Positions 1 through 64,000 of a stretch of DNA of 64,000 nt are shown in pieces. Made by a program: the position numbers and the translations under genes. The notes beneath the pieces are model-generated. The model did not search any database, had not been told where the DNA came from, and was given only the letters and a program-made list of their open reading frames with translations. Each line of letters opens with the position of its first letter. Within the stretch, counting starts at the first letter, position 1. Origin of the DNA: Candidatus Fermentibacteraceae bacterium (GTDB taxonomy: Bacteria > Fermentibacterota > Fermentibacteria > Fermentibacterales > JCC-6); NCBI GenBank assembly GCA_027067855.1, contig JAMOUX010000026.1, positions 142,473 to 206,472 on the forward strand, in the 5' to 3' direction.

Positions 1-233
1 GGAACCTTGGACCGTCCCACCTGGTCGAGAAAATAGAATTGCCTGTTGAGATTGGAGATTTCGACGATGTCGAAATCAGCTACCACGAGCCCTCCCATGC
101 CGGCCCTGGTCAGGAGGACGGCCACGTTGGAGCCTATGCCTCCGGCTCCCGCTATTCCCACGGTGCATGCCTCGAGTACGGCGGTAAGGCCGGGGGGATT
201 GCAGGCGAACAAGTCTCCGGGAATCGGTTCCAT
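1..233 (-). CDS. ThiF/MoeB/HesA-family adenylyltransferase, N-terminal part
   Basis: Partial gene that runs off the left edge; only the first 77 residues are visible. After a short leader they show the E1-type nucleotide-binding signature GIAGAGGIGSNVA (about residues 26-38), then VVADFDIVEISNLNRQ (about 49-64), as in ThiF, MoeB and HesA. These enzymes adenylate the C-terminal Gly-Gly of a small sulfur carrier of the ThiS or MoaD type. The ATG at 231-233 precedes the conserved fold directly. The gene is divergent from the AOR operon, whose last gene (5493-5690) encodes such a carrier. I infer that the two proteins are partners in pterin dithiolene or W/Mo cofactor sulfuration. Thiamine synthesis is possible, but no thi gene is visible. 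Substrate specificity cannot be read from this fragment. Confidence 0.85.
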   Translation of the reverse strand, partial: MEPIPGDLFACNPPGLTAVLEACTVGIAGAGGIGSNVAVLLTRAGMGGLVVADFDIVEISNLNRQFYFLDQVGRSKV

Positions 234-282
234 GAGCAAACACTAAGAAACATCACGTATCCACGCCAGGGGCACGGCAGGC

Positions 283-311
283 TTGATTCGCCCAATAGGA
301 GGTTTTAGTAT
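283..311 (+). promoter_or_regulatory. candidate promoter of the AOR operon
   Basis: TTGATT (283-288) and TAGTAT (306-311) are separated by 17 bases, each matching 4 of 6 sigma70 consensus positions. The site lies 56 bases upstream of the AOR N-domain start in the divergent spacer. ATTC and GAAT flanking four bases (310-321) form a small inverted repeat next to the -10. No ModE-like box was seen here. Weak by sequence alone. Confidence 0.3.
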
Positions 312-367
312 TCTTGGGAATCAATGGATATGTTCCGTTCCGAAAAAAACCAGCAGAGGAGATTTTC

Positions 368-1180
368 ATGGCGCAAGAAATCACCGCCGAAGACGTCCTG
401 TTCAGCCAGGAGGTCAGGTACACGCTGGAGTACGATCCCAAACCGGCGATCCGCGGGTACACGGGAGAAATATTGCGCGTGGATCTTACGAAGGAATCGG
501 CGTCCATCCTGCCGGTCACCGACAAGATGAAGGAAGTGTTCACCGGTGGTAAGGGTTTCGACCTCTGGCTGTTGTGGAACGAGGTCACTCCGGATACGAA
601 GTGGGACAGCCCGGAGAACGCGATCTGCATTGCATCGGGACCCCTGGGCGGCACCACTTCCTTCGCCGGTTCCGGTAAATCCATAGTCACCACCATTTCT
701 CCCACGACCGGGTCGGTGGTGGATTCCAACGTCGGCGGGCATTTCGGTCCCCTCCTTAAATTTTCCGGTTTCGATGCGATGGTCATCAGGGGCAAGGCCC
801 GCGAGGAGACGGTGATTTTCATAGACGGAATGTCCGGTAAGGTCAACATCATGACTTCGCCCGATCTGCCCGTGGATTCTCATCTGGCCGCCGAGATCCT
901 GGCCGATATGTATTCCGATGACGATGACGACAAGAGGCACGTATCCACCGTCTCAGCGGGGTCGGGGGCGGATCACGCCTGGATAGGCTGCCTCAATTTT
1001 TCCTGGTGGGACTGGCGCAGGCGCACCATGCGGTTGAAACAGGCCGGCAGGGGAGGTACCGGAACCGTTTTCCGCAACAAGCAACTGAAGGCGCTGGTGG
1101 TTAAGGCACCGCGTACCAGGCCGGTATGGAAGATGAAGACCTCCTCCACGGGTATTGAAGGAGGTGTCTCCGGTGATTGA
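368..1180 (+). CDS. aldehyde:ferredoxin oxidoreductase N-terminal domain as a stand-alone subunit
   Basis: 270 residues, corresponding only to domain 1 (tungstopterin-binding) of the AOR family, whose members are normally single chains of about 600 residues. Visible AOR landmarks are GYTGEILRVDLT (30-41), GGKGFDLW (60-67), SPENAICIASGPLGGT (81-96), DSNVGGHFGPLLKFSG (119-134) and AGRGGTGTVFRNKQLKAL (226-243). The family's usual GGRG reads GGKG here. The chain then stops, and domains 2-3 are encoded 2.3 kb downstream fused to an Fe-S module (3502-5496). ATG at 368 has AGGAG 7 bases upstream. The 3' end overlaps the NuoE-like gene by 8 bases, so the break is an ordered gene boundary rather than a simple frameshift. 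Likely half of a W- or Mo-bis-pterin aldehyde-oxidising site in the cytoplasm; substrate unknown. Confidence 0.9.
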   Translation: MAQEITAEDVLFSQEVRYTLEYDPKPAIRGYTGEILRVDLTKESASILPVTDKMKEVFTGGKGFDLWLLWNEVTPDTKWDSPENAICIASGPLGGTTSFAGSGKSIVTTISPTTGSVVDSNVGGHFGPLLKFSGFDAMVIRGKAREETVIFIDGMSGKVNIMTSPDLPVDSHLAAEILADMYSDDDDDKRHVSTVSAGSGADHAWIGCLNFSWWDWRRRTMRLKQAGRGGTGTVFRNKQLKALVVKAPRTRPVWKMKTSSTGIEGGVSGD

Positions 1181-1637
1181 TATCGAAAAGGTGGACGAGA
1201 TTATCGACAAGTGGGGCTGCGATCCCGACTTCGTCATAGAAATGTTTCAGGACGTCCAGGATCATTTCAGGTACATTCCCAGGAAAGCTTTGGAAAGAAT
1301 TGCGGACAGGACGGGCAAACCCAGGGGAAAACTCTTTCATATCGTCACCTTTTACAAGGCCTTCAGCCTGGAACCCAGGGGCGAGAAGGAGATCCAGGTC
1401 TGCATGGGAACGGCCTGCTACGTCAGGGGAGCCCCGGACGTGCTTGCGGCCATGGAGAGGGAGTTGGGAATCAAAAGCGGGAAGACCACCGCGGATGGTA
1501 AGTTTACCCTTTCGGAAGTGAGGTGCCTGGGTGCTTGCGGAATGGCTCCGGTGGTAACGGTGGACGGTCGGGTCTATGGAAGGGTCGGATCGTCCGACAT
1601 ACCGGGAATCATCAGGGAGATGAGGAGGCCGCAATGA
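1173..1637 (+). CDS. NuoE/HydC-like [2Fe-2S] thioredoxin-fold subunit
   Basis: 154 residues from GTG 1173, chosen because AAGGAGGT (1158-1165) sits 7-8 bases upstream; an in-frame TTG at 1155 lies before the ribosome-binding site. It has the 24-kDa-subunit fold of complex I. The four Cys of a [2Fe-2S] cluster occur as C-x4-C in CMGTAC and C-x3-C in CLGAC about 35 residues later. The family passes electrons between a flavoprotein (NuoF/HydB) and partner Fe-S clusters. It overlaps the AOR N-domain gene by 8 bases and the NuoF-like gene by 4 (ATGA), so translation is probably coupled. In this context it belongs to an NAD(P)-linked AOR complex rather than to complex I, since no membrane Nuo subunit is present. 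Confidence 0.93.
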   Translation: MIDIEKVDEIIDKWGCDPDFVIEMFQDVQDHFRYIPRKALERIADRTGKPRGKLFHIVTFYKAFSLEPRGEKEIQVCMGTACYVRGAPDVLAAMERELGIKSGKTTADGKFTLSEVRCLGACGMAPVVTVDGRVYGRVGSSDIPGIIREMRRPQ

Positions 1638-3502
1638 CCATAGATGAACTCAGGGACATCCGTAAGAGGGCCCTCGAGAGTTACGGGCGATATGAGGCGG
1701 CCCTCATGGTATGTACCGGAACCGCGTGCGTGGCCAACAGGGCCTTCAGTCTGGTGGATGCCTTCAGGGACGAGTTGAAGAAAAGGAATCTGGTCGACCG
1801 GTTCCTCGTGGTTCCCACCGGATGCAACGGTTTCTGCGCCCAGGGTCCCGTGGTCGTGGTACAGCCCGAGGGAATCTTTTACGCGAAGGTGTCCGGGGCC
1901 GATGCGGAAGAGATAGTTGAGAAACACCTGCTGGGCGGGGAACCCGTGCAGAGGCTTCATTACAGGGTGAACGGCGTTCCCGTTCCCCTCATGAAGGACA
2001 TCCGCTTCTTCGCCAAGCAGAAGTTCCTGGCGCTTCGTCACAAGGGAGTGATAGATCCCGAGAAGATAGAGGACTACATACGCGTGGGAGGATACCAGGT
2101 CGTCTACGACGTTCTGACTTCCGGAACCCCGACCGGGGTAGTGGACGAGGTTACGGCCAGCGGGATCCGCGGTCGCGGCGGCGGCGGGTTTCCCACCGGT
2201 GTGAAATGGAGATCCTGCGTGGAAGCGGTGCGGCGTACGGGTAACGAACCCTTCGTAGTGTGCAACGCGGATGAGGGAGATCCCGGAGCTTTCATGGACT
2301 GCGGAATCCTGGAGGCGGACCCGCACAGTGTCATCGAAGGTATGATCATAGGGGCCTTCGCCGTGGGAGCGTCCCAGGGTTTCGTCTATATCCGGAAGGA
2401 ATATCCCCTTGCCATGAAGCGTCTTGTAAAAGCCATTTCCCAGGCACGGGAACTGGGACTGCTGGGCTCCGATATCCTGGGAACCGGTTTCGATTTCGAT
2501 GTGGTTGTTCACAGGGGAGCCGGTTCGTTCGTGTGCGGGGAGTCCAGCGCTCTCATGGCATCCATGGCCGGGAACGTTGGAGAACCCAGGGCCAAGTACG
2601 TAAGGTCGGTGGAAAAAGGCTATAAGGACATGCCTACCGTATTGAACAACGTTGAGACGTGGGCCAACATTCCCCTTATCATGGAGAAGGGTGCACGGTG
2701 GTTCGCGGCTATAGGTACGGGTGACGTGACCGAAAATCCGTGGAACGGTTCCTCGGGCACAAAGGTCTTCTCCCTGGCCGGAGACGTCAGGAATGTCGGA
2801 TTGGTGGAGGTTCCCATGGGAACCTCGCTCAGGGAGATCATTTTCGACATAGGCGGCGGAATGGCCGATGGGAGAAAGTTCAAGGCCGTTCAGACCGGCG
2901 GGCCTTCCGGGGGCGTTCTTCCCGAGGAGAAACTCGACCTTCCCGTGGATTTCGACACCCTTACCAAGGCGGGTTCGATGATGGGCTCGGGGGGTATGGT
3001 GGTAATGAACGACAAGACCTGCATGGTACAGGTCGCCGCTTATTTCGTCAACTTCCTGAAGGACGAGTCCTGCGGAAAGTGTACCCCGTGCAGGGAAGGC
3101 CTTGTGGCCATAGGTTCCATCCTCCGGAGGATAATGGAGGGAGAAGGCAGGGAAGAGGATCCGGACCTGTTGAGGGAGTACGGGCAAACCATGCGCGAAA
3201 GCAGCCTGTGCGGCCTGGGCCAAACCGCCGCTAATCCGGTTCTCAGCACCCTTTCGTACTTCCGTGAAGAGTACGAGGCGCACATCATGGAGAAACGGTG
3301 CCCGGCCGGAAAATGCAAGATGCTCATAAAGTATGATATCGATCCCGAAAAATGTACCGGCTGTACCGTTTGCGCCTCCAGGTGTCCCGTCGACGCCATT
3401 ACCGGGAGTCCCGGGAAGGTACACGTCATAGACGACACGAAGTGTATCCGGTGCGGGCTTTGCCGGGAAGTCTGCAACTTCGATGCGGTGGAGGTGGAAT
3501 GA
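1634..3502 (+). CDS. NuoF/HydB-like NAD(P)H:acceptor flavoprotein with extra Fe-S domains
   Basis: 622 residues. An N-terminal thioredoxin-like [2Fe-2S] domain carries CTGTAC and CNGFC. The FMN/NADH-binding core follows with GRGGGGFPTGVKW and CNADEGDPGAFMD, then an SLBB region and the N3-type [4Fe-4S] motif SCGKCTPCREG with a later Cys. The C-terminus is a 2[4Fe-4S] ferredoxin domain (CTGCTVCASRC, CIRCGLCREVC). This domain order matches HydB of trimeric bifurcating hydrogenases and NfnB-like or formate-dehydrogenase-linked flavoproteins, not plain NuoF. ATG 1634 overlaps the preceding stop and follows GAGGAGG. I infer that it moves electrons between NAD(P)(H), ferredoxin and the AOR module. 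Whether it bifurcates cannot be decided from sequence. Confidence 0.93.
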   Translation: MTIDELRDIRKRALESYGRYEAALMVCTGTACVANRAFSLVDAFRDELKKRNLVDRFLVVPTGCNGFCAQGPVVVVQPEGIFYAKVSGADAEEIVEKHLLGGEPVQRLHYRVNGVPVPLMKDIRFFAKQKFLALRHKGVIDPEKIEDYIRVGGYQVVYDVLTSGTPTGVVDEVTASGIRGRGGGGFPTGVKWRSCVEAVRRTGNEPFVVCNADEGDPGAFMDCGILEADPHSVIEGMIIGAFAVGASQGFVYIRKEYPLAMKRLVKAISQARELGLLGSDILGTGFDFDVVVHRGAGSFVCGESSALMASMAGNVGEPRAKYVRSVEKGYKDMPTVLNNVETWANIPLIMEKGARWFAAIGTGDVTENPWNGSSGTKVFSLAGDVRNVGLVEVPMGTSLREIIFDIGGGMADGRKFKAVQTGGPSGGVLPEEKLDLPVDFDTLTKAGSMMGSGGMVVMNDKTCMVQVAAYFVNFLKDESCGKCTPCREGLVAIGSILRRIMEGEGREEDPDLLREYGQTMRESSLCGLGQTAANPVLSTLSYFREEYEAHIMEKRCPAGKCKMLIKYDIDPEKCTGCTVCASRCPVDAITGSPGKVHVIDDTKCIRCGLCREVCNFDAVEVE

Positions 3503-5496
3503 TGAATCGGGAAGTCAACGACATTACCATCGAGATAGACGGGAAGCGAGTGACCGTTCCCGAGGACACCGCCATCCTTGATGCCGCACGCCGGGCCGGC
3601 GTATACGTTCCTTCCCTGTGCAGCAGCGATCTGGTTGAGCCTTACGGGGCGTGCAGGCTCTGCCTGGTGGAAGTGGATGACGGTTCCAGGACCAGGCTGG
3701 TCACATCCTGTAATTTTCCGGTGCGAAAACCCCTGAAGGTATCCACTTCTTCTGATAGAGTGAAGAGGAACAGGAAGACGGTGCTCGAAATGATGCTGGC
3801 CAGATGGCCTGAAGTTCCCCTGGTGAAGGATTTGGCCGGGGCCGAGGGCTTGACCGGTGCCAGGTATGTCCATCCCAACGTGGACCTGAATCCTAACGCT
3901 TGCGTTTTGTGTGGATTGTGCGTGAGGATTTGTGAGCAGGGAATATGGGAGAAGATCGTCAATTTCTCCGGCAGGGGCGTCGACAGGAGCATCAGGATGC
4001 CCTACGATTCGTTGCAACCTCACTGCGTAGGTTGCGGGGCCTGTGCCGAGATATGTCCGACGGGAGCCATCGAAATGGTCGACGACCCGAACCGGCCGTA
4101 CGATGCGGAGATGATTCGGAAAGCGGGCATGCGGATCACCCGCGAGATGATCAAGTACGATGAGCAGCAGTGCGACATGAGAGGCGTCGGTACGGCTCAT
4201 CTCGTCGAAGTCATGGACGCCTACGATCTCCTGCCCGTGGAGAACTACAGGTTCGGCAGACATGAGGATACGCTCAAGATAGAGTCCCGGGTCTTCAGGG
4301 AGAAATACTTTTCACCGGGCAAACCCGACGGCTGTTGGCTCGGATGCACCATGTCCTGCGCCAAGGCCATAGAGGGATACGAACTCAAAACGGGTCCCTA
4401 CAAGGGACGCAAGGTCCTGGTCGACGGTCCGGAGTACGAAACCGTGGCCGGGGCTTCCAATATGGGGATATTCGATCCGGATTTCGTGGTCGAGTACAAC
4501 TTCTATTGCGATACTTACGGTCTTGATACGATTTCCTTCTCCACTCTCACCGCTTTCGTCATGGAATGTTACAAGGCCGGAATACTCGACGAAGAGAAGA
4601 CGGAAGGGTTGAAAATCCCCTTCGGAGCATCGGACGCGGCCATGGAACTCCTCCACCTGATAGCCCAAGGCCGGGGTTTCGGCCGGGTGGCGGGCAAGGG
4701 CATAAGGTACATGAAAAAATATTTCGTCGAGCACTTCGGAGCCGATCCGGATTTTCTGCAGGATATCGGCATGGAGGCCAAGGGAATGGAATACTCCGAA
4801 TACGTGACCAAGGAATCCCTGGCCCAACAGGGCGGCTATGGTATAGCTCTCAAGGGTGCCCAGCATGACGAAGCCTGGCTGATATTCATGGACATGGTAA
4901 ACAAGCAGATTCCCACGTTCGAGGACAAGGCGGAGGCACTTCATTATTTCCCCATGTGGCGTACATGGTTCGGACTGTGCGGCTTATGCAAACTTCCCTG
5001 GAATGACATCGAGCCACCGGACAACGCCGAAACCGATGAACCGGCCAAGGTTCCGGAACACGTGAAAGGTTACTGCGAGTTTTTCGAAGGCATGACCGGC
5101 GAGCCACAGACGATGGACAGCCTGGTAAGGATGTCCGAAAAGGTCTACAACTTCCAGAGGGTTTTCAACCTCAGGATGGGCTTCGGAACCAGGAAGCACG
5201 ATGTAATACCGTACAGGTCCATGGGTCCGGTTACCGTAGAGGAATACGAATCCAGGAAAGAAAGGTACGATTCGCAACTGGAGGAGCAGGTGGGCCTGGA
5301 TCCCCGGAACATGTCCACCGGAGAGAAGTTGGCGGCTCTTCGCAAGTTCCGCGAGGGGCAGTACGAGAAACTTCTCGACGCCGTTTACAAGAGAAGGGGT
5401 TGGACCGACAACGGTGTGCCGACCGTGGAAAAGCTGTCGGATCTCGGTGTCGATTTCCCCGAGGTCATGGAACTGGTCAGGAAACACGGCGGTTGA
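3502..5496 (+). CDS. NuoG/HydA-type Fe-S module fused to AOR catalytic domains 2-3
   Basis: 664 residues. The N-terminus is a [2Fe-2S] plant-ferredoxin-like domain (Cys40, 51, 54, 70), then two [4Fe-4S] motifs (Cys134/137/140/144 and 175/178/181/185) as in NuoG and HydA. The Cys3His cluster usually found between them is absent. From about residue 205 the chain is AOR-like. It has Cys278/282/286, probable [4Fe-4S] ligands at C-x3-C-x3-C where AORs usually have C-x2-C-x3-C. GLDTIS (340-345) matches the pterin-contact DTIS motif, and KGMEYSEY and GLCGLCK (491-497) supply the expected fourth Cys. The AOR N-terminal domain is missing here and is encoded at 368-1180. The second of two tandem ATGs is chosen for a 7-base spacing from GGAGG. 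Predicted cytoplasmic catalytic and electron-transfer subunit; aldehyde substrate unknown. Confidence 0.9.
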   Translation: MNREVNDITIEIDGKRVTVPEDTAILDAARRAGVYVPSLCSSDLVEPYGACRLCLVEVDDGSRTRLVTSCNFPVRKPLKVSTSSDRVKRNRKTVLEMMLARWPEVPLVKDLAGAEGLTGARYVHPNVDLNPNACVLCGLCVRICEQGIWEKIVNFSGRGVDRSIRMPYDSLQPHCVGCGACAEICPTGAIEMVDDPNRPYDAEMIRKAGMRITREMIKYDEQQCDMRGVGTAHLVEVMDAYDLLPVENYRFGRHEDTLKIESRVFREKYFSPGKPDGCWLGCTMSCAKAIEGYELKTGPYKGRKVLVDGPEYETVAGASNMGIFDPDFVVEYNFYCDTYGLDTISFSTLTAFVMECYKAGILDEEKTEGLKIPFGASDAAMELLHLIAQGRGFGRVAGKGIRYMKKYFVEHFGADPDFLQDIGMEAKGMEYSEYVTKESLAQQGGYGIALKGAQHDEAWLIFMDMVNKQIPTFEDKAEALHYFPMWRTWFGLCGLCKLPWNDIEPPDNAETDEPAKVPEHVKGYCEFFEGMTGEPQTMDSLVRMSEKVYNFQRVFNLRMGFGTRKHDVIPYRSMGPVTVEEYESRKERYDSQLEEQVGLDPRNMSTGEKLAALRKFREGQYEKLLDAVYKRRGWTDNGVPTVEKLSDLGVDFPEVMELVRKHGG

Positions 5497-5690
5497 TAAG
5501 GGTAAACGGCGAACCCCTGTCCTGGCATCCGGGCAAGACCGTCGAAGATGTCATCCGGGAGAAGAACTACCGGTTTCCCCTGCTCATAGTGAGGATAAAC
5601 GGCAGGCTGGTGCCCAGGGAGGATTACGGAAAGACCGAGATACCCGACGGAGCCGAGGTAGACGTCATTCACCTGATGTCAGGCGGATGA
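5493..5690 (+). CDS. MoaD/ThiS-like sulfur carrier protein
   Basis: 65 residues from TTG 5493, overlapping the previous stop by 4 bases (TTGA). It has the beta-grasp pattern of ThiS and MoaD (MIRVNGEPLSW, then IVRINGRLVPRE, then EVDVIHLMSGG) and ends in the diagnostic free Gly-Gly. Such proteins carry a C-terminal thiocarboxylate that donates sulfur to molybdopterin or thiazole. As the last gene of the AOR operon, with a ThiF-like gene divergent at 1-233, it most likely serves the W/Mo-pterin of this enzyme. MoaD-like genes are known to accompany AOR genes. No moaE (large MPT synthase subunit) was found in the window, which leaves the partner open. The 3' end overlaps the convergent MOSC-MoaB gene by 12 bases. 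Confidence 0.88.
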   Translation: MIRVNGEPLSWHPGKTVEDVIREKNYRFPLLIVRINGRLVPREDYGKTEIPDGAEVDVIHLMSGG

Positions 5691-6611
5691 GCCGCAGTGG
5701 GCCACGTCGCCCCTCAATATCTCCAATGCGTGGTCCAGCACCGGCAGCACGAACCCGGCACATTCCACCGATGCCTTGACACTCCCGGGAAGGTTCACCA
5801 CCAGGGTTCGCTCCCGGATTCCGCAGCGGGCCCGGGAGAGCCATGCGGCGGAGGTTATTTCCGAGGATTTCAGCCTCATCAGTTCGGGAATCCCCGGAAC
5901 GTCCCGGGAGCATACGTTGGAAGTGACTTCCGGCGTAATATCCCTCACGGACATACCGGTGCCTCCCACGGTGAACAGCACGTCGGTGAAACCGTCGTCG
6001 CACCAGGCCGCGATCCTGGATTCCAGCAACCCGGGTTCATCGGGTTCCACGTAATACCTCACGACGGTATAACCCGCCTCGTTCAGAAGGTTCATCACCG
6101 CAGGCCCGCTTTCGTCCGGGTAATCCCCTCTGCTCGCGGAATCGCTGACCGTGAGCACCGCCGCAGTGAAACCTTCCGTCCTGGGCACGTTCAGCGTGTC
6201 GCCGGGTCTCACTTCTCCTCCGGTCAGGACTTCGGCGAAGGCACCTTCTTTCGGGAATACGTTTCCCCGTATCACCCTGTCCGCGTGCCCGTCGGAGTTG
6301 TCCTTGCCTATCCCGGTGATTCTCAGTCTGGCCCGTTCTCCCACGGCGAGTACGGTCCCCGGCAGGATGGAGTAAAGTTCGACACACCGATCCACGTCGA
6401 TGTTTTCACCGCAGCAGCCCGGATATGGTTTCAGACCCGGCGTACGCATTTTTTCCAGGGAGCCCCATGCCAGGATGGAAACCTGCCTGGATCCGGGCCC
6501 GGCGTGTCCGTCACCCTCGATTCCGCGTCCGGGCACCAGGAGAACGACTTCCACCGGAACTTTTCCGGTACCCCTTTCCGGGCTTGTATTCACCGATTTT
6601 ACTTTTGCCAT
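5679..6611 (-). CDS. MOSC domain fused to MoaB/MogA (molybdopterin adenylyltransferase)
   Basis: 310 residues in two parts. Residues 1-145 are a MOSC (Mo-cofactor sulfurase C-terminal) domain with GIEGDGHAG, QVSIL and GCCGENID. Residues 150-310 are a MoaB/MogA domain with LTVSDSASRG and the signature TVGGTGMSVRDITPEV. MoaB/MogA adenylates molybdopterin before metal insertion by MoeA; MOSC domains bind pterin or persulfide groups. The fusion could channel the pterin to metal or sulfur transfer. ATG 6611 has GGAG upstream and overlaps the moaC end by 13 bases, making this the last gene of the minus-strand cofactor operon. Confidence 0.93.
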   Translation of the reverse strand: MAKVKSVNTSPERGTGKVPVEVVLLVPGRGIEGDGHAGPGSRQVSILAWGSLEKMRTPGLKPYPGCCGENIDVDRCVELYSILPGTVLAVGERARLRITGIGKDNSDGHADRVIRGNVFPKEGAFAEVLTGGEVRPGDTLNVPRTEGFTAAVLTVSDSASRGDYPDESGPAVMNLLNEAGYTVVRYYVEPDEPGLLESRIAAWCDDGFTDVLFTVGGTGMSVRDITPEVTSNVCSRDVPGIPELMRLKSSEITSAAWLSRARCGIRERTLVVNLPGSVKASVECAGFVLPVLDHALEILRGDVAHCGSSA

Positions 6612-7072
6612 GTATACTCTCCAGATTTCCCCCCGGATTTCTTAAGCAACCTGACTTCCCCGATGGTCATTCCGCGATCCAGGGATTTGGTCATGTCGTA
6701 TATGGTGAGCAGAGCCGTCGTTACACCGTTCAGTGCTTCCATTTCGTAACCGGTTCGTTCCACCCCGGTCACCCGGCAGGTCACCCTGACCGCGACGCCT
6801 TCCTTCCGGAGTTCGAGTTCGACGCCACCGATGGTAACCGGGTGACACAATGGTATGACTTCCCATGTTCGCTTCACGGCGGTGATGGCCGCTATTCTCG
6901 CTGCGGCGTAAACGTCTCCCTTGGGAACTTCGTCGTTTTCCAGCGCCTTGGCCGCGTTACGTCCCAGGGTTATGGTTCCCCGGGCCACCGCTTCCCTGAA
7001 GGTGGCTTTCTTCTCGGAAACGTCCACCATCCTGGCATTGCCGTCGCTTCCCAGGTGAGAAGGTTCGGGCAT
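6599..7072 (-). CDS. moaC: cyclic pyranopterin monophosphate synthase MoaC
   Basis: 157 residues, the normal MoaC length. The motifs MVDVSEKK near the N-terminus, IPLCHPV in the middle and EVEALNG-like EMEALNGVTTALLTIYDM are typical. MoaC converts the MoaA product to cyclic pyranopterin monophosphate in the first committed stage of molybdopterin synthesis. ATG 7072 is preceded by AGGAGG (about 7078-7083) and lies just after the moaA stop at 7075. A longer in-frame extension to 7282 lies inside moaA and is rejected. Confidence 0.97.
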   Translation of the reverse strand: MPEPSHLGSDGNARMVDVSEKKATFREAVARGTITLGRNAAKALENDEVPKGDVYAAARIAAITAVKRTWEVIPLCHPVTIGGVELELRKEGVAVRVTCRVTGVERTGYEMEALNGVTTALLTIYDMTKSLDRGMTIGEVRLLKKSGGKSGEYTWQK

Positions 7073-7074
7073 GA

Positions 7075-8025
7075 TTATCCTCCTATCTTCCACATTTCGG
7101 TTGAAAAACATCCGCCGCCGGAAGCGGGCTTGTTCCGAACAGCTCTCCTGATCCCGGCTTTCATCACATCGACGGGGATGCCGTTTCGCATCATTTCGCG
7201 CAAGGATATTCCCGACTCCCGGTGGAGACACGTCTGAAGGAACCCGGTGGCGGACAACCGCACCCTGGAGCAATATGTGCACATGTGCCCGGAAAGAGGG
7301 GCTATCGATCCGAAGACCGGACCGTCCTTCCCCACGCGGTGCAGGGAGGCGGTGGATCCGCGATTCTCCTCCAGATTCACTATCGGACCGAGGACGGATG
7401 CCCGTTCCAGAATCTCGTCACGGGATACGAAAGCATCCGGCGGCAGCATGGAGGGCATGTGCTCTATGAACCTGACGGTCACCTTCATGTTCCTGCTCCA
7501 AAGGATGAAATCCGCTATCTCGTCGTCATTCCAGCCTCTCAGGACCACGCAGTTGACCTTTACCGGTTTCATTCCCGCTTCCATCGCGCTGCGTATGCCT
7601 TCCTCGATCTGCGCCAGAGTGATGTTTCCCCTGGTAATGGAAACCAGCCTGTCGTCCCTGAGACTGTCCAGGCTGACGTTGATCCTGTCCAGGCCGGCTT
7701 TCGCCAAGGTGCCGGCCATTTCGGACAGGAGGATGCCGTTCGTGGTGAGTGTCACCTCCCGGAAACCCAGAGACGCCACTCCACGGATTACGTCCGATAC
7801 GCCTTTCCGTACAAGGGGTTCCCCCCCGGTTATTCTTACCTTGGATATGCCGGTCGTCGCCGCGACGATGCGGGTCGCTTCCACCATTTCCTCTATGGTG
7901 AGGATATCGTCTTGGGATACCGGCGGGATCCCCGAGGGAGGCATGCAGTAAACGCACCTCAGGTTGCACCTGTCGGTAACGGAAAGCCTGAGATAATCGA
8001 TCTTCCTGCCCAGGGAGTCCCTCAT
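7075..8025 (-). CDS. moaA: GTP 3',8-cyclase MoaA (radical SAM)
   Basis: 316 residues. The N-terminal radical-SAM motif CNLRCVYC coordinates the SAM-binding [4Fe-4S] cluster, with GGEPL following. The C-terminal cluster motif is CTYC with a further Cys after about 14 residues. The protein ends in Gly-Gly, as required for MoaA activity in studied enzymes. It catalyses radical rearrangement of GTP, the first step of pterin cofactor synthesis. ATG 8025 overlaps the moeA stop (ATGA), so the two genes are probably translationally coupled. Confidence 0.98.
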   Translation of the reverse strand: MRDSLGRKIDYLRLSVTDRCNLRCVYCMPPSGIPPVSQDDILTIEEMVEATRIVAATTGISKVRITGGEPLVRKGVSDVIRGVASLGFREVTLTTNGILLSEMAGTLAKAGLDRINVSLDSLRDDRLVSITRGNITLAQIEEGIRSAMEAGMKPVKVNCVVLRGWNDDEIADFILWSRNMKVTVRFIEHMPSMLPPDAFVSRDEILERASVLGPIVNLEENRGSTASLHRVGKDGPVFGSIAPLSGHMCTYCSRVRLSATGFLQTCLHRESGISLREMMRNGIPVDVMKAGIRRAVRNKPASGGGCFSTEMWKIGG

Positions 8026-9233
8026 ATGAAGGCCATTTCTCCCGCGAAAGCGCTCATGAGGTGAAACCTCGCCGATTCTCCCGCCTCGGCACCGGTGGAT
8101 TCGCCGGGGGCGAGTACCAGCGCGTTTACCCGGAAAGTGCTCATGAGATCGCCGGAGCCCGAGGATGGAGGCAATTCAATCGTACACCCGGAATTTCCGA
8201 AGTTTGCGACGGCCCTGATATACCCCAGTCTTCCCGGTTTCTTGCGGAAGCCGGAGAGAAGATTACCGGTGAAGTCCCTTTTCGTGTATTCCCGGAAGCC
8301 GGATCTCTTTCGCAGGAGAGGAAGAACGTATTCTTCCAGGGATACCATCACGGAGACGGGGTTTCCGGGTAGACCGAAGATCACCCGGTCACCGTGACCC
8401 ACTCCGAAAGTAAGGGGTTTCCCCGGCTTTTGCGCCACTTCCCTGAACAGGAGTTCCACCCCCAGGGACCGGAGAACACCGGGAACATGATCCCTGGTCC
8501 CCATGGATACGCCTCCGGCGGTGAGGATTACGTCGCAGGTTTCCAGCATGGTTCCCAATGTTTCTTCCAGGGATGAGGGATCGTCCTCGCAATGGGTGGA
8601 ACGGGTGTCCGTAAAGCCGTTCAGGCGAAGAACGGCTTCCATCATGGGGAGATTCGTGTTCCTTACTTCCCCCGGTGCGGGAACCCGGTGCGACGGTATG
8701 ATTTCGTTGCCGGTCGTGATCAGTCCCACAACGGACTTCGAGAACACGGAAAGGGTGTTTTTACCTGCCATCGCCGCTATGCCGATGCGGTTTCCCGAAA
8801 GTCCGGTTTTCCGGGGAAGTACCGTTTGGCCCGTTTTTACATCCTCTCCACGGAAGCAGATGTTGGCTCCCTCGGGTGGTATCTTTCCGATATGCAGCCT
8901 GTCGCCTTCCACCGTGGCGTGTTCCACCATGATCACTCTGTCGGCTCCCCGGGGAACGGGAGCACCGGTCATGATGGCGCAGGCTCTTCCCGGGGTCACG
9001 GTGATCCGCGGCAGGTTTCCGGCGGTTATCTCGCCCATCAGGAGATGCTCCCGTCCTTCCCCTGCGACGGCGAACCCGTCCATCGCCGATCGATCGAAGG
9101 GAGGCATGTCGATATCCGATTTCACGTCCTCTGCAAGGACCCGGCCCGCCGCCTCGCGGATGGGAATTTCCTCCGTGGAAGGACTTCCGGCGTTTTCCAA
9201 TACGATTTCCAGTGCTTCGGTCACGGTGATCAT
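8022..9233 (-). CDS. moeA: molybdopterin molybdenumtransferase MoeA
   Basis: 403 residues, full length. Characteristic motifs are PPFDRSAMDGFA, TGAPVPRGAD, ITTGNEI, TAGGVSMGTRDHV and FGLPGNPVSV. MoeA inserts molybdate or tungstate into adenylated molybdopterin. Organisms with several MoeA copies may dedicate one to tungsten, but only one is visible here. ATG 9233 overlaps the stop of the MobB-ModE gene by 4 bases, and the 3' end overlaps moaA by 4. Given the adjacent AOR operon, tungsten insertion is likely but not shown. Confidence 0.97.
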   Translation of the reverse strand: MITVTEALEIVLENAGSPSTEEIPIREAAGRVLAEDVKSDIDMPPFDRSAMDGFAVAGEGREHLLMGEITAGNLPRITVTPGRACAIMTGAPVPRGADRVIMVEHATVEGDRLHIGKIPPEGANICFRGEDVKTGQTVLPRKTGLSGNRIGIAAMAGKNTLSVFSKSVVGLITTGNEIIPSHRVPAPGEVRNTNLPMMEAVLRLNGFTDTRSTHCEDDPSSLEETLGTMLETCDVILTAGGVSMGTRDHVPGVLRSLGVELLFREVAQKPGKPLTFGVGHGDRVIFGLPGNPVSVMVSLEEYVLPLLRKRSGFREYTKRDFTGNLLSGFRKKPGRLGYIRAVANFGNSGCTIELPPSSGSGDLMSTFRVNALVLAPGESTGAEAGESARFHLMSAFAGEMAFI

Positions 9234-10030
9234 GGAGTCTCCAGCCTTTCGAGCATTTCAAGGAAGGATCTCCTGGACTCCTCCCAGATTTCCATCAGTT
9301 TTTCGGCGAGAGGCGTAACGGTGGTTCCACCTCCGCCCGTTCCTCCCCTGTTGCTGCAGACCAGATCGGCTCCCAGTTTTTCCTCGGCTTCGCGTATCAT
9401 CACCCATGCCCGCTTGTACTGCATTCCCGTGGCATTCGCGGCCCGGAGGATGGAGCCGTGCTCTTTGACCGCCTTCAGGAGGTCCATTCTCCCGTCTCCG
9501 AAGAGGGGATTCCCCTCTACGTTTATCCAATGCTTGCCGCCGAAGGAGATGGATGATGCGCGGCGCAGGCCGACCAATGCCGGGACGAAGCCCGCTATGC
9601 TGCGGCAGGTTTTTGGGGATAGAGGTCCCTTCGTTACGATGTCCGCTCTTCCGGCCAGATCCAGCGCCGAGTGTTTGGGTTTTCCTTCCATGGTTATGTG
9701 CACATGGAGATCCGGTTCGAGAAACCGCAGGATGGTATTGCTCTCGATAACGAGGATGTCCGTAGTTACATCCAGGTCGTCCAGGAAACCTTCCAGGTTT
9801 TCCGGCGAAGCATAGCGGTGGAAGATCGTATTTGCGGCTCCCGCCGCGGCGTACCGCCGGGTATCCGTTTTTCCCGGGGCGGGGGGATGGGATGAATCAC
9901 GTCGTTCCGGTGAGAGCTTCATGCAGGTAACGGTAATCCCGGCTCTCGAGAATCTGCCTGTAACGGCTTCGCACAGGAGGGTCTTCCCGGCTTTCCTGGT
10001 ATCCGACGAAATGACGATGGTTTTCTTCAT
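9230..10030 (-). CDS. MobB-like P-loop NTPase fused to ModE-type DNA-binding domain
   Basis: 266 residues. Residues 1-170 resemble MobB, with a Walker-A-like stretch SSDTRKAGKTLL and the MobB-like DTRRYAAAGA. Residues 185-266 form a ModE N-terminal winged helix: FGDGRMDLLKAVKEHGSI, then AANATGMQYKRAWVM, then the glycine-rich wing GGTGGGGTTVTPLAEKL. ModE is the Mo/W-responsive regulator of uptake and cofactor genes. The molybdate-binding (TOBE/Mop) domains of ModE are absent, so the NTPase half may be the sensory part. ATG 10030 has AAGGAG at a good distance; the longer in-frame start at 10186 is rejected. It is the first gene of the moeA-moaA-moaC operon and follows a ModE-box-like repeat, so autoregulation is likely. 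Confidence 0.9.
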   Translation of the reverse strand: MKKTIVISSDTRKAGKTLLCEAVTGRFSRAGITVTCMKLSPERRDSSHPPAPGKTDTRRYAAAGAANTIFHRYASPENLEGFLDDLDVTTDILVIESNTILRFLEPDLHVHITMEGKPKHSALDLAGRADIVTKGPLSPKTCRSIAGFVPALVGLRRASSISFGGKHWINVEGNPLFGDGRMDLLKAVKEHGSILRAANATGMQYKRAWVMIREAEEKLGADLVCSNRGGTGGGGTTVTPLAEKLMEIWEESRRSFLEMLERLETP

Positions 10031-10051
10031 TCCGACTCCTTGGAAAAATTG

Positions 10052-10072
10052 GTTATGCTCATAAAACATAAC
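10052..10072. promoter_or_regulatory. ModE-box-like inverted repeat
   Basis: GTTATG (10052-10057) and CATAAC (10067-10072) form a perfect 6-base inverted repeat around 9 bases, followed by GT. The half-site resembles the TAACG/CGTTA halves of known ModE operators. The repeat sits 22-42 bases upstream of a gene encoding a ModE-type DNA-binding domain, where it would overlap the promoter. Confidence 0.6.
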
Positions 10073-10208
10073 GTAATTCCTCGCCGGGGAAAACCATCGG
10101 CGAATAATTTTCAGGCACCCGGGAAGAAATTGTTGCAGTACGTGTTGAAGATAGTTTCCATTTTGTCGGGTTCGAAAGACGGGCATTCATGCAACCGGGG
10201 TTTCCGTT

Positions 10209-10310
10209 TGGCGGGACCGCCTCCGCCGTATAGGGGATGTGACGGGTTGTGTAAGGAAAAAGATGTTCCTTTCCGCCTCCTTCGTCTGCGGCTGCTGAGG
10301 GCTACGCAGT
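10209..10310. other. cluster of short hairpins in non-coding spacer
   Basis: The 387-base spacer 10031-10417 holds no convincing gene. Three inverted repeats lie within it: GGCGGGACCGCC around 10209-10220, AAGGAA/TTCCTT at 10253-10258 and 10266-10271, and CTGCG/CGCAG at 10286-10290 and 10305-10309. They could belong to the leader of the minus-strand cofactor operon (for example a Moco-type riboswitch) or of the plus-strand secreted-protein gene. I could not match any known riboswitch consensus by eye. Confidence 0.25.
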
Positions 10311-10365
10311 CGCATAAGGTATGGGTGCCGATCAGTGCATTGACCGTGAACTCTTTGCATGGTAA

Positions 10366-10397
10366 GTTAAGTTAACAGAATGTTTTAACACTATACT
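10366..10397 (+). promoter_or_regulatory. candidate promoter of secreted-protein gene
   Basis: TATACT (10392-10397) is a good -10 hexamer 21 bases before the start at 10418. The -35 is uncertain: TTAACA (10372-10377) is too close (14 bases) and TTAAGT (10367-10372) rather far (19 bases). An A/T-rich stretch supports a promoter here. Confidence 0.35.
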
Positions 10398-10417
10398 AAG
10401 AAAAGAGAGGGGAAAAT

Positions 10418-11221
10418 ATGAAAATATTGATATCTTTTTTGATCATTGCGGCGGTGTCGGCATACGCTGATGATGTCTCCGAGACCTTTCATGCGGAAAC
10501 TCCCCGGGAATTCGCCGCGCATTCCGGCGGTCCCGTATGGAACGGCCCCAAGAACGTATTATTCCACAACGGCCCCTGGAAGAACCGTGACGGAACCGGT
10601 TGGCACGGATCGGACGAGTCCATCATGCAGGATTGGGCAACCACCTACGGTTACAGCTTCCAGAAGACCAAAAAATACATGCTTGCCGACGATTTCGAGA
10701 TACCTGCAGGGGAAACATGGACCATCGAATCCATAACCTTCGCCGGTTACCAGACCGGTTCCGGCACGTCGTCCACCATAAACGGTATGTTTGTGGTCGT
10801 GTACGACGACCCTCCCACCACGGGTACCGTAGTCGCCGGAGATATTTCCGCCAACATCTTCACCAGTTCCCAATGGACCCAGATATACAGGGTGGCGGAC
10901 AGCACCTCCGGTTCCAATTCCGACAGGCCCATAATGGCCAATACCGCCGTTCTCTCCGAGCCGTGGGTACTGGATGATGGAACTTACTGGATAAGCATAC
11001 AGGCCGACGGTACCATTTCGCCCGGTCCGTATCATCCCCCGGTGGTTATATGGGACCAGCGGAATACCGGTAACGCCATCCGGAGCGTTGACGGCGGGGT
11101 GATCTGGAGACCCGTCAGCAACAACGGATATGCACAGGGATTGTGCATAGTCCTCGAGGGTACCACCGGTGGAGGCGCCCTGGAACAGGAGACCTGGGGT
11201 GCCATAAAGGGCTTGTTCTAG
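10418..11221 (+). CDS. secreted protein of unknown function with W-x-x-I-K tail
   Basis: 267 residues. MKILISFLIIAAVSAYA is a signal peptide with a probable cleavage after AYA. The mature part is rich in Gly, Thr, Trp and Tyr and reads like an extracellular beta-sandwich (KYMLADDFEIPAGETWTI, then YWISIQADG). Many bacterial surface proteins with similar stretches are uncharacterised, and I assign no function. The C-terminus ends EQETWGAIKGLF, closely resembling the end of the next gene's product (NSWAFIKAFVQ). The start has GAGAGGGG upstream. A terminator follows at 11241-11269, so the gene is probably transcribed alone. Confidence 0.8.
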   Translation: MKILISFLIIAAVSAYADDVSETFHAETPREFAAHSGGPVWNGPKNVLFHNGPWKNRDGTGWHGSDESIMQDWATTYGYSFQKTKKYMLADDFEIPAGETWTIESITFAGYQTGSGTSSTINGMFVVVYDDPPTTGTVVAGDISANIFTSSQWTQIYRVADSTSGSNSDRPIMANTAVLSEPWVLDDGTYWISIQADGTISPGPYHPPVVIWDQRNTGNAIRSVDGGVIWRPVSNNGYAQGLCIVLEGTTGGGALEQETWGAIKGLF

Positions 11222-11240
11222 CGATACTCGCTGCAAATGA

Positions 11241-11269
11241 AGGGGGCGCGGTGACCCGCGTCCCTTTTT
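11241..11269 (+). terminator. rho-independent terminator
   Basis: GGGGGCGCGG and CCGCGTCCC form a GC-rich stem with a short TGAC-type loop, followed by TTTTT (11265-11269). It lies 20 bases after the stop of the secreted-protein gene at 11221. Confidence 0.85.
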
Positions 11270-11293
11270 CGCATGCCGGTGGTTCTTTCCGTG

Positions 11294-11322
11294 TTGACAC
11301 GGGAGGTAGCCCGGGGTAAAAT
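11294..11322 (+). promoter_or_regulatory. sigma70-type promoter
   Basis: TTGACA (11294-11299, 6/6) and TAAAAT (11317-11322, 5/6) are separated by exactly 17 bases. The site lies 29 bases before the lamin-tail gene start and just downstream of a terminator. It is the best-matching promoter in the window and probably drives 11352-13973. Confidence 0.8.
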
Positions 11323-11351
11323 TCAAAAAGGTATTTCAGTTGGAGGTTGGA

Positions 11352-11948
11352 ATGACTGTTTTACTCGCACTGCTGATCACGGCCCAGGTTCCTCTCGGTG
11401 AGAACGGGGCCCGGGTTTCATCCAGCGGCGTGGTAATAAACGAATTCATGTCTCTTCCGTTGAGTTCCACCACCGAGGCGGACGGAGAGTGGGTAGAGCT
11501 GTTCAACAATACGGACGAGTGGATAAATCTCTCCGGATGGAAACTTTCCAGCGGTTACGGTCAGGAAGTGGTCCTGGCTACGTATCTGCTTCCTCCTCAC
11601 GGTTATTTCGTTCTTGCGGGTTGTACCGATTCGGCCCGGAACGGCGGTCTCGACGCGAACCAGGTTCTGGGAGACTGCAGGATTCACGAAAGCGGTTCCC
11701 TGACCCTCAAGGACAATTACGACAGGACCATGGATCACATCGACTACAATGCTTCCTGGCCGGTGACTCCCGGTGTTTCATGCGAGAAGATGAATCCGGG
11801 ATGGGTTTCATGCAGTTCCTCCAGTTGGAACCTGAGCACCAGCGTGTATGGCCGGGGAGACAAAGGTACCCCGGGAAACCAGAACAGCATCTATCAGAAT
11901 TCCTTCGCCCAGAACAGCTGGGCTTTCATAAAGGCTTTCGTACAGTAG
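11352..11948 (+). CDS. secreted lamin-tail-domain protein with W-x-x-I-K tail
   Basis: 198 residues from ATG 11352 (GGAGG 5 bases upstream; the TTG at 11340 precedes the ribosome-binding site). A short hydrophobic signal MTVLLALLITAQ precedes a lamin-tail (LTD) domain with VVINEFMS, GEWVELFNNTD and INLSGWKLSSG, then GYFVLAG and TPGNQNS. LTD domains are extracellular beta-sandwiches often linked to secreted nucleases or metallo-beta-lactamase hydrolases. The next gene, 7 bases downstream, encodes exactly such a hydrolase. The C-terminus QNSWAFIKAFVQ matches the tail of the 10418-11221 product. Probably an exported binding module. Confidence 0.88.
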   Translation: MTVLLALLITAQVPLGENGARVSSSGVVINEFMSLPLSSTTEADGEWVELFNNTDEWINLSGWKLSSGYGQEVVLATYLLPPHGYFVLAGCTDSARNGGLDANQVLGDCRIHESGSLTLKDNYDRTMDHIDYNASWPVTPGVSCEKMNPGWVSCSSSSWNLSTSVYGRGDKGTPGNQNSIYQNSFAQNSWAFIKAFVQ

Positions 11949-11955
11949 ACTTCCG

Positions 11956-13119
11956 TTGAAAAATCTGAAAACCTTTCTTCTCCTGTCCGCCTGCATGGTT
12001 TCAGTTCCGTATGCATGGGCCCGGGAACCCCTGGTGGTTTTCTTCATAGATCCGTCCTACGACCGGTATTCCGGCGACGCTATGCTGGTATGTACTCCCG
12101 GAGGCAGGCATTACGTCATCGACGGCGGTATGATGAATGCCGGGTACCCTTCGTGGGATTGCGGCGAAGAAAGAATCCTCCCGATCCTGGACAGCCTGGG
12201 AGTCACGTTAGTGGACGGTGTGGTAGGCACTCATCCCGACGCGGACCACGTGGGGGGATTGATATCGGTTTACCGATCAATGCCGGTGGGAACCGCCTAC
12301 GATTCCGGCTGGCCTTACGGTGGAACGTGGATCTACCGGAATTACCTGGAAGCCATATGGGACAACGGCGCGAATTTCGTGACACCCAGGCGGGGAGACG
12401 TGCTCAACTGGGGCCCGGAACTGCAGGTGGAAGTGCTCCACCCGACGAAACGCCTTTCCCAGTCCAATACCAACAATGCTTCACTGGTCATCAGGCTTAC
12501 CTATGGAGAGACGACGTTCCTGTTCACCGGGGATCTGGAAACCGAAGGAGGGGAAGACGCGGTTCTTGCCGCACTCGGTACGGGAGAGATAAAAAACATT
12601 TCAGCCGATGTGCTGAAAATCGCGCACCACGGTTCCGCCTCTTCCACATGTCCGCAGTGGCTCGATGCGGTGAATCCCGCCATCGCCGCGATATGCGTCG
12701 GATCCGGCAATCCCTATGGACATCCCTCGAAGGAGATACTTCAACTGTTGGAGGCGAACGGCGTGGAGGTCTGCAGGACGGACCTCATCGGTACCTTCTA
12801 CATATCTACCGACGGGAAGAACATATACGTAAACGAGATGCCGCCGGAAGGGTCGGGACGAGCCGATGATTTCATCGTCTATCCCAGCCCGGCGGTTTCC
12901 ACCGTAAACTTCGCCTCCGACGCGGGTTCGGACAGGGTAAGGGAAATATCCGTCTACAATCTTAACGGGGAGAGGGTCATGTATGTGGAGAATCCCGGCG
13001 AACTTCACACCTGGGATCTGCGGGTGCCGGGAGGTTTCGCGTCGCCCGGGCTTTATGCGGCGGTGTTCACCACTTACGGAGGTGAAAGTTGCAGGGTGTA
13101 TTTCACCATCTGTCGCTGA
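11956..13119 (+). CDS. secreted ComEC-like metallo-beta-lactamase with C-terminal sorting-like domain
   Basis: 387 residues from TTG 11956, 7 bases after the lamin-tail gene. The signal peptide ends near VPYAWA. The metallo-beta-lactamase core carries the metal motif THPDADHVGG, later FLFTGDLE and KIAHHGS, the pattern of the ComEC C-terminal hydrolase domain. Residues from about 300 (DDFIVYPSPAVSTVNF, ISVYNLNGERV, GLYAAVFT) resemble the T9SS type A or FlgD-like C-terminal domain of exported FCB-group proteins. Probably an extracellular or surface phosphodiesterase or nuclease. Without a ComEC channel domain it cannot itself transport DNA. The 3' end overlaps the next gene by 31 bases. Confidence 0.88.
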   Translation: MKNLKTFLLLSACMVSVPYAWAREPLVVFFIDPSYDRYSGDAMLVCTPGGRHYVIDGGMMNAGYPSWDCGEERILPILDSLGVTLVDGVVGTHPDADHVGGLISVYRSMPVGTAYDSGWPYGGTWIYRNYLEAIWDNGANFVTPRRGDVLNWGPELQVEVLHPTKRLSQSNTNNASLVIRLTYGETTFLFTGDLETEGGEDAVLAALGTGEIKNISADVLKIAHHGSASSTCPQWLDAVNPAIAAICVGSGNPYGHPSKEILQLLEANGVEVCRTDLIGTFYISTDGKNIYVNEMPPEGSGRADDFIVYPSPAVSTVNFASDAGSDRVREISVYNLNGERVMYVENPGELHTWDLRVPGGFASPGLYAAVFTTYGGESCRVYFTICR

Positions 13120-13973
13120 TTTTAATCATCGCCGCCGCGGCGCCGGCCTCTGTGGGGACCGCGGATCTGCTGGTACTTTCATCACCGGGTTTTCCATCGG
13201 TGATGATGCTGGGACCGGGTGGTTCGGCTTTGTGCGAAGGGCCGGAAGCTTCTTCCGGAAATCCCGCGTTGATAACCACCGGATTTACCGCCGCCGGGGG
13301 AAAGTGGAACCTGGGAACGACGGCGGTTTCCACCGCCGCCGGATTCCGGGTCCAGGGTATGGATATGAGCGTTTCGGTCAGAACGCTGGGCAGGGCGAAT
13401 ATCATTCGACGTGACGCTTCCGGAGAGGCCACCGGCGGGTATTCCTATTCCACCGGTTCCATGGTCGCCGGCTTGTCCTTTGCCGTTCTGCCGTGGCTCC
13501 GGGCCGGGCTCGCGGCAGGAACTGCGTGGGAGAAGGTAGACTACGAGGAAGGAATGGGACCCGTATTTTCCGCGGGTCTTGCCTTTACTCCATCCGGGTT
13601 TTTCCGGGCCGGGCTTGCCGTGGACGGCTTGGGAAATTCCCCCGATTGGAACGGTATACACAAGGCCATGCCGGTAAGAATTTCCATGGCTGCCGCGGTT
13701 TTCCCGTTCACGTTCGCCGCTTTCTTCGCGGGCGCTTCCGAGGGTTTGAACACAACGGGTTCATTCGGCGGAGGCGCCGTCTTTTCATTGGCTGATATGG
13801 AGATTTCCGGAGGTTACGGTTTCTCTCCCGGCGAAGCGGAGATTTCCGGTTTCTTCGCCGGGCTGCGGTACTCGTACGGTTCCCGGAAAACCTACGTGGT
13901 CGAACTGTCCTGCGCGGAGAGACACGATCTTTCCCGGCCGGTCATGGCCGGCTTGTCCGTGAGGTTCAGGTAA
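13089..13973 (+). CDS. PorV/PorQ-like outer-membrane beta-barrel protein (putative)
   Basis: 294 residues from TTG 13089, which has GGAGGTGAA upstream. A hydrophobic signal (LILIIAAAAPASVGTA) is followed by alternating amphipathic strands rich in Gly, Ala, Phe and Tyr and ending in SVRFR. GPGGSALCEGPEASSGNPA resembles the start of PorV/PorQ/UPF0164-type barrels, which often read ...NPA.... The gene overlaps the sorting-domain protein upstream by 31 bases and is probably cotranscribed with it. A role in exporting or anchoring that protein is inference. No enzymatic motif seen. Confidence 0.7.
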   Translation: MQGVFHHLSLILIIAAAAPASVGTADLLVLSSPGFPSVMMLGPGGSALCEGPEASSGNPALITTGFTAAGGKWNLGTTAVSTAAGFRVQGMDMSVSVRTLGRANIIRRDASGEATGGYSYSTGSMVAGLSFAVLPWLRAGLAAGTAWEKVDYEEGMGPVFSAGLAFTPSGFFRAGLAVDGLGNSPDWNGIHKAMPVRISMAAAVFPFTFAAFFAGASEGLNTTGSFGGGAVFSLADMEISGGYGFSPGEAEISGFFAGLRYSYGSRKTYVVELSCAERHDLSRPVMAGLSVRFR

Positions 13974-13990
13974 ATCGTTAGATAGCGTTC

Positions 13991-14488
13991 TTATTCCCCG
14001 TTGTTTCCGCTTTTTCCGAAGCGCCTGGCGGACGGGAAGGAGTCTATATCGTAGTTGATGGAACGGGAAGGCATGGGAAGTCTTTCCAGGGGAACCCCCG
14101 ATTCCTCGAAGAACTTTTCGGCCAGGGAGCCCCTGTAATCGGAAAAGATGACGACTCTTCGAATTCCCGCGGCCAGGAGAGCCTTCGCGCAAGTCGTACA
14201 CGGCGTGTTGGTCACGTATGCGGTGGCTCCCAGGAGAGATACGCCATGTCTTGCCGCCTGTGTGATGGCGTTCATCTCCGCGTGGTTCGTCCGCACGCAG
14301 TGGCCGTCCACTATGAGACACCCGACTTCGTCGCAATGGGGCAATCCGGGAAGGGAGCCGTTGTACCCGGTGGAGAGAACGTACCTGTCCTTCACCAGTA
14401 CGCAGCCGCAATGCATCCTGGGGCACGTGGCCCTTTCGGACGCCAGCATGGCGAGTTTCAGAAAATACTCGTCCCAGGATGGTCTCAT
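13991..14488 (-). CDS. dCMP deaminase family protein (ComEB-like)
   Basis: 165 residues. Zinc-dependent cytidine/deoxycytidylate deaminase motifs HAEMNAI and PCTTCAK give the Zn ligands (His and two Cys) and the catalytic Glu. The N-terminus MRPSWDEYFLKLAMLASERATC is typical of dCMP deaminases, and a Cys/His-rich insert (PHCDEVGC) is also typical. It makes dUMP from dCMP for dTMP synthesis. The family includes ComEB of the Bacillus comE operon. Here it ends an operon with two barrel proteins, the first carrying a ComEA-like helix-hairpin-helix tail, which may or may not be meaningful. Confidence 0.95.
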   Translation of the reverse strand: MRPSWDEYFLKLAMLASERATCPRMHCGCVLVKDRYVLSTGYNGSLPGLPHCDEVGCLIVDGHCVRTNHAEMNAITQAARHGVSLLGATAYVTNTPCTTCAKALLAAGIRRVVIFSDYRGSLAEKFFEESGVPLERLPMPSRSINYDIDSFPSARRFGKSGNNGE

Positions 14489-14515
14489 GTGTCTTCCTTC
14501 CTAGTAATTCCGCAA

Positions 14516-16012
14516 TCAAAATTCGTAATCGAGTTGAAACCCGGTTTTGGTCCGGGAGTTTCCCAAGGTTTCCTCCCACCCGGTTCCCATGGAGGATACG
14601 CCTTCCGCGGTATGCCGGGAGACGCATAACCTCAGGGTCAGGTATTCGGAGGTTTTTACGGTTAAACCGCAGAAGAGGAGGAGCATTTTGCCGTACAGGG
14701 CGGTGGCTCCGAATTCACCGGGAAACCGGCAGTTTCCGGCATAGATCCGGGAATTGTAACCATCGGTGGAACATGCGGCGCCTCCCATATCTATTCCGGT
14801 AGTTGTCCATGGTTTCAGGGATACTCTGATCTCCACTCCCGAACCGGTTTCCGTGGAATCGGGTTCCGAGGTTTTCCAGTGAGTGAATCTCGTTTTCTCG
14901 CGGACTGAGATCATGGAGTGAGGTCTCCAGGTTATTCTTGCCCATCCCCTGCCGACGGATTCCTCGTTTCCGATCCTCGCCTTCATTCCCAGGGATCCTT
15001 CCAGTCCTTCCGCCAGCCTCCTTGAGAAGCTTCCGGTCCCGCAGATCATGTCATCATCCTTTTCGAAGTATACCCCGCATCCCATTTCCAGCACACCGCG
15101 GGAGGCGGTTCCCCATCTGGCGGCGATCACAGCCCCGAGGTCGCACGTTCTCGATATGGGGGATGACGAGCGTTGCCGCGGGAAATTCTCCGGGTTGCGC
15201 AGCAGTATGAAAGAACTCCTGAAAGAGTTCCCCCGGTACGAGATCGAATTCCAGAAAGACGCGGACGTTCCACCGGAATCCATTCCCAGGGAAAGTTCCC
15301 CGGAAAGCCCGAAGGAAGCAACCGGTACCGACCAGTCCAGTCCGCACCTGGTCCATTCCTCGGTGCCGGTTCCGTTTCTCCTGCCGGTCGTCAATGCCAG
15401 ACCGGCCCTGTCGACCGATACCCTGGTGACTCCCAGGAGTTCGCCCACCGTTCCCCTGGCATCCACCTGGGAGGCGGTACGATGGTAGCCGCCGCCGATG
15501 GAATCCAACCTGGAGTATGCTGCCAGCAAGGCGAACTCCACGTTTCCCAGGCCGATTACACATCCGGCTCCCGTGAGAGGTTCCTCCCTGCATGTCCGGG
15601 AGGAGGAAGCGGGGCGTATCCTGTTACCGGTTGCGGGAGGTTTGTACATCGTGAATTCGCTTGGATCAGTCAATTTGTCACCGGCGGAGAAAACCGTTCC
15701 GGGACCCAGCCGGGCCCGCAACCAACCGGCAGCCACATTACCGGACTTACCCGGAAAATCCCGGAGATTGATACCTCCCGCCGTAACGTCTCCCCACTCT
15801 TCCCCCCCGGATTTGTCGGTGAACACCACCAGGTCCAGTTTCTTCAGGGAGAATCTTGATCTGCCGAAAAAGTCCCAGGAATCACCGACGTAGTAGTGTT
15901 CCAGTATTCCCTTGGGGGCCGGGAAATTACATCGTATTCTCCATCTCGTGTCACCTTGCACGGTCCCTGTCGCCTGGGCCGCCAGAAACATGAAGATCAG
16001 GAAATGTTTCAC
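14516..16012 (-). CDS. large barrel-like secreted protein, unknown
   Basis: 498 residues. The signal peptide MKHFLIFMFLAAQATGTVQG precedes a body of repeated short amphipathic strands (for example GLALTTGRRNGTGTEEWT) with many Gly, Ser, Arg and aromatic residues. It ends in FQLDYEF, a terminal Phe typical of outer-membrane barrels. ATG 16012 overlaps the stop of the helix-hairpin-helix barrel gene upstream (ATGA), so the two are coupled. No catalytic motif or named family recognised. Confidence 0.7.
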   Translation of the reverse strand: MKHFLIFMFLAAQATGTVQGDTRWRIRCNFPAPKGILEHYYVGDSWDFFGRSRFSLKKLDLVVFTDKSGGEEWGDVTAGGINLRDFPGKSGNVAAGWLRARLGPGTVFSAGDKLTDPSEFTMYKPPATGNRIRPASSSRTCREEPLTGAGCVIGLGNVEFALLAAYSRLDSIGGGYHRTASQVDARGTVGELLGVTRVSVDRAGLALTTGRRNGTGTEEWTRCGLDWSVPVASFGLSGELSLGMDSGGTSASFWNSISYRGNSFRSSFILLRNPENFPRQRSSSPISRTCDLGAVIAARWGTASRGVLEMGCGVYFEKDDDMICGTGSFSRRLAEGLEGSLGMKARIGNEESVGRGWARITWRPHSMISVREKTRFTHWKTSEPDSTETGSGVEIRVSLKPWTTTGIDMGGAACSTDGYNSRIYAGNCRFPGEFGATALYGKMLLLFCGLTVKTSEYLTLRLCVSRHTAEGVSSMGTGWEETLGNSRTKTGFQLDYEF

Positions 16013-17061
16013 CGAACCTCCAGGTATTCCTTCATGGTTTCCAGCAGTACGGGTCCTATACCCGGAACATCGGACAGATCATTGATGGAGTCTACCGGGC
16101 CGTTAATACGTATCCAGGCGGCTATGGCCGCGGCTTTCGCGGGACCGATTCCCGGAACTGCGGTGAGTTGTTCCTCGGTGGCGGTGTTGACGTTCAGTGG
16201 GAAGCGATTCTCTTCTTCCGCTTCCGTTCCGCTTTCGAAAGTTTCCGGTTCGCAACCGCATTCACCCCACGACACGGATACGGAATGGGTGGGGGGAAGG
16301 GATGAGTGTTCTCCGTAGCCGTATTGAAGGGAGAAAGGGGAAACGGTAAATTCCACGGCGGCCCAGAACCTGGCCGGGGAACTCCTGAGTCCGGTGGCCA
16401 GGGATATGAAGCGGGCGGGAGAGAATTCCGTGTGAATGGCGTATTCCATGCCGGCGTATTCCTGCCACGCCGCTCCCACGGCCAGAACTACATCTTTCAC
16501 GGGAACGGCTCCCAAGGCGAATTCGAGGGAGCGGGGCGCCGCCGGATCTCCCGAGGAACCCAACCGGGAGCGTACCACCCCCCGGACGAGGCCCGTGGAG
16601 TAGATTCCCGGCATGGGAGACCAGATGGTGGAAAGGTTTACGTAGGCTCCCGGCGCGTCACCGTAACCGCGGATGTGCAGGTCGCCCAGGGAAGCGCCGA
16701 TTCCGGCGGCCATTCCCGGGAAGAGTTTCCAGGACCAGGCGGCGTCTACGGATTTCTCGGAATAGGTGGCGTCACCGGTGTAGGAGAACATTAGGCCGCA
16801 GGCCCAGGAATCCGAAATGAGGCAGCCCGCGACCGCTCCCCGGTCAAGCCTGCGAAGCCCGAAGGGCCTGGATGCGGAGATTGATACTCCCCGCTTCTCC
16901 AGCATCGCGACGGAAGCGGGATTGTGCCTGATGGAGAGCGGTCCCCCCGGGAACAGCGAAGAAGCTATTCCCCCTTGCAGCCAGGGAGATTCCGGTACCG
17001 GTTCGAATGCCGCCATGACCGGCATCGAAACGGAAAGTACCAGCAGTATGAATTTACCCAT
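16009..17061 (-). CDS. barrel-like outer-membrane protein with C-terminal ComEA-type helix-hairpin-helix
   Basis: 350 residues from ATG 17061, where the signal peptide MGKFILLVLSVSMPVMA begins; an in-frame start at 17112 only adds a charged leader. Residues 25-275 are PorV/UPF0164-like (SIRHNPASVAML, then many beta strands). Residues 285-350 form a double helix-hairpin-helix: LNVNTATEEQLTAVPGIG, KAAAIAAWI, then DLSDVPGIGPVLLE. This is the DNA-binding fold of the competence receptor ComEA. A HhH tail on a barrel would face the periplasm if the barrel inserts normally. First gene of an operon with 14516-16012 and dCMP deaminase. Confidence 0.82.
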   Translation of the reverse strand: MGKFILLVLSVSMPVMAAFEPVPESPWLQGGIASSLFPGGPLSIRHNPASVAMLEKRGVSISASRPFGLRRLDRGAVAGCLISDSWACGLMFSYTGDATYSEKSVDAAWSWKLFPGMAAGIGASLGDLHIRGYGDAPGAYVNLSTIWSPMPGIYSTGLVRGVVRSRLGSSGDPAAPRSLEFALGAVPVKDVVLAVGAAWQEYAGMEYAIHTEFSPARFISLATGLRSSPARFWAAVEFTVSPFSLQYGYGEHSSLPPTHSVSVSWGECGCEPETFESGTEAEEENRFPLNVNTATEEQLTAVPGIGPAKAAAIAAWIRINGPVDSINDLSDVPGIGPVLLETMKEYLEVR

Positions 17062-17067
17062 ACCGAA

Positions 17068-17096
17068 AGTGTAGTTCAGTTTCGCGATGATTTCAA
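17068..17096 (-). promoter_or_regulatory. promoter giving an apparently leaderless transcript
   Basis: On the minus strand TTGAAA (17096-17091) and TACACT (17073-17068) are spaced by 17 bases, matching 5/6 and 4/6 consensus positions. The start codon at 17061-17059 lies where transcription would begin, about 7 bases after the -10. No Shine-Dalgarno sequence precedes the ATG. Confidence 0.55.
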
Positions 17097-17181
17097 GTGC
17101 CGAGGTTGACAATTACTCCCGAATGGACCAATCTACCGTATTGAATAATTTTTTCTGGAACTCACTTTTGGGAAAGGCCTG

Positions 17182-18648
17182 ATGCATTCATTAGACGAGG
17201 CGCTGGCTTTACGTCGGCGCGGGTGCAGGATGGTCGAAACTGCCCGCGACATCCTTGCCGGGCGGTTTCCCCATGCCCGGGATCCCTTCTGCGAGTGGCT
17301 TCCTTCGAAACCGGACTGGGCCTCGATTCTTCCGGAGGTGGATATTCTCGGGGAAGAACTCTCCGGACTTAGGTCGCGGGGAGGCAAAGTGGTCCTCTAC
17401 GGTCATGATGATATGGATGGTATCACGGGTATTTTCGTGGGAAGAAGGATCCTCCGGGGTGAGGGTTTCGATGTGGTTCCCATCTTCCCCGATAAAAAGG
17501 ATGCTGATTACGGTCTCCTTCCCGGAAGGATGGACGGGATACTGGAGAAGGGCGATCTTCTGCTCACGGTGGATTACGGCTGTACGTCGGTGGATGGAGT
17601 GAAATGGGCAATCGCCAGGGGAGCCAGGGTGGTGGTGACGGATCATCACGTTATGAGCGATCGGCCCCCACCGGCTCACGGTATGATCAATCCGCAACTG
17701 GTGGGTCCCCCGGCCTCTTTCCTGGCCGGGTGCGGGGTGCTGTACGCCGCCCTGGTCTCCATTTTCCCCGAATGGGAGAACGATCCGGAGCTGTTGACGG
17801 CAGTGGCCTTGGGAACCGTGTCCGACAGGGTTCCCCTGCTTTCGGTGAACAGGTTCCTGCTCGAGATGTTCAGACACGTGGAAAGGGATGCTCTCGAAGG
17901 CGGATTGGCCGTTATGCTGGAGGAATGGCCGTCCAGGACCAGGGGTTGGACGGGTACCATGGTGAGACAGGCCATCACCTCCGTGGTGGGCAAAGGGAAA
18001 GGTTCCGGCATATACGATCTGCTGGAATTCATGGAAGATCGGGACTACCGGAGGTGTCGCGGAAAGTGGAAGAAACTTTCCGTTCAAAGCAGGCGCAGGG
18101 CCAGGGAATTGTCCGATTTGTTTTCCAGGGCCATGCGGGACAGGGACGACCAGGCCTCGGCCTACGGAATGAACCTCATCTATCTCGATAACATCCCGGA
18201 TGGCATGGGAGGGACTCTGGCCGGTAAGATATCCAGGGTGACCAGGAGGGGAACGATAATAGTCTCTCCCAAGGAGGACAGGCTGGTCGGAGAGGCCAGA
18301 TCCTACGGAGACTGGAACATGGTGGATTTCCTGGTTGGTATGGAAGGGGTTTTCAAGAGTGCCGGAGGACATAAAATGGCTGCGGGGTTCAGCAGTGAGG
18401 GATATTCATGGCCCGAATTGAGGAACAGGCTGTTGTCACGAATGGCGGAATATCCGGTTCAACCGGTTCCTACTCCCCATGTGGACATGGAGGTCACCGA
18501 ACTTCCGGACCCGGAGGAACTCATGTGCCTCGCCCCCTTTGGCGGGGGATTCCTCCCGCCTGCGGTCAGGAAAAACAACATGAGATATCTTCTCAACGTT
18601 GGTGAAACCACTTCCAGTTGGTGGATCACCGAGGAATCCGGCGACTGA
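17182..18648 (+). CDS. RecJ-like DHH-family single-strand exonuclease or phosphoesterase
   Basis: 488 residues. DHH phosphoesterase motifs in order are GHDDMDGITG (about 74-83, motif I), DYG (131-133), TDHH (153-156) and the DHHA1 glycine motif GGHKMAAG near residue 395. This is the RecJ/archaeal GAN arrangement with a shorter N-terminus, and it lacks the full OB-fold C-terminus of E. coli RecJ (577 aa). Family members degrade 5' ends of single-stranded DNA or hydrolyse oligonucleotides. ATG 17182 follows GGGAAAGG. It is divergent from the barrel/HhH operon, which would fit a link to DNA uptake, but repair is equally possible. Confidence 0.88.
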   Translation: MHSLDEALALRRRGCRMVETARDILAGRFPHARDPFCEWLPSKPDWASILPEVDILGEELSGLRSRGGKVVLYGHDDMDGITGIFVGRRILRGEGFDVVPIFPDKKDADYGLLPGRMDGILEKGDLLLTVDYGCTSVDGVKWAIARGARVVVTDHHVMSDRPPPAHGMINPQLVGPPASFLAGCGVLYAALVSIFPEWENDPELLTAVALGTVSDRVPLLSVNRFLLEMFRHVERDALEGGLAVMLEEWPSRTRGWTGTMVRQAITSVVGKGKGSGIYDLLEFMEDRDYRRCRGKWKKLSVQSRRRARELSDLFSRAMRDRDDQASAYGMNLIYLDNIPDGMGGTLAGKISRVTRRGTIIVSPKEDRLVGEARSYGDWNMVDFLVGMEGVFKSAGGHKMAAGFSSEGYSWPELRNRLLSRMAEYPVQPVPTPHVDMEVTELPDPEELMCLAPFGGGFLPPAVRKNNMRYLLNVGETTSSWWITEESGD

Positions 18649-18865
18649 TATCCTCCCGACAGTGCTCCCGCGAAGGGAAATACGGTTCCGGAACAATTCA
18701 TCGAAGGACAGTCTCGATACGTGGACGGAGAGGCCCCGGTCCGGCCGGCATCGGGGCACTGTAGCGGCGGGATGGTGAGGCAGGCCCGGGTCGCCGCGGC
18801 AAGCGTTGATGAAAAATTCCCCTTTTGAAAAGCGGCACTTAAAGGAATTCTTTCTGTTTTTCGGA

Positions 18866-18886
18866 CGCTCCGGCGGAGCGGTTTTT
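18866..18886 (+). terminator. possible rho-independent terminator
   Basis: CGCTCC-ggc-GGAGCG followed by GTTTTT. It reads as a terminator on the plus strand, 218 bases after the RecJ-like gene. The spacer 18649-18865 shows no gene or other element I can support. Confidence 0.5.
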
Positions 18887-18896
18887 CCGGTATTAG

Positions 18897-19496
18897 TTAC
18901 CGTTCCAGGTATTTCGTCAGGAGCTCGACGAGCAGTGAATAGAGTTCAGGTTCCCTGTCGGGGTCGATGTCGATATCAACGGTAACCCTGAGTACCGGGC
19001 GCTTGTTTTCCCCGGTTTCGTTATCGGTTTTTTCTTTTCGATGCACGGTTTCTTCTTTCCCCGAAGAGGTACCGGCGGTTTCGGACGACATGTGGGCCAG
19101 GTCGCAAAGCACCTTGAAAGTGAGGATCATGTATGCTGCGTTGTTGTCGGACGTTCCGGTAGTCTCTTTGAAGAATTCCATAAGGGTGATTCCCTGCACG
19201 TCGTAGGCTTCGGGATATTTCGCGAAGAGGACATCGTAGGCTTTCCTGACGGCTTTTTCAAGCAAGACGGCATCCGAGTCGGTATCGTTATACTTTTGCC
19301 ATAGAGTGGTGGGCCTGCCCGTTTCGTCTGTGAAGCCCAGATGAGAGAGAAGCTTGAGCAATCCTTCATCCACTTCCCTTTTGAATCCAAGATTCACAAG
19401 ATAATCGTGGTCTACTTTCTCGGGAGGATCGGTCTTCGAAACCGTACGCATCAGAAGCTTGATACTGCCTGGATCATGCAATATAGGGAATTCCAT
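18897..19496 (-). CDS. DUF5343-like protein
   Basis: 199 residues. The N-terminal 130 residues (MEFPILHDPGSIKLLM, EKVDHDYLVNLGFK, then LGFTDETGRPTTLWQKY) resemble DUF5343, a winged-helix-like domain of unknown function seen in many bacteria, sometimes near defence or restriction loci. A charged linker rich in Glu, Lys and Thr leads to a C-terminal segment (LRVTVDIDIDPDREPELYSLLVELLTKYLE) of one strand and a helix. A purine-rich ribosome-binding site (GGGGAG) precedes ATG 19496. No defence partner is nearby; function unknown. Confidence 0.7.
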   Translation of the reverse strand: MEFPILHDPGSIKLLMRTVSKTDPPEKVDHDYLVNLGFKREVDEGLLKLLSHLGFTDETGRPTTLWQKYNDTDSDAVLLEKAVRKAYDVLFAKYPEAYDVQGITLMEFFKETTGTSDNNAAYMILTFKVLCDLAHMSSETAGTSSGKEETVHRKEKTDNETGENKRPVLRVTVDIDIDPDREPELYSLLVELLTKYLER

Positions 19497-19574
19497 CTTT
19501 CTCCCCTTCTATCTACGTATGTCCATCCCCCCTTAATAGGAGCTACAAAAGCATAGATTCGGCGGTCGTCGGAA

Positions 19575-21995
19575 TCATCCCGTCTTATCCCGGCAATTCT
19601 CTACGGTCATGGTCAGTTCATCGCCGTTACGCCAGGATATGGTGTCCGCCCTGGTCACGCTCAACAAGTCGTCCTCGAACTTCCGGAGTTCTTCGATAGA
19701 CGATTTCGGCGCGGTGATTATTATACCGTCGAGGGGGGATGCCATGCTCATATTATTGGTGCTCTTGTGCTTTCTTACTTCTTCTATGATTTTCAGGGTC
19801 ATGTCGCCGTACTCCAGGGCCGCGGCGTCCCTGTAATCCGGTTCGGGCCACGGGGCCGCGTGGATACAGGAATGTCCTTCATACTTACGGTATATGGCCT
19901 GGTAGAGTTCTTCGGTAACATGGACCAGGACGGGAGCGAAGAGCCTCAGGCTGCCGTATGTGACGTGATATAAAGCGTACTGGGCCGATCTTCTGCCTTC
20001 CTCATCCTCGTCGGAATAGAGTCGCTTCTTTGCTATTTCCAGGTAGTTGTCACAGAGAAGTTTCCAGAAGAAGTACTCCGTCTTGCTCATGGCTGCTGCG
20101 TACTCGTATTCCTCCATCTTTTCCGTGGCCTTTTCAACCGCCGCGGTAAAGGAGGACAGTATCCAGCGGTCGTATGGCCTGAGTTCCGGGTCATACCCGG
20201 GATCGTAGTCTTCCAGTCTCGATGAAGCGAACCGAACGGCATTCCATAGTTTGGTAACGAGGCGTCTTCCGTCTCCCAGGACTTCCTCGCTGAAGAGTAC
20301 GTCGCTTCCCAGTCGCGAACTGCAGGACCAGTAGCGCAGTTCGTCGGCCGAGTACCTCTCTAGGGCAAGTATGGGATCACCCGCCACATTGCCCTTGCTT
20401 TTGGACATTTTCCGGCCACTGGGATTCAGGGCGTGTCCGCTTATCATTATGTTGTACCACGGAATGTTCCCGGAATGAAGGAGCGACTTGGTTATCGTGT
20501 AGAAAGCCCATGTCCTGATTATGTCGTGAGCCTGGGGACGCAAGCTCATGGGCAGGAGCCCTTTTCTTTCGTCTTCCTCTCCCCACTTGGCGTTTATCTG
20601 CGGCGTAAGGGAACTCGTTGCCCAGGTGTCCATCACGTCCGATTCCGGAACGAAGTCCGTACCCCCGCATTTGGGGCAGGGATCGGAGGGAGTGTCTTCC
20701 AGGGGATCCATGGGAAGGTCCGTCTCCTTCGCCGGAATGGTTGCGCCGCACAGGGCGCAATACCATACGGGGAATGGAACTCCATAGTAGCGTTGCCTGC
20801 TTATGCACCAGTCCCACTTGAGGTTTTCGACCCAGTGATCGTACCTGACCTTGAAGTGCTCCGGATGCCACCGGACTTTCGAACCCATTCTGAGCAGATC
20901 TTCTTTTTTGTCCAGCAACTTTACGAACCATTGCTCGTTCACCAGGTATTCCAGAGGGGTTCCGCATCTTTCGTGCACGTTGACTGCATGGGTTATCTCG
21001 TTGCCGCCCCTGTAGAAATCCTGTTCTTCCAGCATGCCGAGAAGGACTTTACGGGCTTTTTTCCAATACATGCCGGAAAGAGGGCCGGCCAGTTCGTTCA
21101 TGTGGCCGCGACGGTCGAGCACTATTCTGAGTTCCAGGCCGTACTCCTGCCACCACTCTATGTCAGTTGTATCACCGAAGGTACAGCACATCACCATGCC
21201 GCTGCCCTTCTCCATATCCACCCTGGAATCGGCTATTATGTCGACCTTCCTGTCGAAAACCGGGACCACGGCCTTCTTTCCCGCGAGGTTATTCCTCCTG
21301 GGATCCTCGGGGTTGATGAAGACCGCAACGCAGGCGGGGAGCAACTCGGGGCGCGTGGTGGCTATGGGAATCGTCCCGCTTCCGTCGTCCAGGGGAAATT
21401 CGAGGTTGTGGAAGAAAGATTCCGCCTGGCTGTCCTCGGTTTCAGCCTGGGCTACCGCGGTTCCGCACTCGGGGCACCATAGGGTAGGGGATTCTTTCCT
21501 GTATACCAGGTTCTTGCGAAGAAGATCCAGGAAGGATCTCTGGCTTATCCGCCGGACCCACGGGTCTATAGTGGTGTATAGAAGGTTCCAGTCGCAGGAG
21601 AAACCCAAGCGGGTCCAGAGGTCCCTGAACTTGGCTTCCGCTTCCTTGGTGACTTGCAGGCAGAGGTTCACGAATTCGCGCCTGGGCATGTCCTGCGCCC
21701 TGACTTTTTTTACCGATTCGGTGAATCTCTCGCTGGGCAGGCCGTTATCGTCGAAGCAGAAAGGATAGAAGATCTCCATGCCTTTCATTCTTTGGTACCT
21801 GGCTATGACTTCGGCCTGGACGTAACTGAACACGTGTCCCATGTGTATCTTTCCGGATACAGTCGGAGGGGGAGTGTCGATGGAGAAAACCGGTTTCCCG
21901 GAATCCGGATCGTACTTGTAGATTCCAATATCCTGCCAGTATTTTTGCCACTTGGGTTCGGATTCACCCGGTAGGTAACGTTTAGGTAACGCCAC
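19575..21995 (-). CDS. valS: valyl-tRNA synthetase, archaeal type
   Basis: 806 residues from GTG 21995, the most likely start just before the conserved LPKRYLPGESEPKWQKYW; the upstream frame to 22211 overlaps the divergent gene and looks non-coding. Class I motifs are HMGH (51-54) and KMSKS (near 528). FDDNGLPSERFTE and two CxxC pairs (CPECG; CALCG with CPKCGG) identify the archaeal-type enzyme, which differs from bacterial ValS (usually about 880-950 aa with a C-terminal coiled coil). It charges tRNA-Val and has the CP1 editing domain (IATTRPELL). Found in scattered bacteria, presumably by old transfer. It ends 78 bases before the DUF5343-like gene. Confidence 0.93.
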   Translation of the reverse strand: MALPKRYLPGESEPKWQKYWQDIGIYKYDPDSGKPVFSIDTPPPTVSGKIHMGHVFSYVQAEVIARYQRMKGMEIFYPFCFDDNGLPSERFTESVKKVRAQDMPRREFVNLCLQVTKEAEAKFRDLWTRLGFSCDWNLLYTTIDPWVRRISQRSFLDLLRKNLVYRKESPTLWCPECGTAVAQAETEDSQAESFFHNLEFPLDDGSGTIPIATTRPELLPACVAVFINPEDPRRNNLAGKKAVVPVFDRKVDIIADSRVDMEKGSGMVMCCTFGDTTDIEWWQEYGLELRIVLDRRGHMNELAGPLSGMYWKKARKVLLGMLEEQDFYRGGNEITHAVNVHERCGTPLEYLVNEQWFVKLLDKKEDLLRMGSKVRWHPEHFKVRYDHWVENLKWDWCISRQRYYGVPFPVWYCALCGATIPAKETDLPMDPLEDTPSDPCPKCGGTDFVPESDVMDTWATSSLTPQINAKWGEEDERKGLLPMSLRPQAHDIIRTWAFYTITKSLLHSGNIPWYNIMISGHALNPSGRKMSKSKGNVAGDPILALERYSADELRYWSCSSRLGSDVLFSEEVLGDGRRLVTKLWNAVRFASSRLEDYDPGYDPELRPYDRWILSSFTAAVEKATEKMEEYEYAAAMSKTEYFFWKLLCDNYLEIAKKRLYSDEDEEGRRSAQYALYHVTYGSLRLFAPVLVHVTEELYQAIYRKYEGHSCIHAAPWPEPDYRDAAALEYGDMTLKIIEEVRKHKSTNNMSMASPLDGIIITAPKSSIEELRKFEDDLLSVTRADTISWRNGDELTMTVENCRDKTG

Positions 21996-22144
21996 TTGGA
22001 TCCCTTTCAAGAATATGAAACACCTGTTCGTACATCCTTCGGAGTGGTTGGAAACTAATTTCACCACCGCCGCCGGGCAAGGGTTATGCCGTTTCGCACC
22101 CGGAATTATATTGAAACACCGCGATTGAAAAAGAAAGGAGCGTT

Positions 22145-25100
22145 TTGACCGGAGAATCCACGGTACTGGAGAGGAAGGTACTCGGGATCCTTCGTGGCGT
22201 GGATGGTGCATTGGGTACCGGAGCGCTGTCCTTCATCCTCGACCTGTCGGAAAAACAGTTGAAGGAAGTGCTGGAAATCCTGGAGGACGGGTCGGTTGTC
22301 CGCCGGTTGACCGTCTTTCGTCACCCGGCCTGGTTGGTACCGGGGGGAAGCGCCGTCGCCCTTTCCGCGAGAATAACCGAGAAACTGGTCGGATACGCCG
22401 TGTCGTCATTCCGGGTCGCTCTCGGAGATTTACTTACCGTACTTCACAATGAGAATCTTTCCGTCGGGGAGCGCAGGTCCATACTTCTCAGGGCTTTCCA
22501 CCTGGCCGGGGAACAGGGGGAAGAGGAAGTCTGTGCCCTCCTCCTGGAAGACGTTTTCAGGTTGGACGGTCTTTCTGCAGCTGAAGTCGCCGGTGTGCTG
22601 AAGATGTTCGAGCCCCGAAAAATGAAGGGGTTCGATCCCGTTTCCGCCGAGGCGTTCATAGGTCGGGCCATGAAGATACTGGAAGGGTCACGGGAGGAAG
22701 CGTGGGTACTGACCAGGCTCGGAGAACTGGATTTCCTGCGCAACCGTTCTTCCGTCTCCATGGAGAGACTGTCGGCTGCACTCGATCTTTGCATGCAGGA
22801 TGGTTTTGCAGCCCCGGTTCCGGTGATAACGGACTGCCTCCGCGAGTTCAGGGGAGATTTCCAGGTCATTGAAGCGATAATCGACAAAGTGGCCGCCGTC
22901 GTGAAGTGGGCGGAATCCCTGGATGAAGACGCCGCCGCAGTGGTAGTCGCATCGGCCGCCGCATTGCAGGCCGCGTTCGGGTTGGGTAACGCGGCTCATG
23001 AAACCATGCTTTCCGCGATGAAGCACTTTCCGTCCGCATCCGGAAAGGCGCGACTGGCCATGGCTGGATACAGGGCGCTCGTGTGTATTACGCAGGGTCA
23101 CAGGAAGGCGGCCATGACGATACTCCGGGACGGGCTGAACGAAGCCGTAACCATGGGTGACCAGCAGGCTGTGGTGGAGATACTGGTTCTCATGACGGAG
23201 GAGATGAAGAAAAGATCCGGCTTTACTCTGAGGGATTTGGTCTCGCTGCTCCGGGAGGTTTCGAAGGAGGTCGGGGAGAGAGGCGACGTTCATGCCGGGC
23301 TCTTCCTCCTGGATAATCTCGTCGGTCTTCATGCGAGGACCCTGCATTTCGGAGATGCCCGGCTGGCTGCGGAGAAACTCGCCCTGTTGCTTCAATCCAC
23401 GGGTCTGCCGTATAGCGGATCGGGCCGAAACGTGTACCTCGCCTACTGGAACTTTCTCACCGGTCTGGAAGTCGAGTCTCCGGGAAGAATCGAACGGTTG
23501 CGGGAATTCTCGGAATTCCTCGAAAGACTTCTCGCCGGTGACGATCCGGTGGAGGAAGCGAGAACGATGGTCCGTGGTCCCGTCCCCCAGGTTTCCGATG
23601 AAAGGCATCTTCACCTCCTGGTACTCGCTCTCGAAGCCTTTGCGAGAGGAGCCGTACAATCGGCTTCCGTCATCGCCGCGGCTCTGGATGCCGTGTATGG
23701 AAGGCGCTTGCACATGAAGGCCATTTCCTGGAAATTCTGCTTAAGCGGTATCCTGTCTTCTAATGGAGCCGTAGCGGAGGATTTCCTCCATACCGCGCAG
23801 ATCCTGGCAAGACAGATGGATGAACTTCTCCTTGTCTGGTTGTTGCTGAGGTGCCGGCTTTCCCTGGATATATGGAGAGATTCCGCCGGGAGGAACGGTT
23901 TACTGCTGATGCTGGCCGAACTTGATGGTTTCGCGAGAGATAACGCCGGGGAAGATGCCGGATTGTTTTGGGATAACGTGGACGCGTCGGGCAGGCTGGA
24001 ACAGCTTTATGCCGCATCGGGAGCGGTTGCGAAGGGATCCTTGCGCGAGTTGAGGGACTTGCTGGCCGGTACCGGCAAATCGAAGGAACCGGTTCGCCTG
24101 GAAGACCTCTCCGATGTTTTTGCCAGGGTTTCGAACAGGTCGGAAATAAGCGCCAGCCTGGAGGTCATGGGAAGGCTTACCTCCGCCGACAGGGTAATGG
24201 TGGTGAAATCCCTGGACGGAGACGTGGAAATGGTGGAGGAGCACGGAACCGGTAAATGGCGTAAACCCGGCAGGGAGATTCGCGAAGTGTTGCTGGAACG
24301 TCCCGGTGACCGGGTTTGGATCGATAATTTCGGTGTGGATCCCTACGGCGCGAGAAGCTTCCTGGTCATCCCGGCGGGGAGAGACATTCCAAACGGAAAT
24401 TCCGCCGGGGAGTACGTGGTGGTGGAACGTGATTTTCCTTTCCGGGAGGAAGACGGCACAAGAAATTTCCTTCTTGACGTTCTTGCCAGGCAGGTGGAAG
24501 CGGCTCTTCGATTTCGGGCCGTTCAGGTGGCCGGATGCGTGGACGGACCGACGGGTGTGATGTCGGGCTTCTCGTTGGTGAGCCGGTTGACGGAATTTCT
24601 TTCGGATACCGGAGAACCTATTTCCGTGCTGGTGATGGGTGTTGATCATCTCGACGAAATGAACCGTTCCATGGGATGGGAAGCGGGAGCGGAAATCATC
24701 AGGAACGTAGCGGAAACATTGAGAGGAGTTCTGAGACCGTCGGATGTCGTAGGCCGCCTGGACCGGGGAATTTTCGGTATCCTGCTGCCGTCCGCTGCGG
24801 CGAGGGATGCCTCAAAAATTGCGTGGAGACTGTGTACTGCGGTTTCGGCTGCGGTTTTGCTCCCCGATGGAATTCCGGTCACCGCTTCCGTGGGTACGGT
24901 ATCTGCCGGGAACGGAAACTTTTCTCCCCAGGACCTGCTGAAAACCGCCGGATTGGCCATGCTCAGGGCTATGGAAGGTGGAGGCGGCAGGGTTTTCTCG
25001 CTGGACGCCGTCCCCGGAAACGACGGAAATTCGAAGCCGGGAATCTTTCACACGGGAGATCCCGGAAGGGATGCCGCCATCTACAGCGCGGTAATGGGAC

Positions 25101-25429
25101 TTCTGGTCGGTGGTCCTCACTCTCCGACTCTCGTGGCGGAGAGGTTGCAGGAGGCCCTGGAGAGTCGGGCCGTGATCCTGGTGAGTGATGGATTGGTTCA
25201 CGTTGCCGGAGAAGAAGAAGCTCGGAGTCTGCTGGTTCCGATGCCCCGGATGAAACCGCCGGAGAAATCTAGTCCTGTAAAAGCGGATGGGCGGGAAGGA
25301 TTTCTTTATCGTTACGGCAATGACTCGGCGCTTGCGGCGGTCTGGAAGGAAAATTGCGTACCTTCCTGGGCGGAGGATATTTTCACGGCCCTGTCACGTT
25401 TGACGAAACTGCTTCTGTTCAAGGATTGA
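22145..25429 (+). CDS. large regulator with helical repeats, GAF-like and degenerate GGDEF domains
   Basis: 1094 residues from TTG 22145 (AAAGGAG upstream). Residues 1-60 look like a winged helix. Residues 100-620 are helical, TPR-like repeats as in MalT/LuxR-type activators. Residues 650-790 are GAF-like and 800-960 GGDEF-like. In the GGDEF domain the first Asp region is kept (VMGVDHLDEMN) but the signature GG(D/E)EF reads DRGIF within GRLDRGIFGILLP, so cyclase activity is probably lost. A 110-residue C-terminal segment follows. No P-loop was seen. Probably a soluble signalling scaffold; ligand and target unknown. The 3' end overlaps convergent uvrA by 36 bases. Confidence 0.8.
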   Translation: MTGESTVLERKVLGILRGVDGALGTGALSFILDLSEKQLKEVLEILEDGSVVRRLTVFRHPAWLVPGGSAVALSARITEKLVGYAVSSFRVALGDLLTVLHNENLSVGERRSILLRAFHLAGEQGEEEVCALLLEDVFRLDGLSAAEVAGVLKMFEPRKMKGFDPVSAEAFIGRAMKILEGSREEAWVLTRLGELDFLRNRSSVSMERLSAALDLCMQDGFAAPVPVITDCLREFRGDFQVIEAIIDKVAAVVKWAESLDEDAAAVVVASAAALQAAFGLGNAAHETMLSAMKHFPSASGKARLAMAGYRALVCITQGHRKAAMTILRDGLNEAVTMGDQQAVVEILVLMTEEMKKRSGFTLRDLVSLLREVSKEVGERGDVHAGLFLLDNLVGLHARTLHFGDARLAAEKLALLLQSTGLPYSGSGRNVYLAYWNFLTGLEVESPGRIERLREFSEFLERLLAGDDPVEEARTMVRGPVPQVSDERHLHLLVLALEAFARGAVQSASVIAAALDAVYGRRLHMKAISWKFCLSGILSSNGAVAEDFLHTAQILARQMDELLLVWLLLRCRLSLDIWRDSAGRNGLLLMLAELDGFARDNAGEDAGLFWDNVDASGRLEQLYAASGAVAKGSLRELRDLLAGTGKSKEPVRLEDLSDVFARVSNRSEISASLEVMGRLTSADRVMVVKSLDGDVEMVEEHGTGKWRKPGREIREVLLERPGDRVWIDNFGVDPYGARSFLVIPAGRDIPNGNSAGEYVVVERDFPFREEDGTRNFLLDVLARQVEAALRFRAVQVAGCVDGPTGVMSGFSLVSRLTEFLSDTGEPISVLVMGVDHLDEMNRSMGWEAGAEIIRNVAETLRGVLRPSDVVGRLDRGIFGILLPSAAARDASKIAWRLCTAVSAAVLLPDGIPVTASVGTVSAGNGNFSPQDLLKTAGLAMLRAMEGGGGRVFSLDAVPGNDGNSKPGIFHTGDPGRDAAIYSAVMGLLVGGPHSPTLVAERLQEALESRAVILVSDGLVHVAGEEEARSLLVPMPRMKPPEKSSPVKADGREGFLYRYGNDSALAAVWKENCVPSWAEDIFTALSRLTKLLLFKD

Positions 25430-28246
25430 ATCCTTTTCGAAAGCCTTCTTCAGGTACAGGCCGGTGACGGAATCGGTGTTTTCGGCAAGTTGTTCCGGGG
25501 TGCCTGTGGCGACTATCCTTCCGCCCTCATCACCTCCGTCCGGTCCGAGGTCGATTACCCAACCCGCGTTCTTTATGACATCCATGTTGTGTTCGATGAC
25601 GATAACGGTATTACCGTTCTTCACGAGCCTGGATAGGACCAGGAGCAGTTTCTTCACGTCGTGAAAGTGCAGGCCCGTTGTGGGTTCGTCCAGTATGTAG
25701 GCGGTGTGTGAGCCGCCGGGCCTGGACAACTCCCTGGCGAGCTTTATTCTCTGAGCTTCTCCTCCGGATAAGGTGGTGGCGGGTTGGCCCAGCTGTATGT
25801 AACCCAGCCCCACGTCGTCGAGTACATTCAATATCCGATATACGGCGGGTATCCTCTCGAAGTGCGACATGGCCTCTTTTACGGTAAGTTCCAATACTTG
25901 GGATATATTGAGCCCCCGGTACGTGACTTTCAGTGTTTCCCTGTTGAACCTCTTGCCCTTGCATGTTTTACATTCTATGAAGACATCGGAAAGGAAGTGC
26001 ATCTCTATCTTCTTGACCCCGGCGCCCTGGCAGTCTTCGCATCGCCCCCCCTTGATATTGAAACTGAATCTGCCGGGTTTGTAGCCTCTTATCCTGGCAA
26101 GGGAAGTTTCGGCGAACAGGTGCCTTATATGGTCGAAAACCTTGGTGTACGTGGCCGGGTTGGACCTGGGAGTTTTCCCTATGGGGTCCTGGGAGATATT
26201 TATCACCTTGTCCACGTACTCCACTCCTTCCAATGCTCCGAATGGCCCCGGCCTGGTCTTCAGCGGGGTTCCAAGGGCTGCGGATAGTGCGGGATAGAGA
26301 GTTTGGCTGATCAGGGAACTCTTGCCGGAGCCCGATACTCCGGTTACGCATACGAATGTGCCCAGGGGTATTTCGAGGTTGACGTTCTTGAGGTTGTGAA
26401 GAGCGGCGTTGCGGAGTCTTAGATACCTGTCCGGTTTGACCGCGGGGGGAATGGTCCTGTGGATGAACTTCCTCCCGGCGAGATAGTCGCCGGTAAGAGA
26501 ATCTTTGGAGGACATGATGTTTTGGGGCGTGCCCTGAGCGATCACCCTTCCCCCGTTTGTTCCGGCTCCGGGACCGAAATCTATGACGTGATCGGCGGAC
26601 ATGATGGTTTCGTAGTCATGTTCCACCACCAGTACGGTGTTGCCCAGGTTTCTGAGTTTCTTCAGTGTCTCCAGGAGCCTTCCGTTATCCCTCTGGTGCA
26701 GGCCGATGGTAGGTTCGTCCAGAACATAGAGAACCCCGGTGAGACCGCTTCCTATCTGGCTGGCCAGCCTTATTCTCTGCGCTTCCCCCCCGGAAAGGGA
26801 GGGTGACGGCCTGTCCAGGGTCAGGTAATGCAGTCCCACGTTCCCCAGGAATTCCAGCCTGCCGGTGATTTCTCTGATGAGTTCCGAGGCTATCTTTCTC
26901 TTCCAGTCGTCCAATTTCATCCCGGTGAAGAATTTCAGCAACTCTTCGACCGTCAGGGAACTCAGCTCGTGAATGCCTCTCCCGGCCACGGTTACGGCCC
27001 TGGCTTCCCTTTTGAGCCTGGTCCCACCACACTCGGAGCATGGAGATTTGTTGAAGAATCGTTCATAATGTTTTCTGGCCGCCTGGCTTGTAGTGGTGCG
27101 GAACAGCCGTTCTATCCTGGGTATAACTCCTTCCCACTTGGTTTTCCAGGTTCCCGAAGAGTTTCCGGAAGACCAGGAAACGTCCAGCGAGAGCTGGTTC
27201 GAACCGTAGAGGATGGTGTCCTGTACGTTCTCCGGAAGACTCTGCCAGGGAGCTCCGAAATTGAAGTCCAATGCCCTTGCAAGAGCCATGAGAAGATTCC
27301 TGGCCTGTCCCGAGGGAACACCGAATGGAGCAAGGGCGCCGTCCTTTATCGAAAGGGCTGTCCTGGGAACCACCAGAAGCGGGTCTATTTTCATCTCGTA
27401 ACCCAGGCCGGAACATTCGAGACACATTCCCAGAGGGTTGTTGAAACCGAAAAGCTGGGGAGTGAGTTCCGGCATGCTCACCCCGCAGTATGCGCATGCG
27501 CTGTGTTCGCTCATCAGGATTTCGGAGCCGGTGTCCGCGTCGATGGCGGCCAGCGTCCCATCCCCCTCCGTCAGGGCGGTTTCAATGGAATCCTGGAGCC
27601 TGCCGGATGTTCCTTCCCCCACCTTTATCCTGTCCACGACAAGATGGATGGTGTGTTTTCTTTTGCCATCCAGTATCGGAAGGGAATCCAGGTTTTCCTG
27701 GCGTCCGTCAACCAGGATCCTGGCGTAACCACGGTTCCTGAGCGAGGAAAGAAGCTTGGCATGGCCGCCCTTCCTGTTCCTGACGAGGGGAACCGTCAAC
27801 AGCAACCTGGTTCCGGCGGGAAGTTTCCGCAGCCTGTCCACCATCTGTTCCGGAGATTGACCTATTACTTCTCTGCCGCACTCGGGACAATGCGGAGTGC
27901 CTATCCTGGCGAACAGCACCCGCAGGAAATCGGATATCTCCGTAACGGTGCCCACTGTAGATCTGGGGTTGTGACTCACGGTTTTCTGTTCTATCGAAAT
28001 GGCGGGAGACAAGCCCTCTATACTTTCATACAAAGGTTTTTCCAATTGTCCGAGAAATTGCCTGGCATAAGCGGACAGGGATTCGACGTAACGACGTTGG
28101 CCTTCGGCATAGAGGGTGTCGAAAGCGAAGGAACTCTTACCCGAACCCGACACGCCGGTCAGCACGACGAGCCTGTTGGTGGGAATCTCGACGGTGATGT
28201 TCTTCAGGTTGTGCTCCCTGGCGCCCCGTACGATTATCCTGTCCAT
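25394..28246 (-). CDS. uvrA: excinuclease ABC subunit A
   Basis: 950 residues, full length. It has two ABC ATPase modules with Walker [13 protein letters not shown] (31-42) and [10 protein letters not shown] in the second half, and signature motifs [12 protein letters not shown] and [12 protein letters not shown]. Zinc-binding motifs include CPECG, CSECGG and CEDCQGAG with CKTCKG. It recognises DNA damage with UvrB in nucleotide excision repair. Start ATG 28246 is chosen for [16 protein letters not shown] and for AAGGAAG upstream; an in-frame ATG at 28276 adds ten atypical residues. Upstream lies a palindrome at 28317-28329. Confidence 0.98.
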
Positions 28247-28316
28247 TTCTTCCTTTCGGCATGGACCCCGATACATACGTCAATCTTTAAATATACAAGC
28301 CTACGGTCGCGGTGGA

Positions 28317-28329
28317 ATTGTGCCACAAT
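28317..28329. promoter_or_regulatory. 13-base palindrome between uvrA and dnaK
   Basis: ATTGTG-C-CACAAT is a perfect inverted repeat in the divergent spacer, 71 bases before the uvrA start and 30 bases before the candidate dnaK -35. It could be an operator for a damage- or stress-responsive repressor. It does not match the E. coli or Bacillus LexA box, nor CIRCE. Confidence 0.35.
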
Positions 28330-28358
28330 AGCACGTCCCGCCCCGCGAGTGACGGGTT

Positions 28359-28387
28359 TTGCGATGGACGAAACGGCTTAACGTAAT
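28359..28387 (+). promoter_or_regulatory. candidate dnaK promoter
   Basis: TTGCGA (28359-28364) and CGTAAT (28382-28387) are spaced by 17 bases, each with 4/6 matches. It would give a leader of about 100 bases that contains the inverted repeat at 28411-28444. Confidence 0.4.
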
Positions 28388-28410
28388 GTGGTTCCGGGAC
28401 TTGAAACTTA

Positions 28411-28444
28411 AAGAATTTCTGGCAAGCGGATTGCTCGAATTCTT
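28411..28444 (+). promoter_or_regulatory. interrupted inverted repeat in dnaK leader
   Basis: AAGAATT (28411-28417) pairs with AATTCTT (28438-28444), and inside it GCAA (28423-28426) pairs with TTGC around GCGGA. The element lies 54 bases before dnaK and just after CTTGAAA, a sigma32-like -35 for which no matching -10 was found. It may be an operator or an RNA hairpin controlling the chaperone operon. Confidence 0.4.
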
Positions 28445-28498
28445 CCCGGAATATTTGGTAATCACGGTTAATGATCAGGCGAACACGGGGGAGGAATT

Positions 28499-30403
28499 AT
28501 GGACAAGATAATAGGAATCGATTTGGGTACCACGAATTCGTGCGTAGCGGTGATGGAAGGTGGCGAGCCTACGGTTATAGCCAATGCCGAGGGCAACAGG
28601 ACCACGCCTTCCGTGGTGGCTTTCAACGACAAGGGAGAACGGTTGGTAGGTGTGGTGGCCTACAGGCAGGCCGTCGCGAATCCCCAGAACACCATCTTCT
28701 CTATAAAAAGGTTCATGGGAAGAAAGTTCAGCGAGGTTACGGAAGAGATATCGAGGGTTCCCTACAAAGTGGTGGAAGGGAAGAACGGTGACGCCTGGGT
28801 GGAGGTGATGGGGAAGAAGTATTCCCCTCCCGAGATTTCCGCCATGATACTGCAGAAAATGAAGCAGACGGCGGAGGATTACCTGGGTCAGAAAGTCGAG
28901 AAAGCGGTTATCACCGTTCCCGCTTATTTTAACGACAGCCAGAGGCAGGCTACCAAGGACGCCGGAAGAATAGCCGGGTTGAAGGTCGAGAGGATTGTCA
29001 ACGAGCCAACCGCGGCGGCCCTGGCTTACGGTTTGGACAAAGAATCCGCCAATCGAACCATAGCGGTCTATGACTTGGGAGGCGGAACCTTCGATATTTC
29101 GATACTCGAGATTGGCGAAGGAGTTTTCGAGGTCAAGTCCACCAACGGAGACACCCATCTGGGTGGTGACGACTTCGACCAGAAGATAATCGATTGGATG
29201 GTCTCCGAATTCAAGAAGAGCAAAGGCGTGGACCTTTCACAGGATCCCATGGCGCTCCAGAGGCTGAAGGAAGCCGCGGAAACCGCGAAGTGCGAACTTT
29301 CCACTACTCAGAGCACCAGTATAAACCTTCCGTTCATAACCGCGGATTCCACCGGGGCCAAACACCTGGACATGACTCTCACCAGATCGAAGCTGGAACA
29401 GCTGGTGCACGATCTGGTCGAGAGAACGGTGGGACCGTGCAAAACGGCGATGAAGGACGCCGGGGTAACGCCTTCCGATATAGACGACGTGCTCCTGGTG
29501 GGAGGACAGACTAGGATGCCCCTGGTGCAGAAGAAGGTAACGGAAATCTTCGGGAAAGAGCCCCACAAGGGAGTGAACCCCGATGAGGTAGTCGCAGTGG
29601 GTGCGGCAATCCAGGCTGGAGTGCTGTCCGGGGACGTAAAGGACGTGCTTCTACTTGATGTCACGCCACTTACTCTGGGTATAGAAACCCTGGGAGGCGT
29701 CGCCACTCCGATAATAGAGAAGAACACTACGATCCCCACCAAGAAGAGCCAGATCTTCAGCACGGCTATGGACAACCAGCCCCAGGTGGAGATCATAGTC
29801 CTTCAGGGTGAACGGAAAATGGCGGCGGACAACAGGGTGATAGGCAGGTTCGTGCTTGACGGTATTCCTCCGGCTCCCAGGGGCGTCCCCCAGATAGAGG
29901 TGACGTTCGACATAGACGCCAACGGCATACTTCACGTGTCGGCCAAGGACAAGGCCACCGGAAAGGAACAGAAGATAACGGTGGAGGCATCCAGCGGACT
30001 TACTGAGGAAGAGATCAAGAAGATGGTCCGCGACGCCGAGATACACGCGGAGGAGGATGCCCGGAAAAAGGAGAGGATAGAGCGCAGAAACCAGGCGGAA
30101 TCGATGGTCTTCGAAATAGAGAAACAGCTGAAGGAATACGGGGACAAGGTGTCGCCGGAGGACAAGTCGAAGCTCGAGGAAGCGATCTCTTCTATGAAGA
30201 AAGCTCTCGAGGGCGATGATGACGACCTGGTGCGGAGGGAGTTCGATAAGCTCCGGGAAACCTGGCAGATGTTCGGCGAGTTGTTTTACAAGCAGCAGCA
30301 GGAGGCCCAGCAGGCGGCTTCCGGAGGCGACGCCGGCGGTAGTGCGAGAGAAGAAGGCGGTGCCGAAACCGTCGATGCCGACTTCGAAGTGGTGGACGAC
30401 TGA
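28499..30403 (+). CDS. dnaK: chaperone DnaK (Hsp70)
   Basis: 634 residues. The ATPase domain has [19 protein letters not shown] at the N-terminus, the [16 protein letters not shown] phosphate loop and a GGQTRMP motif. The substrate domain and helical lid follow, with a C-terminus rich in Gln, Gly and Ala and ending DADFEVVDD, close to the usual (E/D)VxD tail. It folds and rescues proteins with DnaJ and GrpE. The ribosome-binding site GGGGGAGG is strong. Its stop overlaps the grpE start (TGATG), so the three genes form one operon. Confidence 0.99.
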
Positions 30404-31068
30404 TGGCGGATCCGAGGAGAGCATCACCGGTCCGGAGTAAGGGTACCTCTGCCAGGAGAAGAAAAAAGATAGTGGAAATAAGGGAGCCCGAGGAGGAGGG
30501 TATGGAAGAGGCAGCCGGGGAAGAGATCGTCGTCGAGGAGGAGCCCGTACGGCCGGAACCCCTCGCCGAACTCCGGCAACCCGACCCGGAGAAGAAACAC
30601 CTGAAGGAACAGCTCATGAGGCTTCAGGCCGAGTTCGATAACTACAGAAAGAGGCAGGCGAGGGAGTTCCGCAGGCTGTGTAACCAGGGGAAGAGGGACT
30701 TGATACTGGAACTTCTGGCCGTGTTGGATAATTTCCATCGTGCCGAGATGCTGATGGAGGAGGGGGACCACTCCATGGAGGAAATAGCCGAGGGTCTCCT
30801 CAAGACATACGGCCAGATGATGTCGATCCTGAAACAGCAGGGTCTGGAAGTTCTGGAAGTGAAGAAAAACGATCCTTTCGATCCCAACATACATGAAGCG
30901 ATGCTGGCCGAGGAAGTGGAGGGATTGGAGAGGGATACGGTCATAGAAGTGTTCCAGCGCGGATATATGCTGGATGGGGAATTGCTCAGGCCCGCCAGGG
31001 TGAAAGTGGGAAAAACTAAGGAACCCCGCACGGAGGAAGCGGAGCCGGAACCCGGGAAAGGGGAATAA
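30403..31068 (+). CDS. grpE: nucleotide exchange factor GrpE
   Basis: 221 residues. A charged N-terminal extension (residues 1-65, Glu/Arg/Pro-rich) leads into the long coiled coil (EKKHLKEQLMRLQAEFDNYRKR) and the beta domain with DPFDPNIHEAM and EVFQRGYMLDGELLRPARVKV, all typical of GrpE. It releases ADP from DnaK. ATG 30403 overlaps the dnaK stop. The basic start (RRASPVRSKGTSARRRKK) is unusually long and of unknown use. Confidence 0.98.
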   Translation: MADPRRASPVRSKGTSARRRKKIVEIREPEEEGMEEAAGEEIVVEEEPVRPEPLAELRQPDPEKKHLKEQLMRLQAEFDNYRKRQAREFRRLCNQGKRDLILELLAVLDNFHRAEMLMEEGDHSMEEIAEGLLKTYGQMMSILKQQGLEVLEVKKNDPFDPNIHEAMLAEEVEGLERDTVIEVFQRGYMLDGELLRPARVKVGKTKEPRTEEAEPEPGKGE

Positions 31069-31074
31069 CACCAG

Positions 31075-32088
31075 GTGACCAAAGATCTTTATTCCGTTCT
31101 TGGGGTTGAGGAGAACGCTTCCCAGGATGAGCTGAAGAAGGCTTATCGGAAGCTGGCCAAAAAGTATCATCCCGACGCCAATCCGGGTGACAAGGCCGCC
31201 GAAGAGAAATTCAAGGAAGTATCGGAGGCCTACGAGATACTTGGAAATCCCGAGAAGAGGGCTAAGTACGACCAGGTGCGGAAGGCCGGCGGAGGATTCG
31301 CCTGGAATTCGATGGACGGCGGAGACGGCGTCTTCGATGACGGCGGACTGGCCGACATCCTGAGATCCATGTTCGGAGGCGGCGCCGGCTTCGAATTCTC
31401 GGGTTTCGGTTCCTCCAGGCGCTCTTCCCCGATGGTTGAGGTAAAGGTGCCATTCAGGACCGCGGCGGCCGGCGGCGTCGTCAGGGCGAATCTTCGACTT
31501 CCCGTTACCTGTCCCGCTTGTATGGGTTCCGGAGGATCGGGACGCAGGAAGTGCGATGCGTGCGGCGGTTCGGGCAGGATGCAGCAGGGGCAGATGGTGA
31601 TGATGTGCCCCGTCTGTAAGGGTTCCGGGTCCGTCGTGACCGACAGGTGTACCCGTTGCGGCGGCTCGGGTGAGATTTTCACCACCGAGCAGGTTGATCT
31701 CCGGATACCGCCGGGATCCGATGACGGAACCGTTCTCAGGTTGACCACTCCTTCAAGGAAGACGCTCAAGGTCAGGCTCGTAGTGGAGCCGGACAAGTTC
31801 TTCTGGAAGGAGGGAAGGGACATCCACTGCAAGGTCGAAGTAACGGCTCCCCAGGCGGTGCTGGGAACCAAGATGAAGGTCAAGACCCTGGATGGCAAGG
31901 TGGTTCTCAAGATTCATCCGGGAACCCAGCCGGGCACCATATTGAGAATTCCCGGCAAGGGGGTACAGTACCGGGGAGCCAAGGGTGACCAGCTGGTACA
32001 CGTTGAAGTAAAGCTTCCCGTGTCGTTGACACCCGAAGAAAAGGAACTCTGGCGGAAGCTGGCCAGGTTGAGCAAGGGCAAGAAGTGA
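31075..32088 (+). CDS. dnaJ: chaperone DnaJ
   Basis: 337 residues from GTG 31075. The J domain is at 1-66 with the HPD motif in YHPDANPG. A Gly/Phe region follows ([15 protein letters not shown]). Four zinc-finger repeats, [24 protein letters not shown] and CTRCGGSG, lead to the two C-terminal substrate-binding domains. The length is slightly below the usual 370-380, with a short G/F linker. It stimulates DnaK ATPase and delivers clients. Follows grpE by 6 bases. Confidence 0.98.
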
Positions 32089-32161
32089 CTTGACTTGAAT
32101 GTGGTGCGGGGTTATCCCTGCTTATTCCTGTAATGAATTCCACGGTGTAGGGAGGAATCAC

Positions 32162-32341
32162 GTGGACTACGGTTATCTGGTTTTACTGGTTCCGGGCTTC
32201 CTTTTGTCGGTGGCGGGCTTCGTGTTCCTGGGCAAAAAAAAGCTCAATCCACTGGTTTCCGGCCTGATTTTCCTGGTGGGGACGGTGGCCATGGTTCTGG
32301 GGATACTCCTCACGTGTGTCCCCGATTTTTTCAGGGGCTAG
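32162..32341 (+). CDS. small two-helix membrane protein
   Basis: 59 residues from GTG 32162, which has GGGAGGA 6 bases upstream. Two hydrophobic helices (YLVLLVPGFLLSVAGFVFLG and LVSGLIFLVGTVAMVLGILL) flank a KKKLNP turn. It ends in CVPDFFRG. Only hydrophobicity and the ribosome-binding site support it; no family recognised. It follows dnaJ by 73 bases and may be cotranscribed. Confidence 0.6.
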   Translation: MDYGYLVLLVPGFLLSVAGFVFLGKKKLNPLVSGLIFLVGTVAMVLGILLTCVPDFFRG

Positions 32342-32347
32342 CAGGAA

Positions 32348-33232
32348 CTACTCCAGCAATCCCAACTTTTTGAAGTTGTCGACGAATTCCTGGAGAAGGG
32401 AATCATCGGGATGTATGGAATGAGCCTTGGCGGCGAGTTTTGCGGCATCGACCAAGGTGTTTTCCTGAACAAGTTCCCTTATCCGCGCTATGTACTCCTC
32501 TGCCGGCGTGATTCCATCGGCGGCTTCGATATCCTCGCCCCGGAATTTTTCGACGGACTCTTCCAGGCGGTCGAGTAACCATTCGAGCCCCGGCACTCCG
32601 GGATACGTGTTGAAGGCTTCTCGAACCAGTACCACTGCCTTGGCCGGTTCTCCCGCATCCAGTTCATTTTCGGCGAGCTTTACAAGGCTGGCGGCTTTCA
32701 TCCTGGTATTGAGCAAGGCGATCTTCTCCTTCACCCTGGGATCTTCCGGGAAGAGCTTTTGTGCCTTTCTCAGGTGTACCATGGCGTTTTGATGATTGCC
32801 GTTGTCGAATTCCATGTCCGAGGCGTCGAAAAGCTTTTTGAGGGTCTTTCCGTCGTCACGTCGTTTTTCCCTGTTTTCGTAGGGCAGGACGTATTCTTCC
32901 TGTGCAGCTTCTGGTCCGGATTCCGGAGCTGGTTGTTCTTCCTGCGTGGTTTCCGACTCGGCGGCCCGGGATATTTCCTCTATCTTTTCGGCTTGTATCC
33001 CGGCATCGAAACCGGCCTTGACCTTTTTCCTTCCGATCACGCTGATGACCTGTACCAGCACTCCGCTGTTGTCGTCGAGGCTCACTGCCTTGCGCATTAG
33101 TTCCAGGGCTTCTTCCCTCTTGCCCTGGTAAATCTTTTTTTTCGCTTTCCGGACCAGGCTGGCGATGGCCTTGACATTCTTCTTCAAAGCGACCTCCAGT
33201 ATTTGCTTGTGTATTCTGTTGAATCCGTACAT
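32348..33232 (-). CDS. TPR-repeat protein, cytoplasmic
   Basis: 294 residues, no signal peptide. Several TPR-like helix pairs are visible, for example KKKIYQGKREEALELMRKAV (about 31-50), NGNHQNAMVHLRKAQKLFP and LDAGEPAKAVVLVREAFNTY. An acidic linker rich in Glu, Pro and Gln lies at about 88-112. Probably a protein-protein interaction scaffold; partner unknown. Transcribed alone from a promoter almost abutting the start codon (33245-33273). Confidence 0.8.
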   Translation of the reverse strand: MYGFNRIHKQILEVALKKNVKAIASLVRKAKKKIYQGKREEALELMRKAVSLDDNSGVLVQVISVIGRKKVKAGFDAGIQAEKIEEISRAAESETTQEEQPAPESGPEAAQEEYVLPYENREKRRDDGKTLKKLFDASDMEFDNGNHQNAMVHLRKAQKLFPEDPRVKEKIALLNTRMKAASLVKLAENELDAGEPAKAVVLVREAFNTYPGVPGLEWLLDRLEESVEKFRGEDIEAADGITPAEEYIARIRELVQENTLVDAAKLAAKAHSIHPDDSLLQEFVDNFKKLGLLE

Positions 33233-33244
33233 TTGGGACCCCGC

Positions 33245-33273
33245 AGTATATCCATAAATGTGTCCGGAGACAA
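33245..33273 (-). promoter_or_regulatory. promoter with near-leaderless start
   Basis: Minus-strand TTGTCT (33273-33268) and TATACT (33250-33245) are spaced by 17 bases, with 4/6 and 5/6 matches. Transcription would begin about 5-6 bases before the ATG at 33232, too close for a ribosome-binding site, and only GGGG is present upstream. Confidence 0.55.
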
Positions 33274-33328
33274 GATGGCCGGGAACTTTCCCATTGACGG
33301 AGTACCGGTTCCCCTGTAGTATAAGATT

Positions 33329-33384
33329 ACGTGGAGTGATTTGAGGCGTATTGCAACCACGTTAAAAAAAGTGCTAAAAAGCCG
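33329..33384 (+). ncRNA. SAM-II riboswitch
   Basis: The aptamer matches the SAM-II consensus closely. The P1 strands are ACGTGG (33329-33334) and CCACGT (33357-33362). The conserved TGATTTG and TTGCAA lie in the P1 loop, TTAAA follows P1, and GCTAAA lies at 33373-33378. The pseudoknot pairs GGC (33345-33347) with GCC (33381-33383), a compensated change from the CC/GG of the structurally solved marine SAM-II sequence. It sits 74 bases before metK, a standard SAM-II target, and would lower metK expression when S-adenosylmethionine is plentiful. Confidence 0.95.
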
Positions 33385-33398
33385 ATAGCCCGCCTCAG

Positions 33399-33422
33399 GC
33401 CGCCGGCAGGCGGCTTTTCTTT
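33399..33422 (+). terminator. intrinsic terminator in metK leader
   Basis: GCCGCC-GGCA-GGCGGC hairpin followed by TTTTCTTT, starting 15 bases after the SAM-II aptamer. TTGAGGCG (33341-33348), which contains the pseudoknot strand, is complementary to CGCCTCAG (33391-33398) directly before the hairpin. That offers a ligand-free alternative pairing, so control is probably transcriptional. Confidence 0.8.
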
Positions 33423-33457
33423 ATTCGGCCGGTTTTTTTCAGGAAGGTTAAGACATT

Positions 33458-34612
33458 ATGACGATGTTCACAAGCGAATCGGTATCGGAGGGTCACCCCG
33501 ACAAGATATGCGACCAGATATCGGACGCCGTGCTCGACGCCCACCTGAAACAGGACCCGGATGCACACGTGGCGTGCGAGACCCTGGTTACCACCAACTT
33601 CTGCCTCCTCGCGGGGGAAGTGAACAGCAAGGCGGAAGTGGACTATGTCCAGGTGGCGAAAGATACCATAGAGTCCATCGGCTATGACGTTCACGACCTG
33701 GGGTTCCACTTCAGGGAGAATACCTACAGAATAAAGATACATTCCCAGTCGCCGGACATAGACCACGGCGTGGTCGAAAACCGGGGAGCCGGAGATCAAG
33801 GACTGATGTTCGGATTCGCGTGCAACGAGACCGATGTGCTGATGCCGTACCCGATACAGCTGGCGCACCGGTTGCTCGAGAAGCTCAGGGAATCGCGAAA
33901 AGCCGGTGAGCTTCCTTGGGCCAGGCCCGACGCCAAGAGTCAGGTTACGGTGGAGTACGACGGTTACGTGCCGGTGGCGATAAACGAGATATTGCTCTCC
34001 GTTCATCATGCACCGGATGCCGACAGCGTTTTCATGATGGAGGAAATAAGGAAAAAGGTCGTGGAACCGGTAGTACGGGACTGCAGGCCGGTCCTGGAAT
34101 GGAACGGCGACTTTCTTTTCAATCCTTCCGGAAGATTCGCGATAGGAGGACCCCACGGTGACACCGGGCTCACCGGGAGAAAGATAATAGTCGATTCGTA
34201 CGGCGGAACCGGGAGGCATGGAGGCGGCGCCTTTTCCGGCAAGGACTGCACCAAGGTGGATCGTTCCGCGGCTTACATGGCCAGGCACATAGCGAAGAAC
34301 CTCGTGAAGGCCGGCGTAGCGGACAGGTGCGAGATTCAGCTCGCGTACGCCATCGGTCGGCCCGATCCGGTGTCCGTCATGGTGGAAACCTTTGGGACCG
34401 GTAAGGTGAAGGATGAAACCAGGATAGAACAGGTGATCCGGGCTCTTTTCCCTCTTAGCCCCTACCGTATAATAGAATACTTGGGCCTCAGGAACCCCAT
34501 TTTTTCGAAGACATCTTCATTCGGGCATTTCGGAAGGATTCCCGGGGATGATGGATCCTTCTCGTGGGAGAGGGTTCACAGGGCTGATGAGATAGCTTCC
34601 ATGCTCCTCTGA
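33458..34612 (+). CDS. metK: S-adenosylmethionine synthetase
   Basis: 384 residues, the normal bacterial length. Motifs are SEGHPDKICDQISDA near the N-terminus, GAGDQGLMFGFA (substrate loop), GGPHGDTGLTGRKII and GGGAFSGKDCTKVDRS. It makes SAM from methionine and ATP as a tetramer. ATG 33458 has AGGAAGG upstream. Its leader carries a SAM-II riboswitch and terminator, giving product feedback. The next genes follow closely (22 bases) and may be affected by the same switch. Confidence 0.99.
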   Translation: MTMFTSESVSEGHPDKICDQISDAVLDAHLKQDPDAHVACETLVTTNFCLLAGEVNSKAEVDYVQVAKDTIESIGYDVHDLGFHFRENTYRIKIHSQSPDIDHGVVENRGAGDQGLMFGFACNETDVLMPYPIQLAHRLLEKLRESRKAGELPWARPDAKSQVTVEYDGYVPVAINEILLSVHHAPDADSVFMMEEIRKKVVEPVVRDCRPVLEWNGDFLFNPSGRFAIGGPHGDTGLTGRKIIVDSYGGTGRHGGGAFSGKDCTKVDRSAAYMARHIAKNLVKAGVADRCEIQLAYAIGRPDPVSVMVETFGTGKVKDETRIEQVIRALFPLSPYRIIEYLGLRNPIFSKTSSFGHFGRIPGDDGSFSWERVHRADEIASMLL

Positions 34613-34633
34613 TCTTCGGGACGGGAGAACCGC

Positions 34634-35749
34634 TTGACGGCTTTGATTCTTGCGGCGGCCATCGTTTCGGCGAATTCGCTGGACAGCCTTGATGCATGTC
34701 TTCAGCGGATGCAGCGGGAGATATCGCAGATGGAAGAAGAGGAAGGCGCCCTGGAGACCATACTCGATGCGATTCACCAACACCTGGAGACTTCCCGCGA
34801 GTATTACAATCAACTGGCGCTGGAAGAGGCGGCCATTCTCCGCAAACTGGGGGAACTTTCCGGGGTCTTCACCAGGGAGGATTCCCTGCGGGGAAAACTT
34901 GTCGAGAGCCTTTCGTCGTACATCAGGTATCTATATTCCCATCGTAACCTGGGCGGACTGGGAAGTTTTTTCGCAAGAGGCGGTTTTCGAAGAATGATGC
35001 ACCGGCAGGCTTACGTTGATTACCTTGCGTCCAGGGCGGCGCACGAAGTATTCCTGCTGTCTCTCAGCAGGGATTCCCTGGCCAGGTACAGGGATTCCCT
35101 GGAGGTTCTCCTTCTGGATGTGAGGAATCTGAGGAAGCAGATGGAGGATATCCGTGAGGAAATCTACCTGGAAGAAGCCAAGCAGACCGAGATGCGCAAC
35201 ATGGTTACGGGACGGATAGAAGCGGCCAGGGAGTCACTCCGGGTGATGGAGGAGAGAAGAAGGGCCCGCTCACGTTTCGTAACGGAACTCATCGTCAGGT
35301 CGTCCCCGGCCTCTGCCTCCGGGTTGTTGCCCCAACCCGGCTCGGATGCCTATCTGGAAAGGAACAGGGGTTCCGTACGCTGGCCTGCGGAGGGGCGCTT
35401 GGTTCGCAATTTCGGGATAGAGAAGCAACCCGAATATGGCACCGAAATAAATGTGGAGGGTATAACGGTGGTCACCCAACCCGGCCGGGAGATCAGGGCT
35501 GTCGCTCCCGGGGTGGTGTTGTACGCCACCGACTACCTGAGTATGGGGAAAATGGTGGTGTTGGATCACCAGGACGGCTACTATACGTTTTACGGTCACC
35601 TGGGCCGGGTTTACGTGAGCATAGGCGACCGGGTGGATGACGGATCCCATCTTGGCCGGGTGGGTACCGTTCAGGGAGGGCAGCCCGGATACTACTTCGA
35701 GATAAGGAAAGGAAGCGAGCCTGTAAATCCGGGGCTCTACCTGGAGTGA
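34634..35749 (+). CDS. EnvC-like murein hydrolase activator (degenerate LytM domain)
   Basis: 371 residues from TTG 34634 with GGGAG upstream. A short hydrophobic signal (ALILAAAIVSANS) precedes a long coiled coil (about 15-230), then a LytM/M23 domain (about 255-371: GRLVRNFGIEKQPEYGTEINVEG, GKMVVLDHQDGYYTFYGHL, GYYFEIRKG). Zn ligands are mostly lost: the first His/Asp site reads YGTEIN and the final HxH reads YYFEI, while GHL remains. This is the EnvC/NlpD pattern of inactive LytM proteins that activate amidases at division. Periplasmic location expected. Confidence 0.9.
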   Translation: MTALILAAAIVSANSLDSLDACLQRMQREISQMEEEEGALETILDAIHQHLETSREYYNQLALEEAAILRKLGELSGVFTREDSLRGKLVESLSSYIRYLYSHRNLGGLGSFFARGGFRRMMHRQAYVDYLASRAAHEVFLLSLSRDSLARYRDSLEVLLLDVRNLRKQMEDIREEIYLEEAKQTEMRNMVTGRIEAARESLRVMEERRRARSRFVTELIVRSSPASASGLLPQPGSDAYLERNRGSVRWPAEGRLVRNFGIEKQPEYGTEINVEGITVVTQPGREIRAVAPGVVLYATDYLSMGKMVVLDHQDGYYTFYGHLGRVYVSIGDRVDDGSHLGRVGTVQGGQPGYYFEIRKGSEPVNPGLYLE

Positions 35750-35751
35750 AG

Positions 35752-36825
35752 ATGGGTGTGCTGAAGAAGGTCGGGGGACAGGAAAAGGCGGCGGAACTAC
35801 TGGGCAGGGCGTACTCTACGGGTAGGCTCGCCCATGCGTACCTGTTCGCGGGCCCCGGGGGAGTAGGCAGACTGACGGCGGCCCTGGAACTGGCTGCTTC
35901 GATTATGTGCGATGAGGCGGAGGACGGTTATTGCGGAACCTGCAGGAATTGTTCCAGGATTTTCAGTTTCGGCCATCCGGACGTCAGGTTGACGATTCCG
36001 GTGAAAGGCTCCACCGGACCGGCGGAACTATCGGCTCTTTTCGAGGCCAGGATACGTGACGGAGTGACTCCTCTCAGGTTGGACGGGAATACCAGGATAA
36101 CCATAGAACAGGTGAGGAATATCGGTGCCAGGCTCTCAGTAAAGGCATTCGAAAATCACGGCCACGTGGAGATAATCCTGGATGCCGATCGCATGGGTGT
36201 CGAAGCTGCCAATGCGCTTCTCAAGACACTGGAGGAACCGCCGGAAGAAACCCTGATGATCCTGGTGAGTTCCCGCTGGTCTTCCCTTCTGCCTACCATA
36301 AGGTCGAGGACCCATTTGGTCAGATTCAGGAGAGTCGACGATGACCTGGTGAAAAATATCCTTGTGGAACGGCTGGGTATGTCACCGGAAGATGCTTCCG
36401 CCGCCGCCATGATTTCCGACGGCAGGCCCGGACTGGCTCTGTTGAATGCCTCCAGGGGCGGTTACGGAGAAGTGGAATGTGATCACGTGGCCGTTATCGG
36501 GGACCTGGTGAAATGCGCATCGCCGTTCAGCGCATTATCGTTGGCCTCGAAGACCGCCTCGGTCCTGGGGAGGGAGGGGGGACTGGAATTATGCCGGATG
36601 GTGCAGGCGCTCTTGCACGACGTGAGAAGGCTGTCGGCCGGCCTCCGTCCGATAGCCCACTCTCCCGAAGGGATCGGGAAACTCGGGATAAGTGAAGACG
36701 CCTGTAGGGAAAGTATCGGGGTCTTCGCTCTGGCGGAAAAGATGCTGGCGGGTAACGGCAGACCCGAGATAGTGCTCGGCGCGGCGTTTACCGGAATGTG
36801 GAAAGTTGTTCATGAAAGCGGATAG
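35752..36825 (+). CDS. holB: DNA polymerase III delta-prime subunit
   Basis: 357 residues. AAA+ clamp-loader fold: VGGQEKAAELLGRA, AHAYLFAGPGGVGRLT, a Zn-binding CGTCRNC with nearby Cys, EIILDADRMGVEAANALLKTLEEPP (Walker B region and delta-prime signature) and LPTIRSR sensor-1. The Walker A Lys is replaced by Arg (GVGRLT), consistent with a non-hydrolysing delta-prime. ATG 35752 is chosen over GTG 35746 because GGAG lies 5 bases before it. Part of a long plus-strand run after metK. Confidence 0.93.
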   Translation: MGVLKKVGGQEKAAELLGRAYSTGRLAHAYLFAGPGGVGRLTAALELAASIMCDEAEDGYCGTCRNCSRIFSFGHPDVRLTIPVKGSTGPAELSALFEARIRDGVTPLRLDGNTRITIEQVRNIGARLSVKAFENHGHVEIILDADRMGVEAANALLKTLEEPPEETLMILVSSRWSSLLPTIRSRTHLVRFRRVDDDLVKNILVERLGMSPEDASAAAMISDGRPGLALLNASRGGYGEVECDHVAVIGDLVKCASPFSALSLASKTASVLGREGGLELCRMVQALLHDVRRLSAGLRPIAHSPEGIGKLGISEDACRESIGVFALAEKMLAGNGRPEIVLGAAFTGMWKVVHESG

Positions 36826-37738
36826 AGTCGGGAACGGTTCCGTAAACCATCATGAAGGTGAGAAGAACGGAGCGCTGGAATTATTAAGGTTGATTTTCAG
36901 CTCCAAAAGACTGGAGACTTACGTAAACCCGACGGATTGCCCCGTTTCTCTCGGGGAGATGGTGGTGGTGGCCGTGGACAGGGGCGAGGATCTTGGAATC
37001 GTGGTTGCGAAGTACGATCCCGAAGATCACGTTGCTTCGATAGACGGACATTTCATCAGGAAAGCGACGCCGGCGGATATCGCGAGGTATCATGACAACA
37101 GGGAGTTCGAGAAGAGGATTCTGAAATTCTGCGGCAAGAGGATACAAACCCGCGGCATGGATATGAAACTTACGGGTTGCGAGGTACAGCTGGACAGGAG
37201 AAAGATCAGGATATACTTCACCGCGGACAGCAGAAAGGATTTCAGGGGCCTCGTCAGGGACTTGGCCAGCAAGTTTCACGCCCGTATAGAGATGAGGCAG
37301 ATAGGCGTCAGAGATGATGCCAGGCAGAAAGATGGCGTGGGAATATGCGGGAGGAGGTTGTGTTGCGCGGCGTACCTGTCGCATTTCCGTACGATTACTC
37401 TCAAGACCGCCAGGGAGCAGAACCTGACTCCCAATCCTTCGAAGGTGTCCGGAGTGTGCGGAAGGCTCATGTGCTGCCTTAACTACGAGACCGAGTTCTA
37501 CCGCAAAGTATCCGGGCTGTATCCGCAGCCGGGAAGCAAGGTATTCATCGGCAAGAAGGAGTGGACGGTGAAGGAAGTGGACATATTTCATGAAACCGTT
37601 TCGCTTCGGGCGCCTAACGACGAAGAGACTGTCATGGACATAGGGAAATTCCATCGGAAAAGAAGATCGCCGGGGAAAGTCGGCTCCACCGGGAAAAGGG
37701 ACGGTGTTTCCCGCGGTTCTTCCAAGGATATGGAGTGA
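36812..37738 (+). CDS. PSP1/YaaT-family protein
   Basis: 308 residues. The PSP1 C-terminal domain has conserved Cys and Arg signatures GICGRRLCCAAYL, then GVCGRLMCCLNYE. An N-terminal SLGEMVVVAVDRGEDLGIV segment precedes KIRIYFTADSRKDFRGLVRDLA, all standard for the YaaT family. In Bacillus YaaT (RicT) joins the Fe-S RicAFT complex that modulates RNase Y and phosphorelay, and the gene is often next to holB and metG, exactly as here. ATG 36812 overlaps the holB end by 14 bases. The C-terminal 40 residues are basic and low-complexity. Confidence 0.93.
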   Translation: MKADRVGNGSVNHHEGEKNGALELLRLIFSSKRLETYVNPTDCPVSLGEMVVVAVDRGEDLGIVVAKYDPEDHVASIDGHFIRKATPADIARYHDNREFEKRILKFCGKRIQTRGMDMKLTGCEVQLDRRKIRIYFTADSRKDFRGLVRDLASKFHARIEMRQIGVRDDARQKDGVGICGRRLCCAAYLSHFRTITLKTAREQNLTPNPSKVSGVCGRLMCCLNYETEFYRKVSGLYPQPGSKVFIGKKEWTVKEVDIFHETVSLRAPNDEETVMDIGKFHRKRRSPGKVGSTGKRDGVSRGSSKDME

Positions 37739-37740
37739 GC

Positions 37741-39741
37741 ATGCCCAGATATCTGGTAACTAGCGCTTTACCTTACGCTAACGGTCCGGCTCATCTTGGC
37801 CATCTTGCCGGGGCTTACCTGCCGGCTGACATCTACGTAAGGTTTCTGAGAATGTGCGGCGAGGATGTGCTGTACATCAGCGGAAGTGACGAACACGGCG
37901 TGCCCATCACCATAAAGGCCGAACAACTGGGGATGACTCCCCGGGAGGTGGTGGACAAATACCACGAGGTCATAAAACGGGACTTCGAGGCTTTCGGAAT
38001 ATCATTCGACAATTTTTCCAGGACCGAACGCCCCGAGCATTACGGGTTTGCCCGGGAAGCCTTTCTCGATCTGCTGAAAAAGAACCACATCACCGAAAAG
38101 TCGATGAAGCAATTTCGCTGCGACGAGTGCGGACGTTTTCTTCCCGATCGTTACGTCAGGGGAACCTGTCCCCAATGCGGTTCTTCCAATGCGAGAGGAG
38201 ACCAGTGCGATGACTGCGGCGCCTGGCTCGACGCCCTGGAACTCGTGGATCCCGTGTGTTCCATTTGCGGTTCGACGCCGGTGCCCATGGAGACGACCCA
38301 CTGGTTTCTGCGTCTGGACTGTTTTCAGGAATGGCTGGAGGAATGGCTTTCCGGACATCCCGAGTGGAAAAACAATGTACTGAATTACTGCAGGGGATGG
38401 ATGGACAAGGGCCTCAGGGAGAGGGCTATAACCAGGGATCTGGACTGGGGGATTCCGGTGCCTGTCGAGGGTGCCGAGGGAAAGGTGCTCTACGTCTGGT
38501 TCGAAGCATTGCTGGGGTATATAAGCGGCACCATCGAATATTTCGAGAAGAAGGGGGATCCCGATGGATGGAAGAAGTACTGGAAGGATCCCGAAACAAG
38601 GCTCGTCCAGTTTATCGGCAAGGATAATATAGTTTTCCATGCCGTGATACAGCCTGCGATCCTTCACGGTCTGGGGGGATACGTTCAGCCGTGGAACATC
38701 CCGGCCAACGAGTACCTGAACATAAAGGGGGAAAAATTTTCCACCAGCAGGGGAACGGCCATCTGGTTGAAAGACTACCTGGCGCATTTTCCTCCCGATC
38801 CCATGAGATACGCCTTGGCTATAAACGCTCCTGAGAACCGTGACACGGACTTTTCCTGGGATGAGTTCAGGGCAAGGAACAACGAACTTGCCGATGTTTT
38901 CGGCAACTTCATAAACAGAACTATGAAGTTCGCTCACCATACCTTCGGAGGTGAGGTTCCGTCACCCGGTCCCGCCGGCGACGAAGAAAGACGCCTCATG
39001 GAAGCGATCGCCGCGACAAGAGACGAGATGGAGAAGCTCATGAGGGGTTTCAATCTGAAAGCGGCATGCCTGAAGGCTATGGATCTCGCCAGGGAGGGTA
39101 ACAGGTATTTCGACCGAAACCGCCCGTGGGAAACGGCTAAAAATAACGAACGAGCTTGTGCCACCACTATATACTACAGCCTTCAATTCGTGGATGCGCT
39201 GAGGATACTGTTTGCTCCCTTCGTTCCATTCTCCAGCGCGAAAATAGGCGACATGCTGGGTAAGCATGAACTGCTCTGGAAGAAGGCCGGCCTGGAGAAC
39301 CTGGAGCCCGGTCACGCCCTCGGCAGGCCGGAGATACTCCTGGACAAGCTGAAGAAGGGTTTCGAGAAGGTGATGTATGAGGCGCCGGAAACCGGAAAGG
39401 ATTCCGGAGATGCCGGGAAGGTTTCGTACGATTCCTTCATGAAGATGGAAATGAGAGTGGGACGCATCGTCGAAGTTCACGACGTGAAGGGGGCCGACAA
39501 GCTTTACCGTCTTCTGGTGGACATGGGAGGCCGTACCAGGCAGGTCGTGGCCGGCATGAAACCCTATTACACCCCGGAGGAGCTCCAGGGCAGGAAGGTG
39601 GTGGTACTGGTGAACCTTCAACCCGCGAGGATAAGGGGTGTGGAGAGTAACGGCATGATTCTGGCATCCGACGGCGGAAGTGACCGGGTAAGGCTTCTCC
39701 AGCCGGCGGAAGATGCCGCGCCCGGCGACAGGATACGCTGA
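37741..39741 (+). CDS. metG: methionyl-tRNA synthetase with C-terminal tRNA-binding domain
   Basis: 666 residues from ATG 37741 (GGAG upstream). Class I synthetase with HIGH-like HLGH in NGPAHLGHLAGAYL, a Zn knuckle with several CxxC (CDECGRF, CPQCGS, CDDCG, CSICGS) and KMSKS-like KFSTSRG. The C-terminal domain (residues 565-666: FMKMEMRVGRIVEVHDV...) is the Trbp111/EMAP-type tRNA-binding fold. It charges initiator and elongator tRNA-Met. Adjacent to the PSP1 gene in a conserved neighbourhood. Confidence 0.98.
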   Translation: MPRYLVTSALPYANGPAHLGHLAGAYLPADIYVRFLRMCGEDVLYISGSDEHGVPITIKAEQLGMTPREVVDKYHEVIKRDFEAFGISFDNFSRTERPEHYGFAREAFLDLLKKNHITEKSMKQFRCDECGRFLPDRYVRGTCPQCGSSNARGDQCDDCGAWLDALELVDPVCSICGSTPVPMETTHWFLRLDCFQEWLEEWLSGHPEWKNNVLNYCRGWMDKGLRERAITRDLDWGIPVPVEGAEGKVLYVWFEALLGYISGTIEYFEKKGDPDGWKKYWKDPETRLVQFIGKDNIVFHAVIQPAILHGLGGYVQPWNIPANEYLNIKGEKFSTSRGTAIWLKDYLAHFPPDPMRYALAINAPENRDTDFSWDEFRARNNELADVFGNFINRTMKFAHHTFGGEVPSPGPAGDEERRLMEAIAATRDEMEKLMRGFNLKAACLKAMDLAREGNRYFDRNRPWETAKNNERACATTIYYSLQFVDALRILFAPFVPFSSAKIGDMLGKHELLWKKAGLENLEPGHALGRPEILLDKLKKGFEKVMYEAPETGKDSGDAGKVSYDSFMKMEMRVGRIVEVHDVKGADKLYRLLVDMGGRTRQVVAGMKPYYTPEELQGRKVVVLVNLQPARIRGVESNGMILASDGGSDRVRLLQPAEDAAPGDRIR

Positions 39742-39761
39742 GTTTCCCCGGACGAGGGGTC

Positions 39762-40961
39762 ATGCGTATTCTGGACGCTAATGGTTCCTACTCTTCTTCG
39801 GGAGGTGGAATCAGGGTTTACCACCTGGAAAAACTCCGGTATTTCAATGGGAAACCGGGTCACCGGGCGGCCCTGGTTATTCCCGGTCCGGCGGAAACCC
39901 TGCCCGGAACGGTCGGCAGGGTATACGGGGTTCGTTCGGTTCCGCTGTTTTCTTCCGGGTACGGCATGATGGCGGCTCCGGGAGACTTGGAAGCGGCGGT
40001 TCTCGATTTCGTTCCCGACCTGGTGGAGATAGGCAGTCCTTACGTACTCCCCCATATGACCCGGCGCGTATTGACGGGAACCGGAATTCCCATGGTCGGT
40101 TTCTACCACGGTGATTTCCCGGGAAGCTACGTGGGACCGTACGCCCGCAAGATCTTTCCCCGGCGAATCGCTTCGTTTCTGGAGAGATTGGCCGAAAAAT
40201 ACGCCGGGTGGGTATATGGTGACATGACCGCCGTATTTGCGGCATCCAGGTTTGCCCTGGAAAAGTTGAGGAGCTACGGGGTGACGAGACTCTTCCACAC
40301 CCCGCTGGGAGTGGACACGGCGAGGTTTACGCCCGAAGCCCGTTCCCGGGCATTCAGGGACGCCCTCGGGGTTCCCGAAGAAGGAACGCTGGTTCTGTAC
40401 ATGGCCAGGTTTCACTGGGAGAAGGGTCTGGACATGCTCCTGAAGGCTTATCCCATGTTCAGGGATCCCGGTAGAATAGTTCTGGCGGTCGCCGGCAGGG
40501 GCCCCCATTACAGGTTGGTGAAACAATTTGCGGAACGTTACCCGGAGATCAGGTTGCTGGGTTTCATAGGGGACAGAGATGAAGTCGCCGGAGTAATGGC
40601 ATCGGCCGACGTTTTCCTGGCCCTCGGAAACTATGAAACTTTCGGCCTTGCCGCCCTGGAAGCCGTTTCCGCGGGGACGATACCGGTACTTTCCGGCGCA
40701 GGTGCTTCAAGGGAGTTGGCCTGTTCCCTGGGATTGCTGGATCCTTTCGAACCCGGTGATCCGGAAAGTCTGGCCCGTACCGTGAAGAGAGCCGTATTCC
40801 TCTCAAGGCAGGTTCCGGCGGAGGTATTGAGGGAATACGCTCTTGACGGACGTGATTGGCGGGATGTTTTCGAACGCATGGAAGGATTCTACCGGCGGAT
40901 AATGGAGGCTGCGGCTACCGGGGACGTTTCTTCCCTGGAACCGGAGGACGGGTGGTGGTAA
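39762..40961 (+). CDS. GT4-family glycosyltransferase
   Basis: 399 residues. GT-B fold: N-terminal GSYSSSGGGIRVYHLEKLR, then HTPLGVDTARFTP, LYMARFHWEKGLDMLL and the nucleotide-sugar motif ALGNYETFGLAALEAVSAGTIPV (E-x7-E). It transfers a sugar from an activated donor to an unidentified lipid, glycan or carotenoid-like acceptor. The stop overlaps the next, deacetylase-like gene, suggesting paired modification of the same product. Confidence 0.88.
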   Translation: MRILDANGSYSSSGGGIRVYHLEKLRYFNGKPGHRAALVIPGPAETLPGTVGRVYGVRSVPLFSSGYGMMAAPGDLEAAVLDFVPDLVEIGSPYVLPHMTRRVLTGTGIPMVGFYHGDFPGSYVGPYARKIFPRRIASFLERLAEKYAGWVYGDMTAVFAASRFALEKLRSYGVTRLFHTPLGVDTARFTPEARSRAFRDALGVPEEGTLVLYMARFHWEKGLDMLLKAYPMFRDPGRIVLAVAGRGPHYRLVKQFAERYPEIRLLGFIGDRDEVAGVMASADVFLALGNYETFGLAALEAVSAGTIPVLSGAGASRELACSLGLLDPFEPGDPESLARTVKRAVFLSRQVPAEVLREYALDGRDWRDVFERMEGFYRRIMEAAATGDVSSLEPEDGWW

Positions 40962-41719
40962 GGGCGAAAAGGCTTCTGGTAAGCGTGCACGACGTATCAC
41001 CGGCCCACTGGAAAGAGGTCGCGGACCTGGTGGATGCCGTCAGGTCTGCGGGGATCGACAGGTTCAGCATGCTGGTGGTTCCCCGTTATCACGGGGAGTA
41101 TCATCTTGGAAGGTATCCCGATTTCTGCGGCTGGCTTGCCGATCTTGCCGGGGAAGGAGCGGAGATGGTGCTTCACGGCCTTACCCACGAGGAGGTGAGG
41201 CCCGCCGCCGGGGCCTTGGATGGGATCCGTGCCGCCCTGTTCACCCGGGGGGAAGGTGAATTCCTGGGGCTGGGATGCCGCGAGGCGACGGCCAGGCTCG
41301 AGGAGGGCAAATGTATAATGGAGGATTGCCTCGGAGTTTCGCCTTATGCTTTCGTGGCCCCGGCATGGCTCTACGGTGCGGGAACGATGGATGCGTTGAA
41401 GCAAACCGGTTTCCGGGTGGCCGAGAGCAGGTGGAGAATATGGAGCCCGTCCCTGGGAATGACCATGACCCGGATGCCGGTTGCCAACTACGTTCACGGA
41501 AGACCGCTGAAGGAACTTGCCGCTTTGTTCTGGGTCCGGATGTACAGGCATCTGGCCCGTGGTAAGAGTACCGTGCGCCTGGCTCTGCACCCTTCCGACG
41601 CGAAGGATTCCGATTCGCTGAGGAATGTGGTCGGGTTGATTGAGGAACTGGCCCGAGACAGGGAACGGTTCGTCATGAGTGATTTTCTCCCGGATCATAT
41701 TACCGCACCTTCGTCCTGA
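40955..41719 (+). CDS. DUF2334/polysaccharide deacetylase-like protein
   Basis: 254 residues from GTG 40955 (GGAGG 7 bases upstream; the earlier ATG at 40856 lies deep in the glycosyltransferase). The N-terminus LLVSVHDVSPAHW carries the NodB-type Asp, and EMVLHGLTHEE carries the paired His. FVAPAWLYGAGTMDAL resembles the RxPxG/APxW motif 3, and LALHPSD the last His. These match the DUF2334 branch of carbohydrate esterase 4. Probably deacetylates the glycan or glycolipid made by the preceding glycosyltransferase; substrate unknown. Confidence 0.85.
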   Translation: MVRAKRLLVSVHDVSPAHWKEVADLVDAVRSAGIDRFSMLVVPRYHGEYHLGRYPDFCGWLADLAGEGAEMVLHGLTHEEVRPAAGALDGIRAALFTRGEGEFLGLGCREATARLEEGKCIMEDCLGVSPYAFVAPAWLYGAGTMDALKQTGFRVAESRWRIWSPSLGMTMTRMPVANYVHGRPLKELAALFWVRMYRHLARGKSTVRLALHPSDAKDSDSLRNVVGLIEELARDRERFVMSDFLPDHITAPSS

Positions 41720-41800
41720 GCGGTTCCCGCAGGCGCCGCCGGAAGCACGGGGAACATTTCTTGCTTATATTCCCGGGAGGCGATCGGAGGAGAGAGATAG

Positions 41801-42490
41801 ATGTACCTTGCCTATACTGACATGAACTTCGGATTTCTTCTGATAATAGTTGCGACGATACTGGGGCTCATCGCGAAGTCCGGGGTTGAGGCAACGTATA
41901 GACGTTACGGCAGGGTATCCACCGGACGGGGGCTGACCGGAGCCCGGGCGGCTAGAATGATACTGGACAACTACGGTCTCTACAATGTCGATGTACAGGA
42001 GGTGGGAGGGTTCCTGACGGATCACTACGATCCGGTGCGAAAGGTCCTCAGACTTTCTCCCGGGGTTTACGGAGGTTCATCCGTGGCAGCGGTGGGAATC
42101 GCCGCTCACGAGGCCGGTCATGCGGTGCAGGACGCCATGGGTTACGGTCCGTTCAAGGTTCGACAGAGGCTGGTACCCGTCGCCAACCTCGGTTCACAAA
42201 TGCTGTTTCCCCTGATAATAGGCGGGCTTTTTTTCAGGATGACGGAACTTTATTACATAGGGGCCATCCTTTACGCCGCCGCGCTTCTTTTTCAGCTGGT
42301 GACGTTGCCCGTGGAATTCGATGCCAGCAGGAGAGCGGTGACTTACCTGGAGCGGAGCGGCTTGGTGACCGGCGGCGAACTGACCGGGGTGAAAAAGGTG
42401 CTCTTCGCTGCGGCGATGACCTACGTAGCGGCCGCGTTGGCGTCGCTCGGACAGATGATATGGCTGGTCCTGGCCGGCAGGAGGAGATAG
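41801..42490 (+). CDS. YugP-type membrane zinc metallopeptidase
   Basis: 229 residues. Membrane helices lie at about 10-27, 128-148, 150-170 and 205-225. The catalytic zinc motif HEAGHAVQ is at 107-114. RLSPGVYGGSSVAAVGIAAHEAGHA is the signature of the Zn_peptidase_2/YugP family, whose substrates are poorly known. Ribosome-binding site GGAGGAGA. It is directly followed by the M50 protease gene, separated only by the stop codon. Confidence 0.92.
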   Translation: MYLAYTDMNFGFLLIIVATILGLIAKSGVEATYRRYGRVSTGRGLTGARAARMILDNYGLYNVDVQEVGGFLTDHYDPVRKVLRLSPGVYGGSSVAAVGIAAHEAGHAVQDAMGYGPFKVRQRLVPVANLGSQMLFPLIIGGLFFRMTELYYIGAILYAAALLFQLVTLPVEFDASRRAVTYLERSGLVTGGELTGVKKVLFAAAMTYVAAALASLGQMIWLVLAGRRR

Positions 42491-43123
42491 ATGAGTATAG
42501 AGACTCCCTTCGTTATCTTCCTGGTGTTTTTCAGCGTGGTGTGCCACGAGATAGCTCATGGTTACGTCGCCCTCAGGCTTGGAGACCCTACGGCGTACAA
42601 GATGGGCCGGCTGACCTTCAACCCCATTTCGCACGTGGATCCCATAGGTACGGTGATGCTGCCGGCGTTGTTCCTGCTTTCAGGCAGCAGGATCATGCTG
42701 GCATGGGCCAAGCCCGTGCCGGTAAATCCTATGTACTTCAGGAATCCCAGAAAAGGAATGATGTGGGTGGCGCTGGCGGGTCCGGCGGCTAACCTAGCCA
42801 TCGCCTTGGTGCTGACCGGTTTACTTCACTTGACCGCGGAATTCCTGCCTCGTGTGCTGGTTCGCAGTCTGGCCATGACTGCGCTGATGAACGTGGTCCT
42901 GATGGTTTTCAACCTCATTCCCATCCCTCCCCTGGATGGCAGCAGGGTAGTCGCCAGATTTCTCTCCAGGGAAGCCCTGATCAGCTACTACAGGATGGAG
43001 AGGTATGGGCTTATAATCGTTTTCGGATTGCTATGGCTCGGAGTTATCGGAAACATCCTGGCCCCGGCGTTGAACTTCGCCGTCTATCACCTGAATCTTT
43101 TGCCTTACCTCTACAAGTTTTAG
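42491..43123 (+). CDS. site-2 protease (M50) family membrane metalloprotease
   Basis: 210 residues, six probable membrane segments. The zinc motif HEIAHG (19-24) and the second metal motif NLIPIPPLDGSRV (about 138-150) match the YwhC/SREBP-P branch of M50 without a PDZ domain. GRLTFNPISHVDPIGTVMLP is typical. Such enzymes cut transmembrane helices; the target here is unknown. Start has GAGGAG upstream. The spacer 43124-43341 holds no gene I can support. Confidence 0.94.
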   Translation: MSIETPFVIFLVFFSVVCHEIAHGYVALRLGDPTAYKMGRLTFNPISHVDPIGTVMLPALFLLSGSRIMLAWAKPVPVNPMYFRNPRKGMMWVALAGPAANLAIALVLTGLLHLTAEFLPRVLVRSLAMTALMNVVLMVFNLIPIPPLDGSRVVARFLSREALISYYRMERYGLIIVFGLLWLGVIGNILAPALNFAVYHLNLLPYLYKF

Positions 43124-43341
43124 GTATTGTCGGCGGTTATGCTTGTTCCGGCGTCGATGTACGGTGATGTCTACGACGAGACGCCCATGATCGTGAACCC
43201 TGACCTGCATTTGGCCGTATGAGCGCCTACGAGGAACGAATGAAGCGGTAACCCGACTACGTTCCGTTCTTGGTGAATGTTATTCCGGGTTCGGAGAATG
43301 CACGATTCTTCCTCGTGTTCCGGACGGTCTTCGAAAGTCCG

Positions 43342-44964
43342 TCAAAGTTCCGCCCAGAGGCCCGGATCTTCGGGAAGGTATTTAAGGATGTCCTCGTTGA
43401 CGGTGAAGCCGTATTTTTCTTCCAGCCTGCGGAAGATTTCCACGGTGGCCTTTTCCTCCAACCCGGCACGGGTCATGTTCCTGATCCTGTCCTCCACTTC
43501 TTCCAGCGTGGCGTTACGCTCCGGGAAGACCTGTAGGAGTTTGAACAGGCAGACCCTGTCCGAATCGTACAAATCCAGAGGGCCCAGCCATGAAGCCGTG
43601 TCCGACGGGTCCATGCCGAATGCTTCTTCACCGTGAAATCCCGGAACCTCGTTGACCGTGAGCGGCCTGGTGACCTGAAGATTCGAGGAATCGGCGGCCA
43701 GGTATTCGAAGCCCTTTGCGCCGGCGAGAAAATCTTCCCTTTCACCGGGTGGAAGTTCCAGGAAGGTCGAGGCGGAATCCCTCGAGAGGACAACCGCCCG
43801 GAAAATCCTCTTCTCCGGTACGGTCAAGGGTGATTCCATGTTGTTGAAGAATTCCAGCATATCTTTCCCGGTCACGGTAATCTTCGCAGTTATGCTGTCC
43901 GCGTAGAAGCTGTCTGCGGCTATTTCCAGGAGGTATGATTCACCCTCTTCGGCCAGTGAATCCAGGATTTCCCGGTGTTCGTCCTCCATGGCGGAAGCCG
44001 CGTATCGGTTGTAATGGAGAAATTCCAGAACGGTGAGCAGCCATTGTTCGTCGGAAGGATCCACCTGGAACTTTTTTTCGTAGTACTTCAATTCCCGCAT
44101 CACTTCTCCCACGGTCCATTTTCCCACCCGGGATTCCATCAGTACTTCCTCCCGGTCGGGAAGAGGACCTTCTCCGGCGTAATATTCAGCAAGTTTTCCG
44201 AGAAGCAGGGTATCCAGGGACAATTCGTAACCGGTCCTGAGGTTCTCGATGAGTTCATCGTATTTCTCGTTGAAGTTTCTCTCGGCCAGGGAATAGGTGA
44301 TGTTACGGTGGAGGGCGGCCGAATCCGCCGTTATCCGGGACATGGTTTCCTCGTCGGCGGCTCGTAGGGAGTCGAGTCTCAGTATCTCACCGGTTTCCGT
44401 CACGCCGGTTTCGCCTTCCTCCAGTGAATCCAGCAGGAGAAGCATGTCCATGGGAAGCGACGGCATGTGTACGGGTCCGTAGGAGTCTTCCGATTCAGTG
44501 CCTGGATTAATAGTAAAAAAAGCGAATATTCCTAGTCTTTCCATGGCGGTATCCACGTCTTCCCGGGTGACGCCCGCCATGCTGGAATCGTACATCAACT
44601 TGCGGAAGGCTTCCCCGGTTTTCTCCTTCAACCACGAGTCCGCGAAAGAGAGCAATTCGGGATCATCCGGATAACCGATTCGTTTCAATTCCTTTTCCAG
44701 GAGGAGTTTTCTGCCGTATGTGACGATGAATTCTCCCACGGTATTGTCTTTCTCCAGGAAGATGTTCCTCTGGGCCTGGTCCATATCCAGCCATGTCCTG
44801 CCGAGGTCGGCCACCGTGAGGGTATCATCTGCGATCCGGAGCAGCCACGTGGAGCCGTCCACTTTCCCGGAACCGCATCCCTGGAATATCATAATCGACG
44901 ATAACAACAGCACCGCCGCCATTCCGCCAGTTGTCAAGATCGAAACCTCCCGTTTTCTTTTCAT
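43342..44964 (-). CDS. SurA/PpiD-like lipoprotein chaperone
   Basis: 540 residues. A basic N-terminus and hydrophobic helix end in a lipobox-like IFQGC (Cys about 30), suggesting a lipoprotein. The body is charged and helical as in SurA N-domains. The PPIase-like regions are weak (KRIFRAVVLSRDSASTFLEL, then LLQVFPERNATLEEVEDRIRN as in C-terminal SurA/PpiC segments). Likely a periplasmic folding factor for outer-membrane proteins. A stem GACGG/CCGTC follows the stop, but without a T-run. It lies 4 bases after the mutase gene and may share its transcript. Confidence 0.75.
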   Translation of the reverse strand: MKRKREVSILTTGGMAAVLLLSSIMIFQGCGSGKVDGSTWLLRIADDTLTVADLGRTWLDMDQAQRNIFLEKDNTVGEFIVTYGRKLLLEKELKRIGYPDDPELLSFADSWLKEKTGEAFRKLMYDSSMAGVTREDVDTAMERLGIFAFFTINPGTESEDSYGPVHMPSLPMDMLLLLDSLEEGETGVTETGEILRLDSLRAADEETMSRITADSAALHRNITYSLAERNFNEKYDELIENLRTGYELSLDTLLLGKLAEYYAGEGPLPDREEVLMESRVGKWTVGEVMRELKYYEKKFQVDPSDEQWLLTVLEFLHYNRYAASAMEDEHREILDSLAEEGESYLLEIAADSFYADSITAKITVTGKDMLEFFNNMESPLTVPEKRIFRAVVLSRDSASTFLELPPGEREDFLAGAKGFEYLAADSSNLQVTRPLTVNEVPGFHGEEAFGMDPSDTASWLGPLDLYDSDRVCLFKLLQVFPERNATLEEVEDRIRNMTRAGLEEKATVEIFRRLEEKYGFTVNEDILKYLPEDPGLWAEL

Positions 44965-44968
44965 GGAA

Positions 44969-46633
44969 CTAGAGAACCGTTCTGGGAGAGTACTCTCCGA
45001 ACTTGTTCCTCAATACCCCGCAGATTTCGCCCAAGGTGGCGTAGGATCGCACCGCATCAAGTATGAGGGGCATGAGGTTCGAATCACCGTCCGCTGCTTC
45101 TCCCAGTGCCCGGAGGGTGGATCGGACCTTTGAATCGTTTCTTCCCGCTTTGACCTCGGCCAGTTTTTTCAGCTGCGCCTTCCCGACAGCGGGATTCACC
45201 TTGAGAAGCCCCTCGGGTGGAGGCTCTTCAACGACGTACCTGTTGACACCGACCACCGTTCTCAGGCCGTCTTCGACTTCCCTCTGGTAATCGTAGGCGG
45301 CCTTCTGTATCTGTCGCTGGGGATATCCTTCCTCGATGGCATGCACCATGCCTCCCATGGCGTCTATTTTTTCGATGTATTCCAAAGCTTTTTCTTCTAT
45401 GGTATCCGTGAGATGCTCGACGTAATAACTGCCCGCGAGGGGGTCCACCGTGTTTGTAATTCCGGATTCGTGCGCTACTATCTGCTGGGTTCTCAGGGCG
45501 ATTCTCACCGCCTGCTCCGTGGGAAGGGCGAGGGCCTCGTCCCGGCTGTTGGTGTGCAGGCTCTGGGTGCCGCCCAGTACCGCGGCCAGAGTCTGTATGG
45601 CTACCCTTACTATGTTGTTGTCGGGCTGCTGGGCCGTCAGGGTGGATCCGCCGGTCTGGGCGTGGAACCTGAGCATCAGACTCCTGGGATTGGATGCCCC
45701 GAACTTTTCCTTCATTATCCCGGCCCACATTCTTCTAGCCGCCCTGAACTTGGCGACTTCTTCCAGGAGATCGTTGTGGGCATTGAAGAAGAAGCTCAAC
45801 CTCGGTGCGAAATCGTCCACGGCCAGGCCGGCTTTTATCGCCGCTTCCACGTACGCTATCCCGTCGGCCAGGGTGAAAGCGACTTCCTGGGCCGCAGTAC
45901 TTCCGGCTTCTCTTATGTGGTAGCCTGATATACTGATGGTGTTCCACCGGGGGACATGTTCGCTGCAGAAGCTGAATATGTCCGTTATCAATCGCATAGA
46001 GGGCTTGGGCGGGAATATGTAGGTGCCCCTGGCCATGTATTCCTTCAGAATATCGTTCTGGACGGTTCCCCTGAGCTTTTCCGCCGGGACCGACTGCTTC
46101 TCGGCCACTGCGATATACATGGCGAGCAGTACCGCGGCGGGGGCGTTTATCGTCATGGAGGTTGAAACACCGTCCAGGGGTATGTTCTCGAAGAGAATTT
46201 CCATGTCCGCAAGACTGTCGATGGCCACTCCGACCTTCCCGATTTCCCCGGAACAAAGAGGATGGTCCGAGTCGTAGCCTATCTGGGTGGGTAGGTCGAA
46301 AGCGACGGAAAGGCCGGTTTGACCCTGGTCCAGGAGGTAACGGTACCTCCTGTTGGATTCTTCGGCGTTGCCGAAACCCGCGTATTGGCGCATGGTCCAC
46401 AGTTTCCCGCGGTACATCGTGGGTTGCACTCCCCTGGTGTAAGGAAATCCGCCGGGAAATCCCTGTTTCTCCAGATATTTATCGTCGGGGTTCGGGGGGA
46501 AGTACACTCTCTCCACGGGTTCACCGGAACCCGTACGGAACGGGTCCATGCGCTCCGGGTATTTCTTGAGCACGGGTTCCAGGATCGTACGGCGCCAGTG
46601 TTCATATTCCTTGTCGAATTTTTCGTGTTTCAT
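44969..46633 (-). CDS. methylmalonyl-CoA mutase large subunit (split form)
   Basis: 554 residues, the catalytic TIM-barrel part without the B12-binding domain, which must be encoded elsewhere. Motifs include [43 protein letters not shown] and [16 protein letters not shown]. Tyr84 (in RQYAGF) and Arg202 (in MARGTY) correspond to the residues that mark methylmalonyl-CoA rather than isobutyryl-CoA mutases. It interconverts succinyl-CoA and (R)-methylmalonyl-CoA for propionate metabolism. ATG 46633 overlaps the butyrate kinase stop (ATGA). Confidence 0.96.
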
Positions 46634-47730
46634 CTGGAAGGTCCCTTCGCGGGATCGTATCTTTTGGCTTCCTCGCTTCCGTTCAGCACCCGCAGGGCAC
46701 CCTGGGCGAGGGCTTCCATTTCCATCTCTCCGGGATAGACGATGATATCGGCTATGAATTCCACCCTCCTGCGTATCCAGCCGATTATGTTCTTATCGTA
46801 CGCCACTCCTCCTGTTATCACTATGGCGTCAACATTCCCTTCCAGTACCGTGGCCAACCCCCCTATCTCCTTGGCTATCTGGTAAGCCATGGCCTCGTAT
46901 ACCTCTGAGAACCTCCGGTTGCCTTTCTTCACTTCCTTTTCCACCGCCAGCATGTCGTTGGTCCCCAGGTACGCTACGATTCCGCCTTCTCCCGTTATCA
47001 TCTTCTTCACTTCCCTGTGGGTTTTCTTCCCGCTGAAGCAAAGGTCTGCCAGGTCACCCACGGGAAGTCCTCCCGATCTTTCGGGTGTAAAGGGGCCATC
47101 GCCGTTGAGAGCGTTGTTCACGTCTATTATTCTGCCCTTCCTGTGGGCTCCCACGGATATCCCGCCCCCCAGGTGGGCGACGATCAGGTTCAACCGGGAG
47201 TAGCTTTTTCCAAGCCGGGTCGCGGCTTTCCTGGCCACGGCCTTCTGGTTCAGGGCGTGGAATATGGATTTCCTTGGAAGTTCCGGGTGGCCGGAATACC
47301 TGGCTATGTTTTCCATTTCGTCCACGACCACCGGATCGACGATAAACGACGGGCAGTCCGCCTCTTCGGCCAGATCTTTCGCGATAAGAGCTCCCAGGTT
47401 GGAAACGTGTTCTCCCTGAACCTCCCTGCGGAGGTCGTCGAGCAGCCTGTCGTCGACGAGATATGTGCCCCCCTCGATGGGGCGGAGCAGTCCGCCGCGG
47501 CTCACTATTCCGTGGAATGACGAGATATCTATGCCTGCCTTCTCCAGTTCGTTCAGGATCACTTCTTTTCTGAAATCATACTGGTCGGAGATGAGATCGT
47601 ACCCGGCAAGTTCCTCCGCAGAATGCGTTATCTTGGTGGACCACACCTCTTTTTCGTTTTCAAAGACCGCTATCTTGGTGGATGTGGAACCGGGATTGAT
47701 GGCCAGGATTCTGAAAGTAGTGTCCGACAT
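46630..47730 (-). CDS. buk: butyrate kinase
   Basis: 366 residues from ATG 47730 (GGGAGAG upstream; the in-frame start at 47811 is too early). ASKHA acetokinase fold: [63 protein letters not shown] and [15 protein letters not shown]. It makes ATP and butyrate (or a branched acid) from the acyl-phosphate. Its partner phosphate butyryltransferase is at 51942-52868. First gene of an operon with methylmalonyl-CoA mutase, linking acyl-CoA handling and ATP formation. Confidence 0.96.
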
Positions 47731-47814
47731 TGCTCTCCCATCTGTATATTCTTGATGTGAGTCCATGAACGGTCGCGAAGAAAATAACTCAGTTCGGAGG
47801 AAAGTGACCACCGT

Positions 47815-48192
47815 ATGAGAAGCAACTTCGAGGTGATCGAAGAGTTCAAGTTCCTCCTAAGGCAGCTGGAACGGTTGAGAGAAGGGTTCAGGTTGGAGAA
47901 GGAGAGTGCCCTGGACGAAAATGAAGAGATGACACTCGAAGATCTCCTGGAGAGATCCCGGTCGCATTACAGAATGAAGCTGGCGGGTATCTCGCGTCGC
48001 ATACGCCGGTTGCGCGGGTACGTATCGCAGGACCGGCCGGCATGGGAGGAAGCGGTGGACATCTCCGAGGAATGCGTCAGGAAGGCGAAAAAACTCGACG
48101 CTTATTTCACGGCTACTCCCCACCGGCTCATAAGGGCGATGAAAAAAATCTCCGGCACCGGGATTCCCGGCCCGGAACGGGATGAAAATTGA
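47815..48192 (+). CDS. small helical protein, unknown
   Basis: 125 residues, highly charged, predicted almost entirely helical (FEVIEEFKFLLRQLERLREG; SHYRMKLAGISRRIRRLRGY). No Cys, no signal and no motif recognised. GGAGGAAAG lies upstream of ATG 47815. It is 10 bases before aspS and divergent from buk, so it is probably expressed with aspS. Function unknown. Confidence 0.65.
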   Translation: MRSNFEVIEEFKFLLRQLERLREGFRLEKESALDENEEMTLEDLLERSRSHYRMKLAGISRRIRRLRGYVSQDRPAWEEAVDISEECVRKAKKLDAYFTATPHRLIRAMKKISGTGIPGPERDEN

Positions 48193-48202
48193 AAGGAAGA
48201 AG

Positions 48203-49546
48203 ATGAGACACGTCACTGACATGAAAGTCTCACCCCCCCTGTCCGCGGAGGAACTCGGCGGAATGGCGGGCCGGACCGTCACCATTCACGGAATCGTTCA
48301 GAGGATAAGAAAACTGGGCTGGGGTGCGTTCGTGATTCTCAGGAGGCATGATGGCCTGGTTCAGTGCGTTATGGGAAGGGAAGGCAACGAGGAAATCCTT
48401 GAAAGCCTGGACGTTGAACAGAGCGTGAGGGTCACCGGCACAGTGGAGGAAGCCAGAGTGAAGGACCTTTCCATAAATCCCAGGACGGTGGAAATCCGGA
48501 TCGATTCCCTGGAGGTACTTGCGGTTCCCGCGGAACAGTCCCCGGTGGACATGACGAAGAAAGTACTGGATCTTCACATTGATACGAATCTGGATCTCAG
48601 ACCGCTCACCCTGCGACACCCGGTCGAAAGAGCCAGGATACGGGTGGCGGACACGCTGGCCGCGACATTCAGGGCCGCCCTGGCCGGGATGGGTTTCACC
48701 GAGATACATACGCCTAAGATATGTTCCGCCGGCGCTGAAGGCGGGGCGAACATATTCCGGGTGAAATACTTCGACAGGGAAGCGTTCCTGGCACAGTCCC
48801 CCCAGTTCTACAAGCAGATGGGAGTGGGTATATTCGAGCGGGTGTTCGAAGTAGGGCCGGTATTCAGGGCGGAGCCGCACCAGACTTCCAGGCACGTAAA
48901 TGAATACACATCCCTGGATTTCGAGATGGGATTCATCGAGTCGTTCGAGGATGTTATGGCTGTTGAGATGGCGGTGCTCAAGCGTATGATGCGAATGGTC
49001 CGCGAAAGAAACGGTTACCAACTGGAGATGCTGGGAGCAAAGGTTCCGGAAGTGCCTTCCGGGATTCCGGCGGTTACCCTGGAGGAAGCCCATAAGGTGG
49101 TGCTGGACGTCACGGGGGAAGATTTCACCGGCGAGCCGGATCTGAGCCCGGAGGAAGAGAAGGTGTTATGCGGGCATTCTTTCCGGGAATGGGGCTCGGA
49201 GTTCCTTTTCGTGACCCATTTCCCCACGGAGAAAAGACCCTTTTACACCATGGACGATCCCGACAGGCCGGGGACCACTCTGAGTTTTGACCTGTTGCTG
49301 AGGGGTCTGGAAGTCACCACCGGGGGACAGAGGATACACGATTACGGGATGCAGGTAGAGAAAATGAAGGCTTTCGGGCTGGAACCCCGATCCTTCGAAG
49401 GTTATCTCCAGGCTCACAAGTACGGTCTTCCGCCCCACGGAGGCCTGGCCATAGGCCTGGAGCGGTTGACCGCCAGGATTCTCGACGTGGAAAACATTCG
49501 CCTTACCACCATGTTTCCCAGGGACGTGAAACGACTGACTCCCTGA
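48203..49546 (+). CDS. aspS: aspartyl-tRNA synthetase, archaeal type
   Basis: 447 residues. An OB-fold anticodon domain (GRTVTIHGIVQRIRKLG) is followed by class II motifs: motif 2 GPVFRAEPHQTSRHVNE and motif 3 HGGLAIGLERLTARIL, ending FPRDVKRLTP. SPQFYKQMGV and the absence of the roughly 120-residue bacterial insertion identify the archaeal/eukaryal-type enzyme, often non-discriminating, which then needs GatCAB to make Asn-tRNA. ATG 48203 is chosen because GAAAGGAAG precedes it; ATG 48182 would overlap the upstream gene. Discrimination cannot be judged by eye. Confidence 0.93.
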   Translation: MRHVTDMKVSPPLSAEELGGMAGRTVTIHGIVQRIRKLGWGAFVILRRHDGLVQCVMGREGNEEILESLDVEQSVRVTGTVEEARVKDLSINPRTVEIRIDSLEVLAVPAEQSPVDMTKKVLDLHIDTNLDLRPLTLRHPVERARIRVADTLAATFRAALAGMGFTEIHTPKICSAGAEGGANIFRVKYFDREAFLAQSPQFYKQMGVGIFERVFEVGPVFRAEPHQTSRHVNEYTSLDFEMGFIESFEDVMAVEMAVLKRMMRMVRERNGYQLEMLGAKVPEVPSGIPAVTLEEAHKVVLDVTGEDFTGEPDLSPEEEKVLCGHSFREWGSEFLFVTHFPTEKRPFYTMDDPDRPGTTLSFDLLLRGLEVTTGGQRIHDYGMQVEKMKAFGLEPRSFEGYLQAHKYGLPPHGGLAIGLERLTARILDVENIRLTTMFPRDVKRLTP

Positions 49547-49558
49547 TCCCCGGGTATT

Positions 49559-50416
49559 TCAGATATCCGGTTCCGGAGCTTCCATGGAAGGCGGCAGATC
49601 GTCTTCTTCGTCGGAGTATACCTCGTCGTCATCCACCGGATGCGGCTCGACCCCGGTCTGGAGCATCAGGTCCCGATCCTTCAGCCCCACGAATTTTCCG
49701 AAGGCGGCCTTTTCCATCAGAAGGAGCAGGGCCGCCTTCTCCACTACTTCTACGGCATCACAGGCGGAATCCAGATCCGGTCCGAGGCCCAGTATACCAT
49801 GTTTACGCCAGATGACGCAGTCGCTTTCCCGGAATGCCGCCGCCGTTTCCACTCCCAGTTCCCAGGTTCCCGGCGCCATGAAATCAAGGAATTTCACTCC
49901 CCTTCTCATAAGAAGGGATATCTCCGGATGGGAACGGTTTACGGCGTCCTCAAGCATTTCGGCGGGAAGGTCGCTGGATGACAGGGCCAGCATGTGGGTG
50001 GAATGAGTGTGCACCAGCGCTGCAGTGTTCCAGCCCCTGCTCACCGCCTGGGCCAGCACCAGGACGTGTGTGCTGAACTCAGAGGTGGGTTTCCCGTCGG
50101 ATGCCGATCTCACTACCTTCATACCGTCAGAAGAAATGCGTACCGGTACGATATCCGTTTCCTGTCTGCTTATGAGCTTCCTGAAACGACTTCCGGCGGT
50201 GGTTATGAGAAAAGTTCTCCCCGCCAGTTCCGGAATGGGCCGGGGCAGGTCTTCCGTAGCCACTTCGCTTTGCCAGACCGCCTCGTCGGAACCCGGAGGG
50301 AGCAGCACGGAAATATTGCCCGCGTTCGCCTCCGCCCAACCCCGGGAAGCCAGCTGGGCTGCTATGGAGCTCATTTCCTCCCTGGCCCGCCGAACGATGT
50401 CTCCGGGATCATTCAT
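49559..50416 (-). CDS. class II aldolase, RhaD-like
   Basis: 285 residues. Class II aldolase/adducin fold with zinc ligands HTHSTHM and a later His in WRKHGILGLG. ASRGWAEANAGNISV and FLITTAGSRFRKL correspond to the phosphate-binding segment. The overall plan matches L-rhamnulose-1-phosphate aldolase (RhaD, 274 aa) more than FucA. It cleaves or forms a sugar-phosphate C-C bond with DHAP. No other rhamnose genes are near, and the gene starts 1 base after the lysine aminotransferase stop, so another substrate is possible. The C-terminal 30 residues are very acidic. Confidence 0.82.
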   Translation of the reverse strand: MNDPGDIVRRAREEMSSIAAQLASRGWAEANAGNISVLLPPGSDEAVWQSEVATEDLPRPIPELAGRTFLITTAGSRFRKLISRQETDIVPVRISSDGMKVVRSASDGKPTSEFSTHVLVLAQAVSRGWNTAALVHTHSTHMLALSSSDLPAEMLEDAVNRSHPEISLLMRRGVKFLDFMAPGTWELGVETAAAFRESDCVIWRKHGILGLGPDLDSACDAVEVVEKAALLLLMEKAAFGKFVGLKDRDLMLQTGVEPHPVDDDEVYSDEEDDLPPSMEAPEPDI

Positions 50417-50417
50417 G

Positions 50418-51737
50418 TCAGAGTATCGAATCCGCCGCCGCCGTGATTATCTCGAGGCCTTTCCGCAGGTCTTCGTCGGTGATGTTGAGGGGAGGCCTGA
50501 ACCTTATGCTCCTGGTGCCGCAGGGAAGTATTATGGCACCCCTGTTCATGATTTCTTTTACCATTCGGTCCCTGGTTTCGGAATCGGGAAGATCGAAGGC
50601 GCACATGAGCCCCCGGCCTCTCACATTGGAGATTTTACCGGTATGTCTCTCCTGCAGGGCGGCCAGGCCGTTCATAAGAGCTTTGCTCTTGCTCCGGACA
50701 TTTTCAAGAGTATTCTCTTCAACCATCACTTCCAGGTATTTGGTGCAACGTACCATGTCCACCAGGTTCCCGCCCCACGTGGAGTTGAGCCTGCTGGACT
50801 CGTGGAAGACATTGTTCTCGACTTCGTCGATTCTCCTGTTGGAAGCGATGCCGCATACCTGTGATTTCTTGCCGAAGCAGAAAATGTCCGGTTCCACGCC
50901 CAGGCTCTGCCATGCCCACCATTCACCGGTCAGGCCCATTCCCGTCTGAACCTCGTCGAAAATAAGGAGGAATTCGTGCTTGTCCGCCCTGTTCCTGAGC
51001 TGCTGCAGGAACTCGGGCCTGAAATGATTGTCTCCGCCCTCGCCCTGGATCGGCTCTATTACCAGGCAGGCTATGTCGTCGCCGTACTTTTCCACGACTT
51101 CGTCCAGCTGCCGCAGGGCTTTTTTCTCCGCTTCCTCCACTGATTCCAGGTGTTCTTCGAGTGGGAACATGACCGCCGGAGAATCTATCCTCGGCCAGTC
51201 GAACCGGGGGAAGTACATGTACTTCCTGGGATCGGCGGTGTTGGTCAGGGAAAGAGTATATCCGGTCCTGCCGTGAAAAGCATTTTTGAAGTGGATCACC
51301 CTGGTGCCCGATTCTTCCCTGCCGGCTGCCAGGTTTTTCCTTACTTTCCAGTCGAAAGCGGCCTTGAGGGCATTCTCGACCGCCAGCGCACCGCCGGATA
51401 TGAAGAACAGGTACGGATGGCTGTCGGGAATCACGGTATCCGCGAAGGTCTTAACGAACTCGGCCATTTCCTCGGTGTAGAAGTCCGAGTTGGAAGGTTT
51501 GTTAATGGCCACATCGGCCAGGTGAGCCCTGAACTCTTCGGTGCATAGGGCGGGGTGGTTCATGCCCAGAGGAGCCGATGCGAAGAAGCTGAAGAGGTCC
51601 AGGTAATCCTTGCCGGATAGAGCGTCCCTCACGTACGAACCCTTGCTGTTCCTGAGATCGAGCACCATGTCGAACCCGTCGGCCAGCATGTGACGGGCGA
51701 TGGTGGGCCTTACTTCCGATGCGGGTATGTTTGCCAC
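50418..51737 (-). CDS. lat: L-lysine 6-transaminase-like aminotransferase
   Basis: 439 residues from GTG 51737. Class III PLP aminotransferase: YLDLFSFFASAPLGMNHP, SGGALAVENALKAAF, FDEVQTGMGLTGEWWAWQ, PLP lysine in FGKKSQVCGI and NSTWGGNLVDMVR. The pattern FGKK-Q-CGI and the N-terminal region match lysine 6-aminotransferase (LAT), which makes aminoadipate semialdehyde with 2-oxoglutarate. In fermenters this would start lysine degradation and yields an aldehyde, though a link to the AOR complex is speculative. A perfect palindrome lies 16 bases upstream. Confidence 0.88.
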   Translation of the reverse strand: MANIPASEVRPTIARHMLADGFDMVLDLRNSKGSYVRDALSGKDYLDLFSFFASAPLGMNHPALCTEEFRAHLADVAINKPSNSDFYTEEMAEFVKTFADTVIPDSHPYLFFISGGALAVENALKAAFDWKVRKNLAAGREESGTRVIHFKNAFHGRTGYTLSLTNTADPRKYMYFPRFDWPRIDSPAVMFPLEEHLESVEEAEKKALRQLDEVVEKYGDDIACLVIEPIQGEGGDNHFRPEFLQQLRNRADKHEFLLIFDEVQTGMGLTGEWWAWQSLGVEPDIFCFGKKSQVCGIASNRRIDEVENNVFHESSRLNSTWGGNLVDMVRCTKYLEVMVEENTLENVRSKSKALMNGLAALQERHTGKISNVRGRGLMCAFDLPDSETRDRMVKEIMNRGAIILPCGTRSIRFRPPLNITDEDLRKGLEIITAAADSIL

Positions 51738-51752
51738 GGTTCATCCCTTTCC

Positions 51753-51764
51753 ATTGCATGCAAT
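51753..51764. promoter_or_regulatory. 12-base perfect palindrome upstream of lat
   Basis: ATTGCATGCAAT reads the same on both strands. It lies 16-27 bases before the lat start in the spacer shared with divergent ptb. It may be an operator for a regulator of amino-acid fermentation genes. A second repeat-rich stretch, GTTG-T-CAAC-ACTT-GTTG, occurs at 51846-51862 on the ptb side. Confidence 0.35.
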
Positions 51765-51941
51765 TGGGATATTGACTCTGTTCCTATATGTTTACCGATC
51801 AGCCCCTTATGAAAGGGATCATGAAATCTTGCACCGCGCTCCGACGTTGTCAACACTTGTTGCAGGGCGGTGGCGGATGGAGCATATTCGACGGTAATCC
51901 ACGAACACATTTTCACTCACTGCAACGTCAGAGGGGGAACG

Positions 51942-52868
51942 ATGGAACCGATAAGGAATCTCGTCGAACTCAAGAACATGGCTAGGAGACTACCTTCGAA
52001 AAGGGTAGTCGTGGTCAGGGCGGACGAAGAGGAGACGATGGCCGCAATCGGAGAAGCTGTGGCCGATAACATGGTGGAAGCGGTGCTGGTGGGTCCGGAA
52101 AAGGGGATAAGGGAAGCTGCGGAGAAGACCGGAGTCGATCTGAACGGAATGAAAGTGATACACGCCGAAGATGACAACACCGCTTCTTACAAGGGCGTGG
52201 AAGTTCTCCGCAACGGCGGCGCCGACGTGATAATGAAAGGTCTCGTTTCCACAAGTTCCTTCCTTCATGCGATTCTCGACAGGGAAACCGGCATAAGGGG
52301 ACGGGGAGTATTGAGCCACGTGGCCGTATTCGAAGTTCCAGCCTATCACAAGTTGCTGCTGCTGACCGATGCCGCCATGAATATCGCCCCGAATTTCGAG
52401 ATGAAAATCGCCATGTTGAAGAACATCATGATAGTGGCGGGCTCTCTCGGCATTACGAAGCCCAAAGCCACCTACGTGTGCGCCAAGGAAGTCCCTTACG
52501 AAAAGATGCCATGCACCATGGAGGCGGCCAGGATGAAGGAACTGGCCGAAAAAGGGGAATTCGGAGAAATAATTTTCGATGCTCCACTGGCCATGGATCT
52601 TGCCGTCTCGAAAGATGCATGCCGGATAAAGAGGGTGGAGAGTCCCGTGGGCGGAGACGCCGACATACTGTTGCTGCCGGATATAGAAGCTGCTAACGTT
52701 CTGTATAAGACACTGATATTCCTGGCGGAAGGAGAACTGGGAGCGGTGATAATGGGGGCGCAATATCCCGTGGTGCTTACTTCCAGAGCCGATTCGGCCG
52801 AGTCCAAGCTCTGTTCCATAGTCTTGTCCGGCATAGTCGCCGGTTACCAGGCCGGGAAAGACCGTTAA
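51942..52868 (+). CDS. ptb: phosphate butyryltransferase
   Basis: 308 residues from ATG 51942 (GAGGGGGAAC upstream). Phosphate acetyl/butyryltransferase fold: MEAVLVGPEKGIREAAE, ADVIMKGLVSTSSFLHAILDRE, LSHVAVFEVPAYHKLLLLTDAAMN and VGGDADILLLPDIEAANVLYK. It converts acyl-CoA and phosphate to acyl-phosphate, which butyrate kinase (46630-47730) uses to make ATP. It starts a plus-strand run through rpiB, wecB and the rib genes, overlapping rpiB by 1 base. Confidence 0.96.
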   Translation: MEPIRNLVELKNMARRLPSKRVVVVRADEEETMAAIGEAVADNMVEAVLVGPEKGIREAAEKTGVDLNGMKVIHAEDDNTASYKGVEVLRNGGADVIMKGLVSTSSFLHAILDRETGIRGRGVLSHVAVFEVPAYHKLLLLTDAAMNIAPNFEMKIAMLKNIMIVAGSLGITKPKATYVCAKEVPYEKMPCTMEAARMKELAEKGEFGEIIFDAPLAMDLAVSKDACRIKRVESPVGGDADILLLPDIEAANVLYKTLIFLAEGELGAVIMGAQYPVVLTSRADSAESKLCSIVLSGIVAGYQAGKDR

Positions 52869-53311
52869 TGCGCATCGCCCTGGCCAGTGACCATGCGGGA
52901 TTTCCCCTGAAGGACGAATTGGTGCGGTGGCTTTCCGGGAAGGAGGAAATCACCGTCATCGACTTGGGAACCCACAGTACCGACTCGGTGGATTATCCCT
53001 ATTTCGCCGGTCGACTTTGCATGCATCTGCTGGAGGGTTCTTCCGACAGAGGAATACTGATCTGCAATTCAGGTATAGGCATGAGTATGAGCGCCAACCG
53101 CTTCAGGGGAATACGGGCGGCCCTGTGCCTGTTCCCCGACATGGCCTACTGGGCGAGACACCACAATGATGCCAACGTCCTGGTGCTGGGGGGAGGCAAT
53201 ACCGCTCCCTTCCTGGCGAAGGAGATGGTCCGGGTCTTTTTGGATGAACCCTTCGACGGAGGACGGCACGCCGGGCGGGTGGCCGGCGTGGATGAGTTGG
53301 GCGGCGCATGA
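52868..53311 (+). CDS. rpiB: ribose-5-phosphate isomerase B
   Basis: 147 residues. RpiB/LacA/LacB fold with ASDHAGFPLKDEL, the catalytic Cys in ILICNSGIGMSMSANR and HNDANVLVLGGG. It isomerises ribose-5-phosphate and ribulose-5-phosphate. Ribulose-5-phosphate is also a substrate of the riboflavin enzyme RibB encoded downstream, which may explain the linkage. Overlaps ptb by 1 base and wecB by 4. Confidence 0.95.
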   Translation: MRIALASDHAGFPLKDELVRWLSGKEEITVIDLGTHSTDSVDYPYFAGRLCMHLLEGSSDRGILICNSGIGMSMSANRFRGIRAALCLFPDMAYWARHHNDANVLVLGGGNTAPFLAKEMVRVFLDEPFDGGRHAGRVAGVDELGGA

Positions 53312-54372
53312 TAGATCTGATATGCGGTGCCAGGCCCAATTTCATGAAGATAGATCCCATCATACGCGCGATTGATCCCGCGGTACGGTTCAGAATAGTC
53401 CATACCGGTCAACATTACGACCACATAATGTCCGAAAGCTTTTTTCAGCAACTGGAACTGCCGTTGCCGGACTTAAACCTCGAAGTGGGATCCGCCTCCG
53501 TGACAGCACAGACGGCTGCGGTGATGGTAAAGTACGAGGAAGTGATTAAAAAACGTGCCCCGGAAGCGGCGGTTGTGGTGGGAGACGTAAATTCCACCCT
53601 CGCATGTTCCCTCGCTGCGGTACGTTACGGAATTCCGGTCATTCACGTTGAGGCCGGTCTCAGGAGTTTCGACAGGACCATGCCCGAGGAAATAAACCGC
53701 GTGCTCACGGACCAGCTTGCGGAGCTGCTGCTCATAACCAGTTCCGAAGCCAGGGACAATCTTCTGGCGGAGGGCAGGGACGGCGACTCGATAAAGATGG
53801 TGGGCAATCCCATGATAGACACGTTGAAACGATTGCTTCCCATCGCCTTGTTCCGGGAATCCCCTCCGCATGCCGGCGATTACTGCCTGGTTACTCTGCA
53901 CAGGCCCTCGAACGTGGACGACCCGATCCGCCTGAAGAGGATAATGGAAGTCCTGGGTGGAATGGATGATATGATGGTGATATTTCCCGCTCATCCCAGG
54001 ACCTGGAACAACGTAAAACGATGGGACCTGGAAATACCGGGTAACATCCGGTTCATGGAGCCCATGCCCTACCTGAAATTCCTCAGAGCACAGGCGGGAG
54101 CTTCGGTGGTGGTCACGGATTCCGGTGGAGTACAGGAGGAAACCAGCGTACTGGGGGTTCCATGCGTCACCATCAGGAATAATACCGAGAGACCCGTCAC
54201 GCTGGAGTTGGGAACCAACGTACTGTGTCCGGACATTTCGATGTTGGTGGAAACCATAAGGAACCGGATGGCATCGAGACCTTCGTCTCCACCGGAAATA
54301 CCATACTGGGATGGAAGGGCGGGCGTCAGGATAGCCGAGGCCGTACTCGAGTTCGTCGGAGGAAATGCATGA
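53308..54372 (+). CDS. wecB: UDP-N-acetylglucosamine 2-epimerase (non-hydrolysing)
   Basis: 354 residues. GT-B-like epimerase with the N-terminal GARPNFMKIDPII, HTGQHYD, VVVGDVNSTLA, HVEAGLRSFDRTMPEEINR and the C-terminal TDSGGVQEETSVLGVPC with NTERPVT. It makes UDP-ManNAc for surface glycans. The start overlaps rpiB, and the stop overlaps the transglutaminase lipoprotein gene (ATGA). Suggests a surface polysaccharide containing ManNAc or a derivative. Confidence 0.96.
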   Translation: MIDLICGARPNFMKIDPIIRAIDPAVRFRIVHTGQHYDHIMSESFFQQLELPLPDLNLEVGSASVTAQTAAVMVKYEEVIKKRAPEAAVVVGDVNSTLACSLAAVRYGIPVIHVEAGLRSFDRTMPEEINRVLTDQLAELLLITSSEARDNLLAEGRDGDSIKMVGNPMIDTLKRLLPIALFRESPPHAGDYCLVTLHRPSNVDDPIRLKRIMEVLGGMDDMMVIFPAHPRTWNNVKRWDLEIPGNIRFMEPMPYLKFLRAQAGASVVVTDSGGVQEETSVLGVPCVTIRNNTERPVTLELGTNVLCPDISMLVETIRNRMASRPSSPPEIPYWDGRAGVRIAEAVLEFVGGNA

Positions 54373-55796
54373 GAAAATACGGATTGTTTGCGGGATACCA
54401 TCTCCTGGTACTCTGCGTTGTGGCTGCCTGCGATAGCGGGATCCGGGAGACGGCCGAGGTTCATCCCGGAGAGACGGGAATCCAGAGATTCGCCGTAAGC
54501 ATAAAGGGTGACCAGGTCGGATACATGCAAATGGAGATCGAAGAGTTGGGGAACGATTCCCTTCTGGTTAAGCAGGAGATCGAGTGGGCCATGGTTCTTA
54601 TGGGAACCCGCAGGGACCTCACGATGTCCATGGCGGCGCACACCGACAGGGTATTCGACTTGCATGACCTCGACATGTCGATGTCCGACGGCACCTCCGA
54701 GATTTCGGTGAAGGTCTGCAGGGAGAACGGGTTTCTCGTGCATTCCATCGAAACCGTTGGAAGGGTGATAGAGGATTCGACGGAAGTGGGTGACGAATAT
54801 CTCCCCGTGCTGGTGGATCTGGCGTGTGCGGCCATGGAATGGACCGTGGGTCTGGAGAGATCGTTCAAAACGTTCGATCCCGCTTGCGGCGCCGTACTGG
54901 AAGCAGGGGCCGAATGCCTGGGATTCGAGGACGTCGAGTTTCTGGGGGACACGGTGCGTGCGGCGAAACTGGAGATTTCCCAGGCCGGCACGAGGAATCT
55001 CGTGTGGGTTTACGATGGCGAGATAGTCAGGGAATTCGAAGCAGGCCTGGAGATGGAGTTGACCAGAGTACCTCCCGGGCAGTACGGCGGGTTGACCGCC
55101 ACGGTGGACTTGTACAGGACTTTCACCGTTTCTTCGACCCCTATTTCCCATCCGAGAAAGGTTATGAACAGAACCTTCATTCTCCACGGCGACGTGGACT
55201 TGTCCGAACTGGAACTGAATCTGCCGCCGGTACAATCCGCATCGGGATGCACGGTCAGGGTTTCAAATCGCGAACCCGGAATGACGGTGTCTTTTCCCGT
55301 GGCGGGTGTGCCGGACAGCGTAGCCGTGTACCTGGAGCCCGAACCGATGGTGCAATCCGGCGATTCCCTCGTGGTCGCCAGGGCCGGTGAGATCACCGCC
55401 GGTTCCGTCGATGCGTGGGAAGCGGCGAAAAGGATATCGCATTTCGTGGACAGGGCCGTGGAGAACGTTACCACCATCTCGCTGCCTTCCGCCGTGGACG
55501 TGCTCGAGAACCTCAGGGGCGACTGCAATGAGCACACCATATTGTTCGTGGCCCTTGCCAGGGCGGCCGGCATTCCTTCCAGGGCGTGTGCCGGGATAGT
55601 CTACCTGGACGAAGCTTTCGGTTATCATGCCTGGCCGATGGTCTGGGTGGGAGAATGGGTCGCCATGGATCCCACGTTCGGACAGTACGTGGCGGACGGT
55701 ACCCACGTAATCCTGGCCACCGGGGACCTGCAGTCGCAATACGTGATAAATTCCGTCATAGGCAGATTGAGCATAGAGGAAATTACCGAACGCTGA
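54369..55796 (+). CDS. lipoprotein with transglutaminase-like domain
   Basis: 475 residues. The signal ends in a lipobox VVAAC (Cys about 21), so it is a lipoprotein. The middle is beta-rich without known motifs. The C-terminal transglutaminase-like domain has the triad Cys in RGDCNEHTILFVALARAAG, His in GYHAWPMVWVG and Asp in DPTFGQ. It may cut or cross-link peptides or amides in the periplasm. It is placed inside the ptb-rib operon by overlaps on both ends (4 and 1 bases), with no obvious functional link to riboflavin. Confidence 0.88.
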   Translation: MRKYGLFAGYHLLVLCVVAACDSGIRETAEVHPGETGIQRFAVSIKGDQVGYMQMEIEELGNDSLLVKQEIEWAMVLMGTRRDLTMSMAAHTDRVFDLHDLDMSMSDGTSEISVKVCRENGFLVHSIETVGRVIEDSTEVGDEYLPVLVDLACAAMEWTVGLERSFKTFDPACGAVLEAGAECLGFEDVEFLGDTVRAAKLEISQAGTRNLVWVYDGEIVREFEAGLEMELTRVPPGQYGGLTATVDLYRTFTVSSTPISHPRKVMNRTFILHGDVDLSELELNLPPVQSASGCTVRVSNREPGMTVSFPVAGVPDSVAVYLEPEPMVQSGDSLVVARAGEITAGSVDAWEAAKRISHFVDRAVENVTTISLPSAVDVLENLRGDCNEHTILFVALARAAGIPSRACAGIVYLDEAFGYHAWPMVWVGEWVAMDPTFGQYVADGTHVILATGDLQSQYVINSVIGRLSIEEITER

Positions 55797-56905
55797 TGTT
55801 TACCGACAGGGAAGCGAGAGCCATGGAGAAGGCCTTGGGGCTGGCCCGGCTGGGGCGCCGTGGTACGTTTCCCAACCCCATGGTAGGGGCGGTGATCCTG
55901 GATGAAAACGGGAACGAGGCTGGAGAGGGTTACCACAGGAAATACGGGGAGACCCATGCCGAGGTATTCGCCTTGGCGGCCGCGGGTGAAAGGGCGAAAG
56001 GCGGTACACTGGTCGTGACGCTCGAACCGTGCTGTCACTGGGGCAGGACGGGACCGTGCACGGAAAGGATAATACGGGCCGGGATTTCCAGGGTGATCAT
56101 CGCAATGCGGGATCCGGATTCCAGGGTGAACGGCAAGGGAGAAGAAAGACTCAGAAACGCCGGAATAGAAGTGGAAACCGGGTTGATGAAAGAAGAAGCG
56201 GAACGGTTGAATAGGGGTTACCTCCATTACGGGCGCAAGGGGAGAAGTTTCGTTGTTCTGAAGTATGCGGTTAGCCTGGACGGAAGAATCGCGGCAGCGG
56301 ACGGCGGCAGCCGCTGGGTGACCGGCATGGAAGCCAGGAAGATCGTTCACGCCGTGCGGGCCCGGGTTTCGGCGGTGATGACCGGAGGAGGCACTCTGAG
56401 GAGAGACGATCCGGAATTGACCGTGCGTCACCTGGATATCCGTCCCGAGGATCAGCCTGCAAAGATAATAGTGACCGCTTCCGGAAACCTGGGAAACGCC
56501 GGACGGTTTCTTTCTTCTCCGGGCAGGGCGGTGATTGCTGTTCCTTCGGGAACCGAGGTGAGGTTTCGTGTGGAACCACCCGTGAGACCGGAAATATGGG
56601 AAATAGCCCCGGGGCCCGGTGGGCTTGATCTGCGTGAACTGTTGAAGAGAACGGCGGAAGAGGGAATGGGAGAAATACTGTGCGAGGCCGGTCCGGGGCT
56701 TTCCACCCCGCTTCTGTCGGCGGGCCTGGCGGATTCTCTCATGGTGTTCGTTGCCCCGTTGCTGCTGGGCGCCGGCGGTAAGCCCGCAGTGGGTGATCTC
56801 GGGATAGGCGGCATGGATGGAGCTGTCAGGCTGAAGAACGTCAGGCACGAAATCTGTGGCGAGGATTTCCTGGTGGAGGGTGATATTGTTTACGGGGTTG
56901 ATTGA
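55796..56905 (+). CDS. ribD: bifunctional riboflavin deaminase/reductase RibD
   Basis: 369 residues. The N-terminal deaminase has THAEVFAL and the zinc motif EPCCHWGRTGPC. The C-terminal reductase has VVLKYAVSLDGRIA, SRWVTG, VMTGGGTLRRDDPELTVR and ILCEAGPGLSTPLL. It performs the deamination and side-chain reduction steps of riboflavin synthesis. ATG 55796 overlaps the preceding stop (TGATG). First gene of the ribD-ribE-ribBA-ribH cluster; no FMN riboswitch is found upstream, since it lies inside an operon. Confidence 0.98.
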   Translation: MFTDREARAMEKALGLARLGRRGTFPNPMVGAVILDENGNEAGEGYHRKYGETHAEVFALAAAGERAKGGTLVVTLEPCCHWGRTGPCTERIIRAGISRVIIAMRDPDSRVNGKGEERLRNAGIEVETGLMKEEAERLNRGYLHYGRKGRSFVVLKYAVSLDGRIAAADGGSRWVTGMEARKIVHAVRARVSAVMTGGGTLRRDDPELTVRHLDIRPEDQPAKIIVTASGNLGNAGRFLSSPGRAVIAVPSGTEVRFRVEPPVRPEIWEIAPGPGGLDLRELLKRTAEEGMGEILCEAGPGLSTPLLSAGLADSLMVFVAPLLLGAGGKPAVGDLGIGGMDGAVRLKNVRHEICGEDFLVEGDIVYGVD

Positions 56906-57500
56906 AGACCGGGGAATCGTAGTGTCGTCATCGGGTGGAAGGCTGGAGGTGAGAACCTTCATGGCGGAGGACGTCTCCACCGGAGAAAGCGTGGCGGTGG
57001 ACGGAGCATGTCTGACCGTCACCGGAAGGACGGACGGGAGGATATCGTTCCTGTGTTCCCGGGAAACGCTTTCCAGGACCGTGATAGCGGGTTACATTCC
57101 CGGGATGTCGGTAAACCTGGAGAGACCTCTGAAAGTTTCGGAGAGGCTTCACGGTCACATAGTCACCGGGCACGTGGATGAAGTGGCGTCGATCCTGAGG
57201 ATCCGCAGGGAGGGCGGCTTCATGACCGCCTGGATATCGTGTTCCCGGGAGGGGGCGGAACTCCTGGTTCCCAAAGGTTCCGTTGCCGTAAACGGCATAA
57301 GTCTCACCGTGGTTTCGCTGGAGACGGGAAGGTTTTCCGTGGCCTTGATACCGGAAACCCTGTCCGGAACCAACGCGGGCGGGTGGAAACCCGGCGCCGG
57401 GGTTAACCTGGAATTCGACATTGTGGGCAAGTATGTGTTGAAACGTGTAAAAAAGGTGGAGGGTTCCGCCGGATTTAGGAAGTATCTTGAAGAACTCTGA
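56886..57500 (+). CDS. ribE: riboflavin synthase alpha subunit
   Basis: 204 residues from TTG 56886 (GGAGG 6 bases upstream), giving the canonical start [10 protein letters not shown]. Two lumazine-binding repeats: DGACLTVTG and [10 protein letters not shown], then [12 protein letters not shown] and [12 protein letters not shown]. It dismutates two lumazine molecules to riboflavin. The first 20 bases overlap ribD and the last 14 overlap ribBA. Confidence 0.97.
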
Positions 57501-58725
57501 TGATGCTGGAATAGCCCGGGCCGAGGAAGCCATAGAAGCGATAGCCGCCGGCAGGATGGTGGTGGTGGTGGACGACGAGAACCGCGAGAACGAAGGTGAT
57601 CTCGTGATAGCCGCTGAGAAGTGCGACGCAGACGCGGTGAACTTCATGACCCTCGAAGCCAGGGGGCTTATCTGTCTTTCAATGGAAAAAGATGCCCTGG
57701 AACGCCTGGATATCCACGAGATGGTTCCCAGGAACACCTCGTTGCACGATACCGCATTTATGGTCAGTATCGACGCCGCCCGGGGAGTGACTACGGGCAT
57801 ATCGGCTCGGGACAGGGCAAGAACCATCGCAGTGGCCATAGACCCGAATTCGAAACCGGAAGACCTGGCCCGCCCCGGCCATGTTTTTCCCTTGGCCGCC
57901 AGGTCGGGCGGTGTTCTCTCGAGAACGGGGCACACCGAGGCCGCCGTGGATTTTGCAAGACTCGCCGGATTGAAGCCGGCCGGGGTCATTTGCGAGATAA
58001 TGAACAGGGACGGAAGTATGGCGCGTCTTCCCCATCTCACGGAATTTGCCCGCCGCCACGGCCTTGTTCTCACCTCGGTGGAGGAACTGGTGAGATACCG
58101 ACGCAGGACCGAGAAACTGGTGAGAGAGGTGGCGTCGGCGGTGCTTCCCACCGATTACGGCACTTTCCAGTTGCGGATCTTCGAGAACATCATCGACGGC
58201 GAACTTCACACCGCTCTTGTGAAAGGCGAGGTCGCCGGGAAGGAAGACGTGCTGGTTCGGGTACATTCACAGTGTCTCACAGGAGATGTTTTCGCCTCCA
58301 GGAGGTGTGATTGCGGCAGCCAACTCCATGCGGCCATGCGCAGGATAGAAGCTGAAGGAGCAGGGGTTCTCCTGTACATGGCACAGGAGGGAAGGGGCAT
58401 AGGTTTGGCCAATAAGATAAAGGCATACCATCTTCAGGATCACGGACTGGATACCGTGGAGGCCAATGAAAAATTGGGTTTTCCGCCGGACTTGCGGGAC
58501 TACGGGACCGGTGCGCAAATACTTTCGGAACTGGGTCTTTCCAGTATACGTCTCATGACCAACAATCCGAGGAAGATAGTAGGCCTGAAAGGATATGGCT
58601 TGGTGGTGACGGAGCGGGTCAGGATAGAGGCTCCTCCCACGAGAGAGAACCTGGAATACCTGAAAACCAAGAAGAAAAAGCTGGGACATTTGCTTGAGGA
58701 GGTTGACGATGACCAGGGTGTATGA
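57487..58725 (+). CDS. ribBA: bifunctional DHBP synthase/GTP cyclohydrolase II
   Basis: 412 residues from TTG 57487. The N-terminal RibB domain has [24 protein letters not shown] and GHTEAAVDF. The C-terminal RibA domain has the zinc site C-x-C in [21 protein letters not shown] and AQEGRGIGL. It supplies both riboflavin precursors, from ribulose-5-phosphate and GTP. Overlaps ribE and ribH by 14 and 17 bases. Confidence 0.98.
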
Positions 58726-59224
58726 GGGGCAACTCGATGGAAGCGGGCTCAAACCCGCGGTCATAGTATCCCGCTTCAACAGTTTCGTGACCGGAAAATT
58801 ACTGGAAGGAGCCTTGGATTGCCTTGGCAGGCATAACGTGGATTCGGACGACATTCACGTGTTCTGGGTGCCCGGAGCCTGGGAACTTCCCGCCATGGCT
58901 TTCAGAGTAGTGGAGACCGGGCTGTTCGACTGCGTGATTTGTCTCGGTGCCGTGATAAGAGGCGAGACGCCGCATTTCGAATATGTTGCGGCGGAAAGCG
59001 CGAAAGGAGTGGCCCAGGCGGGGGTGTATTCGGACGTTCCCGTGGTGTACGGCGTGGTGACCGCCGATACCGTGGAACAGGCGGTGGACAGGGCCGGTAC
59101 TAAATCCGGGAACAAGGGTTTCGATGCAGCCATGACCGCCCTGGAGATGTCGAGCCTGTATGAGCAGGTGGCCGACCTGGAGTATTCCGGAGAATTCGAC
59201 GAATTGGAGGATGAGACGGGGTGA
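58709..59224 (+). CDS. ribH: 6,7-dimethyl-8-ribityllumazine synthase
   Basis: 171 residues from ATG 58709 (GAGGAGG upstream). Motifs are [29 protein letters not shown] and [15 protein letters not shown] with the catalytic His, then [20 protein letters not shown]. It condenses DHBP with the RibD product, normally as a large icosahedral or pentameric assembly. A short acidic tail is extra. It ends 49 bases before the likely nusB start, the usual ribH-nusB pairing. Confidence 0.97.
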
Positions 59225-59273
59225 CGCCGGGCTTCGGGCAGCCTTGGAGATATCCGGAAACGGAGAGATTGTC

Positions 59274-59729
59274 ATGGGTGTCAGGAATAGATGCAGAAGA
59301 ACGCTGTTGCAGGCCAGGTTCGCCGCCCGGGTGAACGGGATGTCCCTGGCGCGTAACATAGAGGCGCTGAGAAAGATGCTGGACCATCCGGAGCCCGGTC
59401 TCGGGGCGCCGCTGGAACCCGGTGACTGGGCTTGGATAGCTTCCCTGGGCGAGGCAGTGGAAGCATCCCTGGACGAAATCCGGAAAAGGATAGACGATTC
59501 CCTGGAGAACTGGTCCATGGACAGGCTGAGCCTGGTGACGGGCCTGGTTCTCGAACAGGCGGTGGGAGAGATGATGTTCCTGGATCCGCCTACGCCGGTA
59601 CCGGTGGTTATAGACGAGGCGGTCGAGTTGGGCCGCAAGTTCGATTCCGAGGACGCGGCGGGACTGATTAACGGAGTTCTGGACACCATAGCCCGGGAGA
59701 TCGCCCCGGGATCCGACCGGAGGAGATGA
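59274..59729 (+). CDS. nusB: transcription antitermination factor NusB
   Basis: 151 residues from ATG 59274 (GGAGAG upstream), the usual NusB size; the earlier in-frame ATG at 59211 overlaps ribH and lacks spacing from its ribosome-binding site. The N-terminus GVRNRCRRTLLQARFAA replaces the usual RRxARxxALQxLY, and the C-terminal PTPVPVVIDEAVELGRKFDSEDAAGLINGVLD is clear NusB. Functions in rRNA antitermination with NusE. ribH-nusB linkage supports the call. Followed immediately by a phosphoesterase. Confidence 0.92.
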   Translation: MGVRNRCRRTLLQARFAARVNGMSLARNIEALRKMLDHPEPGLGAPLEPGDWAWIASLGEAVEASLDEIRKRIDDSLENWSMDRLSLVTGLVLEQAVGEMMFLDPPTPVPVVIDEAVELGRKFDSEDAAGLINGVLDTIAREIAPGSDRRR

Positions 59730-60440
59730 ATGCTGCTGAGGGTCATATCGGATGTTCATGCCAACTTGCCCGCTTTGGAAACTGTATTGGCGGATCCTCC
59801 GGGAGCCGCGGCCGACATGACCGTGTGCCTGGGCGACGTGGTGGGCTACGGGGGTGATCCCGCCGAATGCATCGAATTGGTCAGGGACAGATGCAAGATC
59901 GTGGTACGTGGTAACCACGATGCCGGTACCGCCGGCCGGATTCCGCTGGACAGGTTCAACTGGGAGGGTGGAATGGCCATCAGGTGGACCAGGAGCGTTC
60001 TCGGCAAGGCGGATATCAAGTGGCTGTCGATGCTTCCCTATTTTCAGGAACTGGAGGAGTTTTTCCTGTGTCACAGCCACCCTGCGAAACCCGAAAGTTG
60101 GACATATGTTCTCAGGCGGAACCAGGCCCTGGCCGCCATGGAGACCAGGGAGGGGCAGGTGTCCCTCATAGGTCACACTCATCTTCCGAAGGTTTGGATG
60201 GAGGATGGTGGTTCCAGCGGGATGAATTCCGGGAATTTATCCGATGTGAGGATAATCAACGTCGGAAGCGTGGGACAGCCCAGGGACAGGGATCCCAGGG
60301 CGGCATACCTCCTGGTGGACACGGAGAAGGGAACGTGGGAGCACAGGAGGGTGGAGTATCCCATAGACGATGCCGCGGCGAGAATAACGAAGGCTTCTCT
60401 ACCCGACGTGCTCCGGCAAAGACTTTACCGGGGTACCTGA
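59730..60440 (+). CDS. metallophosphoesterase (calcineurin-like)
   Basis: 236 residues. Metal motifs in order: SDVHANLPAL (D-x-H), GDVVGYGGDP, RGNHD, then FLCHSHP and GHTHLP. This matches the YfcE/MJ0936-like single-domain phosphodiesterases, whose substrates include cyclic nucleotides and phosphodiesters. NVGSVGQPRDRDPRAAYLL is a family hallmark. The start immediately follows the nusB stop, with AGGAGATGA upstream. Its 3' end overlaps the convergent glycosyltransferase gene by 16 bases. Confidence 0.93.
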   Translation: MLLRVISDVHANLPALETVLADPPGAAADMTVCLGDVVGYGGDPAECIELVRDRCKIVVRGNHDAGTAGRIPLDRFNWEGGMAIRWTRSVLGKADIKWLSMLPYFQELEEFFLCHSHPAKPESWTYVLRRNQALAAMETREGQVSLIGHTHLPKVWMEDGGSSGMNSGNLSDVRIINVGSVGQPRDRDPRAAYLLVDTEKGTWEHRRVEYPIDDAAARITKASLPDVLRQRLYRGT

Positions 60441-61546
60441 AACCTGCCTGAGGCGGTTTTCTCCATCGCTTCCAGCATCCTGGCGGTTGTGGAATCCCAA
60501 TCGAACGATCCGGCCCATTCGATTCCTTCTTCGCCCAGTTGGTGCCTCAGTGCCTGATGGTCCATGAGTAATCCCATCTTCCGTGCCAGTGCTTCCGGGT
60601 CCCCGTGGGGGACCAGGAAGCCGGTTCGTCCGTTCCGCACCGAATCTCTCAATCCGGGGCTGTCACTGGCGACTACCGGGCTGCCGCAGGCGTTGGCTTC
60701 GATTACCGTCAGTCCCCAACCTTCCTTTTCCGAAGGGAAAACCGCCGCCCAGGCTTTTCTGAGCATACGAAGCTTTTTCTCCCGGGAGACATATCCATGA
60801 AAGGTTACCGCTTCTCGCAGACCGAGTTTCTCCGTCAACTTTTCCAGTTCTTCCAGGTAATCACCCGTCCCGATAACGGCCAGTTCAGCGTCTTTTCCGG
60901 AGTCTCTCAGGAGTTTCACGGCTCTTATAGCGAACTGGACTCCCTTGTATTTTTTCAATCTGCCCAGGTAAAGAAAGGCACCCGGCTCCGGCTCCGGCGG
61001 GCCCGGTCCGTAAAATCCGGTGTCTATTCCGCAGGGAATTACGGTGATGTTTTCCGCCGGGATTCCTCTTGCCACCAAGTCCGCCATGGTTGAATCCGAT
61101 ATCGCTACGAAGGGACTGTCCGCATAGACCTTCGGGACGAATGATTCCATGATATTCACGTAGAGCGCCAGGGGGAAGGGTACTTCCCGGTAGGCCGTTG
61201 TCCCGAAGAGATGGGGAACCACCGTGAGCACCGGTACGGGTGACCAGGCGGGACTGTAGAAGGGGATTTTGCAAAGATCCTCCAACACCAGGTCGAAGTT
61301 TTCGGCGATATCCAGGGAAAGGGCGAAGCCCTTCACCGAGAAATTGAAGGTGTTCCTGCCCCCGTGACGGAGGATAAGCACTCCGTCCATAACTTCCCGG
61401 TTCGGCAGGCCGTGCACCCGGTGGGAGACCTGGGTCACCTGATGTCCCATCGAAGCCGCTCGTTGCAGAATCGCGTGGAGATGCACCTCGGCTCCGCCGG
61501 CCTCCGGGTTCTTGGGATCCCTCCAGTTCAGCGCGAGTATTCTCAC
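60425..61546 (-). CDS. GT4-family glycosyltransferase
   Basis: 373 residues from GTG 61546, where the fold begins (VRILALNWRDPKNPEAGGAEVHLHA); the in-frame region to 61798 lies inside the methyltransferase gene. GT-B motifs include VIPCGIDTGFY, FLYLGRLKKYKGVQFAI and FPSEKEGWGLTVIEANACGSPVV with E-x7-E. It overlaps the methyltransferase stop by 4 bases. Together they probably modify a surface glycan; donor and acceptor unknown. Confidence 0.92.
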   Translation of the reverse strand: MRILALNWRDPKNPEAGGAEVHLHAILQRAASMGHQVTQVSHRVHGLPNREVMDGVLILRHGGRNTFNFSVKGFALSLDIAENFDLVLEDLCKIPFYSPAWSPVPVLTVVPHLFGTTAYREVPFPLALYVNIMESFVPKVYADSPFVAISDSTMADLVARGIPAENITVIPCGIDTGFYGPGPPEPEPGAFLYLGRLKKYKGVQFAIRAVKLLRDSGKDAELAVIGTGDYLEELEKLTEKLGLREAVTFHGYVSREKKLRMLRKAWAAVFPSEKEGWGLTVIEANACGSPVVASDSPGLRDSVRNGRTGFLVPHGDPEALARKMGLLMDHQALRHQLGEEGIEWAGSFDWDSTTARMLEAMEKTASGRFQVPR

Positions 61547-62328
61547 CGGTTCTTTTCCGGTTTCCTTGCAAAAACGCCCAGCACGTAACCCAGGGCGGGA
61601 CCCATGGAGGATTTCTCGATGTGTTTCCTGATCGTTTCCCTGAGCCTGTGTATCGGTGGCACGAGCACCGGCCTCATTGGAAGATTGATCCCCGGTTTCG
61701 CGAGAATCTCGCGGAGAATTCTGTATGCAAGCGAAGGAGAGAAGAAGCGCCCGTATACTCCGAAAGGCTCGAGACCCGATCCGCGAAGAAGGGAACATAG
61801 GGCGGCCCGCGTAAACTGGGTTTCCCAGCCGGCGAACCAGGCTCCGGCCGCTATGAGCAGTTTTTTCATCACTGTGTAGATGTGGAAGGTCTGAGGAACG
61901 TCCGTCAGTACCACTCCGCCCGGCCTGACGACCCTGGAATTCTCGGCGAGGAAGGGGACGGGATCTCTGAAATGCTCCAGTACGCCTTGGTGAAATACCA
62001 GATCGAAAACATCGTCCCTGAAGGGTAGATTAAGTGCATCACCGCATACCAGCATCAGTTGTACTCCGGCCCTTTCCGCCGCCCGTTCCGCCAGGGCCAG
62101 GGCTTCCATGGAGTAGTCCAAGGCTACGGCCGAGGCACCGGATCGGGCCAGTGTCACGCTGTCCCGAGCGGTCGCGGCACCCACTTCCAGGCAGAGCATT
62201 CCCTTTATTTCCAGGCGTTTCCCGATTTCTTCCGTGATGCGTCCATCGTTGTCGTATATCTCGTCGATGTCGCGATCCCGGCGCCAGAAATCGTCCCAGT
62301 GTTTCTTTTCGGAGATCTTCACAGCCAT
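61543..62328 (-). CDS. SAM-dependent methyltransferase (class I)
   Basis: 261 residues. Rossmann motifs are CLEVGAATARDSVTLA (motif I), VALDYS (motif II), MLVCGDALNLPF and FDLVFHQGVLEHFRDP (motif III/IV), typical of UbiE/Methyltransf_11 enzymes. An arginine-rich helical C-terminus (IHRLRETIRKHIEKS) is present. It is paired with a glycosyltransferase, suggesting methylation of a sugar or lipid. Confidence 0.9.
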   Translation of the reverse strand: MAVKISEKKHWDDFWRRDRDIDEIYDNDGRITEEIGKRLEIKGMLCLEVGAATARDSVTLARSGASAVALDYSMEALALAERAAERAGVQLMLVCGDALNLPFRDDVFDLVFHQGVLEHFRDPVPFLAENSRVVRPGGVVLTDVPQTFHIYTVMKKLLIAAGAWFAGWETQFTRAALCSLLRGSGLEPFGVYGRFFSPSLAYRILREILAKPGINLPMRPVLVPPIHRLRETIRKHIEKSSMGPALGYVLGVFARKPEKNR

Positions 62329-62358
62329 ATCCTAACCTACTAAACGAGGAACGTGGAA

Positions 62359-63681
62359 CTAAGCCCCGGACTGTCTCATTTTCCCATCTTTCGCGGTATC
62401 GGCTGGCCGACGGGTATGGCTCAGGGCATGCCGGAAAAAATTCCGGTACCTGCGGAGCCTCCTGGGAACCGAGGCCCTGTCCCAGTCGGTAGGTCTGAAC
62501 GTTCCGGGATCGGGCACCACCAGGGATCCCACGTAGGAACCATCCTCGTAGACCTTTTCCAGCTCGTCCGCTATCGCATCGATATCCTTCTTCGTGACGA
62601 TCCCGTTCGACGTGGCCTTGTAAAACTGCACGGTCACCCTTATGGGGAAATTGGGATCCCTCTCTATCGCGAGGTGATCTATTTCGGTGAAGGGACCTTC
62701 GAGTTCACCGTGGCCTATCACCGCCGATTCCACGTCGGCGGAGCGGTCGCTTTCAATGGCTCTCGCCGCGGGCAGGCATTCCATTTTCACGCAAACGTTG
62801 TCGAAACCGGTGTCTACCGGGTTCTTCTGTTTCAGGGGCACCTGGATCAGCAATACCATGTTGAGGTTGTTTTTCTCCGAGATTTCCGCGGGATCCCCGC
62901 CCCGGGCGGCGTATTCCTCCCTGTAATCCGATATCCTGGTTCCGGTCAGGCTCGCCCTCTCGCCGTTGTCGTTGAAGAAGAGTCGCTGACCGTGGGTCCA
63001 GGTGCCCGGAACGGCGTCCCTGCTGTTGTCGATGACGGTCACGCTCGTTCCTTCCCTGGTGACGAGTATGGTCAGTACCGCCGGGTCCCCCCGGTAGGAC
63101 TGGTAATTGTACAGTACCGGATTGAAGGTGGCGATGCCGTCGGAAGGAATGGGCAGGAACACTGCTTGTGCGTTCACGAGGACCACACTGTCCCTTGGTG
63201 CCAGCAAGCCCGTTTCCGTTCCTTGCCAGGATGTCGGGTCGTGCAGGTAGAATCTCAGGTTATCCACGAAATCCGTCAGGGAAACGGGGCCGAGTTCCTC
63301 TCCCGACTCGTTGCCTACGAGCAGGAAGAAATCGTCGGGATCCATGTCCGCCGAGAGATCGTGGAAGTTCGGGTACCTTATAACCGGCATGCAGGTGAGA
63401 GCGGGATACTCGGCACCGTTTTCGTAACTGTGCACCTGTATGGTCATATCGGAGATATTGGGTCCCCAGCAGGAACCGTAATAGCGTCCGGTATCTTCCC
63501 AGGTGACGTTGATTACGTCAAGACCACGCTTCGCCGCCATGCGGATCACTTCGTCGTTCCAGGTCATTTCCGCAACTCTCTTGACCACGGTACCGTAATT
63601 CACGATTTCGGGCCTGCCCGGACAGTAGTTTCCTCCGTAGAACACCGAAACCATTATAACGGTCATCATCAATTTCATCAT
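62359..63681 (-). CDS. secreted protein of unknown function
   Basis: 440 residues from ATG 63681, chosen since GGAGG lies 7 bases upstream; the ATG at 63687 is too close. A short hydrophobic signal (MMKLMMTVIMVSVFYGG) is followed by a long soluble body rich in Asp, Thr, Val and Tyr with six or more Cys in the mature part, for example YYGSCWGPNISDM and CVKMECLPAARA. The C-terminal 40 residues are strongly basic (RRLRRYRNFFRHALSHTRR). No family recognised; it appears transcribed alone. Confidence 0.7.
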   Translation of the reverse strand: MMKLMMTVIMVSVFYGGNYCPGRPEIVNYGTVVKRVAEMTWNDEVIRMAAKRGLDVINVTWEDTGRYYGSCWGPNISDMTIQVHSYENGAEYPALTCMPVIRYPNFHDLSADMDPDDFFLLVGNESGEELGPVSLTDFVDNLRFYLHDPTSWQGTETGLLAPRDSVVLVNAQAVFLPIPSDGIATFNPVLYNYQSYRGDPAVLTILVTREGTSVTVIDNSRDAVPGTWTHGQRLFFNDNGERASLTGTRISDYREEYAARGGDPAEISEKNNLNMVLLIQVPLKQKNPVDTGFDNVCVKMECLPAARAIESDRSADVESAVIGHGELEGPFTEIDHLAIERDPNFPIRVTVQFYKATSNGIVTKKDIDAIADELEKVYEDGSYVGSLVVPDPGTFRPTDWDRASVPRRLRRYRNFFRHALSHTRRPADTAKDGKMRQSGA

Positions 63682-63837
63682 TTCCATACCTCCGTTGAAG
63701 TGATATTTCTCCTTTCAATGCTGTTACACGGTGAAGGGAGATTTATTCCGGGGAGCTTGGAAAAGGGCCGTGCCTCCGGCTCCAGGCGGTTCTGCGGCAC
63801 ATCTTTCCCGGTTGACTTGAGTTTCAGCATGTGGGTG

Positions 63838-63866
63838 TTGCGTAAACGAATGGAATGGTGTATTCT
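63838..63866 (+). promoter_or_regulatory. weak candidate promoter for the ABC ATPase gene
   Basis: TTGCGT (63838-63843) and TATTCT (63861-63866) are 17 bases apart, with 3/6 and 4/6 matches, about 40 bases before the start at 63907. TTGACT at 63812 is a better -35 but has no -10 at the right distance. Confidence 0.25.
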
Positions 63867-63906
63867 CCTCGCTGACGACAGGAATAAATCAACGATGGGA
63901 GTTTTG

Positions 63907-64000
63907 ATGGCCGATTCCACGGTGATAAGTGTCAAGGGACTCACCAGGAAGTTCGGCACCCTGACCGCAGTGGACCGCATTTCCTTCGAAGTTTTCCGCG
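63907..64000 (+). CDS. ABC transporter ATP-binding protein, N-terminal fragment
   Basis: Only the first 31 residues are in the window. ISVKGLTRKFGTLTAVDRIS is the usual beta-strand opening of an ABC ATPase, before the Walker A. ATG 63907 has GGGAG upstream (about 63897); TTG 63904 is an alternative start. Type and substrate cannot be judged. Confidence 0.85.
   Translation, partial: MADSTVISVKGLTRKFGTLTAVDRISFEVFR

Follow-up and report, generated by a model that had tools for sequence, protein, structure and literature searches.

The window analysed here is a stretch of 64,000 nucleotides from a Candidatus Fermentibacteraceae bacterium, in which two consecutive genes encode proteins with a common short ending and are followed by genes for a ComEC-like protein and a predicted outer-membrane barrel (Table 1). 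The first protein begins with a predicted signal peptide, MKILISFLIIAAVSA ahead of YADDV, and its final residues are ALEQETWGAIKGLF; the second, a lamin-tail-domain (LTD) protein, finishes with NSFAQNSWAFIKAFVQ, and a stop codon follows in both. The translations confirm the two endings given in an earlier note on this DNA, and its statement that the proteins are unrelated agrees with their placement in separate BLAST clusters, so that the shared tail does not reflect common descent of the whole proteins. Both had also been described there as exported, which holds for the first by its signal peptide; our heuristic misses the second, where no basic residue precedes the hydrophobic stretch, although the N-terminus is still hydrophobic.

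Table 1. Features of the window around the two tail genes
Feature	Position	Strand	Remarks
Exported protein 1 with tail	10418..11221	+	267 aa; no Pfam/NCBIfam match
Tail 1, LEQETWGAIKGLF	11180..11218	+	stop directly after
Lamin-tail-domain protein with tail	11340..11948	+	202 aa; PF00932, E 8.8e-13
Tail 2, FAQNSWAFIKAFVQ	11904..11945	+	stop directly after
ComEC-like metallo-beta-lactamase-fold protein	11956..13119	+	separate exported protein; no WGxIK tail
Predicted outer-membrane barrel, FadL/PorV-like fold	13089..13973	+	14 strands; syntenic with tail genes in the order
Second exported protein	14516..16012	-	adjoins the gene below
Exported protein with ComEA-like region	16009..17112	-	C-terminal helix-hairpin-helix region (TIGR01259, E 1.5e-15)

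In our genome set G000 is the window's own genome, and G001 and similar names are handles of the compared genomes. Two homologues of the first protein in the relative G001 (61 and 53% identical) both have the same tail, and orthologues of the LTD protein keep theirs in G001, G002, G039 and G040, with an AFVE ending in G002. The LTD, metallo-beta-lactamase-fold and barrel genes stay close together in most of the related stretches examined, in some of which one of the three was missed by the ORF filter. The ComEC-like protein has a weak type A domain of the type IX secretion system (T9SS), below threshold at 18.9 bits vs. a cut-off of 23. For the barrel protein, AlphaFold gives a FadL-like barrel (pLDDT 73.5), for which Foldseek ranks OmpG first and also finds FadL (3pgr, TMq 0.66) and the PorV chain of the T9SS translocon (6h3i_F, TMq 0.65). 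It has no Pfam or PorV-profile match, the PorV matches of this genome being on other contigs, and a sequence-profile search of the PDB gave nothing. The barrel is no more than a candidate partner of the tail proteins.

The two exported proteins on the opposite strand are also kept near tail genes in relatives. The ComEA-like protein, together with the secreted ComEC-like one, suggests DNA handling at the cell surface.

The tail, its position and its carriers

The consensus of the tail is L/V-x-x-x-[ST]-W-[GA]-x-[IV]-K-x-x-[FY], with 0 or 1 additional residue (often R) before the stop, and it is placed on a short linker after a folded domain. Tail 1 fits it in L at -5, [ST] at -1, W, [GA], I, K and F. 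The relative G001 was sampled in 20 stretches picked around pattern matches (379,757 bases, 343 ORFs), where the motif W[GA]x[IVL]K ends 3 (16 cases) or 4 (8 cases) residues before the stop in 24 of 27 occurrences; the remaining three lie 8, 61 and 691 residues from the stop and count as background, since the regions were selected around tail matches. All 24 tails have the I and the K, with [ST] at -1 in 24/24, L at -5 in 22/24 and F at +7 in 14/24. A few tail variants occur, e.g. STFGGIKALLGS.

Signal peptides, called by a home-made heuristic, are predicted for 19 of the 24 G001 tail ORFs vs. 74 of the 319 other ORFs (Fisher P 4.9e-8), and at least two of the five tail ORFs without one look like start-site or frame problems. 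The enrichment among exported proteins that the earlier note proposed to look for is thus found in relatives and is not significant in the window's own genome. One G001 tail protein (L089:9388-10159, + strand) is apparently split in two overlapping frames, with the signal peptide on the first, apparently by a frameshift or an assembly error. Domains found on tail proteins include LTD, beta-helix, PKD, FG-GAP and the NCBIfam "choice-of-anchor" domains E and J, as well as a weak choice-of-anchor R (E 0.013). Choice-of-anchor domains elsewhere bear differing sorting tags.

Taken by itself, the window's own genome has too few matches to show a significant enrichment. Unanchored W[GA]xIK gives 6 matches vs. 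4 for the reversed control; in four of these the motif is close to where an open frame ends, with 3, 4, 4 and 14 residues after K, the third of these being a contig-edge fragment that ends ESWGTIKGLYR and the fourth reading RHDTWAGIKY plus 13 further residues. The stop-anchored tail gives 3 matches vs. 2 in the reversed control, which is not significant, and loosening the motif to Wxx[IVLM]K, followed by a stop at most 18 bases on, yields 163 matches, fewer than the 299 of the control. At L003 in this genome (G000:C8, ~12740, - strand) the protein end reads RHDTWAGIKYTSCGHGEGSDTSF, the tail motif plus extra residues, at a point where a G001 protein ends STWAGIKYSF; it is possibly a decayed or extended tail.

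The picture is different in the order, where the tail lies far above chance. The stop-anchored tail has 904 matches vs. 129 for the reversed control in 42 genomes including the window's own, and a tighter pattern is positive in all 42, mostly with 2-23 matches each (one in G024) vs. 0-1 in the control. The ORFs retrieved are varied exported proteins sharing one ending. The non-significant counts in the window's own genome would agree with chance, and a common ending could also be inherited as the C-terminus of one protein family, but we give this explanation next to no credence. Chance is contradicted by the order counts, and inheritance from a single family by the occurrence of the tail in several unrelated families, with a mean column identity of 17 and 9% in two mixed sets; the end-position data from G001 and the scan of 385 genomes described below likewise refute chance and simple inheritance.

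The tighter stop-anchored pattern was run on 385 genomes, 42 in the order and 343 outside it. It is abundant in unrelated families with near-zero controls (57 matches in G251, 41 in G380, 39 in G161 and 24 in G066), and the tails outside the order usually carry one extra final residue, often R. Unanchored W[GA]x[IVL]K was counted in six genomes of other phyla, giving 46 vs. 5 in G110, 59 vs. 42 in G175 and 43 vs. 47 in G312; the little or no excess in the latter two indicates that stop anchoring is required.

A scan of named species with [ST]WGxIK[ASTG]x[FY]R-stop gave at least 126 matches in at least 119 stretches, all at the end of an open frame, as the stop belongs to the pattern. Among the matches listed, a signal peptide is predicted in 99 of the 107 tail ORFs with a complete upstream frame, and the named group seen most often in the record titles is Candidatus Eisenbacteria; Krumholzibacteriia, Effluviviaceae, Latescibacterota, Zixibacteria, Gemmatimonadota-labelled MAGs, Fermentibacteraceae, Ignavibacteria, Melioribacter, Caldithrix, Delongbacteria and Hymenobacter are also among them. 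The stricter tail is abundant in Effluviviaceae (38 per named genome), Latescibacterota (30), Eisenbacteria (10, 19 and 21) and Krumholzibacteriia (21 and 5). Fermentibacteraceae has 14, Melioribacter 3 (one seen as a real tail), and five Hymenobacter, Caldithrix, Ignavibacterium, Zixibacteria and Delongbacteria one each, against a reversed-control total of 2. The tail protein of Fermentibacteraceae and the style of its tail agree with those found in the window's order, which is probably Fermentibacterales.

Many genomes with low counts have the tail on a small, exported FnIII-like protein, which is single-copy in Ignavibacteria, Caldithrix, Zixibacteria, Delongbacteria and cultured Hymenobacter and is without a Pfam family of its own. 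The family consists of L137:9639-10034 and 23 homologues; in the alignment of these 24 (26-41% identity to the first) the tail keeps its W, G, I, K, F and R throughout, part of this invariance being fixed by collection via the tail pattern, and such conservation points to selection on the tail. AlphaFold models a confident beta-sandwich (block pLDDT mostly 94-98), then a linker and a C-terminal helix at residues 119-130 with pLDDT ~62. Because this helix follows the linker and lies outside the beta-sandwich, the tail looks like a free peptide and not a domain part in the model. Helix and strand could not be told apart by the helical moment of the tail, and a sequence-profile search of the PDB with the family gave weak matches (best E 0.014). 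A conserved neighbour of the FnIII-like gene as receptor was considered and rejected, since neighbours vary between lineages.

Relation of the tail to type IX secretion

A SprA profile was positive in 38 of the 42 genomes of the order and in 92 of the 343 outside it. All 18 out-of-order genomes with at least three tails are SprA-positive (background 92/343; hypergeometric P 1.4e-11), and none of the 251 SprA-negative ones has as many. Counted by family, with the total of ~245 families read from genome handles, 11 of 11 with at least three tails are SprA-positive vs. 67 overall (P 3e-7). The 50 out-of-order genomes with 1-2 pattern matches divide into 30 SprA-positive and 20 SprA-negative. Loci examined for 12 of the latter 20 held no convincing exported tail ORF (the frame at L132 has 64 residues), and 10 of 11 loci in SprA-positive low-count genomes did; the 1-2 matches in the 20 SprA-negative genomes appear to be mostly or all chance. 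By the pattern used, 44 of the 92 out-of-order SprA-positive genomes have no tail, which makes the tail nested within T9SS and not a universal part of it.

Genomes of the order hold from 19 to more than 100 type A domains each, and their numbers, which in the large genomes rest on the best 103 scored candidates, correlate with those of the tail (Spearman 0.76; 0.51 after removing genome size). As the reversed control correlates with type A numbers too (0.55), the relation is partly one of genome size. The tail and the known T9SS domains are mutually exclusive in the sets tested. None of 105 tail proteins (24 from G001 and 81 from named species) matches a type A, B or C domain: the type A models PF18962/TIGR04183 match 0 of the 24 and 0 of the 81, the type B model TIGR04131 and the ChiA-type NCBIfam models match no tail protein at E up to 0.1, and the best 25 of 26 Pfam families on the 81 include no T9SS domain. 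Conversely, 0 of 9 type A-like ORFs in G001 carry the tail. The set of 81 comprises those proteins among the matches listed whose frame is complete and for which a signal peptide is predicted, with FnIII-like ones removed (three more of these were left out of 84).

The phyla that bear the tail are mostly relatives of those that bear T9SS, and the co-occurrence with SprA could thus stem from shared ancestry. The tail might then be a surface or envelope docking tag that T9SS does not read, with a barrel, a surface-layer component or a lipid as receptor. The FnIII-like gene, which has no conserved neighbours across lineages and no conserved T9SS gene adjoining, would fit such a tag, as would the window's own genome, where tails are found and SprA is not detected. 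Against it stand the nesting of multi-copy tails within SprA-positive genomes over 11 families, the correlation of tail and type A numbers and the mutual exclusion of tail and type A domains, and we consider this docking tag a tentative and rather unlikely explanation. As for the window's own genome, rated 98.9% complete, neither SprA nor the product of its neighbour, an LptF-like gene, was matched (C2:44001-58000, L320). This genome has intact tails. It also has PorV and a PorU-like protein, and the neighbour of SprA is missing as well, so that an assembly gap is likely though unproven; use of this genome as a natural experiment in SprA loss was dropped on the same grounds.

Comparison with known signals and a proposed role

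Type A domains (PF18962, TIGR04183) resemble the tail in being C-terminal signals of Sec-exported proteins in the same genomes, with a conserved lysine near the end. They differ in being folded Ig-like domains of ~75 residues, whereas the tail has ~9-14 residues after a linker and contains W and I. According to excerpts of PMC10202324, efficient secretion requires the final 13 residues of type A domains as well as their lysines, and the last 22 residues of HBP35 are enough to secrete GFP; an excerpt of PMC10994853 places the type A domain inside the translocon, touching PorV. Type B (PF13585, TIGR04131) and type C (ChiA-type) domains are likewise alternative T9SS signals, but with ~100 residues (PMC10202324, in part) and no match among the 105 tail proteins they are unlike the tail. 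Type B signals use their own PorP/SprF shuttles, distinct shuttles reading distinct signals, as part of PMC12618676 describes.

The tail resembles LPXTG, PEP-CTERM and GlyGly-CTERM, which are short C-terminal sorting tags, each with its cognate processing enzyme, in being short, modular and attached to many exported proteins that are unrelated to one another. It is unlike them in having no transmembrane helix and no basic cluster, and no cognate peptidase was found beside the G001 tail genes. No hydrophobic helix was seen in the last 28 residues of tail ORFs when read by eye, CTERM domain models matched none of the 105 tail proteins, and where full-length models of rhombosortase- and myxosortase-dependent proteins gave weak matches, these fell outside the tag. 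The distinction from LPXTG, PEP-CTERM and the T9SS domain of the next protein drawn in the earlier note is thus upheld, and its idea of a sorting or anchoring signal gains support from the distribution and position of the tail; the associated peptidase family that it proposed to look for was not found, as no family recurs in the G001 tail-gene neighbourhoods. A periplasmic quality-control or chaperoning handle (a C-terminal degron or chaperone site) in place of an address would be consistent with this lack of an identified peptidase or receptor and with the fixed distance of the motif from the free C-terminus, a geometry of carboxylate-reading proteins. We find it improbable, as it leaves unexplained both the link to SprA and the preference for secreted-type beta-rich proteins.

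We therefore favour, with a probability of roughly 0.6, the reading that the tail is a C-terminal targeting signal on many unrelated Sec-exported proteins, most likely a compact one linked to T9SS. Widespread as it is on unrelated exported proteins in T9SS-bearing bacteria, the tail may be an undescribed T9SS address label. The Sec pathway would bring the tail protein to the periplasm, where the exposed tail, standing in for a folded type A, B or C domain and probably forming a short amphipathic helix, would be read together with the free C-terminus. It would be bound by outer-membrane parts of T9SS, either the SprA translocon or a shuttle of the FadL/PorV type, and the protein would then be brought to the cell surface or kept there. 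In this scheme recognition by T9SS, and hence dependence on it, is inferred, as are the helix, which is modelled with low confidence, the partner that binds the tail, the place where the protein ends up and the cleavage state.

Neither Pfam nor NCBIfam has a model that spans the tail, and no description of it was found in open-licence papers, where one tail string, and phylum names with type IX secretion where searched, gave no match; within this scope the tail is absent from literature and family libraries. We think it somewhat more probable than the contrary that it represents either a fourth class of T9SS signal, a C-terminal peptide of ~9-14 residues, or else, should T9SS not be its reader, a route of export or anchoring that has yet to be described. 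Such a fourth-class signal would be used tens of times by each genome in several candidate phyla and would persist on a single FnIII-like carrier in cultured lineages such as Hymenobacter, and these cultured carriers make its reading as a T9SS signal testable. How T9SS recognizes different C-terminal signals is listed as an open question in an excerpt of PMC10202324, and T9SS research would gain a minimal signal to test. If the proposal is true, the last ten residues would assign many exported proteins of poorly known phyla to a secretion or surface route.

Follow-up and report, generated by a model that had tools for sequence, protein, structure and literature searches.

Does the DNA upstream of metK in this window (the whole stretch analysed, 64,000 nucleotides) encode a SAM-II riboswitch, and by what route would such an element control the gene? 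The reading that we favour, at a probability of roughly 70%, is a single-copy SAM-II element at the 5' end of the metK mRNA that would act as an OFF switch through transcription termination. The whole window was compared with Rfam 15 using cmscan, and only two models, both SAM-II and both at the same place, exceeded their gathering thresholds: RF01726 (46.3 bits, E = 1.1e-5) and RF00521 (33321–33397; 37.7 bits, E = 6.3e-5). The second of these is the Infernal check that the original prediction had proposed. The gathering cut-offs are 44 bits for RF01726 and 36 bits for RF00521, so that the window scores about 2 bits above each; the doubt left by this narrow margin is removed by homologues in 35 genomes (see below). 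SAM-V was absent from the Rfam 15 matches in the window, and no second RF00521 match was found in the 1.86 Mb genome (98.9% complete) to which it belongs. With both Rfam models over their cut-offs and the hallmark motifs and parts present (Table 1), the class named in the original prediction stands. By every available sequence test the element is a SAM-II riboswitch, and its RNA is a putative binder of SAM. The kind of element is already known, and its conserved compact layout adjoins a terminator.

Table 1. Features of the metK leader region, in window coordinates
Feature	Position	Strand	Basis or remark
Probable sigma-70-type promoter TTGACG-17-TAGTAT	33294..33322	+	9/12 consensus matches
SAM-II aptamer, whole RF01726 match	33325..33387	+	46.3 bits; RF00521 37.7 bits
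P1 5' strand ACGUGG	33329..33334	+	Pairs with 33357-33362
Conserved loop strand GAUUUGA, L1 region	33338..33344	+	RF00521 alignment; AUUU invariant in 32 homologues
Anti-P2 helix 5' strand	33340..33348	+	Occupies P2a 5' strand and some of the conserved U run
Pseudoknot P2a 5' strand GGC	33345..33347	+	Pairs with 33381-33383
Core AUUGCAA	33350..33356	+	UAUUGCA invariant in 32 homologues
P1 3' strand CCACGU	33357..33362	+	Pairs with 33329-33334
Core GCUAAAA	33373..33379	+	CUAAAA invariant in 32 homologues
Pseudoknot P2a 3' strand GCC	33381..33383	+	Pairs with 33345-33347
Anti-P2 helix 3' strand, linker CGCCUCAGG	33391..33399	+	Flush with the terminator
Intrinsic-type terminator GCCGCC-GGCA-GGCGGC-UUUUCUUU	33399..33422	+	Hairpin -12.5 kcal/mol; pattern scan
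Probable metK Shine-Dalgarno AGGAAGG	33441..33447	+	Sequence; 10 nt before ATG 33458
metK, S-adenosylmethionine synthetase	33458..34612	+	TIGR01034 513 bits, cut-off 309; start ATG 33458

The aptamer consists of a single stem (P1) with five conserved pairs and a loop of ~20 nt, and an H-type pseudoknot (P2a) closed by three pairs. All of the core motifs GAUUU, UUGCA and GCUAAA are present, and the GAUUUGA strand would be the ligand-binding triplex strand by homology to SAM-II. Covariation was assessed in an alignment of 32 homologues (A1). The P1 pair at alignment columns 4/35 is CG in 17 homologues, UA in ten and UG in four, and the outermost pair (A33329–U33362) shows no conservation. The pseudoknot is paired in 94.8% of alignment cells over the 32 homologues, compared with 26–54% in slid controls; its third pair is UG in 17 sequences, CG in eight and UA in two, and its second changes from GC to AU in one genome (G036). 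Such compensatory changes bear out the covarying GGC/GCC pseudoknot of the original prediction. The number of pseudoknot pairs with double changes in the 32 homologues is no higher than in shuffles, and the covariation score for the two helices together is matched by one shuffle in 500, with few independent events behind it. On these alignments we regard the covariation evidence for the pseudoknot as real, but as coming from few independent events. The same G036 sequence carries a GTCGGAT at the pseudoknot 3' strand that pairs with an ATCCGAC ~45 nt downstream.

The target proposed for the element, metK, is confirmed by the gene that follows it, a TIGR01034 metK whose start lies 70 nt beyond the end of the RF01726 match, and the same gene follows in 35 of 35 genomes. 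These come from a sample of 42 genomes of the phylum, which covers one order, nine genera and three families; exactly one SAM-II match occurs in each of the 35, and all nine genera and all three families are represented. RF00521 detects the element in genomes from the same genus, family and order, and RF01726 detects more. The MetK motif GHPDK lies in frame downstream of the aptamer in all 32 extracted regions, and in the remaining three genomes the aptamer is likewise directly upstream of metK. Seven genomes gave no match: four lack any metK match (G008, G010, G011 and G013) and three have only metK fragments that lack the 5' end (G007, G014 and G041). Thus, none of the 42 genomes has an intact metK start without the riboswitch.

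Since each genome with the element has a single copy, invariably at metK, and these genomes span all nine genera and three families, inheritance within the phylum is apparently vertical, and the element is probably ancestral to the phylum and has been kept at one gene. The suggestion that its presence here shows transfer fares badly against this pattern; horizontal transfer was rejected for this phylum, and no sign of recent transfer was seen among the 42 genomes. Outside the phylum, seven of 343 sampled prokaryote genomes match SAM-II, and a 67-bit SAM-II element in G374 (L138), also outside the phylum, lies upstream of a TIGR01034 metK. At a locus from another family (L140, ~1340–1570, minus strand), two SAM-II-like elements stand in tandem ~100 nt apart, with a terminator-like hairpin behind the first. 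Our literature search, which included SAM-II together with Fermentibacter, found no paper on SAM-II in the phylum of the window, and we make no claim to a first report.

The -10 box of the promoter-like pair in the window ends 6 nt upstream of P1, which makes P1 the probable start of the transcript. This agrees with the published observation that SAM-II RNAs usually begin a few nucleotides upstream of P1 (PMC1273637). Near-consensus promoters, with the -10 box mostly 5–9 nt upstream of P1, are present in most of the 32 homologues, and the pair is weak in some (e.g. G037). On the other side of the aptamer, the terminator is built from GCCGCC (33399–33404), a GGCA loop and GGCGGC (33409–33414), followed by TTTTCTTTATT. 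Such a GC-rich hairpin with a T tract lies 3' of the aptamer in 33 of the 35 homologues. Its stem changes from CG to UA in 12 sequences and reads CCGCCC...GGGCGG in G038 and G039; long T tracts are a conserved feature. The two exceptions (G020, L124, and G036, L125) have no T tract but keep the aptamer, and control may have shifted to translation in them.

Two further observations concern the DNA just beyond the first terminator. The sequence TCGGC (33425–33429), which follows the T tract, complements the pseudoknot 3' strand together with two nucleotides (GCCGA, 33381–33385) and is found at 14 of 14 loci of the genus to which the window belongs and one sister genus (the window, L118, L112, L114, L103, L113, L117, L111, L110, L116, L122, L107, L108 and L106). 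As it would be present in read-through RNA only, it might keep such RNA from the aptamer fold. A second T run (T7) after CGGCCGG, within 33426–33440 and just 3' of the first terminator, was seen in none of the relatives.

Between aptamer and terminator lies the linker, which can form an alternative helix (anti-P2) with the loop strand. Pairing of 33341–33348 with 33391–33398 beside a terminator had been predicted, and it is both present and conserved. In the window it comprises seven Watson–Crick pairs (33342–33348/33391–33397) and two U–G pairs (33341/33398 and 33340/33399), nine in all, with a duplex energy of -13.8 kcal/mol that is equalled by 1% of shuffled linkers. The CCUC of the linker, which is conserved just before the hairpin, pairs with GAGG or GGGG of the pseudoknot 5' strand. 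Anti-P2 is paired in 94.2% of alignment cells, with compensatory change at two pairs. For anti-P2 and the terminator together, 91.6% of cells are paired (88.9% in shuffles), and five pairs show double changes in 16 cells (2.2 pairs and 5.9 cells in shuffles). Among the 33 homologues with a terminator, the gap between the feet of the two helices always lies between -1 and 3 nt (median 0).

Anti-P2 draws on the pseudoknot strand and some of the U run and is therefore incompatible with the bound aptamer. In contrast, anti-P2 and the terminator are both part of the predicted minimum-energy structure of the window (nested folding). We therefore regard anti-P2 as an anti-aptamer helix and not as a classical antiterminator, since it is flush with the terminator, scarcely overlaps it and is predicted to coexist with it; the latter role was rejected on the overlap of at most 1–2 nt. 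The proposal of terminator control of metK is thus upheld in part: the terminator is present and the control plausible, but the alternative helix is not predicted to compete with the hairpin in the manner of an antiterminator. Nested folding of the growing transcript predicts that anti-P2 displaces P1 once 33396–33400 have emerged, when the terminator still lacks ~15 nt. Several homologues, most clearly G023 and G032, have a predicted ligand-free fold in which the pseudoknot 3' strand GCCG(UC) pairs with the 3' arm of the terminator, and this predicted pairing is a classical antiterminator. The corresponding pairing in the window amounts to 4 bp and is absent from its predicted folding.

These pairings suggest the following course of events. 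Transcription would start at P1, which folds. With SAM present, the pseudoknot (33345–33347/33381–33383) would close before the linker (33391–33399) is synthesized; the linker would remain free, the terminator hairpin (33399–33414) would fold and transcription would end in the U tract upstream of metK. In the absence of SAM, nine pairs would join the loop strand (33340–33348) to the linker and the aptamer fold would be lost; a rigid helix would then abut the base of the terminator, with read-through by more polymerases as the expected result. That a flush helix weakens termination in this way is something that we infer. Tentatively, and at less than even odds, anti-P2 at the foot of the terminator might serve as a platform whose control is steric or kinetic, exerted at the exit channel of the polymerase, and does not depend on stealing an arm of the hairpin.

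As the pairings in the window alone do not give the direction of the switch, this rests on the gene, the majority of the homologues that respond in folding and the literature, all of which point to SAM lowering metK. To mimic the SAM-bound state, folding was repeated with the aptamer and P2 strands blocked. The predicted terminator probability then rose in 18 homologues, was unchanged in 11 and fell in four, counted without regard to kinship. The window is one of these four: its value fell from 0.92 to 0.43 at the end of the tract, as the linker, once freed, can pair with 33409–33413, a pairing that is not conserved. Most of the SAM-II elements in the literature are associated with terminators, and they have been proposed to be OFF switches (PMC1273637, PMC2258182, PMC6061858), and in Sinorhizobium meliloti metZ terminated RNA rises with SAM (PMC9373788).

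The strongest competitor of transcriptional control, although we consider it unlikely, is control at the level of translation or at both levels, in which SAM frees the CCUC linker to mask the metK Shine-Dalgarno sequence and the terminator has only a partial effect. A CCUC linker complementary to the Shine-Dalgarno sequence is present in most homologues and many of the resulting duplexes reach -6 to -11 kcal/mol; the two homologues without a T tract retain the aptamer, a translational SAM-II is known (metX; PMC6061858) and a mixed case has been reported (PMC9373788). However, the duplex in the window amounts to -4.6 kcal/mol (p = 0.47), which is not above shuffled linkers, and in G012 and G018 the linker is CCCCUAAA, which keeps its pairing with the loop (UUUGGGG) and has only slight pairing with the Shine-Dalgarno sequence. 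The length and conservation of the T tracts also argue against this alternative. Masking by the linker was accordingly set aside as the main mechanism, being weak in the window.

Far less probable is the opposite direction, in which SAM would turn metK ON through pairing of the freed linker with the 3' arm of the terminator, thereby preventing termination. This direction is what simple folding predicts for the window taken by itself, but it is shared by four of 33 homologues against 18 with the opposite response, and it would set up positive feedback, with SAM promoting production of its own synthetase. We know of no SAM-II ON switch. That the aptamer is a chance look-alike, or a decayed form that no longer binds SAM, is hardly credible even with scores so close to the cut-offs, given core motifs that are invariant across three families, compensatory changes in P1, pseudoknot and terminator, and the same location in 35 genomes.

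The element adds a phylum-wide SAM-II set for which metK is the sole target found; its ~35 natural sequences each accommodate a promoter, the aptamer, the anti-P2 helix and a terminator within ~130 nt. Reports of SAM-II come from Alphaproteobacteria, from a small number of other proteobacteria and from the Bacteroides group (PMC1273637, PMC2258182). RF01726 (SAM-II long loops), the best-scoring model here, describes a form reported from Bacteroidetes and marine sequences (PMC2864571). The core motifs are common to both, and the RF01726-type element of G374 likewise precedes a TIGR01034 metK; the window differs in its short P1 loop, its GGC/GCC pseudoknot and its phylum. With RF00521 (SAM_alpha; PMC1273637) it shares P1 and the pseudoknot, a promoter a few nucleotides before P1 and a terminator after P2. 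SAM_alpha targets in Proteobacteria are metY, metA, hom, metX, metC and metW (PMC4239095), whereas the only target found in the phylum of the window is metK, a less usual target of SAM-II, yet not a unique one (G374). SAM-V and SAM-II share their H-type pseudoknot and their ligand site, but SAM-V acts on translation with the Shine-Dalgarno sequence hidden in P2a (PMC6061858), whereas the pseudoknot strand in the window lies 75 nt upstream of the start codon with a terminator behind it.
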